Positions 1-32,212 of a stretch of 32,212 nt of DNA are shown here, piece by piece. A program made the translations under genes and the position numbers. The notes under the pieces are model-generated. The model saw only the letters and a list, made by a program, of their open reading frames with translations. It was not told the DNA's origin and searched no databases. The DNA is taken from IMG/VR virus record IMGVR_UViG_3300049893_001099, positions 1 through 32,212 of that record; one strand, 5' to 3'. Each line of letters starts with the position of its first letter. Position 1 is the first letter of the stretch. The stretch comes from a virus.

Positions 1-2769
1 ATATCCTAACTCGTTTGCAGTAAATGTGTCATTTGTTGTAACGTCTGTGTCCGAAGTCATTGTTGTACCACAAGTGATAGTTTCTGTATCATTTGTACCA
101 TCAGTTATGTTCACCACCTTTGATGTCCCTCCTACGACATAACATCTATACTGTGTAATTTCCAATCCATCCTTGTGTCCTAGCGCAGCAAGAGATTGTG
201 TCGTTGCAAATCGAGGTGATGATGATGCTATCGTTACACTGATTACACGGAACTCATCAACACCGTACACGCGCGCTGTTCCTGCACCGTCTGCAATAAT
301 GAGCTGGTCATCAGTGCTATCAAGCCCTGTCTCTCCGATACTATCTATTGTTGGTGCTGTACCGTTTGGAATTTCCAACACTCCTCCTCCAACATCAAGA
401 AGTCCTGTCACCACCACGTTTAGGAACGTTGCAAGTGTATTCACGACAAGATTTGTAAACGTACCCAATGCTGAGAAGAATGAATTTGTTGATGTGGCGT
501 TGGTGGTTGTTCCGTTCGTTGCGAAGAAGTTACCCATTGTGGTAAGTCCTGTAAATGTAGGAGATACGCTGAATACGAGACTCCCTGCTGTGCCTGTCTC
601 GTCTGTTACAAGTGCCGCAATCTCTGCCGAGGTGTCAATGCTTGTGCTTGAAACTTTGTTATTGAATACTGCCCAGTCGGCTGATGTGAGACAGCCAGTG
701 ACGATTGATGACGCTGATGTACATCCAAATGAACCTGATACACCTCCAATGAGTGAGCCAAACGTACCTGAGTAGGTAATTGGTGCAGTGACCGATGGTG
801 TTGATGTTGTGTATTCTGCCGCTACGCCAGTACTACTAAACCCCGCAAGCGTGTTTGCTGTTCCTGTATGACCTGATGTTGTCCATGCAAGCCCCGAAAG
901 ATTACTGTGTGTTGTAACAGAAGATGGAAGTGTTGTTGTCCACGATGACGCGTTATCAGCCCACGTTGCTCCTCCATTTTGGAATGTAGTACGAGCGACA
1001 AGTCGTGCTCCCTCCTGTAGCCGAAGAGGAAGTGTTGTAGGGATTGTCCCCGCAGTAGCGGCTGCCAATGTCGTGTATTGATTACGCCCATAAACCATTA
1101 CAAGGTTTCCGTCTGCTTCAATATACCACCACAGGTTTGCGTACCGCGCTGGTGTTAGAGAGGCAAGCGTTCCTGAACCATCGTCATACGAGTCATTATC
1201 CCATTGTGTTTGTCCCATAACAGTAGTAAAACCACCCGCACCATCTCGGTAGTACGCATCAAACGACCCCGACACTGAGGTGTCGATTGCAGGAATAGTG
1301 AATCGGTTATTTCTATCCCACAAATATCCTGTAGAGAGGGTTACATTCCGCGTTCCTGTTTCACCGAGTATCAAGCCACCAGCAAGCTCATCACGTGCAT
1401 ACGGTAGTGTCTGATGGAATCGACGTATGAGTTGTCCACCTACATCAGTAGCGTTACGAGCGTTTTCATTTATGTGAATAACTCCTGCTTCATTCGTCAC
1501 AATAGCAAGCGGGAATGAATCATTGTATGAGAAAGAATCTGATGTGAGCACGACAATTCGCGGAACGCCTGCATTGTATTCAACACCAATCCATCTATTT
1601 GTATTTGTTGGAATTGGAATAGATGTTGATGCGGCAAAGTCTGAGAAGACAACGTTACTTGTTGAAAGTGCGCCAATCTTTATGAGTGCTGTTCCTGAAT
1701 CTACAGAAACAGACCCACCCCCTATATCCGTTACTTGACCACCGCTAATTTTTCCTGAACTTTGTAGGTGGAAAAAGTCATCAATGGTACTGTATGTCGA
1801 TGACGCGGTGTAGTCTAACTTGAGCGAAGTCCCACTTGTCGTTGCGGTCACTGCACCATTCGTGAGGTAGCCAAAGCCGTTGAGTGACGTAGCAAGGCGT
1901 GTAGCGCCGTCAATGTTTAGACCACCAACAAATGTAGAGTTAGAACCTCCACCAACACCGAAGAACGCTACTTCTGTCCCATTGTTTGAGTGTATGTGAA
2001 GTCCTCCTGAACCATGCGATTGAATACCGTGAGCAATGATATGATTGTCTCCAATATCAAGTCCCCCGCCAAACGTAGTTGTCCCATTACCTGTCACCGC
2101 AAGCGCCCCTGTTGAGAGTGTGGTTGCTGTAGCGTTCGTTGCTACGAGATTTACCGTAGTCAACAAGTCTGTTGCGTCGTTGTATGTAAACGCTGGTTCA
2201 GAGCCTACCGTTGAGGGAGATGTAGCAAAAATTATTTCAGTATCTGCAATATTTGTTGATGTTGAAAGTCCACTTCCTCCTGCCGCCGTGTTGTCTATAC
2301 CGTCACATAAACCAGAACCTCCCGTTATAGCCACACAAAAATCAGAAAGAGCCGTCCCTATCGTACCAAAAAGGTTGAGTGACGAGGTGACTGTAGCATT
2401 CGCCATTGAAAGTTGCGTGATTGTGGAAGACGCAAAAACACCAATTCCTACAGTGGTACTTGGTGTGAGTCTATTCCCATCAAAAAGCCAGTTGGAGTTA
2501 CCGCCTCCACCGGTTCCACAGCCACTAGTGCTTACGACACCGTTTATATCTGTTACAAGACAATCACCAGAGGACCCAAGGCTTGGGATACGAAGCCCCC
2601 ATGTTGCAACAGAAGTCTGTACATCACCCGAAGTGTTCACGAACCACGCTGAGCCAGTCATTGTAGACCCAAGAGCGTTTGCCATTTCTTTTGGAGTTGT
2701 GTCCGTATAAAAACCGTACCCTGAGAGTACTGTGACAATTCCGAGGATGAGTGAGAAAAATATGTTCAT
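1..2769 (-). CDS. Giant tail-fibre/adhesin-like protein with N-terminal membrane segment (C-terminus outside window)
   Basis: The minus frame is open from an ATG at 2769 to the window edge (923 codons visible, no stop), so the protein is larger than shown. Residues about 3-21 (IFFSLILGIVTVLSGYGF) form a hydrophobic signal or membrane segment, followed by Gly/Ser/Thr/Asn-rich, probably beta-structured sequence. Around residues 710-780 are SADWAVFNNK, TDETGTAGSLVFSVSPTFTG and ATSTNSFFSALGTF, motifs I associate with phage tail fibres and with Patescibacteria-type surface proteins. The ATG lies 2 nt after the upstream stop, so this is the last visible gene of the virion operon. Position and composition suggest a receptor-binding fibre. 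The N-terminal hydrophobic segment is odd for a virion protein and leaves open a cell-surface adhesin made during infection. Family is inferred from composition, not from a recognised catalytic domain. Confidence 0.75.
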   Translation of the reverse strand, partial: MNIFFSLILGIVTVLSGYGFYTDTTPKEMANALGSTMTGSAWFVNTSGDVQTSVATWGLRIPSLGSSGDCLVTDINGVVSTSGCGTGGGGNSNWLFDGNRLTPSTTVGIGVFASSTITQLSMANATVTSSLNLFGTIGTALSDFCVAITGGSGLCDGIDNTAAGGSGLSTSTNIADTEIIFATSPSTVGSEPAFTYNDATDLLTTVNLVATNATATTLSTGALAVTGNGTTTFGGGLDIGDNHIIAHGIQSHGSGGLHIHSNNGTEVAFFGVGGGSNSTFVGGLNIDGATRLATSLNGFGYLTNGAVTATTSGTSLKLDYTASSTYSTIDDFFHLQSSGKISGGQVTDIGGGSVSVDSGTALIKIGALSTSNVVFSDFAASTSIPIPTNTNRWIGVEYNAGVPRIVVLTSDSFSYNDSFPLAIVTNEAGVIHINENARNATDVGGQLIRRFHQTLPYARDELAGGLILGETGTRNVTLSTGYLWDRNNRFTIPAIDTSVSGSFDAYYRDGAGGFTTVMGQTQWDNDSYDDGSGTLASLTPARYANLWWYIEADGNLVMVYGRNQYTTLAAATAGTIPTTLPLRLQEGARLVARTTFQNGGATWADNASSWTTTLPSSVTTHSNLSGLAWTTSGHTGTANTLAGFSSTGVAAEYTTSTPSVTAPITYSGTFGSLIGGVSGSFGCTSASSIVTGCLTSADWAVFNNKVSSTSIDTSAEIAALVTDETGTAGSLVFSVSPTFTGLTTMGNFFATNGTTTNATSTNSFFSALGTFTNLVVNTLATFLNVVVTGLLDVGGGVLEIPNGTAPTIDSIGETGLDSTDDQLIIADGAGTARVYGVDEFRVISVTIASSSPRFATTQSLAALGHKDGLEITQYRCYVVGGTSKVVNITDGTNDTETITCGTTMTSDTDVTTNDTFTANELGY

Positions 2770-2771
2770 AG

Positions 2772-3743
2772 TTACATTGTGAATATCTCTAATTCCACGA
2801 CCTGCGTAGCAGCATCGCTCTCGAAGTACATTGTCTTACCACCCCATTCCATTCCGTCTTGTGAGCGCGCACCCATTGGAAGCATCGTCATGTATGTACT
2901 GTTGTCACCAGAAACAGGCAATTTGCCCGTAACGTCGCTGTAAAAGAGCGAAGCGCCAGGAGTACGTAGTTTAAACGTCCATGAAACGGTATTTGAAGGG
3001 AATGTATATGAGTACTGTGTGTTCGCAAGTGTGATTGCAACACGATCCACCTCCCAATTCGTAGCACTCTTCACTCCAGGGTTCGTCGTGAAGCCACCAC
3101 CTGGATTAGTGAGGGCAGACATCAGTGCTTTCATCTGTGTATCGTCAAAGCGTACAGAATCTTTTGGTTTAAGTCCCTTGAATACCGCATCCATTGCGTC
3201 AATCTTTTCACCTATCTTCTCTGGTGCGTTTTCCTTAATTGCCGTGAGGATTTTATCAAGTGCCTTTTCCATTTTTCCAATTGCTGCTGTAAGTGGAACT
3301 AGATCTACTTCAGGTGCTTCATGTTCTGTTTCAAGAATTGTTTTTTGTAAATCTCGAAGTGCTGCAACAACATCTTTATTGTCTGTTTTATTTTTTGAAA
3401 TAGATTCAGCAAGTTTATTTATTGCCGTAAAAATAGGTTCAAACGAAACCTCTTTTTCGTTTACAGTCACCTCCATTTTCTTATGTTGCAAAGCCATTTG
3501 TAAGTTACGCAATTCTCGGCACACCTCTGTGGAATCTTTACTCTCCATTACTCGGGTCTGTTTTTCGATCTCTGCTACTACAGTTTGTAGTCCAAGTATT
3601 ACCGGTGTGGCAACTGCTTTCCCAATACTTTCTGTCGTTGCGCCCATGTCTACGGTTATGTTCTTTGACAAGAAAGCAACCTTAACTTCGTCAAGTTTTT
3701 TCCCAAGAAAAGCGAGCGCCTGATTTATAGTTTTCTCATTCAT
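2772..3743 (-). CDS. Virion-operon protein, coiled-coil N-terminus and beta-rich C-terminus
   Basis: A 323-aa protein I do not recognise. Residues about 1-200 are charged and helical, with Lys/Glu-rich stretches and repeated phrases such as INKLAESISKNK and IGKMEKALDKILTAI, consistent with long coiled coils. The last 100 residues (from about NWEVDRVAITLANTQYSYTF) are aromatic and Ser/Thr-rich and look like a small beta-sandwich. It sits between the portal and the giant fibre, 3 nt after the portal and 2 nt before the fibre, so it is co-transcribed. A trimeric coiled coil carrying a beta head would fit a head fibre, neck fibre or fibre-attachment protein, but this is inference. The start is preceded by AATAATAT and no Shine-Dalgarno. 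Confidence 0.8.
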   Translation of the reverse strand: MNEKTINQALAFLGKKLDEVKVAFLSKNITVDMGATTESIGKAVATPVILGLQTVVAEIEKQTRVMESKDSTEVCRELRNLQMALQHKKMEVTVNEKEVSFEPIFTAINKLAESISKNKTDNKDVVAALRDLQKTILETEHEAPEVDLVPLTAAIGKMEKALDKILTAIKENAPEKIGEKIDAMDAVFKGLKPKDSVRFDDTQMKALMSALTNPGGGFTTNPGVKSATNWEVDRVAITLANTQYSYTFPSNTVSWTFKLRTPGASLFYSDVTGKLPVSGDNSTYMTMLPMGARSQDGMEWGGKTMYFESDAATQVVELEIFTM

Positions 3744-3746
3744 ATA

Positions 3747-5654
3747 TTATTCAGCAGTTGGTTGAAGTAATTGTTGACCCTCATTAAGTGGAGTACCCTC
3801 TTGAGAGGTAGGAACTACGGGCGCAGGTGTCACAGGTGGTAGGAAATCTGCCATAGTTTTTCCACGAAAGGCGAGCTTCTCTTTAAGGTAAAGATCCTTA
3901 TTTGCGGTAAAGAATTCAGGTGCGAGCGTTGTTACCCACTGAACCTCCTCGTCAAATTCAGCACGTTCAAGTTCCTTCTCCTTCTTGTGGAACGAATCAG
4001 GCAGTATCTGGAAATCATACTCCCAATCATCGAGATACGATTTCTCCATTGAAACAATCTTGTAAGCGACACCTTGTTCCTCCATTGCAGCAGCTCGTGC
4101 TTCAAGCTCATCCTCAGAGAGTATATCTGCTTTATTCTTTGCAATGTGGATATCAAGAACACCACGAGTTCCGTCACCGAAGGTGTAGTCCTCGATAGAA
4201 ATAATCTGATCCTTAATCGTGACGCTCGCTGCCTTATCGTTGATGAAGTGCGAGAGAACTACCTTGTTACGGAGTTTTGTCTTCTGTAGCCATAGGTTTT
4301 CAAGCGCAAGGTACAGACTTCCCTTGATTTCCTGTGCTCGTTGATCTGCTATGACGACCTCCCGCGCAGTCTTATTGCCACCCGCTGATTGCCCCTGTTG
4401 CGCGCGGTCAACGGAGATCATCTCTAGTCCCTTATCGAGTACAGAAAGCATCATAAACTCGCCTTGGTTAGGTCCTTCGTAAGGGAAGGTCTTCACCTGA
4501 TTGATATCAGGGACGTAGTACTTGTTATCCTCGTCAATAAATTGATCAGAGACATCGAATAGGTCTTTATTTTGCAGTCCAATGAGAAACGGCTTCTTTG
4601 CAGAGCGGTAGAGCTTATCAATAATCGTATTGATAACCGTGTTCTTATGCTCCTGATACGCTTCCATGAGTTGCCCAAACGGCATACCGACAAAGAAGTT
4701 CGTGTTTGCGTAGTATTCTGCTTGCTGTACCGCGAATGGGTATACCTTTTCCTTATCACCCCAGAGAAGCGGAGCTTGAAGAAGAAGGATACCGTTCACC
4801 CAGATTTCGTAGAGATCACGTTCTTTATCATAAAGCCTGAACACTTCATAGTCATTTTCATCTTCAATACGCTCTTCCCATTCAGCGAAGAAGGTTGTCC
4901 CTGCAAGTTGCTGGATTTCTTGTGTGCCTTTCTTGTCTTTTACAAACTCGTAGTTTTTGTACTTACTGAACTCAACCTCAAGATTCCCTTTCGTGTAGTG
5001 CTGTACCCACGCGATACGTGGCTGTTTCTGTACATCGTTTGTATAAAAAGTCCACCAGAAAAACTCCTGTGGATTGATTAGTGTCGTGAATGGCTTGCCT
5101 GTCATCTTCACGTACTCACGTTTCGTCTCTACCTCACCTGTAAGAGAGTTAAAGGACACGACACGATCACGCATTGCACCACCTGTCTTATAACCTTCGT
5201 ATTCAAAAATGACACCATGCGAGAGCATGTGCCATATTTCACGGAACGAGTGGAGTGTTGGATTGCCATCTTTGAAGGACTGTTGTGTAATGTTCTTGAA
5301 TATCTCCGCACGTACCTGTGAACGGATTCCTTTCTTATTCTTAGCCACAAACGCCATTCCAGGGACGGAGAGTCCTACACCTGCAGCGATTGCTTTCATC
5401 TTCACGCGGGACACATTGTCCATCATGTTGGATTGCCATGCTTCCTTACCTTGCGATTCCCGAGAGAGTGTGAAGCCGTTCAGAATCATCTCAGAGTCAT
5501 CAATCATATCGTTCCAGGAACGATCTCCATCAGGTCCCGAGAAGTGTGGCATTATCTTGTCCTTGAGTTCAATCATATCGGTAAGATACCCGTATGACTT
5601 TACACGAGCTGCGTTTTCTTTATCCGACGACACGTATACTTTTGTTGATGACAT
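3747..5654 (-). CDS. Portal protein
   Basis: A 635-aa portal, the dodecameric ring at the capsid vertex through which DNA is packaged and ejected. Length and sequence fit P22-like/podophage portals: an N-terminal charged region, a central block with many aromatics (NPQEFFWWTFYTND, residues about 190-205), and a helical core with EHKNTVINTIIDKLYRSAKKPFLI (about 325-350), followed by the DRAQQGQSAGGNKTAREV region and an acidic, Gln/Pro-rich C-terminal tail. It is placed after the ejection-protein candidates rather than beside the terminase, unlike the usual order terminase-portal-scaffold-capsid. A TGTTATAAT extended -10 sits 10 nt before the ATG, so this gene may have its own promoter with an extremely short leader. 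No Shine-Dalgarno precedes the start. Confidence 0.85.
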   Translation of the reverse strand: MSSTKVYVSSDKENAARVKSYGYLTDMIELKDKIMPHFSGPDGDRSWNDMIDDSEMILNGFTLSRESQGKEAWQSNMMDNVSRVKMKAIAAGVGLSVPGMAFVAKNKKGIRSQVRAEIFKNITQQSFKDGNPTLHSFREIWHMLSHGVIFEYEGYKTGGAMRDRVVSFNSLTGEVETKREYVKMTGKPFTTLINPQEFFWWTFYTNDVQKQPRIAWVQHYTKGNLEVEFSKYKNYEFVKDKKGTQEIQQLAGTTFFAEWEERIEDENDYEVFRLYDKERDLYEIWVNGILLLQAPLLWGDKEKVYPFAVQQAEYYANTNFFVGMPFGQLMEAYQEHKNTVINTIIDKLYRSAKKPFLIGLQNKDLFDVSDQFIDEDNKYYVPDINQVKTFPYEGPNQGEFMMLSVLDKGLEMISVDRAQQGQSAGGNKTAREVVIADQRAQEIKGSLYLALENLWLQKTKLRNKVVLSHFINDKAASVTIKDQIISIEDYTFGDGTRGVLDIHIAKNKADILSEDELEARAAAMEEQGVAYKIVSMEKSYLDDWEYDFQILPDSFHKKEKELERAEFDEEVQWVTTLAPEFFTANKDLYLKEKLAFRGKTMADFLPPVTPAPVVPTSQEGTPLNEGQQLLQPTAE

Positions 5655-5664
5655 ATACTTTATT

Positions 5665-5673
5665 ATTATAACA
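5665..5673 (-). promoter_or_regulatory. Extended -10 promoter candidate upstream of the portal gene
   Basis: On the minus strand the 34-bp gap before the portal contains TGTTATAAT, an extended -10 box (TGn plus consensus TATAAT). No good -35 is seen. The predicted start of transcription would be about 5658, giving a leader of about 4 nt before the ATG at 5654. Confidence 0.4.
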
Positions 5674-5688
5674 TACTACTGATAGTGA

Positions 5689-8600
5689 CTACTTATACTT
5701 ATCCATAACACTTCCACCATCTGATTTATTTTTATACTTATCCATTACATCCCCACTAGCTGATTTTTTCTTATATTTGCTCATTACATCATTTGATTCA
5801 CTCTCGGGAACAGCTTTCTTGAGTAATTGTTGTGCCTGTATAGAACCGGGGATACCCAATATTGCACCTACTGATGTTGAAAATTCAATGAATCCTTTTG
5901 CTTTTGTTTCTGGTTTTGATCCTTCAAACATCTTCTTTGCACCCTCAAGGACATTCTGTGGTACATCAATAATCGGCATAAAAGCTGAGTCGTAGAAGTA
6001 ACTTCCCATGATATTACCCATAAATGGAACAGTGCCGAGGAGTTCCATAAGATACGACTTCTGTGCATATGGCATCTTGTCTGGATCCTCTTCTGGTGGT
6101 TCCTCTCCGGTGATCGCATCAGTAACTGCGCGTACACCAATACGGGTACCTGTTGCTGCAAGTGATGAAAGCATTATCCAGAACATCACATTAGCTGCAT
6201 GCTTTGGGTCTTTTTGTGCAATACCTACACGGATTGCATCGTGGCGAATTCGTGAAAAACGAAAGAGTACAAAGTTTTGGAATTGAAAGAGTACACGATC
6301 GAATGATTTATTTCCTGTAAGTGAGCCACGGCTAATCGCAAGTGGCACATCTTTGAATGAAGAAGAAGCCTGTGTACGTCGTGTCACAAGCTGTGCATAC
6401 TCTACAGCTTCCTGATTTATATTATTTGGATCTACAGGTAGTCCGAGAGCATCCATTTTCTGCATGTACGCACCGAGCGCTACTGAGCTTGCAACAACTT
6501 TATCAACAAACTTCATAGGGATAAACCCTTTTGACTGAAGTTCAGTAAGCCACCCACCGTCTTTCAGTTCAGCAATCGCTGTTTCACCACCCACACGTTC
6601 ACGGAGTTCCGGGAAAGAAAGCACCATATCACGGAGTTCCTTATTCATTATGAAATTATTTGTCCCCGTTACAACTGCTGACGGACCTATCATTCCCATC
6701 CCATCCACAAGTGCGGTCCACTGAATCGCTACCGTAGAGAGTTTAAGTCCAAGGATACCTGCACTGATATTCTTACGAAGCATATCAAGTATTGCAATCT
6801 GATTTGCACCCGCTGCTCCCCCCTGGCGAGCGACAACATCAATATATTCAAGCATAAGCAACTGTCCGGCATCTCCGGCTACTTCGCGATATTCTGGTGT
6901 ACGAACAATCTCACCAAGCATCTTTGAATCCTTCGCAAAATTGAGGAAGTACGCCGTATTATCGGTATGTTTCATAAACACCGTCATTGCATTTATCTCA
7001 ATTTTCTGTCTTCCAGCACCTTCTCGTTTCTTAACAAACGCAGGATTGATATTTGATTTTACACGCTCACCAACATCAGCCATTGACTTACCATATTCAA
7101 CTACCTCTGGACCCATACGGAGGTACACCTCTGCCTCATCCATTGCGCTCCAGTCGGTCATAAAGGAGAAGTAGTTATTTACCTGGCGTACTTCTTGATT
7201 GTATACCTCACGCTGCACACGTTGAATTGTAGGAAAATTTTTGTTCATCTGTGATCGCATCAAATCGAGAACCTCCTGTTCTTGTTTTGAAAGGGTAACT
7301 GCATCAATTTCTTTCTGGGTATACCCATTATTTTTCAATTTTTCCACACCGCCATCCTGCTCTCGGGCAGCAACAAGACCCATTCGCGTGAAGTTTGTTT
7401 CATCAAGTTTGTACTCATTTGCAAGATCGATGACTGGATCTTGAGTACCATACTTATCATTAAGATACGCATTATAGTCACGGTCGAAACGCTGCTTTAT
7501 ATTCCGGTGGTTTGCACCGTCATACGTCCCCTTAGATCCATCAAGGACATCAGTAATTACATCAATCGGAGAGAGAACCATATCAATACGGCTTGCCTCA
7601 TTCATTGCTTTCTGCATGTAGTTACGGAGTTTCTGACTTCGTGTCAGACGCTCTCCTGCCTTCGGCACGACTAATTCACCCTTATTCAAAGGCTTTGTAC
7701 CTTCTTTAAGCTCAGTCATTACATGCTGTTTCTCGTACTCATAGACTTCTTTACGAGTTCGGAACTTTGTTCTTCCAAGTTTTTCAAGTAATGCAATATC
7801 ATTAAGCACTGCCTCGAGTGTTGGTGCAGGAATATCTTTAAATGGTGTACGATTCAGAATCTCAATATTCTGGAGAAGTCGGTAAGGAATTTCTACATCC
7901 TCACCATTCTGTGCTTGTTGCTCAAAGTGTGCTTTTGCCTTCTGTAGCTTATCGATAGTGTCCTTATTGTGTCCTTTAAGTTCATACGCAGATACAATCT
8001 CCTGTATCTTAGCCTTATATTCTATAGAAACGGAAGGAGACTCTGTGGCACGTTTTACTGTCTTAATAATTTGATTACGGTATTGTCGCTTCTGTGTATC
8101 AGCAACAACTCGATCTATACGTTCCTGAAGTTCGGGAAGCGCTTTCTGTAATTGCTCATCAGTCTGGATATTACGTATTGTCTTTATAAAACCAGCCCTA
8201 TCTTCCGGAACCATCTTCGATTCACTAATCAAATCAATGATCTCAGTCTGCGTTGCTGCTACTTGGTCACGGGTTAGTTTTGCACCCTCACGATATCCAC
8301 GGGCAAGAGTAGTAATTCTATCTTTAAGTAAAGTCGATTCACGTTTCTGTATAAACGGAGCTTTCTCGACTTCTGTACTTTGTTTGATTGCCGCTTTTGT
8401 TTCAGCAGGAGTCATTGATCGTCGTTGTTTCTTCAGGTCTGCAACAAATTTATCAATGAATACTTTACGTTCAGCAGTTGCATCATCCTGCATTTTTTGA
8501 AGAAACTGTGTGTATTCATAATCATTAAACCGTTCAGGACCTACCTGTTCACTCACAAAAGAAAGCATTGATTCATACAACCGTTTCTGTTTTTCAGTCT

Positions 8601-9975
8601 TCACTTCTTTACCATTAAGAAGTTCACTCGCGAGTTTCATGTCCGCTTTCGAACGCATATCTTCTGGCATGAAAGAAGGATACGTTCCTTTTAACCGTTT
8701 ATACCCATCCTCGGAAGGTACAATCGCACCACCTCGCGTGGTATCGATCGACATCTCTAACATTTGGTTTACTTGTCCAAAAGCATTTTCGACATCCTGT
8801 TTTGTTTTTTCTATTGCTTTTTCATCGACTTGGGGTACAGACGGTTTCCCTCCACTCACATCCTCAATACTCATACCGAGCCTGAGCTTACCACCTGTCT
8901 CTTTATCCGCAGCGGTAATCACCTCTCCACCCGCAGCGAGTCCACCTCCAAGGATAGCACCAAAGAACGCTGATTCTGGTACGCCCTGAAATAACGATCG
9001 ATTCTTGTCCACCTCCTGCATAGCTGCATTGAGCGTAATTTCCTGCAATCCTTCAGTTGTACCTTCCTCTACTGCTTGTTTTGCAATATTTCCTGCAACG
9101 TTCTTTAAAATCTGTGTCTTTACGGCACGAGTTGCCTGTGTCCTATTTAAAAATCGAGATATTGGAAGTGTCTCAAGAATACCGTTTACAAGCCCCACCT
9201 GAACCATTATCCTACGCGCTTGCTCATCTGTACCTCCAAGAGCTTTTGCTTCTCTGTATGAAAAACCGCCTTCGAGTGCTGCTGAATATGAAAGAGTTGC
9301 AAGAGTACTTGCAATAGGACCAGCTGGAAGTGTTGCAGCACCAACAAGAACTCCACCAAGGAGATTTGGTGCGTTTTGTACTATACCTGCGGCAATTGCC
9401 TTGTGTTGTTCACCACTATTCGGATCAAATGAAAACTTTGGAAGTGTTTGTCCAAGGACTTCTGCAAGTTTGTAGTCATTCTCGCCTGCTTCTTCAAGTT
9501 TTTTACCGACATTTCGTAACACTTCTCCAACCTTATCTCGAAGGACCGTAGAACTTTTCATATACACCGCTTCACGACTACCGACTTGAGTAGCAAGCTG
9601 ACCGAGCGATGTCTCAAGACCGGAGAATGTTTGAAGTAACCCGGTCTGTGCTGCCGTACCCTGATTGCGTATCTCAGGAATCGAACGCACCACGTTCACA
9701 AATAACCCCGTCGCATCTTTCAACACATCGTATGTATTTACCTTTGATGTTGTTGGAGTTGTCGTTTTTGTTGGAGCCGGCTGTGTAACAGGAATTGCAT
9801 CCTTTGCAAAAGATGGAGTAGGAATTGGTACTTCTTTCGGTGCAAGACGACGTGCAAGATCTTCTGGAATCTTATTGTATGTACCAAGATCTTGAACAGG
9901 AGAAAGCACACCCATACTAGAAGTATCTACAGCAGGTGTTTTGTATTTTGCTAATATTTCATCCCGTGTTGCCAT
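5689..9975 (-). CDS. Very large internal virion / DNA-ejection-type protein
   Basis: A 1428-aa protein, the largest complete gene here. Size, position among structural genes and alternating Ala/Gly-rich amphipathic or hydrophobic segments (for example NLLGGVLVGAATLPAGPIAS near residue 205, FFGAILGGGLAAGGE near 340, NVMFWIMLSSLAATGT near 1265) resemble the large internal/ejection proteins of podophages (T7 gp16 class). The middle (about 380-760) is charged and helical. I see no lytic transglycosylase or other catalytic motif. The C-terminus ends in a 13-aa repeat, VMSKYK / VMDKYK / VMDKYK, and a related DEILAKYK lies at residues 4-11, so the same short motif caps both ends. It begins 3 nt after the stop of the 356-aa gene and is probably packaged inside the head and ejected with the DNA; that role is inference. 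Confidence 0.8.
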   Translation of the reverse strand: MATRDEILAKYKTPAVDTSSMGVLSPVQDLGTYNKIPEDLARRLAPKEVPIPTPSFAKDAIPVTQPAPTKTTTPTTSKVNTYDVLKDATGLFVNVVRSIPEIRNQGTAAQTGLLQTFSGLETSLGQLATQVGSREAVYMKSSTVLRDKVGEVLRNVGKKLEEAGENDYKLAEVLGQTLPKFSFDPNSGEQHKAIAAGIVQNAPNLLGGVLVGAATLPAGPIASTLATLSYSAALEGGFSYREAKALGGTDEQARRIMVQVGLVNGILETLPISRFLNRTQATRAVKTQILKNVAGNIAKQAVEEGTTEGLQEITLNAAMQEVDKNRSLFQGVPESAFFGAILGGGLAAGGEVITAADKETGGKLRLGMSIEDVSGGKPSVPQVDEKAIEKTKQDVENAFGQVNQMLEMSIDTTRGGAIVPSEDGYKRLKGTYPSFMPEDMRSKADMKLASELLNGKEVKTEKQKRLYESMLSFVSEQVGPERFNDYEYTQFLQKMQDDATAERKVFIDKFVADLKKQRRSMTPAETKAAIKQSTEVEKAPFIQKRESTLLKDRITTLARGYREGAKLTRDQVAATQTEIIDLISESKMVPEDRAGFIKTIRNIQTDEQLQKALPELQERIDRVVADTQKRQYRNQIIKTVKRATESPSVSIEYKAKIQEIVSAYELKGHNKDTIDKLQKAKAHFEQQAQNGEDVEIPYRLLQNIEILNRTPFKDIPAPTLEAVLNDIALLEKLGRTKFRTRKEVYEYEKQHVMTELKEGTKPLNKGELVVPKAGERLTRSQKLRNYMQKAMNEASRIDMVLSPIDVITDVLDGSKGTYDGANHRNIKQRFDRDYNAYLNDKYGTQDPVIDLANEYKLDETNFTRMGLVAAREQDGGVEKLKNNGYTQKEIDAVTLSKQEQEVLDLMRSQMNKNFPTIQRVQREVYNQEVRQVNNYFSFMTDWSAMDEAEVYLRMGPEVVEYGKSMADVGERVKSNINPAFVKKREGAGRQKIEINAMTVFMKHTDNTAYFLNFAKDSKMLGEIVRTPEYREVAGDAGQLLMLEYIDVVARQGGAAGANQIAILDMLRKNISAGILGLKLSTVAIQWTALVDGMGMIGPSAVVTGTNNFIMNKELRDMVLSFPELRERVGGETAIAELKDGGWLTELQSKGFIPMKFVDKVVASSVALGAYMQKMDALGLPVDPNNINQEAVEYAQLVTRRTQASSSFKDVPLAISRGSLTGNKSFDRVLFQFQNFVLFRFSRIRHDAIRVGIAQKDPKHAANVMFWIMLSSLAATGTRIGVRAVTDAITGEEPPEEDPDKMPYAQKSYLMELLGTVPFMGNIMGSYFYDSAFMPIIDVPQNVLEGAKKMFEGSKPETKAKGFIEFSTSVGAILGIPGSIQAQQLLKKAVPESESNDVMSKYKKKSASGDVMDKYKNKSDGGSVMDKYK

Positions 9976-9978
9976 AGA

Positions 9979-11049
9979 TTATACTAATTGCGATGTCTTG
10001 TATGCGTCGTAGAGCGAATTAAGTGCTTGATCATCACTACCTTCCTTAAACCTCCCTCCTTGATATATCTCAGGATCGAAACCATATTGCATAATTATAG
10101 CGCGTATATCTGCGTTTCCTTCCTCTTGAGATACTAAATCATTCTTTATTGCACTCTCAATAGTGCTAATATCTGTAGATATATCCTTCAAACTGCCGAA
10201 GATATAATCATTTTGCTGTGCTGGAGAAACCCGTTTAAATTCTTCAATTGAAACACCTGCATTAGCTGCACCCTGAGCAATCTGTGTATCGGTAAAATTA
10301 AATTCATCAGTACTTTGTCCTTTACCGTAAAGAAAATCATCTTTTTCTTGTGTCGTTGCATTAAGCAATCCAGCTTGTCGTAATTTGCGTAATTCTTGGT
10401 CAGTGTAGCCACCGCCTGCTCCATCACCGCTCGGTGGCGCAGACCAGATTGTCGTTACTGAACCATCTGGATTAACCTGCACGAGATTCCCATCTACAGT
10501 ACGTATATCTTTTTCCTGGAGTGCGCTCGCACCAATCTTTAACGCAGAATCAATATCCCCTGTTTCAATGAGTACGGACATCGCATCAATTGTTTCCTGT
10601 TTACCTCCATTTTTTCCTACAGTCACAATAAGATCTCTAATCTTATTCTTTGTTTCTTCCTTCGCTCGCTCCTGCTCCATTGCGAAGTCTGAGGCGCTTG
10701 AGATAAGTGATGCTTCAAGTGGTGCGGAACTGCTATTAAATGCCTTAATCACCTGCGAGAATGACGTTGCGGGGAGCGCTCCTGCGGGTACAATACCACC
10801 CATGAAATCCAAGGTCTTATCCTTCCGCTGTTGTCGCGCCTGATCCACAGCGACGTTGAGTGCTGCGTTAAACTTTGAAATACGTTCCGTAGCATCTTGC
10901 GGATTTACTGTTTTTTCAGGAGTCTTTCGAGTACCAGTAATGAGCTCACCAGAACTACCGGCATCAGCCTTACGGATGATTTCCATAATCTGCTCTTTAG
11001 AACTTCCTACTGGAACTTCTACACCTTTGTACGCTCCCATGTTTGCCAT
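9979..11049 (-). CDS. Candidate internal virion protein (356 aa)
   Basis: Not recognised by sequence. It is a largely helical, Ala/Gln/Asp-rich soluble protein with no membrane segment or known motif. There is a Gly-rich hinge (APPSGDGAGGGYTDQE, about residues 205-220), and an acidic C-terminal third. It lies directly between the 346-aa coiled-coil protein and the 1428-aa protein with gaps of 23 and 3 nt. The trio of two medium helical proteins plus one giant protein mirrors ejection-protein sets such as T7 gp14/gp15/gp16 or P22 gp7/gp20/gp16; only the gene arrangement supports this comparison. The ATG is preceded by an A+T-rich sequence without Shine-Dalgarno. Confidence 0.75.
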   Translation of the reverse strand: MANMGAYKGVEVPVGSSKEQIMEIIRKADAGSSGELITGTRKTPEKTVNPQDATERISKFNAALNVAVDQARQQRKDKTLDFMGGIVPAGALPATSFSQVIKAFNSSSAPLEASLISSASDFAMEQERAKEETKNKIRDLIVTVGKNGGKQETIDAMSVLIETGDIDSALKIGASALQEKDIRTVDGNLVQVNPDGSVTTIWSAPPSGDGAGGGYTDQELRKLRQAGLLNATTQEKDDFLYGKGQSTDEFNFTDTQIAQGAANAGVSIEEFKRVSPAQQNDYIFGSLKDISTDISTIESAIKNDLVSQEEGNADIRAIIMQYGFDPEIYQGGRFKEGSDDQALNSLYDAYKTSQLV

Positions 11050-11072
11050 ACTGATAATGTTAAAATACTCTA

Positions 11073-12113
11073 TTAAAATACTAGCCCCTGCATTGCAGAA
11101 ATCGTGTTTTGTAATTTTTTCTCAGGAATATCTCCATAAATTCCACCGAGCATCTGTGCTTCCCCTGGAAGATTCAATTTATCAAGAGCACTAGAGCCGA
11201 TTTCTCTCTCTGCGCTACGGAGGAAGTCGAGCTTGCCTGACTTCGTGAGTTCGTTGAGGCGAGCGAGTTCTGATTGCGTATCACGTTCGCCACGGCCAAG
11301 AACATCCTCAAGAGAGGATCGGTCGTATGCAAACGCTCGTTGTTTCGATTCACGTAGACCGCCCGTTGCTTCATCGAGAATTCGTTCTTTTTGTACGCGT
11401 CGTGATGATGAGGTGAATCCTGCTTCTGCAAGTCCTGTCTGAAGTGTCTCAAGATTCTGTTGATACCCTCGCTCAATATCTTTCATTACCGATGCTTCTT
11501 CGAGAGATAAGTTATCCTTCTTTGCAGCATAATCCTTACGTAAATCTTCTAAACGATTCTGTGCCTGAAGTGCTTTAAACTCAGCCTCCTTATCAATCTC
11601 TACATATCCACGCTCGATAGCGTCTGAAGCAAGACGAAGTTGCTGTGCGAAGTACGGATCATTTTTTTTCTGGGCTACTTTAAATGCCTCTGCAAGACGT
11701 TTTGCCATAACCTGATCGTTATTCGCCACAGCTCCGAACACCGCGAGCACCGCTTCCTGATCTTCTTTTGAAAGTGCCTTATATTCCGGTGATTTTGTGA
11801 GTACCGAGGAGTCGTATTTAGATTTTCTAACCTTTTGTTCTTTTTGAGCTAGTTCATATTGATAATTACCCTCTGCTTCCTTCTGTTGAGCTCTTTTCAA
11901 TTCTCCTTGCTTTTTCTTAATTTCTTTTTCAAGAGCTTCTCGCAATTCTCCTTGCTTTTTCTTCAATTGTTTTTCAAGAGATTCTCGTGAATTTGATCCA
12001 CCACCTTTACTAGCCGATGACGACGAACCACTACGCCCCTTATCAGCTCTTGATGCTGCTCTTGCCGCATCTTTGCTTTTATAACTTCTTCCTTTGTATG
12101 AATAAGTTGCCAT
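11073..12113 (-). CDS. Candidate internal virion protein with tandem coiled-coil repeat (346 aa)
   Basis: The N-terminus (residues 1-45) is Ser/Gly/Lys/Arg-rich and low in complexity. It is followed by two tandem 15-residue units (KKKQGELREALEKEI then KKKQGELKRAQQKEA) and further Lys/Glu/Gln-rich helix, a clear coiled-coil domain, to about residue 100. The rest is mostly helical and charged. No enzymatic motif is seen. It is first of the three consecutive candidate ejection/internal proteins. A TGTTATAAT box lies 13 nt before the ATG, within the 25-bp gap after the 853-aa gene, suggesting an internal promoter. Function is inferred only from neighbours. Confidence 0.75.
   Translation of the reverse strand: MATYSYKGRSYKSKDAARAASRADKGRSGSSSSASKGGGSNSRESLEKQLKKKQGELREALEKEIKKKQGELKRAQQKEAEGNYQYELAQKEQKVRKSKYDSSVLTKSPEYKALSKEDQEAVLAVFGAVANNDQVMAKRLAEAFKVAQKKNDPYFAQQLRLASDAIERGYVEIDKEAEFKALQAQNRLEDLRKDYAAKKDNLSLEEASVMKDIERGYQQNLETLQTGLAEAGFTSSSRRVQKERILDEATGGLRESKQRAFAYDRSSLEDVLGRGERDTQSELARLNELTKSGKLDFLRSAEREIGSSALDKLNLPGEAQMLGGIYGDIPEKKLQNTISAMQGLVF
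11898..11987 (-). repeat. 45-bp tandem repeat (two copies) in the coiled-coil gene
   Basis: CAATTCTCCTTGCTTTTTCTT recurs with a 45-bp period (copies beginning at 11898 and 11943). It encodes the two 15-aa KKKQGEL-type units, so it is an in-frame duplication within the coiled coil. Confidence 0.75.
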
Positions 12114-12126
12114 ACTTTTATTACTA

Positions 12127-12135
12127 ATTATAACA
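12127..12135 (-). promoter_or_regulatory. Extended -10 promoter candidate before the 346-aa gene
   Basis: The minus strand reads TGTTATAAT in the 25-bp gap, 13 nt before the ATG at 12113. No clear -35. Predicted +1 near 12120, so the leader would be about 7 nt. Confidence 0.35.
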
Positions 12136-12138
12136 CAT

Positions 12139-14700
12139 CTATGCCGCTACCGTCGCACCAGTATCTACAGCTTTCCAATTTGTCCCATCGTAAAATACCA
12201 GAACGCCTGTCCCTGCACCTACCCCTTCCCCATTCTTTCGTCCATTAGATGCAAAAGCTTGAGAACCCGCTTGAACAGGGATTACCGAAGTACCGTAATA
12301 AATCTTCACTTGAAGGAGATCTAACGACATCGTTGTCGTAGCAAAATTACCCTCAATAGTAATTTCAATACCTGTCAAAAGTTCTGATCCTGTTGCAAAC
12401 CCGAATGTTTTATATATCTGTACCGCTCCAGTAGTAGAATGTGACAATCGTATTCTAAAGAGACTATCAACCATATCCGCACGAGTCCACGAAGACCCCC
12501 ATAGTTCTGTACTACCTGTTCCAAAAGTCTGTGTCGTATCGGAACCAGTGAGTGTCACAGTAAGTGGTGATGTCCATGTAACACCGGCATCTTTCGACAA
12601 TTCCGCCGTTACTACTCCATCGGGAGCTGTATACGTAGCGTAGACGTTATTAGATGTATAAATATTCCCTGGATTAGTAAATCCTGGAGCAATGAAATAC
12701 CACCCGCTTCCAGCTGTCGCTGTCGCCTGATTATTGGTACTATTCGCACCGGCGTACCACGAGAGTGCGGGGGTAGCTACTGAGTGCTGGATATTAAGAT
12801 AATCCGCACTCACTCGTCCAGCACCGCTTTTTACAAGAGCGTGTGTGCCTGTTGTGGTGCTATCAATAGTTACAACATTTCCGACTGTTCCGGTTACACT
12901 CCAATTGGTAATAGTTTGTGTCGTCCCCGTAGTGAATTTAATTGTGTGCGCTACAGCTTTTGTACTCTCAAATGTTGTGAATGTGTTAGAACCACTTATT
13001 GTATAGGTGGCGATTCCCGCCCCCTGGATGGAGAGCTTGTTATATGTCTTACCTCCTCCTGCAAAAGTCTTAGCTGATGTCGAAGTATCTGTGATTGCTA
13101 TGGTTGATGTTTCTGTGGTTACAGTACATCCTGAAGATGCTGACCAAACAGTTCCAGTTCCGTTTAATGTCCATGTCCCAGTCCCCATTATGACTGTTGC
13201 ACCACTGGAGATAGTACAATCATCAACAGTTACTGCCTTATCGTTTGCGTCAAAAGTTCCTGAAGTGATGTCTATCCCATTAGTATTTGTTGCAACAAGA
13301 GCATCTTGAAGTGTATATGTTCCACCAAAACCACCAAAATCAAGCACTTTTGCCCATGTTTTTCCTGCATTAGTAAGTGTATGCGACCCTCTCCCCTCGA
13401 ATGTATATGTTTGTGTACTAGCAGTAAGTGTCATTCCGCTTGCGAGTGTTAAAGAGCCAAATATGCTTGCTGTTGTGGAAGTGGTAAGCGTTCTTGTAAA
13501 TCCAGTGCAATCAATATCTGCACCGAGGCGTGGCATATCTGCCGTGTATGTCCCAGCAGCACTACTCCCATTGAGATACACCGTATCATGGCATAGAGGC
13601 ACAGACGCTCCACCACCACCACCTGATGTGGTACTCCATGTAGCTGTTGATGACCAGTTACCTGCTACTACGGCATAACGTGTCACAGGTGTTGTGAATG
13701 TGATGCCTGTATTTCCAAGTGCATTACCTATAGATGTGCCAGACCATGACCCTGCCCCTCCACCTGTTATGTCTTGAAAGTCCACGTTTGATAGTGTTGT
13801 AGTAGCTGCGGTTATGGTCCTCGCAGTGCCTTGGGTTGAGGATCGTATAAGTAATCGATTTATAAGAGAATTCCCCGAAATAGTGAGTGTTCCTGTAACT
13901 GTTTGGTTAGCTGACAGTCTCCAGTTTTGAGAACCAACAGAGGGGCCAGTGAATGTTAACGTACCAAATGTGTTTGCCCCTGTGAAGCCATGCCCGTTAG
14001 AGTCCCCTAACGTATTAGTTATTGTAACAATGTTATAAGTCAATCCACCGCCTTGAAAAATGTCTCCACTCGAGCCACCATAAAGGGCAATTGTCGATGT
14101 CCCTACGGTAAATGTTAACAATGTTGTTGTTGCTGCATTCCACGAACGACAATTGATCGTCGAGCTTCCTAAATCAATAGCCCGAGTGGTATTGTCACTG
14201 ATACTAAAAGTACCACATGTAACTGTTTTATCATTGGTGTCTAATGAACCTTCAATTAAACTAATAGAAGAAGTTCCATTATTCCAAGCATCTTGTAAAG
14301 TCCATCCTCCTCCAGTTCCTTCAAAGCGTACTGTCGAGGCGAAAGTAATGCTATTGAACGTAAGAGTTTTTCCTGTTGTTGTTGCAAAAAAGTTTATTTG
14401 TCCTGTAAATGTTCTTGTGATTGTGGATGATATTGTAAAAGAACCGTATATATTTAATACTGAAGAACCAGCAAGGGTGAGTGCGCCTGATGCTGGATTG
14501 GCAAAGGTTATACTTTGACAGTTAGCTGTTGCCGTTACCGTACATGTATACGCATTGGCATTAGACGCAGTATCAAAGACAACATCATCCGTAGAGGTAG
14601 GAACAGACGCTCCACCTCCACCACCAGAAGCCGCCGACCAGTGCGTTGTGTCACTCGCGTCCCAGTTTCCTGTACCTCCTACCCAGTATCGCGTTGCCAT
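12139..14700 (-). CDS. Large repetitive beta-structured virion protein with duplicated GGTGNW-type module
   Basis: An 853-aa protein, Thr/Ser/Gly-rich throughout. It opens with MATRYWVGGTGNWDASDTTH and ASGGGGGASVPTSTDDVVFD, a module I know from phage and bacterial surface/structural proteins. A second copy (RYAVVAGNWSSTATWSTTSG, then GGGGGASVPLCHDTVYLN) begins near residue 340. Between and after the copies are many short strands (TLTISG, TFTG, LQDA, FDANDKAVT/LDTNDKTVT) suggesting a right-handed beta-helix or stacked beta solenoid. The C-terminal 150 residues look like a separate domain ending in GVLVFYDGTNWKAVDTG, typical of fibre ends. It lies between a tail-fibre-like protein and the ejection candidates, with gaps of 3 and 25 nt. 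A tail spike or fibre is the best guess; no lyase active site is discernible. Confidence 0.8.
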   Translation of the reverse strand: MATRYWVGGTGNWDASDTTHWSAASGGGGGASVPTSTDDVVFDTASNANAYTCTVTATANCQSITFANPASGALTLAGSSVLNIYGSFTISSTITRTFTGQINFFATTTGKTLTFNSITFASTVRFEGTGGGWTLQDAWNNGTSSISLIEGSLDTNDKTVTCGTFSISDNTTRAIDLGSSTINCRSWNAATTTLLTFTVGTSTIALYGGSSGDIFQGGGLTYNIVTITNTLGDSNGHGFTGANTFGTLTFTGPSVGSQNWRLSANQTVTGTLTISGNSLINRLLIRSSTQGTARTITAATTTLSNVDFQDITGGGAGSWSGTSIGNALGNTGITFTTPVTRYAVVAGNWSSTATWSTTSGGGGGASVPLCHDTVYLNGSSAAGTYTADMPRLGADIDCTGFTRTLTTSTTASIFGSLTLASGMTLTASTQTYTFEGRGSHTLTNAGKTWAKVLDFGGFGGTYTLQDALVATNTNGIDITSGTFDANDKAVTVDDCTISSGATVIMGTGTWTLNGTGTVWSASSGCTVTTETSTIAITDTSTSAKTFAGGGKTYNKLSIQGAGIATYTISGSNTFTTFESTKAVAHTIKFTTGTTQTITNWSVTGTVGNVVTIDSTTTGTHALVKSGAGRVSADYLNIQHSVATPALSWYAGANSTNNQATATAGSGWYFIAPGFTNPGNIYTSNNVYATYTAPDGVVTAELSKDAGVTWTSPLTVTLTGSDTTQTFGTGSTELWGSSWTRADMVDSLFRIRLSHSTTGAVQIYKTFGFATGSELLTGIEITIEGNFATTTMSLDLLQVKIYYGTSVIPVQAGSQAFASNGRKNGEGVGAGTGVLVFYDGTNWKAVDTGATVAA

Positions 14701-14703
14701 ATA

Positions 14704-15654
14704 TTATTCAAATGCCGAAGGCGGATTAAATCCAACAGTAGTTGCAGCAATTGGAAGCGTTGCTACTGTATACACAGAATTGTTAATAACACCATTTGAC
14801 CCAACATCAAATGACCCTTTTATTACAAGGTTTGTACCATCCCATTTCATGTAGCTTGTAGAAGGATTACCGATTGAGAACTTATATTCCCCACTACTTA
14901 ATCCAAGAAAATACCCAATACCTGTAAAAAAATCGGTAGCACCTCCTTTTATACTTGCAGTAAAAGTACCTTCTCCATTTGAAAGTATTTTTATATTTGC
15001 GTTAGATAAAGTTTGATTTGCAGCACATACATAAATACCCGTGCTGTTTATCAGGATTCCTTCAGAGCTAGATGAACCATCACCTACAGTTGCTGACGTT
15101 CGCATTATGCCCGAGGTATCAATTTCAAAAGTTGTGGTATTGATTACACCACTAGAAAAACTAGGAGCACTTCCGTCTGTGGGAAGATTGAACGTCTGTC
15201 CAAGTACAGCATCATACCCTCGCAGTCCATCTGTATCCATAATTACACCAGTGCTTCCCGCCTGAACCGTCGCAGCTGTTTTTATAATACCTCCATAAAG
15301 CTCGGTTGCTGTTACCGTAAAACCTCCAATTACTCCGCTTACCGCTGTGATTGTCCCGTTGATTACGGCGTTTACCGCTTCAATAACCCCATTCGCAAAA
15401 AGTTTCCATCCTGATACACCTTGCTCGTAGTTACCTGATTTCAGATACCCGTCCTGCATCGTTACGTTCCCGAGAATTTCACCAGAAGAAAATGCTTTTG
15501 GAGGAACCTGATTTGAAAATGTTGTCTGAACCTGTTGGTTCGGTTCACTCTCTACGCGCCCAATCGGAGAACCGTCTGGTTCAAAATCAGAAAGAGCCCG
15601 TTGCATCGGACTGTTTCTGAGAATATCATCAATTGAATATCGTGTGTCATTCAT
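14704..15654 (-). CDS. Tail-fibre-like structural protein (316 aa)
   Basis: After a charged N-terminal stretch (residues 1-60), the protein has the pattern GYLKSGNYEQGVSGWKLFANG followed by VINGTITAVSGVIGGFTVT, which resembles the repetitive central region of phage tail-tip and fibre proteins (GWxIxxxGxxEFxNxxxxG with GxIGGxxI repeats). The remainder is Gly/Ser/Thr-rich and beta-type, with YMKWDGTNLVIKGSFDVGSNG near the C-terminus, another common fibre phrase. Its start overlaps the preceding gene end by 8 nt (15647-15654), indicating translational coupling. Adhesion or baseplate/fibre function is inferred from these motifs and from the neighbours. Confidence 0.8.
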   Translation of the reverse strand: MNDTRYSIDDILRNSPMQRALSDFEPDGSPIGRVESEPNQQVQTTFSNQVPPKAFSSGEILGNVTMQDGYLKSGNYEQGVSGWKLFANGVIEAVNAVINGTITAVSGVIGGFTVTATELYGGIIKTAATVQAGSTGVIMDTDGLRGYDAVLGQTFNLPTDGSAPSFSSGVINTTTFEIDTSGIMRTSATVGDGSSSSEGILINSTGIYVCAANQTLSNANIKILSNGEGTFTASIKGGATDFFTGIGYFLGLSSGEYKFSIGNPSTSYMKWDGTNLVIKGSFDVGSNGVINNSVYTVATLPIAATTVGFNPPSAFE

Positions 15655-17131
15655 AGCTTTCTTTTGCTTCGATAGACGGTATCTCTATCTCTTTAATGAC
15701 AGCTCGTGCTCCGGTAGTACTTCCGCTTGCTTCGATAGCGAGTGTAGTACCGCTAAGATTAGTCCCCACATTTATCCACGCGAGCACCTTCCGCACCCAC
15801 TTCGCCGTGCCTGAAATAACCTTCGAACGTGTTGTGTCACCATCTGGAATAATGCGTACATTCATACCTTCAAGATGTTCTCCACGCACGTACACATCAC
15901 CCATTATTGTTTTGAGACGATTTGTTCCGAGTGTGTCATTCTGTGTTCGCAGTTTCCAGTTTATCTTTGTACCATTATCTGCATATATCCCTGGAACGTC
16001 GATTCGGTACACCGTACCATCGTTATCTCCTGCGACACGGGCATTCACTCCACTCACGAGGTAATTCGCATACACCATATGGCGTGTTGGATAGGTTCGT
16101 ATAGACCACTGGTTGAGGATTCGGTTGTATTTAAATACGACATTTGAGTATGTTTCCCCATCTACGGTAAGATTCCCTACGCTCCACATGACTGTTCTGT
16201 CTGTTGCAGTGGCGCAGATATCCGCTTCATTTGCCGAAGCTATTGCATCAACAAATCGTTTTATTGTACGTGTCGTGTCCTGTGAAATACACTGTGGACG
16301 ACCTCCGTTTGTTACATAAAAGCCTCGAGCGTCGTCTGATGAGTTCGAATAGAAGAACACCAATCCACCGCTCATTACAACGCTTTCCTGTGATGGTGTG
16401 CCGATCTGCACGAGTGATTCCGGAAACGCAGAACTAAAATTCCACCGATGGAGTGAGCGTTCCTTGAAAAAGAGCACGTATCCAGGAACCTTCGAAAATG
16501 CGGTAATACGTCCACCAGCGTCTTCAGATTCAATATCTACATAATCACCGTTCCACGAGACAGACGTTCCACTAAACAATCCTGAATAATGTACTCGTGA
16601 TGGGTTTGCTGAATCATTTACATAAATACGATCAAGAAATTCAATAGCAATAGATGCTTTATTACTAGTAGGAAAATCACCTAAATCAAAAACGCCTCCT
16701 GTGGTAATCCATGAAGCCTCATTCCATGCACGTTCTGCATCCGCTCCATTGATAGCAAGTGTCTCACCACCATAGGTGAGGAATCGAACTTTTGTGCTTG
16801 CAGTTAAGCCAGTAACCACGTCTGCTCCTGTTGCGACATTCTTAATCGTTGCCGTTGCATCATTTGCTACATTTACTGCTGCAAATAATATATTGTTTGC
16901 AGGTGTTGCCGCATTTATGTGTTGATGCAAACCAAGGATATTCTTATTATCAACGAGTTGCGCTCCCACAATCGTGGTCCCAAGGCGTGATGTTGCAGCA
17001 CCAAGTACTACGTCAAAATCTAAGTTCTGTCCAAGAGCTACAGAATTTTGAGGTGTAATCGTATCATTCACGTCAGTTATCATCCCCGACATAACGTCTG
17101 CTATTCTTTTTGGATTAGGGAATTTAGCCAT
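15647..17131 (-). CDS. Tail hub / packaged-DNA stabilisation-like protein (beta-propeller type)
   Basis: 494 aa. Phrases such as IEFLDRIYVNDSANPSRVHY (about 165-185), VPGYVLFFKERSLHRWNFSS (about 215-235) and FKYNRILNQWSIRTYPTRHM (about 325-345) match what I know of podophage tail hub and P22 gp10-like stabilisation proteins, which form beta-propeller-like plugs below the portal/adaptor ring. It is 2 nt downstream of the adaptor candidate and overlaps the next fibre gene by 8 nt. The combination supports a short-tailed virion. Family placement comes from recall of these motifs, without a search. Confidence 0.7.
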   Translation of the reverse strand: MAKFPNPKRIADVMSGMITDVNDTITPQNSVALGQNLDFDVVLGAATSRLGTTIVGAQLVDNKNILGLHQHINAATPANNILFAAVNVANDATATIKNVATGADVVTGLTASTKVRFLTYGGETLAINGADAERAWNEASWITTGGVFDLGDFPTSNKASIAIEFLDRIYVNDSANPSRVHYSGLFSGTSVSWNGDYVDIESEDAGGRITAFSKVPGYVLFFKERSLHRWNFSSAFPESLVQIGTPSQESVVMSGGLVFFYSNSSDDARGFYVTNGGRPQCISQDTTRTIKRFVDAIASANEADICATATDRTVMWSVGNLTVDGETYSNVVFKYNRILNQWSIRTYPTRHMVYANYLVSGVNARVAGDNDGTVYRIDVPGIYADNGTKINWKLRTQNDTLGTNRLKTIMGDVYVRGEHLEGMNVRIIPDGDTTRSKVISGTAKWVRKVLAWINVGTNLSGTTLAIEASGSTTGARAVIKEIEIPSIEAKESYE

Positions 17132-17133
17132 GA

Positions 17134-18585
17134 TTATTGATCTCCGATTGGTAGGTCTTGGATGTTCGGTTTGCTCCTACGGATTCCACGACGCATCATC
17201 CGGTTCACGTTCGGTCCAGTCTTCGTCTTATGGGTCGGCATCGTGCGGATAGCGTCGTTGAGGTACTCTTTGAACATCGTGTAATACCCACTTGTCTTAT
17301 CGAGAAGTCCGTTGTTTGAAGTCTTACACCACATACGCCACGTAAGGTACGCTTCGAGCATATCAAATCGTAAGTAGTCCACGGTGTCGCTTTCCGAATT
17401 TATTTCAGTCGCTTCAGTGTTGTAATCGAGATACACATTCTGATTATCATGTTCGTCATCGGCAAGCGGCCAGAATTCTATCTGTCCATTACGTACCGTG
17501 TAGAATGTTGGCTTTCCTTCTTCTTCATCTTGCCATACGTAGGTATCTACAGGGATAGTCACTGTAATAGATCCATCGCCAGAAGCGGGGATCCCGGTGA
17601 GGACTCCTGCGGTTGCAGAGCGGGTGACTCCTGTATACGTAATGTCGTATTTAGTACCGCTCACGTAGACCGTCACTGAACCTGAGTCATCAAAATCGTA
17701 TGAGTTGTCGACTGCAAGTGTCGTATCTGTTGCTACCGCCTGTGTACGTACCTGTGTAACCTTCACATCCTCCTGTTGTGCATCAAAACTTCCAGGGTCA
17801 AGATAGTGAAGTGCCTTATCATCACCTACACGGAGACTCTCAATAGACGCATTTGATTCACCATCATAGATATCTGACGGTAGTGCAACCACGTTTGTTC
17901 CACGAGCGGTTTGTCCTGCTGCATAGTTGTATACAAAATGTTCTGTCCACCGCCTTATTTTTCCTTTAATTTCACGGAGCCCTTTGTTTATCCATCGGAT
18001 ACAGTCGAGCATTGTTATGTTTTCAGAAAAGTCAAGGGATAAGTCACGAAGAGCTGATTCTGCCATATAGCCTACTGTATTCGTCGCCCATCCGTCGTAG
18101 GTCACGCCATCGGAGTACGAGCTGAACGTTCCCGCTACCGAATCCTTGTACCGTGCGAAGTAGAATCCTGTTGTCTGTGTCGTATCGAGATAGGTAAATT
18201 CCTTCTCACGCGCGAGCATTCCAGTAACGGAGCCGAGAACCGACTTGCTTCCCGCAAGAGTAGCCGCATGACTTACCTCAATTTGATTAAACTCAACGTA
18301 ATACACAGGCTCTCCAGTAACGTGTGCAAATACTGTTGTCGCTGCAAGGGTGAGCGTACTACCTGTCGGAGCAGTCGAGGCGTGCATGGCAATTATTTCA
18401 GAGTTTACCTGAAATGGATTGATCCACACATACTTCCCAACAGCAAAACCAGTAATATCTTTCACCGTAAGGGTAGTACCCACAGCCATATCTGCGGTCA
18501 AGAAAGTGTTTGCAAGCGCGTTCTCAACAACATGAAATTGGTCAATGCGGATAGTGCGATTACGATGAGAGATAAGTGGTTTCAT
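17134..18585 (-). CDS. Head-tail adaptor / neck protein candidate (483 aa)
   Basis: Start chosen at the ATG at 18585, 1 nt after the stop of the 129-aa gene; an upstream in-frame TTG at 18597 would overlap that gene. The N-terminal 150 residues are beta-rich (two short domains resembling TTLTVKDITGFAVGKYVWIN). A helical stretch around residues 180-210 (ESALRDLSLDFSENITMLDC) and a C-terminal helical part (YLRFDMLEAYLTWRMWCKTS, LLDKTSGYYTMFKEYL) resemble the helices of gp4/gp6-type connector proteins that join the portal to the tail. A central insert (about 265-330) is Thr/Val-rich. It directly precedes the propeller-like stabilisation gene, which fits a connector. Moderately sure it is structural, less sure of adaptor identity. 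Confidence 0.65.
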   Translation of the reverse strand: MKPLISHRNRTIRIDQFHVVENALANTFLTADMAVGTTLTVKDITGFAVGKYVWINPFQVNSEIIAMHASTAPTGSTLTLAATTVFAHVTGEPVYYVEFNQIEVSHAATLAGSKSVLGSVTGMLAREKEFTYLDTTQTTGFYFARYKDSVAGTFSSYSDGVTYDGWATNTVGYMAESALRDLSLDFSENITMLDCIRWINKGLREIKGKIRRWTEHFVYNYAAGQTARGTNVVALPSDIYDGESNASIESLRVGDDKALHYLDPGSFDAQQEDVKVTQVRTQAVATDTTLAVDNSYDFDDSGSVTVYVSGTKYDITYTGVTRSATAGVLTGIPASGDGSITVTIPVDTYVWQDEEEGKPTFYTVRNGQIEFWPLADDEHDNQNVYLDYNTEATEINSESDTVDYLRFDMLEAYLTWRMWCKTSNNGLLDKTSGYYTMFKEYLNDAIRTMPTHKTKTGPNVNRMMRRGIRRSKPNIQDLPIGDQ

Positions 18586-18586
18586 A

Positions 18587-18976
18587 TTACCATTCAATTA
18601 TTGCTTTCGCCGTGTGATTTCCGTCCGTCGTTTCTGTAGCGGTTACTTTGATTGAATAAATAGCATCATGTTCTAGGTCCATTGTCGCATACGTACTCGT
18701 GTTCGACGCAAGTGATACCGAAGCAACACGAGTGAGTGTCTGCGCGTTGGTATTTGTTACGTTACTAATGAGTTTGTTGTATGCAACGTATGTTGTGCCA
18801 TCAAGAGATACTTCCACAGAAAACGCCGATGAACCAGATGAGTGGTTTGTGCGTGTAAACATGAACGATACCTTCTTTGCCCCAGCTACAACAATTTCTT
18901 CGGAGGTAGTTGTTGCCGCTACTGCATCAAGAGCCGTAATGACGCGATATATACCTGATTGAATTGCTTCGTGCAT
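18587..18976 (-). CDS. Small beta-sandwich-like virion protein (129 aa)
   Basis: Unrecognised. Alternating hydrophobic and Thr/Ser residues throughout (KVSFMFTRTNHSSGSSAFSV, HDAIYSIKVTATETTDGNHT) suggest a single beta-sandwich domain similar to small phage head/tail decoration or Ig-like proteins. No signal peptide. Start ATG follows AAATTATT with no Shine-Dalgarno; the stop lies 1 nt before the next gene. It sits between two candidate hairpins and the adaptor gene. Confidence 0.75.
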   Translation of the reverse strand: MHEAIQSGIYRVITALDAVAATTTSEEIVVAGAKKVSFMFTRTNHSSGSSAFSVEVSLDGTTYVAYNKLISNVTNTNAQTLTRVASVSLASNTSTYATMDLEHDAIYSIKVTATETTDGNHTAKAIIEW

Positions 18977-18989
18977 AATAATTTTAGAT

Positions 18990-19035
18990 TAAATCGGGGC
19001 TTAATCCCCATTCCTACCCTCCTCCGAGGAGAAGG
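18990..19035 (-). other. Two small hairpins between the 189-aa and 129-aa genes
   Basis: The 73-bp gap is among the longest inside the head operon. Read on the minus strand it contains CTCCT-CGG-AGGAG (19019-19031) and AAT/GGGG-ATTAAG-CCCC/ATT with one bulged base (about 18993-19012). There is no U-tract, so this looks more like an mRNA processing or attenuation element, or a stabilising hairpin, than a classical terminator. Confidence 0.4.
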
Positions 19036-19049
19036 ATAGAGTGGAGAGA

Positions 19050-19619
19050 TTAGTCTGCTGGGACGTATTCACTAATGAATCCTGTTACGTTTGTATCGGT
19101 TTCCCGACAAGCCAAAAGGGTTGCATTATTGAGTCCTGCGATAACATCTGCGTTTGTATCAATTCCGACAATATCCCAACCTGTGCCTGCTGCAAAAGTT
19201 GTGGTTGTTGCTGCTGCGAGTGCCTGTCCATTGTAAACAAACGCCTTACAGTCACCTGCATTAGGGATAAGTGTTGTCATGGTTGATGTCGCTGGAAGAG
19301 TAAGCGTAATTACCGCCTGGCCTGCTCCAGTTGCTGTTCCTGTAATACAGTTATTTGCAAGAAGGACAGCTTCAGTAAGGATCCCACTTGAAGAAGTCGC
19401 GGTACACGCACCTCCTTCTGTGAAGTTTCCTACTGAAACCGCTCCTGTCACATCAAGTGATGTTGCAAGTGAAACTGCATCCGAGAAAGTCCACGGATTG
19501 CTGATAGTTGTTCGATCAAGTGCTCCAAGGCCTTCTGTTACACCTGAAGAGAAGAATCCAAAAGCAACAAATACAATTGCTACCAATCCAATCCACTGAG
19601 TTTTAATTAGATTAAACAT
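19050..19619 (-). CDS. Membrane- or secretion-targeted protein in the head gene cluster (189 aa)
   Basis: Residues 1-25 (MFNLIKTQWIGLVAIVFVAF then GFFSSG) form a short basic N-terminus and a strong hydrophobic helix: a signal peptide or membrane anchor. The remainder is Thr/Ala/Gly-rich with four cysteines (GGACTATSS, NNCITG, GDCKAFVYNG, LLACRET), suggesting disulphides and therefore an exported domain. It is 3 nt after the 135-aa gene, two genes after the major capsid gene. A secreted protein within the head cassette is unexpected. It could be a virion protein anchored in the host envelope, a surface modifier or a superinfection-exclusion factor; the sequence does not decide. Start context AAATAATATATG, no Shine-Dalgarno. 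Confidence 0.75.
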   Translation of the reverse strand: MFNLIKTQWIGLVAIVFVAFGFFSSGVTEGLGALDRTTISNPWTFSDAVSLATSLDVTGAVSVGNFTEGGACTATSSSGILTEAVLLANNCITGTATGAGQAVITLTLPATSTMTTLIPNAGDCKAFVYNGQALAAATTTTFAAGTGWDIVGIDTNADVIAGLNNATLLACRETDTNVTGFISEYVPAD

Positions 19620-19622
19620 ATA

Positions 19623-20030
19623 TTATTTGCCGCTTTTATTCTTGCTCTTTTCCTTTTTTTCCTCTACTTCTTCAGTTTCGATTACTTCTTCCGCAACAAC
19701 TTCTTCAGTTGGTGTTTCTGGTTCAACTACTTCTTCAGTTTCGATTACTTCGACCTCCAAACCGAGGTCGCTACGTACTTTTTTTGTGTACGCAGCTACT
19801 GCCTCAGTTCGCAAATCTTCAAGGCTTTTTGGTGCAAATCCAGCCTTCTGTGAAGCCTCGTATGCCTTAACAGTTTTGATACCGTTACGGACAAACGATG
19901 CTGCCACTTGGCGAGCAAGACCGCATTCTCGTTCGAGGGTAAGGAGAGCTGTAAGCTCGTCCTCAGTCCACGCTCGTGAAGGGTCATACGCGCGTCCTTG
20001 TGAAGCTAGTTTTGTCAAATTTTGAGCCAT
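19623..20030 (-). CDS. Small protein with acidic repeat tail (135 aa)
   Basis: The N-terminal about 85 residues are helical (WTEDELTALLTLERECGLAR ... NGIKTVKAYEASQKAGFAPK). The C-terminal about 45 residues are a Glu/Val/Thr low-complexity tail containing EVIETEEV twice, ending in a Lys-rich patch (EEKKEKSKNKSGK). A 25-bp direct repeat (19664-19688 and 19727-19751) encodes the duplicated EVIETEEV. It lies directly after the capsid gene, where head-tail connector or head-completion proteins are often found, but no family is recognised. Confidence 0.7.
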   Translation of the reverse strand: MAQNLTKLASQGRAYDPSRAWTEDELTALLTLERECGLARQVAASFVRNGIKTVKAYEASQKAGFAPKSLEDLRTEAVAAYTKKVRSDLGLEVEVIETEEVVEPETPTEEVVAEEVIETEEVEEKKEKSKNKSGK

Positions 20031-20057
20031 AATAATTTAGCGAATTTAATTGATAAT

Positions 20058-21038
20058 CTAGTTTACTCCAGTCGATCCTGCGATGTTCTTAGGATGGTCG
20101 CAACCGAGTGCATAGAACATATCAGCAGTGTACTCCCATGTCTTTGAATCATTCACCTCTTCTGGAGGGAACATCATTGGACGCTGAGAGAATGGTGATC
20201 GAAGTGTCATTTTGACATTCTTTGAATCACACATGAACCATCGAGCTGACCGGTCGTTTCCTGCTGCGTCTTCATCAAGACGGGACCAGAGTACAAGCGC
20301 GTTCACGTCACTTCGGAGTGGGTTTGAATCCACGTTTGGAGTTCCCTGAACACCCTGACTGTACACAATTCGTTGTGCGAGGTCATGGTTTGTTGCTGAT
20401 ACAAGAAGTCTGTCGTACTTAATTGGACGGTTAAGGTTGTTTGGATCACGGTACTTACGACCTGTTGCAACAGTCTTTACAATTGAACCACGATCAAGCG
20501 CTGGGTTAGCAGTACCTGCTGAGTTAGTGATCAAGTTTGTAAATACATCTGCGTTAAGGTTGTTTGTATGTGATGCGCTGAAGATAACAACTCCATCGGC
20601 TGCGAGATTTGACTGAGCGTATCCATACACATCGGTGAATGAAGAACCAGTAAATCCGTTTGTCAAAAGATCAGCATGTGACTGATCGATTGCATCGAAG
20701 AAACCATCTGAGAGTCCCTTTACAAGTGCCTTAATCTGATCGTAACGATCAAACTTTCGGAGACGCTTGGTGATTCCAATACGGTCTGCGTATTGAATCT
20801 GAGTAAGAGAGATACTATCTCCTTCCTCTGTGTTGAGTGCTGGGAACTGTGCTCCTTCAGACACTCGTGATGGTCGTCCAAGACCGTAGAGGTTAAGTGT
20901 GTTGTACACTTCCCAATCAGTCTCACCGACATCGTAATAGTCTTTACCTACCCACTCTGCGATAGCATCGCGTGATGCTTCGTTGTACCAAGTGTTTAAC
21001 TTCTCGGTGAGTGTCTGGAAATCTGCTTTTAAGATCAT
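20058..21038 (-). CDS. Major capsid protein (HK97-fold type)
   Basis: 326 aa, ATG 4 nt downstream of a TATAAT that probably only reflects A+T-rich spacing. An N-terminal helix (MILKADFQTLTEKLNTWYNE), then the E-loop-like region and P-domain (DRIGITKRLRKFDRYDQIKA; ALVKGLSDGFFDAIDQSHAD), a YDRLLVSATNHDLAQRIV block (about 224-241) and a C-terminal RWFMCDSKNVKMTLRSPFSQ region match the Mu/lambdoid-type HK97-fold capsid proteins I know. It follows decoration-like and scaffold-like genes, the standard head order. This subunit builds the icosahedral shell. No encoded protease is visible, so a delta-domain maturation step is not indicated. Confidence 0.85.
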   Translation of the reverse strand: MILKADFQTLTEKLNTWYNEASRDAIAEWVGKDYYDVGETDWEVYNTLNLYGLGRPSRVSEGAQFPALNTEEGDSISLTQIQYADRIGITKRLRKFDRYDQIKALVKGLSDGFFDAIDQSHADLLTNGFTGSSFTDVYGYAQSNLAADGVVIFSASHTNNLNADVFTNLITNSAGTANPALDRGSIVKTVATGRKYRDPNNLNRPIKYDRLLVSATNHDLAQRIVYSQGVQGTPNVDSNPLRSDVNALVLWSRLDEDAAGNDRSARWFMCDSKNVKMTLRSPFSQRPMMFPPEEVNDSKTWEYTADMFYALGCDHPKNIAGSTGVN

Positions 21039-21063
21039 AAGATTATAATATTACTGATTAAGA

Positions 21064-21477
21064 TTAAGACTCTACAGTGTAGGCCTTGAACCAACCTTGT
21101 ACTTTCTTATCGGCCGCTGAGATAATTTTCTCTGCAAAGAAAAGGTCGTCTGCTGATGCGTCTTCATCGATTGTTCCTGCGTTCGTTACGGTATCCATGT
21201 AGGTTCCCATTTGAGCCTGTGTTGGAGTTCCTGAAGTATCAACCACGAAAATAGGCGCACTGAAAGTACGCGCGAATCGGTGGAGATCCCCTGCGGTCGC
21301 AGTAGTAGGAACGTCCTCAAGAATCACATAGAAAATTGGAACACCTGCTGCTGCGGTTGCTTTGACCATTTGTCCTGAACCATCAAATACGCAACCATCA
21401 CCTTTTGTGAAGGTTTCTGCGCCTACTTGAAGTTCAACGACGTTCTTCTCATCATAATTGAGAGGTAAAAATGCCAT
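21064..21477 (-). CDS. Head decoration / stabilisation-like protein (137 aa)
   Basis: Start taken at the ATG at 21477 (MAFLPLNYDEKNVVELQVGA); the longer frame uses a TTG 21 nt upstream with no support. The small beta-rich protein contains GAETFTKGDGCVFDGSGQMV and VPIFYVILEDVPTTATAGD, a pattern seen in decoration proteins (gpD/DUF2190-like) that cap capsid axes. Immediately upstream of the capsid gene and downstream of the scaffold, as decoration genes commonly are. Identification is by length, composition and position. Confidence 0.7.
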   Translation of the reverse strand: MAFLPLNYDEKNVVELQVGAETFTKGDGCVFDGSGQMVKATAAAGVPIFYVILEDVPTTATAGDLHRFARTFSAPIFVVDTSGTPTQAQMGTYMDTVTNAGTIDEDASADDLFFAEKIISAADKKVQGWFKAYTVES

Positions 21478-21523
21478 TTTATTGCTAGTTAAATTCAAAT
21501 AATTTAACAGCGATATTGAAATG

Positions 21524-22072
21524 CTATGACGCTGGATACCAATCTGATGGCTGTGCCGGTTCTTTGTATCCAGGGAGAGGTCGTGATGCTACCTTTGGCT
21601 TTGCCTTATTGCCCCCGCCATTCGCAGTGACATCCGGTGAAGCGGTAAAATCAGTCGATGGGTCTGGTGCTTTGTCAGGATTGTCCAAAATATAGAGCGC
21701 ATAACGCTTCTGCATATTCTTCGCAATCGATTCTGAATCAAGCGGATCAAATCCACCTAGAGGAACGGCAACCAATTCATCCCACAATTGTTTCACTTCG
21801 TCCGATACCAATTTCTTAGCATCATTCGTCGCAATCTTTTTGAGGTCGTCTTTTGTTGCGAAGTTTCCTTTCGGAGCTTCTTCGTCCTCTTTCTCCTTTT
21901 TCTCAAGTCGTCGCGCAATCGCACGGTGGCGCTTTGCTTCGGCTCGAGCTTCTTCGTCTTCTATAGCGTCCAATGGGTCGCTGCTCGAAGAATCATCTTG
22001 TGATTCATCTTCTTGAGAAGTTACGTCTTCTCCTTCGCCCCCCTGTCCTGGGTTCTGGTCATCAATTAACAT
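21524..22072 (-). CDS. Scaffolding-like protein (182 aa)
   Basis: Highly charged and low in hydrophobics: acidic N-terminus (DDQNPGQGGEGEDVTSQEDE), a predicted coiled coil (about 40-105, rich in EEARAEAKRHRAIARRLEKK), and a Pro/Asp-rich C-terminal part ending PLPGYKEPAQPSDWYPAS. This is the profile of phage scaffolding proteins, which direct procapsid assembly and then leave or are degraded. It lies two genes before the capsid gene. A promoter candidate inside the upstream 117-aa gene may start a head-protein transcript here. Confidence 0.7.
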   Translation of the reverse strand: MLIDDQNPGQGGEGEDVTSQEDESQDDSSSSDPLDAIEDEEARAEAKRHRAIARRLEKKEKEDEEAPKGNFATKDDLKKIATNDAKKLVSDEVKQLWDELVAVPLGGFDPLDSESIAKNMQKRYALYILDNPDKAPDPSTDFTASPDVTANGGGNKAKPKVASRPLPGYKEPAQPSDWYPAS

Positions 22073-22101
22073 AGTAGATGCTTCTAGCTTATTAACACGT
22101 T

Positions 22102-22455
22102 TTAGTCTTCCGATTGGTTGACTTGGGCATGCCCCCGTAGAGTGCGACGTGGATTCGTAATACGATTCCTATCTTCTCTCTTACTATTATAACACACGCG
22201 CAGGTGACTGTGTAAAGTGCGTAGTTCATAAACCTGTCCTGCAACACCACGAGCGTCTTCGATACGGTGTGCAAGGAATGCTTCGAAGCATTGCTTCACC
22301 AACGCTTGCTCACGATCTTCAAGATAATTCAGCATCGCAGGATTCTGATATACACGGGACAGCATCGTCCTGCGCGTATCATCAGTAAGTGATGTTCGCA
22401 TAGGTAATTCTTGGTCAAGGAGTTTCAGGAGTAGTTTTATGAGTAGTTTTCTCAT
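22102..22455 (-). CDS. Small helical protein coupled to the chaperonin (117 aa)
   Basis: Unrecognised. Starts by a 4-nt ATGA overlap with the chaperonin stop, so translation is probably coupled. N-terminal amphipathic Leu/Lys helix (MRKLLIKLLLKLLDQELPMR), a central helical region with RRTMLSRVYQNPAMLNYLED and DREQALVKQCFEAFLAHRIE, and a basic Arg/Asn-rich C-terminus. The tight coupling makes a role with the chaperonin or at the portal/scaffold stage possible. It shows none of the co-chaperonin GroES features (no mobile-loop GGIVL or beta-barrel pattern). An internal promoter candidate lies at 22186-22216. Confidence 0.7.
   Translation of the reverse strand: MRKLLIKLLLKLLDQELPMRTSLTDDTRRTMLSRVYQNPAMLNYLEDREQALVKQCFEAFLAHRIEDARGVAGQVYELRTLHSHLRVCYNSKREDRNRITNPRRTLRGHAQVNQSED
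22186..22216 (-). promoter_or_regulatory. Promoter candidate for scaffold/decoration/capsid genes
   Basis: Minus strand: TTACAC (22210-22215), 18-bp spacer, extended -10 TGTTATAAT (hexamer 22186-22191). Lies inside the 117-aa gene. Predicted +1 near 22179, leader about 107 nt to the scaffold gene. It would allow high expression of capsid genes independently of the chaperonin. Confidence 0.45.
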
Positions 22456-24005
22456 CCGAGATTTAATTTACGTGCGAGGTCATCAACGAGGTCGTGTTCC
22501 GCTGAAATTATAACGCCTTCCATAGTGGTGAGGATTTTTACGACAGCCACCGCGTTCTCTATCGCACACTTATTCGTCCAGTAGGAATCACGTACATTTG
22601 CTTCGTCAATGAGGAGATTACCCCCTGCGTTTTGCTGTACCCGATTATAGATTACCGAAAGTGCTCTACCAAGGTACGAATCTGCTGGTAATTTATCGGC
22701 CACACGCTTGAGCGATACACCACCACCTGCGGTAGTCCCATACTGAAGTGCTGATTTACAACTATTCACCGCATCCTCTACCTTCTTTTTCAAGTAGTAT
22801 CGGTCTACCGCAGTCTTAGCATCCACGTAGAACGTCGCTACACCCCCCTGAAGCCCAGCTGCACGTCGTAAAATGAGGTCACGGTTTAGTGATTCCTGTT
22901 CTGTCTCTGCAAGTTTCTGTAATTCTGCAACACGGAGAGATACACGTCCTGAATCTATCCCTGCACCACCCGTAAAAGATGTTTGTGAAGGTCCTGCAAT
23001 CACTTTTTTCGCGTATCCTGCATCTTTAAACGTGAGTTGTGATGCTTTTTCCCCTGTTTTTGGGTGAGTATCCACATACCGAGCATTGACAAATTCCGCA
23101 ATGTCCATCATTTCCTCGTCTTTTAGACCATTTGCGTTAAGAAGCACAATAGGAAAGCCAACCTGCTTCGAAACCGCCACCACTTGTGCGGTAAACGGTA
23201 CTGAAAAGCTCTTGCCAATGATAATAAGTGGCTGTGGTCGTGATTTATCGTTCTTTTTCGCATCAATCATCGTGTTGAAAAACGTAGAAAGATCCGAATA
23301 CGCCTCAAAAACATGATTTACCACAAGGATAAGTGGGTCTTCAAGCGTAGTTTCCTTCCGAGTCACGTTCGTGAACATCGCTGGTGTCTCAATCTTGAGT
23401 GGCATGTGAATTCCAGGGACAACTTTTGCTGAGATAGTGCCATTGAAACCTTCCTCCAATGGTGTATTGCTGTTATAACCAATCGAATGGATGGTTTCTG
23501 CAATAAGTCGTGAGGATGGGTGGTTTTCCATCGCGGTTTTTGCTACTTTTTCCAGTTCGTCCACCGTAACTACCTCTACGCGCTCCTGATCCATGAGGTC
23601 GAGCGCTTGTGCAAGCTCGCTTTCGAGTTGTGCTTTAATATCCATCACCGTTTTTCCTAGCCCAGGCATCTCAATAGGGGATACATCTGCGAGGACGAGT
23701 GGGGTGAGGGTGGTTGCGAGTAGTGTTGCTGTTGTGGTTCCATCACCCGCATCCTGATCCTGTCTGAGGGCGACTTCCTCATACGCTGCAGCGATGTGGT
23801 TTTCCCTAGGATCTTCAAACTGTATCTCGCGTAGGATTGATACGCCGTCATTCGTAATCCCTTCTTCCGTCATGTAGTTCCTACCACCAGGGCCAAGTGT
23901 ATTTCCTACCCTCATCGAAATCTGGCGGGCAACATTGTTTACTAAATTCCGTGTTTGGTCAGTGTCGTTTGCGGCAGAGCCGTCTGCATATAATTTCTTT
24001 TTCAT
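22452..24005 (-). CDS. groEL-like: Phage-encoded chaperonin, GroEL-type (Hsp60)
   Basis: 517 aa, slightly shorter than bacterial GroEL (about 548). The equatorial ATPase motifs are intact: TLGPGGRN (residues 36-43), TNDGVSI with D53, AGDGTTTAT with D88 (86-94), GGVA (387-390), KVEDAV with D411, and TTAGGGVSL (424-432). D53, D88 and D411 correspond to E. coli D52, D87 and D398, so ATP binding and hydrolysis should be retained. The apical domain (about 185-375) is strongly divergent, and there is no GGM-repeat tail (it ends ARKLNLG). No GroES partner is visible nearby. Location between large terminase and head genes suggests folding of a virion protein such as the capsid or portal. A strong promoter (TTGCAT-17 bp-TATAAT) places +1 on the A of the ATG: apparently leaderless, separately transcribed. 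Confidence 0.93.
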   Translation of the reverse strand: MKKKLYADGSAANDTDQTRNLVNNVARQISMRVGNTLGPGGRNYMTEEGITNDGVSILREIQFEDPRENHIAAAYEEVALRQDQDAGDGTTTATLLATTLTPLVLADVSPIEMPGLGKTVMDIKAQLESELAQALDLMDQERVEVVTVDELEKVAKTAMENHPSSRLIAETIHSIGYNSNTPLEEGFNGTISAKVVPGIHMPLKIETPAMFTNVTRKETTLEDPLILVVNHVFEAYSDLSTFFNTMIDAKKNDKSRPQPLIIIGKSFSVPFTAQVVAVSKQVGFPIVLLNANGLKDEEMMDIAEFVNARYVDTHPKTGEKASQLTFKDAGYAKKVIAGPSQTSFTGGAGIDSGRVSLRVAELQKLAETEQESLNRDLILRRAAGLQGGVATFYVDAKTAVDRYYLKKKVEDAVNSCKSALQYGTTAGGGVSLKRVADKLPADSYLGRALSVIYNRVQQNAGGNLLIDEANVRDSYWTNKCAIENAVAVVKILTTMEGVIISAEHDLVDDLARKLNLG

Positions 24006-24011
24006 TCAAGT

Positions 24012-24040
24012 ATTATAACTGTGGTGCAAACGCTATGCAA
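24012..24040 (-). promoter_or_regulatory. Sigma70-like promoter giving a leaderless chaperonin mRNA
   Basis: Minus strand: -35 TTGCAT (24035-24040), 17-bp spacer, -10 TATAAT (24012-24017), then ACTTGA and the ATG at 24005. With the usual 6-nt discriminator, +1 falls on the start codon. The best promoter match in the left block. Confidence 0.6.
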
Positions 24041-24057
24041 GGGGATGGAGGGGATGA

Positions 24058-25302
24058 TTACACTACAAATTTCCTATCTCGCTTTGCCTTGGTTCCATAG
24101 GGGTGCTGTAACATTTTCTTTCGTTTCATAGCCAATTGCCATCTGCGGGTAGCCTTCTGTTCTTCAGTGAGTGGCATCACGAGCTTCGGGAGAGATGTTA
24201 TTCCGTACCTAATCGCATCCATCGAATGTGAATATTCATGCTCTGGAATATTTAATACCTTTCCATTTTTATCCACCTCCCACAGATAATTTCGATACTC
24301 CTTAATCACATTCGTAGACCTTTTTGTTACCGATATCTGCTGATCCTGTACCAAATCGATCCCTTGTTTGACACTATCCTTCCCTTTTACCGTTGCCACA
24401 ATAGGAATACCATACAGTGCAATATCGTCGATAGACTTTGGTTCCGCACTATCGGCCACCGTGAGTACCAAATTCTCCTGGTTCTGTAAAACGCCAGCAA
24501 TCTGTGAATTTTGCATCCCTTTTTGGTATAAAATCTCGTCTAAGATGATCCCACCGAGATGCTGGTAGATTGCTACAATCGCGGTGGGGTCGTTGGTGTA
24601 TCCGAAGTCAAGACCAAAACGCATGAGCTTCGCTTCATGCGGAATTTCATCAATAATTTTCCAATTTGTGTAGATTTTTCCATCGACTTCACCAAGTTGG
24701 CCCAAGCCATACACCTGCCACCATGATTTACGATCTTTACGCTGTTCAATGGAGTCCACAATGGTTTTTTCCAAGGCCTCGTTATCGAGGTACGTAATAA
24801 TTATGTGGTCAACATCGTCACGATGTGGCTTAACCTCCGTATAAAACCAAAATTCTGTCGTTGGGTTCCAGTCGAGGTAGATACATTCTCGTGTACGCAC
24901 CTCGAGCTGTTCAAATGTTTCAAACGCCAAGTTGTTACACTCGTTCATAAAGAGCCGGTCACGACGTGGACCACGGACTTTTGATGCTTGATCGGCACCA
25001 AAGAACTCAATGATCGATCCGCTCTCAAACGTGTAGATTGAATCGGTTTTATTCCACCGATTATCGTCATAATAGCCATGCGTATCCATGATATTCAGGA
25101 AATCTCGCATACAGCCCTTACGTAAGTGCGGAAGTGATTCGGAAACCACTGAGGTTACTGTTGGGGTCTTATCGGTTTGTGCTTTGTGGATAAGTAATTG
25201 GAGAATCGAGATTGATTTACCAGCGGAGGTTCCACCTTGGATTGCTCGGATACGTTTTTGGAGTTGGGCTACTTTTTTTGTAGCGGTAGTGATGCTGAAC
25301 AT
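24058..25302 (-). CDS. terL: Terminase large subunit (packaging ATPase-nuclease)
   Basis: 414 aa. Walker A GGTSAGKS (residues 23-30); Walker B with catalytic Glu in RLFMNECNN (E121); coupling motif LDWNPT (143-148); RNase H-like nuclease acidic residues in GLDFGYTNDPTAIV (D232), VADSAEP (D284) and HSMDAIRYG (D362). This is the complete motor-plus-nuclease layout of TerL: it drives DNA into the procapsid and cuts concatemers. Slightly short but with all motifs. The ATG is preceded by TGC-TATACT (extended -10) at exactly the distance that makes the start codon +1, so this may be a leaderless transcript. Separated from the small terminase by a nuclease gene and a 411-bp non-coding island. Confidence 0.95.
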   Translation of the reverse strand: MFSITTATKKVAQLQKRIRAIQGGTSAGKSISILQLLIHKAQTDKTPTVTSVVSESLPHLRKGCMRDFLNIMDTHGYYDDNRWNKTDSIYTFESGSIIEFFGADQASKVRGPRRDRLFMNECNNLAFETFEQLEVRTRECIYLDWNPTTEFWFYTEVKPHRDDVDHIIITYLDNEALEKTIVDSIEQRKDRKSWWQVYGLGQLGEVDGKIYTNWKIIDEIPHEAKLMRFGLDFGYTNDPTAIVAIYQHLGGIILDEILYQKGMQNSQIAGVLQNQENLVLTVADSAEPKSIDDIALYGIPIVATVKGKDSVKQGIDLVQDQQISVTKRSTNVIKEYRNYLWEVDKNGKVLNIPEHEYSHSMDAIRYGITSLPKLVMPLTEEQKATRRWQLAMKRKKMLQHPYGTKAKRDRKFVV

Positions 25303-25308
25303 GTATTA

Positions 25309-25317
25309 AGTATAGCA
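25309..25317 (-). promoter_or_regulatory. Extended -10 promoter candidate placing +1 on the TerL start codon
   Basis: Minus strand TGCTATACT (hexamer 25309-25314), followed by TAATAC and ATG. No convincing -35; the TGn extension could compensate. Predicted +1 at 25302, the A of the ATG. Confidence 0.4.
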
Positions 25318-25320
25318 GAT

Positions 25321-25962
25321 TTAATAAAACAATTCCTGAAAATTATTCATAGATAGTACTTTTATCTTCTTAATTTCATTTTCATCAATGGTTTTTTGCG
25401 TAATATCTGGATTCATACACACAAACAAGACTTCATACGTACAATTAAACAATGATACAGGGTGTTTTTCTAATTTATTGATCTTCGAACGGACACAACC
25501 AGTAAACGAGTTCATGTCTTTTGGGTAAAAGAAGTCAATGAGTACCACATGCTTCTTTACACGATCTGTAATCGCTACATCGCATGCAATATTTATATAA
25601 TGTCCTTCGTCCGGGAGCCATTGTTGGTAGGCGTAGTGTCTCGTAACTGTTTTCGAGAAATTTTTATTATCATGGTATTTAATAAATAACTTATTGATTA
25701 CCTCTGCTTCATACTTTGAAGCACGTTTATTTGCCATTGATGCGATATTTGCACGTTTTTCTCCTGCACAATGATTGAATGATTCAAATCCTGCATCTTT
25801 TCGTAAAGTTTGTAAGCCACCGAAGCGTCGTTGCACCTGTCTCGACGAAGGTAGGTATGCACAAGCATCAATCTCGAACGCATTTGGCTCATGTCCTAAT
25901 TCGTTTTTTAGTTTTGTAAGATTTTTTATTACTTCTTCTTTTATATATTTTTTATTTGCCAT
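25321..25962 (-). CDS. Putative homing-type nuclease (HNH-associated repeat plus PD-(D/E)XK-like domain)
   Basis: 213 aa, visibly more A+T- and Lys-rich than its neighbours. Residues about 10-58 (ELGHEPNAFEIDACAYLPSS, RQVQRRFGGLQTLRKDAGFE) match the homing-endonuclease-associated repeat: a helix, an LGHxP turn, then a second helix ending RRFGG...AGF. Residues about 82-165 resemble a PD-(D/E)XK nuclease fold: YEAEV (E85/E87), IACDVAITD (D128), VVLIDFFYPKD (D143, with K148 offset from the canonical position). This suggests a free-standing homing or Vsr-like nuclease inserted between the terminase genes. The catalytic assignment is tentative. Own promoter upstream. Confidence 0.7.
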   Translation of the reverse strand: MANKKYIKEEVIKNLTKLKNELGHEPNAFEIDACAYLPSSRQVQRRFGGLQTLRKDAGFESFNHCAGEKRANIASMANKRASKYEAEVINKLFIKYHDNKNFSKTVTRHYAYQQWLPDEGHYINIACDVAITDRVKKHVVLIDFFYPKDMNSFTGCVRSKINKLEKHPVSLFNCTYEVLFVCMNPDITQKTIDENEIKKIKVLSMNNFQELFY

Positions 25963-25970
25963 ACGGAAAT

Positions 25971-25997
25971 ATTATATTAGTCGTTAAAAGAAGTCAA
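25971..25997 (-). promoter_or_regulatory. Promoter candidate for the nuclease gene
   Basis: Minus strand: TTGACT (25992-25997) followed after 15 bp by TATAAT (25971-25976), or after 17 bp by the weaker TAATAT. The second spacing puts +1 on the ATG at 25962, the first gives a 2-nt leader. Either way essentially leaderless. Confidence 0.45.
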
Positions 25998-26284
25998 GCG
26001 ACATATAAATAAGGTTACTTTTTGAAAAAATCTGAAGGGCACCCAGTAATTTTAAAGGCGGGGGTACGACCTTCGAAGTCGTCTTCTGTAGCCAAACTTT
26101 TTTTATTCCTCGCCAAACGCTCGAAAATGCCCCACAGTGTGCGCCACGCTCAAAACGACACATACACCATGTATTTATATTACGCTCAATGGCGGGGTTG
26201 TTTCATTGTAATGGTGAAGTGTTAGGTGTGGTGGTCGGTATTAAGTAGATAGAAGATCATTAAAGATATGTCGCAAATGGTATC

Positions 26285-26308
26285 TGCGCACAATGTTTGT
26301 TGTGCGCA
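26285..26308. repeat. Perfect 9-bp inverted repeat with 6-nt loop
   Basis: TGCGCACAA-TGTTTG-TTGTGCGCA. No U-tract follows on either strand. Located 14 bp from the terminator-like hairpin behind the small terminase gene. Could be a protein-binding dyad or a stabilising mRNA hairpin. Confidence 0.6.
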
Positions 26309-26321
26309 TAGTTACACAAAC

Positions 26322-26349
26322 AAAATACAGCTATATTTAGCTGTATTTT
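26322..26349 (-). terminator. Terminator hairpin downstream of small terminase
   Basis: Perfect 12-bp stem AAAATACAGCTA/TAGCTGTATTTT with a 4-nt loop, starting 24 nt after the TerS stop. On the minus strand the stem ends in TTTT followed by GTTTG, adequate for an intrinsic terminator. The stem is A+T-rich, so efficiency is uncertain. It would separate TerS from the nuclease/TerL genes, which have their own promoters. Confidence 0.55.
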
Positions 26350-26373
26350 AGGATGTCGTGGGCGACAGATGTA

Positions 26374-26946
26374 TTATTCCTCCTCATTTCCTGCATTAAG
26401 CATTGGATTCTGTGGCGTGTCAATAGATAAATGCTCCAGCAGTGGTGTAACGATTCTATGGCTCACTTCGGACTCCACGCGGTCTCGCATGTCGGTGACA
26501 TTTTTCGCCGTGAAGATGAACGCTGCCGAAGGACTGGCTCCACTAAGCCCTACATTGATCAAAAAGTCCTTTTGGGCTTGACGGGCTTGCTTATATGCTG
26601 TCGCAAAACTTATTAAGTCTTCTTGCATTTGTGCGTCTTTTTTAGAAATAACACCAATTTGAGCCATTTCTGCTTTACGCCGTTCTAGCATTTCATCCTG
26701 TCCATGCTCTGCCCACTGCGCCACCGTGTGAAAATCAACGCCAATATGTCTCGAAAACGCATAAAGTGACGGAAATTTAGCCGGTAATATCTTGTATTCT
26801 TCCGCTTTTCGCTTCTCTTCCCCGTTTTCGTCGTATTCCACCATACTTTTAATCACTTCGCGCCGTTCTACGGGTTGATTAAAAAAATCGTGCATCATCT
26901 GTATATATTCCCGCTTGAATTTGGAGTTTTTACCTGTATGAGCCAT
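26374..26946 (-). CDS. terS: Terminase small subunit (DNA-recognition)
   Basis: Start set at the ATG at 26946 (MAHTGKNSKF); a longer frame begins with GTG at 26964. 190 aa. A helix-turn-helix lies at residues about 59-82 (PSLYAFSRHIGVDFHTVAQW). The segment DLISFATAYKQARQAQKDFL (110-129) and GLSGASPSAAFIFTAKNVTD-MRDR (133-156) matches the hallmark of small terminases of the gp3-like group (FxxAYxxAKxxQKxxLxxxGLxGxYxPxFxIFxxKNxTDMRD). It recognises the packaging site and recruits TerL. It is the first gene of the left block, reading away from the regulator gene; a TGTGATAAT extended -10 (26957-26965) would give about a 4-nt leader. Confidence 0.88.
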   Translation of the reverse strand: MAHTGKNSKFKREYIQMMHDFFNQPVERREVIKSMVEYDENGEEKRKAEEYKILPAKFPSLYAFSRHIGVDFHTVAQWAEHGQDEMLERRKAEMAQIGVISKKDAQMQEDLISFATAYKQARQAQKDFLINVGLSGASPSAAFIFTAKNVTDMRDRVESEVSHRIVTPLLEHLSIDTPQNPMLNAGNEEE

Positions 26947-26956
26947 ATACCACCAT

Positions 26957-26965
26957 ATTATCACA
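26957..26965 (-). promoter_or_regulatory. Extended -10 candidate for the left (late) block
   Basis: Minus strand TGTGATAAT (hexamer GATAAT 26957-26962). Predicted +1 near 26950, 4 nt before the TerS ATG. The dyad 26972-26988 covers its -35/spacer region. Confidence 0.35.
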
Positions 26966-26994
26966 TTGAATCATAGTATAAAACTATGTATAAT
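26966..26994 (+). promoter_or_regulatory. Sigma70-like promoter of the ribbon-helix-helix regulator gene
   Basis: -35 TTGAAT (26966-26971), 17-bp spacer, -10 TATAAT (26989-26994). Predicted +1 at 27001, 3 nt before the ATG. The spacer is exactly filled by the inverted repeat 26972-26988, a standard location for repression. Confidence 0.6.
26972..26988. promoter_or_regulatory. Dyad operator candidate between divergent TerS and regulator genes
   Basis: CATAGT-ATAAA-ACTATG, a 6-bp inverted repeat with 5-bp centre lying in the spacer of the rightward promoter and over the upstream part of the leftward one. A further half-site ACTATG is at 27001-27006, 18 bp downstream of the first and overlapping the regulator start codon. 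Binding by the adjacent ribbon-helix-helix protein is inferred. Confidence 0.55.
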
Positions 26995-27003
26995 TACAGT
27001 ACT

Positions 27004-27150
27004 ATGAAACAACCAAAGAAAAACGTGCTTATAAACGAGAATTTACACACCATGATTAAAATCCGTGCAGCTCAAACCAATACAACTATAGAAAAATACA
27101 TTGCAAAATGCGTGCTTTTAGAGCATGGACTACAAAAAACATCATCATAG
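27004..27150 (+). CDS. Ribbon-helix-helix (Arc/MetJ-like) transcriptional regulator, 48 aa
   Basis: Translation is MKQPKKNVLINENLHTMIKI followed by RAAQTNTTIEKYIAKCVLLE and HGLQKTSS. It fits the ribbon-helix-helix fold: a short basic N-terminus, a beta strand with alternating residues (NVLINENL, about 7-14), helix 1 (HTMIKIRAAQ), a TNTT turn (26-29), and helix 2 (IEKYIAKCVLLEHG). Such proteins dimerise and insert the strand into the DNA major groove. Gene position, the dyad in its own promoter and the divergent terminase gene make it a likely autorepressor and early/late switch. Followed 20 bp later by an intrinsic terminator, so it is a single-gene transcript. Confidence 0.8.
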   Translation: MKQPKKNVLINENLHTMIKIRAAQTNTTIEKYIAKCVLLEHGLQKTSS

Positions 27151-27157
27151 AACCCAC

Positions 27158-27499
27158 TGCCACACCTCTAAACGGCTCAGCTGAGCCGTTTTTTCATTCC
27201 TGCCACACCTCTGCCATACCTCCACACCCGAGGTGTGGCACGATTATACGGCTCTGTGTAGCCATAAAAGTGGGTCGTGCCACACCTACCACACCTACCA
27301 CACCTATTTTATACTCTTCTGGACTAAAAAATAAGAAACTATATATATACATACTTTTCTATTTTTTACTCTATACCTATACAATATATAAAAAGGTATG
27401 GTTAGGTATGGTATATATAGAAAATAGGGCTATACTGAGCCACCAAAAGTGTGCCACACCTCCTGCCATACCTCACCATACCTCATCCGAGGTGTGGCA
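27158..27499. repeat. Iteron-like cluster of TGCCAYACCTC motifs around an A+T-rich core (origin-like)
   Basis: Forward copies: 27158, 27201, 27212, 27278, 27452, 27464 (full or one-mismatch TGCCAYACCTC/A), shorter CCAYACCTM at 27289, 27298, 27476, and a degenerate CCACACCC at 27222. Reverse copies: GAGGTGTGGCA at 27230-27240 and 27489-27499, AGGTATGG at 27394 and 27404. Two similar modules (27201-27240 and 27452-27499), each direct-direct-inverted, flank an A+T-rich stretch (about 27301-27450). This is how phage and plasmid origins or initiator/partition sites look. No initiator gene is in the window. The overlapping 132-codon plus frame (27108-27506) is low-complexity and overlaps the regulator gene, so I do not call it. 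Confidence 0.65.
27171..27194 (+). terminator. Rho-independent terminator after the regulator gene
   Basis: AACGGCTC-AGCT-GAGCCGTT stem-loop (8-bp, G+C-rich) followed by TTTT. The most canonical intrinsic terminator in the window; insulates the downstream repeat region. Confidence 0.85.
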
Positions 27500-27506
27500 G
27501 CTATAA

Positions 27507-27725
27507 ACTCAAAAACAAAACAAGCAAAAAGTCAATAGTTATAAAACCGCTTAACCACGCCATCATTTAGCAACTGGGGATAACTCCATCGACACGCCTT
27601 GCAAGTGCTACGCAAAGGTATATACTATACATGTACAAGAACATACATATACAAGTAGATACAATTATAAAGAATAGTATATACAAAATACAATCAAAGG
27701 TATATACTACTAATCAAATAAAAAC
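27507..27725 (+). promoter_or_regulatory. Leader region with two promoter candidates for the early gene block
   Basis: About 220 bp with no gene. CAAAGGTATATACTA occurs twice (27613-27627 and 27695-27709), with an inverted AGTATATAC at 27676-27684. The first copy is part of a promoter TTGCAA (27599-27604)-16 bp-TATACT (27621-27626). The second gives a TATACT at 27703-27708, 17 nt before the next ATG, with a weak TATACA -35. The repeats around both -10 boxes could be sites for a common regulator. Confidence 0.5.
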
Positions 27726-27863
27726 ATGAAACATATACACCAAGTACTAGCCAAGTACTACCCACACATATACCGAACCCCGTACAAACCCCTCCGAGAA
27801 ATGATCGCACAAGCCAAAAACGCACGCCGCAACGCACGATTAGTACAGTTACTCACCAAATAA
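27726..27863 (+). CDS. Small basic protein, 45 aa
   Basis: ATG after AATAAAAAC, translation MKHIHQVLAKYYPHIYRTPY then KPLREMIAQAKNARRNARLV and QLLTK. Strongly basic, aromatic first half and helical second half; may bind nucleic acid. No family recognised. The stop is part of an 11-bp tandem duplication TCACCAAATAA (27853-27863 and 27864-27874) directly before the next start. Codon use is similar to downstream genes, which favours it being real. Confidence 0.5.
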   Translation: MKHIHQVLAKYYPHIYRTPYKPLREMIAQAKNARRNARLVQLLTK

Positions 27864-27875
27864 TCACCAAATAAT

Positions 27876-28541
27876 ATGGAGACAATACACGAAGAAACAA
27901 GGAACGGATACAGTATCAAAATCTATCCCGACTACGACTACTCGGAGACACCAGACGACTGGGGTAACGATGACGTATTCCTTGTAGCTTTTCACCGTGA
28001 CTTTACCGTGGAACGCGATGGATTCGATATAGAAACTATGCGAGCGGTTATGAACGGAGGGAAGTACGAGGACGGAAGCAAGCACGAGCGAGCGCAGGAG
28101 ATACTACACGACTACCACATATTCGGACTCGAAGCGTATATCCATAGCGGAGTACACCTTTCATTGTCACACGAGGGTAACTACCCCGACAGACAGTGGG
28201 ATGTATCACAGCTGGGATGCGTGATGGTGGAGAAGAAGAGCGCGAGAATGAAGAAGACAGCACGCGAGCGAGCACTCGGACTACTCGAAACGTGGAACGC
28301 GGTACTCGAAGGGAGCGTGTACGGATACGTGGTGGAAGATGAAACACACGGGACTACATTCAATGAGTCCTGCTGGGGTTACATTGAGACTGAGTATCCT
28401 ATTGAGAAGACTTACGTGCTACAGGAAGCACGAAGTGTAGCAGACTACGCATACAAGCAGATGCTGGAGTCACACATAGCGAAGAGGAAGGAGCAGATAA
28501 AAGCAGGTGCGCCATTACGAGTACGAGAAGCACTAGCATAA
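27876..28541 (+). CDS. Conserved phage protein of unknown function (FHR...WD..QLG type)
   Basis: 221 aa. Segments VFLVAFHRDFTVERDGF (about 35-51), EAYIHSGVHLSLSH, RQWDVSQLGCVMVEK, NAVLEGSVYGYVVEDE and ESCWGYIE correspond, in order, to a recurrent phage/plasmid protein whose usual form has FHRRYxLGD, DHSGxTxS, WDSGQVGFI, YLxGDVYGY and DSCWGF. Function of that group is unknown to me. First substantial gene of the plus-strand block, starting 12 bp after the 45-aa gene. No Shine-Dalgarno (ATAATATG). Confidence 0.8.
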   Translation: METIHEETRNGYSIKIYPDYDYSETPDDWGNDDVFLVAFHRDFTVERDGFDIETMRAVMNGGKYEDGSKHERAQEILHDYHIFGLEAYIHSGVHLSLSHEGNYPDRQWDVSQLGCVMVEKKSARMKKTARERALGLLETWNAVLEGSVYGYVVEDETHGTTFNESCWGYIETEYPIEKTYVLQEARSVADYAYKQMLESHIAKRKEQIKAGAPLRVREALA

Positions 28542-28549
28542 AACAGAAT

Positions 28550-28723
28550 ATGAAAACATATCGAGTATACTTTGAAGAAGCGTTTGACGTACTTATTGAG
28601 GCAGATAATACCGAAAAAGCACGTACCAAACTCTTTGCAGGAGACTATGAAGGAACACCAAATCACCGCGAGATAACTTGTGTTGAGGTGGTGGAACTAC
28701 AGGATGGGAAGGAGTTAGAATAA
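28550..28723 (+). CDS. Small acidic protein, 57 aa
   Basis: MKTYRVYFEEAFDVLIEADN, then TEKARTKLFAGDYEGTPNHR and EITCVEVVELQDGKELE. A beta-alpha-beta pattern with a central ADNTEKARTKLF segment is typical of many small phage proteins of the same general fold (YxVxxExxxxVxVxAxxxxEAxxxA). 8 nt after the previous stop. Function unknown. Confidence 0.7.
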   Translation: MKTYRVYFEEAFDVLIEADNTEKARTKLFAGDYEGTPNHREITCVEVVELQDGKELE

Positions 28724-28786
28724 ATTATTATAGTACGCAGATAGCATCATCATACAGTCTCTCTCACACAGTACCTTTCAAATACC

Positions 28787-28817
28787 ACAGCTACGGGCGA
28801 CACTTACGTGTAACTGT
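28787..28817 (+). repeat. Hairpin C (degenerate copy) with CACTTACG loop
   Basis: Arms ACAG-c-TAC (28787-28794) and GTA-a-CTGT (28810-28817), 7 pairs with one mismatch. Loop contains CACTTACG. Confidence 0.4.
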
Positions 28818-28850
28818 ACGGGCATCGGTATACCAGCGAGAAGTCACGAA

Positions 28851-28881
28851 TGTACGCATATCACTTGCGAACGCGCGTACA
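28851..28881 (+). repeat. Hairpin A with ATATCACTTGCGAA loop
   Basis: Arms TGTACGC (28851-28857) and GCGTACA (28875-28881), perfect 7-bp stem. The 17-nt loop begins with the 14-nt direct repeat ATATCACTTGCGAA (28858-28871). Confidence 0.55.
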
Positions 28882-28906
28882 GACTACAGCGGAGAGGACG
28901 CGAAGG

Positions 28907-28935
28907 GCACGTATATCACTTGCGAAGCTACGTGC
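28907..28935 (+). repeat. Hairpin B with TATCACTTGCGAA loop
   Basis: Arms GCACGTA (28907-28913) and TACGTGC (28929-28935), perfect 7-bp stem. The second copy of ATATCACTTGCGAA is at 28913-28926. Aligned with hairpin A, two stem positions differ in a compensating way (T-A to C-G, and C-G to T-A). Confidence 0.55.
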
Positions 28936-29155
28936 AGGGTACTGTGTGGGGGATGCTGTGGAGGCAGAACCCGAATATGAACGGGGCGAGCGGACGCGAA
29001 TACAGCCGTGCCCGCCGTCCTGTTCAGCCCACAGTGTGCGAGCGAACGTACTCTGTGTGCTGGACGGGAACAGCGCGGACGTACTTTCTACAGGAAGGAG
29101 AAGTGTTGAATGTGCGGACGAAGTTGATTAGTAGAGTAGCAATAAAATTATATTT

Positions 29156-29500
29156 ATGGGGATGCGCAGAAACATCGCTCTCAATTATGGAGCGAACGAA
29201 GAGAAGAATCGAACGGACAAAATCTACCTATACACCCACTGGGGTGCGGAGGGATTAGAAGAGTCACTAGCAAAATCGCTAGACCGTGGACGCGGACGAT
29301 GGACAGACCCATCGTACCTTTCACGAATCATATTCACCGATATGACGAAAGATGTTGGTGATGAACTTACAGGATATGGACTTGCGCCATACGAAGTTGA
29401 CCCTGAGTTTGACACACTCGAAGTTGACCTCGAAAAGCAGACCGTGAACGGAGTGGGGTACGAAGCATTTATCAGTAACCCGCAGATGTTTGCAATATGA
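29156..29500 (+). CDS. Conserved small phage protein (IYLYTHWGAEGL type), 114 aa
   Basis: MGMRRNIALNYGANEEKNRT and KIYLYTHWGAEGLEESLAKS, then RWTDPSYLSRIIFTDMTKD. The pattern (N)xxI...KIYLYxHWgg..l...L...L.......R..D..YL.RiifxxM..d..gelTGyGi matches small proteins recurrent in phage early regions; function unknown. The C-terminal LEVDLEKQTVNGVGYEAFIS is also typical. The start at 29156 follows an A+T-rich stretch; an alternative ATG is two codons downstream. The stop overlaps the next start (ATGA). Confidence 0.8.
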   Translation: MGMRRNIALNYGANEEKNRTDKIYLYTHWGAEGLEESLAKSLDRGRGRWTDPSYLSRIIFTDMTKDVGDELTGYGLAPYEVDPEFDTLEVDLEKQTVNGVGYEAFISNPQMFAI

Positions 29501-29664
29501 AATACGGAGATTACGCGAACAAGACTGATACGTTTCTGATGAAACGACACGATGCGATACTCGATAAGCTGGGACACAGACTATCGAGCGAACAGATGGA
29601 GTTGATACACGAGCTATGCGAAGTCGAACGCGAGCTGACATTACGAGAGGAAGACCCGCGATAA
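29497..29664 (+). CDS. Small helical protein, 55 aa
   Basis: 4-nt ATGA overlap with the upstream gene, ends 1 nt before the next ATG, so it is translationally coupled. Sequence MKYGDYANKTDTFLMKRHDA, ILDKLGHRLSSEQMELIHEL and CEVERELTLREEDPR: a highly charged amphipathic double helix, probably a helical hairpin. No function recognised. Confidence 0.7.
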   Translation: MKYGDYANKTDTFLMKRHDAILDKLGHRLSSEQMELIHELCEVERELTLREEDPR

Positions 29665-29665
29665 T

Positions 29666-29875
29666 ATGAGAACAACACGAGACATTGTGTATCACTACCC
29701 GATGACAGGTAGCGTGGTGATACCAGCAGGAACAATGGTGATACCCGCCGATAACCTACCAGAGAACAGCACGATTAAGTACTGGGCACTCCCGTGGAAC
29801 GGGATGGATGAGGTGGCAGAGAGTCACGAGCGAAACTATGGATTCGGACTCGAAGCTGGAGACGTAACTGAATAG
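29666..29875 (+). CDS. Small conserved phage protein, 69 aa
   Basis: MRTTRDIVYHYPMTGSVVIP, AGTMVIPADNLPENSTIKYW, then ALPWNGMDEVAESHERNYGF and GLEAGDVTE. The order V.IPAGT.V.PA.NLP....KYW..PW.GM.E.AES..RNYGF.LE..DV is a pattern I have seen in small phage proteins of unknown function. A compact beta domain with an IPAGT turn. Confidence 0.75.
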   Translation: MRTTRDIVYHYPMTGSVVIPAGTMVIPADNLPENSTIKYWALPWNGMDEVAESHERNYGFGLEAGDVTE

Positions 29876-29878
29876 ACT

Positions 29879-30262
29879 ATGCGAAACGAGAAAGGACAAT
29901 TCGTGGACGGTGAGGCGGGCAAGAGTACCCGCTTCACCCGCGAGCGGTCACTGGGTAACCAGCACGCAAAGGGTAACCCGCCGAACGCAACCACGTGGAA
30001 GGAAGGAGACACCGCAGGTGAGAAGCATCCGCAGTGGAAAGGTGGCGTGCAGAACAATACGAACGACTGTGCCTATGTGCACACTGGAGTGAACGCGCGT
30101 ATCCGAAGACCACGTAAGGTGTGGGAGGATGTGTATGGTGAACTCCCCGCTGGGTACGTTATATGGCACATTGACGGGGACAAACACAATGATGACATTG
30201 ATAACCTCGAAGCGATTACGAGAGCGGAGATGATGCTCCGCAATTCACGACATTCAATATGA
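29879..30262 (+). CDS. HNH endonuclease (phage type)
   Basis: 127 aa. An N-terminal GQF/GN-rich linker with the motif EKHPQWKGG (residues 48-56), often seen in phage HNH proteins, then VIWHIDGDKHNDDIDNLEAI (94-113) and RAEMMLRNSRHSI. The HxDxDxxNDxxxNL signature places the metal and catalytic residues at about H97, D99, N104 and N109. Such genes act as free-standing homing endonucleases or DNA nickases in packaging/replication. Here it lies among small genes, 3 nt after the previous stop and with a 4-nt overlap to the next start. Fairly sure of the domain, not of its biological role. Confidence 0.88.
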   Translation: MRNEKGQFVDGEAGKSTRFTRERSLGNQHAKGNPPNATTWKEGDTAGEKHPQWKGGVQNNTNDCAYVHTGVNARIRRPRKVWEDVYGELPAGYVIWHIDGDKHNDDIDNLEAITRAEMMLRNSRHSI

Positions 30263-30486
30263 GAATGAAGAAAGCAGATTCACCAATCAAGATGTACGGA
30301 TGGTGCCCGAAGTGCAAGGCAGTGAACGTGGATACTTACGGTGGCAGGCGTGAGTGGCAGAAGAGTATCGTGGACTGGAGTGACAGTATGCCCGTACTCC
30401 CGCACTACGGATGCACTGAGGTACCAGATAGCGGACGAACGGGCACAGGTAAGTTGGAAGTTATTAAAGCAGAAGATGACTTTTAG
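30259..30486 (+). CDS. Zinc-ribbon-like small protein, 75 aa
   Basis: Overlaps the HNH stop by ATGA. Contains GWCPKCKAVNVDTYG (one CxxC knuckle at residues 16-19) and a later single Cys in YGCTEVPDSG, so a complete four-Cys ribbon is not present unless histidine (PHYGC) takes part. No function recognised. Confidence 0.7.
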   Translation: MRMKKADSPIKMYGWCPKCKAVNVDTYGGRREWQKSIVDWSDSMPVLPHYGCTEVPDSGRTGTGKLEVIKAEDDF

Positions 30487-30487
30487 T

Positions 30488-30799
30488 ATGAAAACAAAAC
30501 TCAGAGGATTACCACTCCAGTTGGTGATGCACCTAGCACACGGGGACTGGACACCGAAGGGCACACTCACCGCAGATATGGTATGGAAGCACGAAGAGGG
30601 GCACAAGATAGGGTCACGCTACCTACCAGAGACTGTGGGTAGAGCACTTCGCTCACTCGAAGAGCAGAGTATCATTGCAGTAAAGCCGTGCGGTATATCG
30701 GTGCAATACAAGTGGATACCCGAAGCGATGCGGGGTAGATACATACCTTCATCACAGAGACCGCAGGGTGCAGAGGATAAATTATTCAGACAAAACTAA
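30488..30799 (+). CDS. Winged-helix-like DNA-binding protein, 103 aa
   Basis: Start chosen at the ATG at 30488, 1 nt after the stop of the previous gene; a longer in-frame extension overlaps that gene and is not credible. LPLQLVMHLAHGDWTPKGTL (helix 1), TADMVWKHEEGHKIGSRYLP, ETVGRALRSLEEQSIIAVKP (recognition-like helix and wing) and CGISVQYKWIP resemble a winged helix: the RALRSLEEQGxI element is the typical third helix plus wing. A regulator or replication accessory protein is plausible. Confidence 0.7.
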   Translation: MKTKLRGLPLQLVMHLAHGDWTPKGTLTADMVWKHEEGHKIGSRYLPETVGRALRSLEEQSIIAVKPCGISVQYKWIPEAMRGRYIPSSQRPQGAEDKLFRQN

Positions 30800-30800
30800 T

Positions 30801-30929
30801 ATGAATCAAAGCGTACACGATGAATCAGTTGATGCACGATTAAAGCGAACGAACTTTATTATGTGGGTGAACACGATTGCGAATGTGATTGGCTCGCTCG
30901 CACTTATTGGCATAGCATTATTCAAATGA
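30801..30929 (+). CDS. Tiny membrane protein, 42 aa
   Basis: MNQSVHDESVDARLKRTNFI followed by MWVNTIANVIGSLALIGIAL and FK. A charged N-terminal 15 residues followed by a single transmembrane helix (about 19-41). ATG 1 nt after the upstream stop; stop overlaps the next start (ATGA). Single-span phage proteins of this kind include holin-like and superinfection-exclusion proteins, but nothing specific is recognised. Confidence 0.65.
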   Translation: MNQSVHDESVDARLKRTNFIMWVNTIANVIGSLALIGIALFK

Positions 30930-31240
30930 AAATTGATTTTCAGGGATTTAGGAACGACCCGACTTCCCTTCACGACTTCTTTGAACTAAGTGGTTCATTG
31001 CAGGCAACGAAACTCAAGCACCACCCGTTTGTTGTGTTCGAGGAAACACCCGATGGATTGGTTGTGCGAAAGATAGATAATGTTGGAGACTTACTAAAAT
31101 GTAGACCAGCAACCCCAGTCATTGCTCAGTGGGGTGGTAAGTGGTCATCAGACTTTTTTACCTTCTTGGTTTTTGAACTACAAATGTATCTTGATGATAA
31201 AAAGGCAGAAGATAATATACCCCACACCTATGTTAGCTGA
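30926..31240 (+). CDS. Hypothetical protein, 104 aa
   Basis: Start at the ATG at 30926 in ATGA overlap with the membrane protein; a longer frame from 30863 would overlap that gene and is less likely. MKIDFQGFRNDPTSLHDFFE, LKHHPFVVFEETPDGLVVRK, PVIAQWGGKWSSDFFTFLVF: mixed alpha/beta with several aromatics and no known motif. Overlaps the next gene by 11 nt. Confidence 0.65.
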   Translation: MKIDFQGFRNDPTSLHDFFELSGSLQATKLKHHPFVVFEETPDGLVVRKIDNVGDLLKCRPATPVIAQWGGKWSSDFFTFLVFELQMYLDDKKAEDNIPHTYVS

Positions 31241-31403
31241 AACCACAGTCACTGTAGTCATCGGCTCAGAGGTGAGCGCGAGTGTGCTACCGAACGCATC
31301 GAACACGATTGCAACTACAACACAAGCAAACCAATTTGGTCAATTGACCGAAATGGTCGAGGTGTGGCGTAGTATTATTGATTGGTTAGTGAATCTCATA
31401 TGA
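31230..31403 (+). CDS. Small hypothetical protein, 57 aa
   Basis: MLAETTVTVVIGSEVSASVL, PNASNTIATTTQANQFGQLT, EMVEVWRSIIDWLVNLI. Thr/Ala-rich with a C-terminal amphipathic helix. Start overlaps the preceding gene by 11 nt; stop overlaps the next ATG by 4 nt. The coding DNA contains GAGGTGTGGC (31359-31368), a 10/11 match to the iteron-like motif, possibly chance. Confidence 0.55.
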   Translation: MLAETTVTVVIGSEVSASVLPNASNTIATTTQANQFGQLTEMVEVWRSIIDWLVNLI

Positions 31404-31627
31404 AATACAAAGCACGCCAGCCCGAACGCCACGAGCAGAGCAACGAGACACACTCGATGGTGTATGGATACGACCAGCTTGAAGGATTGTTTGTGCAGGT
31501 ATTTGATGTGGACGATGAGTTGGTCGAGTCGCTCACAGAGGAGGCAGACAAACTCACACCGCAACGCCTCGCACAAATCGCAGAAGATTACGGATTCTTT
31601 ATTGATATAGGCGAGAACACATTATGA
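31400..31627 (+). CDS. Hypothetical protein, 75 aa
   Basis: ATGA-coupled start at 31400 (MKYKARQPERHEQSNETHSM), then GYDQLEGLFVQVFDVDDELV and a C-terminal helix ending GFFIDIGENTL. Acidic, compact, without recognised motif; an earlier TTG/GTG extension in the same frame overlaps the 57-aa gene and is rejected. Confidence 0.65.
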   Translation: MKYKARQPERHEQSNETHSMVYGYDQLEGLFVQVFDVDDELVESLTEEADKLTPQRLAQIAEDYGFFIDIGENTL

Positions 31628-31815
31628 AAGAATGGCAAACATTAGATGTGCGCGTCAGATTCTACATCGAGCACACGCCAGGTACGAAAGAACATTTGAA
31701 GCAGATAGTGGCATCGTACCTGAAAGGCAAGGGTGTGGTGACGATGCAGGAGTACGATGGTGACCGTCCACAGCACCCACTTGTGTTCGAGCTATCACGA
31801 GCAGATGATTATTAG
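31624..31815 (+). CDS. Hypothetical protein, 63 aa
   Basis: ATGA overlap with the preceding gene. MKEWQTLDVRVRFYIEHTPG, TKEHLKQIVASYLKGKGVVT, MQEYDGDRPQHPLVFELSRA. A beta-alpha-beta layout similar in style to the 57-aa gene at 28550. Function unknown. Overlaps the next gene by 11 nt. Confidence 0.65.
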   Translation: MKEWQTLDVRVRFYIEHTPGTKEHLKQIVASYLKGKGVVTMQEYDGDRPQHPLVFELSRADDY

Positions 31816-32017
31816 AGGCACACCCGACAAGGAGACGATGATGCTGTGCAAACGGTGTAAGGAAGCAATCGAAGTGGGTGATGCGTGTCGGTGTGAGCCA
31901 GCTGAGGCAGGTTCAAACAAGCACGTGTTCTACCACTGTGAGTGTTGGTACAAGGTGAAGGAGGAACGTCAGCGTGAAAAGGAGCGGGCGTTTCCTGATT
32001 ACCCCGAAAGGAGGTGA
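31805..32017 (+). CDS. Zinc-binding small protein, 70 aa
   Basis: Start set at the ATG at 31805 (MIIRGTPDKETMMLCKRCKE); the longer frame from 31757 lies entirely over the preceding gene. LCKRCKEAIEVGDACRC and FYHCECWYKVK give six cysteines plus His, in a C-x2-C ... C-x-C ... H-C-x-C arrangement resembling a LIM/PARP-type zinc ribbon. Highly charged Lys/Glu/Arg tail ends PDYPERR. The stop codon is embedded in AAAGGAGGTGA, a full Shine-Dalgarno sequence. Confidence 0.7.
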   Translation: MIIRGTPDKETMMLCKRCKEAIEVGDACRCEPAEAGSNKHVFYHCECWYKVKEERQREKERAFPDYPERR

Positions 32018-32062
32018 CCAATCTTGACGGTGGGAAAGACCACAGGGGGTCGCCACGAGTGA
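32007..32062 (+). promoter_or_regulatory. Strong Shine-Dalgarno with tiny TTG-started frame
   Basis: AAAGGAGGTGA (32007-32017) is complementary to the conserved 16S rRNA 3' end over its whole length, unlike any other gene start here. Nine nt after its GGAGG is a TTG (32024) opening a 12-codon frame MTVGKTTGGRHE ending TGA at 32060-32062. Could be a leader peptide, or the match may be a by-product of the Glu-Arg-Arg-stop codons. Confidence 0.35.
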
Positions 32063-32066
32063 CCCC
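32046..32066 (+). other. Stem-loop between the zinc-binding gene and the last gene
   Basis: GGGGTCGC-CACGA-GTGACCCC, 8-bp stem including one G-T pair, 5-nt loop, overlapping the end of the tiny TTG frame. Followed by ACCATTAAAATAATT rather than a U-tract, so an attenuator- or processing-type hairpin is more likely than a strong terminator. Confidence 0.45.
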
Positions 32067-32086
32067 ACCATTAAAATAATTATCAT

Positions 32087-32212
32087 ATGGAGAATCCATT
32101 TAAGAAGTTCCAACTCCCCGCACGACCAAAGAAGATAAACACACGCATCCACTCCCCGCTCCACGAACTCATTGATACAATGCGTAAGGACTTCGGAGAG
32201 ACTGCAGTGAAG
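32087..32212 (+). CDS. Hypothetical protein, N-terminal 42 aa only (runs off window)
   Basis: ATG after AATTATCAT, no Shine-Dalgarno. MENPFKKFQLPARPKKINTR, then IHSPLHELIDTMRKDFGETA and VK at the edge. The phrase HSPLHELIDxMRKDFGETA resembles small proteins recurrent in phage and metagenome contigs, which continue into a KGSFxxYLGxxKR region. Function unknown to me; the rest of the gene is outside the window. Confidence 0.6.
   Translation, partial: MENPFKKFQLPARPKKINTRIHSPLHELIDTMRKDFGETAVK

What the first reader, a model, noticed from the sequence alone, without database searches (positions are those of the whole stretch)
28780..28940. Three hairpins sharing a CACTTRCG loop, two of them with compensatory stem changes, in a gene-free gap
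Seen: hairpins A and B carry the identical 14-nt ATATCACTTGCGAA on 7-bp stems. Between them, a T-A pair is replaced by C-G and a C-G pair by T-A, keeping the stem. A degenerate third hairpin upstream has CACTTACG in its loop. The repeats fall in different codon frames, so protein selection does not explain them. Inference: a repeated RNA (or single-stranded DNA) structural unit, such as a phage non-coding RNA, RNA-protein binding array or replication/packaging signal.
Basis: seen in the sequence. Interest (0 to 1): 0.66.

Follow-up and report, generated by a model that had tools for sequence, protein, structure and literature searches.

The report
Orphan structured RNA candidate in phage
A 430-base gene-free gap in an uncultured phage genome probably encodes a folded RNA with two look-alike hairpins that share the same 14-base loop, but no relative of it could be found, so its structure and job rest on this one sequence.

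Summary
Hairpins A (28851-28881) and B (28907-28935) have 7-bp Watson-Crick stems around an identical ATATCACTTGCGAA, 55 nt apart. In register, two of the six shared pairs differ by two-sided changes (T-A/C-G and C-G/T-A). The third hairpin is weak: CACTTACG recurs, but similarity to A/B is at chance level and the fold puts half of it in a stem.

A and B lie inside a 24-bp helix (28753-28777/28936-28960) with five G-U pairs, followed by four more predicted hairpins. The gap folds better than shuffles as + strand RNA (z -4.3), not as the - strand (-0.24), and less as DNA. It has no codon signal or 3-base periodicity. This favours a + strand non-coding RNA over a gene or DNA site.

Limits: no Rfam match, no homolog in phages, plasmids, IMG/VR scans, 62 terminase relatives or 28 whole relative records, so the proposed covariation test could not be made. 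The fold energy is not unique here (rank 8 of 294 windows). An alternative pairing competes with hairpin A.

Best guess: an orphan phage RNA carrying duplicated recognition loops for an RNA-binding partner. Orphan structured phage RNAs are a known kind; function is inferred.

The parts
28724..29155 (+). gene-free gap holding the candidate structured RNA (RNA proper about 28753-29126)
   Evidence: between the 57-aa ORF 28550-28723 and the 114-aa ORF 29156-29500; no 3-periodicity and codon scores at or below zero; RNA fold z -4.3 on +, -0.24 on -
28753..28777 (+). P1, 5' arm of closing helix (24 bp, one mismatch, five G-U pairs with U on this arm)
   Evidence: inverted repeat I1; pair probability at least 0.67
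28936..28960 (+). P1, 3' arm; abuts hairpin B with no unpaired base (possible coaxial stack)
28782..28831 (+). hairpin C (weak): irregular hairpin ending in ACAC-TTAC-GTGT; contains CACTTACG
   Evidence: appears only in the fold with hairpin A enforced; repeat similarity not significant
28851..28881 (+). hairpin A, 7-bp stem TGTACGC/GCGTACA, loop with ATATCACTTGCGAA; can be extended by AGTC/GACT across a 5-nt bulge
   Evidence: competes with pairing 28814-28820/28876-28882, which the model prefers by 1.3 kcal/mol
28907..28935 (+). hairpin B, 7-bp stem GCACGTA/TACGTGC, loop with ATATCACTTGCGAA
   Evidence: predicted with pair probability at least 0.84
28970..28985 (+). hairpin D (CCCG/CGGG, 8-nt loop AATATGAA)
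   Evidence: pair probability 0.98
28986..29018 (+). hairpin E
   Evidence: inner helices probability 0.98-0.99
29019..29068 (+). hairpin F, 20 bp in three helices separated by 1x1 mismatches, loop AGCGAA, three G-U pairs
   Evidence: pair probability 0.97-0.99
29071..29126 (+). hairpin G, irregular
   Evidence: pair probability 0.83-0.97

Best explanation
The gap encodes a + strand non-coding RNA of about 375 nt (28753-29126) made from the early operon of a tailed phage. A long P1 helix closes a 5' multi-hairpin domain; a 3' domain of four hairpins follows. The two 31- and 29-nt hairpins arose by a local duplication and kept their loop while their stems drifted with compensation. Selection has therefore probably acted on the loop sequence and on stem pairing. 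The most likely use is a platform presenting two (perhaps three) copies of one recognition loop to an RNA-binding partner, phage or host, either titrating it in trans or recruiting it to the transcript in cis. Shown here: repeat, compensated stems, strand-specific folding, lack of coding signal. Inferred: transcription, in-vivo fold, partner, function.
For: Exact 14-mer repeat (5 of 5000 shuffles) with two compensated pairs (about 1.2% by chance). Words of 5-7 nt are repeated in the gap more often than in any of 500 shuffles. RNA z -4.3 on + and -0.24 on -; DNA z only -2.15 and -0.89. Five G-U pairs in P1 and three in hairpin F would be A-C mismatches on the other strand. No 3-periodicity (0.96, against 2.2 or more in 90% of structural-gene windows) and codon scores at or below zero in all six frames, no protein homolog. 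GC content rises to 0.56-0.60 in the gap, with AT-rich flanks.
Against: No homolog anywhere searched, so no phylogenetic covariation. The fold energy ranks only 8th of 294 windows of equal size, and coding windows reach -6. In 200-nt windows the A/B part alone shows nothing (z +0.48 at 28801). The thermodynamic model slightly prefers an alternative pairing over hairpin A. No sigma-70-like promoter or terminator frames the RNA, so it may be only part of a longer mRNA.
Confidence: 0.4

Rival explanations
1. A cis-acting leader or intercistronic element of the early operon: the nascent RNA's hairpins act on transcription (nut/put-like antitermination), processing or translation of the 29156 gene rather than as a free RNA.
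For: The gap lies within a run of + strand genes with no recognised promoter before it or terminator after it; it directly precedes the 29156 gene.
Against: 432 nt and at least six helices is long for a nut or put site (own knowledge). The 29156 homolog in L002 (58% identical) has no such gap upstream. No boxA/boxB consensus was tested.
Confidence: 0.25
2. DNA-level element: paired inverted repeats bound by a replication, packaging or regulatory protein, active as dsDNA or ssDNA.
For: Stems are near-perfect inverted repeats; DNA z of the + strand is -2.15.
Against: Folding is strand-specific and best with RNA parameters; P1 and F rely on G-U pairs; the conserved part is the asymmetric loop, not the palindromic stem. 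A better candidate for a DNA-site array exists in this phage at 27157-27500.
Confidence: 0.12
3. Chance or decayed sequence: a diverged tandem duplication (55 nt) in non-coding, GC-rich drifting DNA with no selected structure.
For: Other short-range repeats occur in the window; no homolog; fold energy not extreme for this genome; hairpin A not the preferred pairing.
Against: Fourteen unchanged bases beside stems changed only in compensated pairs; strand-specific fold of the whole gap; short words repeated beyond all of 500 shuffles.
Confidence: 0.15
4. A small unannotated protein gene in the stop-free + frame 28734-29258, with the RNA structure incidental.
For: A stop-free run that long appears in 2 of 2000 shuffles; a purine-rich Shine-Dalgarno-like stretch lies near 29092-29100.
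Against: Codon score -0.20 for the frame and period-3 signal 0.96, both at noise level; no homolog in phages (best E 4), viral contigs or Pfam; it overlaps 29156-29500, a conserved gene, in another frame.
Confidence: 0.05
5. A repeat-mimicking RNA: type III antitoxin repeats or an RNA anti-CRISPR.
For: Two repeat units at 55-nt spacing in a phage, before a small gene.
Confidence: 0.03

Closest known systems
GOLLD and ROOL RNAs (large structured RNAs of phages and prophages; PMC12286853)
   Same: structured non-coding RNA of unknown function encoded by a phage, many hairpins
   Different: no Rfam match even at E up to 5; about 375 nt against 659 nt (the ROOL solved) and over 800 nt (many GOLLD); no tRNA nearby; only one example known
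Csr/Rsm protein-titrating sRNAs such as RsmZ (PMC4005645)
   Same: one RNA presenting several hairpins with the same loop motif on different stems, the way the proposed mechanism would work
   Different: repeated loop is ATATCACTTGCGAA, not A(N)GGAX; no match to an Rfam family; embedded in a multi-helix closed domain
Type III toxin-antitoxin RNA (ToxI/CptI; PMC5086642)
   Same: tandem RNA repeats upstream of a small gene
   Different: published ToxI examples have 34-36-nt repeats that fold as pseudoknots, followed by a terminator and an endoribonuclease gene; no terminator and no such gene here
RNA anti-CRISPRs (Racr; PMC10651486)
   Same: phage-encoded small RNA with repeat-like hairpins
   Different: no link to a CRISPR repeat was found

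Membership tests
GOLLD / ROOL / HEARO / any Rfam 15 family | match to the family covariance model | tested here: not met
   no hit at gathering over the window and none at E up to 5 over 28700-29200
GOLLD / ROOL | neighbouring tRNA genes (frequent, not universal) | tested here: not met
   no tRNA in the window
Structured non-coding RNA (general) | compensatory change preserving helices across homologs | tested here: inconclusive
   two compensated pairs between internal copies A and B; no homologs found
Structured non-coding RNA (general) | fold better than dinucleotide shuffles, strand-specific | tested here: met
   z -4.3 (+), -0.24 (-); not unique in this genome
Structured non-coding RNA (general) | no protein-coding signal | tested here: met
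   period-3 0.96, codon scores at or below zero; one frame is stop-free
Structured non-coding RNA (general) | transcribed as a discrete RNA | not testable with these tools
   no RNA-seq; no consensus promoter or terminator
Type III toxin-antitoxin | ToxN-type toxin gene downstream | tested here: not met
   29156-29500 has no Pfam match and only an unknown PHROG
Csr/Rsm-type sponge RNA | A(N)GGAX in several hairpin loops | tested here: not met
   the repeated loop is ATATCACTTGCGAA, without GGA
RNA anti-CRISPR | similarity to a CRISPR repeat of the host | tested here: inconclusive

The most novel reading that the evidence does not exclude
A new class of phage regulatory RNA: a P1-closed domain that displays duplicated identical recognition loops to capture a host or phage protein, or to pair with a target RNA, unrelated to any described family.
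Probability: 0.15. Interest if true: 0.6.

Novelty: new member of a known kind. Interest (0 to 1): 0.36.

Why it matters
Structured RNAs such as GOLLD and ROOL show that phages encode large RNAs of unknown function. An internal duplication with a frozen loop and compensated stems hints at function without needing relatives and names the bases to test. As a single orphan in an uncultured phage it does not yet open a wider question.

Tried and rejected
Pattern scans of IMG/VR for paired motifs gave 0 hits and 9 unrelated hits. The exception (L327) is a single copy with no second motif nearby. blastn against phages and plasmids gave only chance pieces. The 62 terminase relatives do not share the early genes around the RNA, and 28 whole records gave no convincing hit (best match 19 nt). 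A model-free search for paired hairpins with equal loops in relatives found no convincing counterpart. Protein reading of the stop-free frame: rejected. A gap-by-gap fold scan of relatives timed out part-way. A covariance model was not built because there was no second sequence to train on.

Full report
What is there. The window is a 32-kb virus record of IMG/VR from a tailed phage: terminase large subunit at 24058-25302, a groEL homolog at 22452-24005 and HNH endonucleases. Structural genes run leftward and early genes rightward from about 26.97 kb. The finding lies in a 432-nt gap, 28724-29155, between a 57-aa and a 114-aa + strand ORF.

The observation. The two hairpins are exact as described: ATATCACTTGCGAA at 28858 and 28913, stems TGTACGC/GCGTACA and GCACGTA/TACGTGC. 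Aligned on the loop, the copies share six pairs. Four are unchanged and two are changed on both sides (C-G vs T-A, T-A vs C-G). In simulation, four random changes on six pairs leave all pairs intact in 1.2% of cases, and a repeat of at least 14 nt arises in 5 of 5000 shuffles of the gap. The ungapped similarity extends over 48 nt at 71%, which reads as an old tandem duplication. The third hairpin is doubtful: its similarity is not significant, and the predicted fold puts half of CACTTACG into a stem.

A 27-nt inverted repeat (28754-28780 with 28933-28959) forms P1, 24 bp with one mismatch and five G-U pairs, enclosing the hairpins. Four further hairpins (28970-29126) follow, with pair probabilities mostly above 0.9. 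The gap folds at z -4.3 on the + strand and -0.24 on the - strand with RNA parameters, and -2.15 and -0.89 with DNA parameters. Strand specificity comes in part from G-U pairs placed for the + strand, which is evidence for RNA and against a DNA site.

Cautions. With 432-nt windows over the whole record the gap ranks 8 of 294, and some coding windows are more extreme. In 200-nt windows the A/B half is not unusual, partly because such windows cut P1. The model slightly prefers 28814-28820 pairing with 28876-28882 over hairpin A (-156.1 against -154.8 kcal/mol). Hence the fold of the 5' half is uncertain even if the RNA is real.

Not a protein gene. Period-3 signal is 0.96 (genes mostly above 2) and codon scores of all six frames are at or below zero. 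One + frame is stop-free over 28734-29258, unusual at 2 in 2000 shuffles, but it has no homolog and overlaps the conserved 29156 gene.

No relatives. Rfam: none at gathering over the window or at E up to 5 over the gap. Phages and plasmids: none. IMG/VR: pattern scans and a peptide-pattern scan gave only chance matches. The terminase relatives (mostly 48-74% identical) do not share these early genes. The nearest contig (L004) begins inside the terminase gene, before the early region. In the viral contigs the flanking genes each had a single relative: L002, where no such gap precedes the 29156 homolog, and L003, where a 612-nt strongly folded gap (z -8.1) stands at a similar place but without sequence similarity.

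Mechanism. The loop stayed fixed while the stems drifted in compensated fashion, which is what a loop-recognising partner would select. I therefore favour a + strand RNA with duplicated recognition loops, titrating or recruiting a protein (confidence 0.4 for the whole statement; about 0.65 for 'structured non-coding RNA' alone, counting the cis rival). A cis-acting operon element is the main rival, since no promoter or terminator frames the RNA.

Place among known things. It would work like Csr/Rsm sponge RNAs in the sense of repeated loops (PMC4005645), and resembles GOLLD and ROOL in being a phage RNA of unknown function (PMC12286853), but it is a member of neither by the tests made. It is best filed as another candidate orphan structured phage RNA.

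Noticed in passing
window 27157-27500: Ten copies (up to 2 mismatches) of GAGGTGTGGCAG in both orientations in the divergent intergenic region; 18 in the whole window against 2.1 expected. Looks like iterons or operators of a replication origin or early control region.
   Followed up: partly
window 27613-27627 and 27695-27709: Identical 15-mer CAAAGGTATATACTA, 82 nt apart, upstream of the early + strand genes; promoter-like (-10-like TATACT).
   Followed up: partly
window 22452-24005: groEL/chaperonin homolog (phrog_5725, E 2e-66) between the terminase and the structural genes.
   Followed up: no
L003 4897-5508: 612-nt gap downstream of the homolog of the 27876-28541 gene, fold z -8.1 as RNA, with several long hairpins, two sharing CTACYATTGCGTYTTA; no Rfam match at gathering. 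A second orphan structured-RNA candidate at a comparable position.
   Followed up: partly
L006 9137-9591: Gap just upstream of the large terminase gene folding far better than shuffles on both strands (z -6.3 and -8.1, 20 shuffles).
   Followed up: no
window 28734-29258: Stop-free + frame of about 174 codons through the RNA, longer than in all but 2 of 2000 shuffles, although without coding signal.
   Followed up: yes
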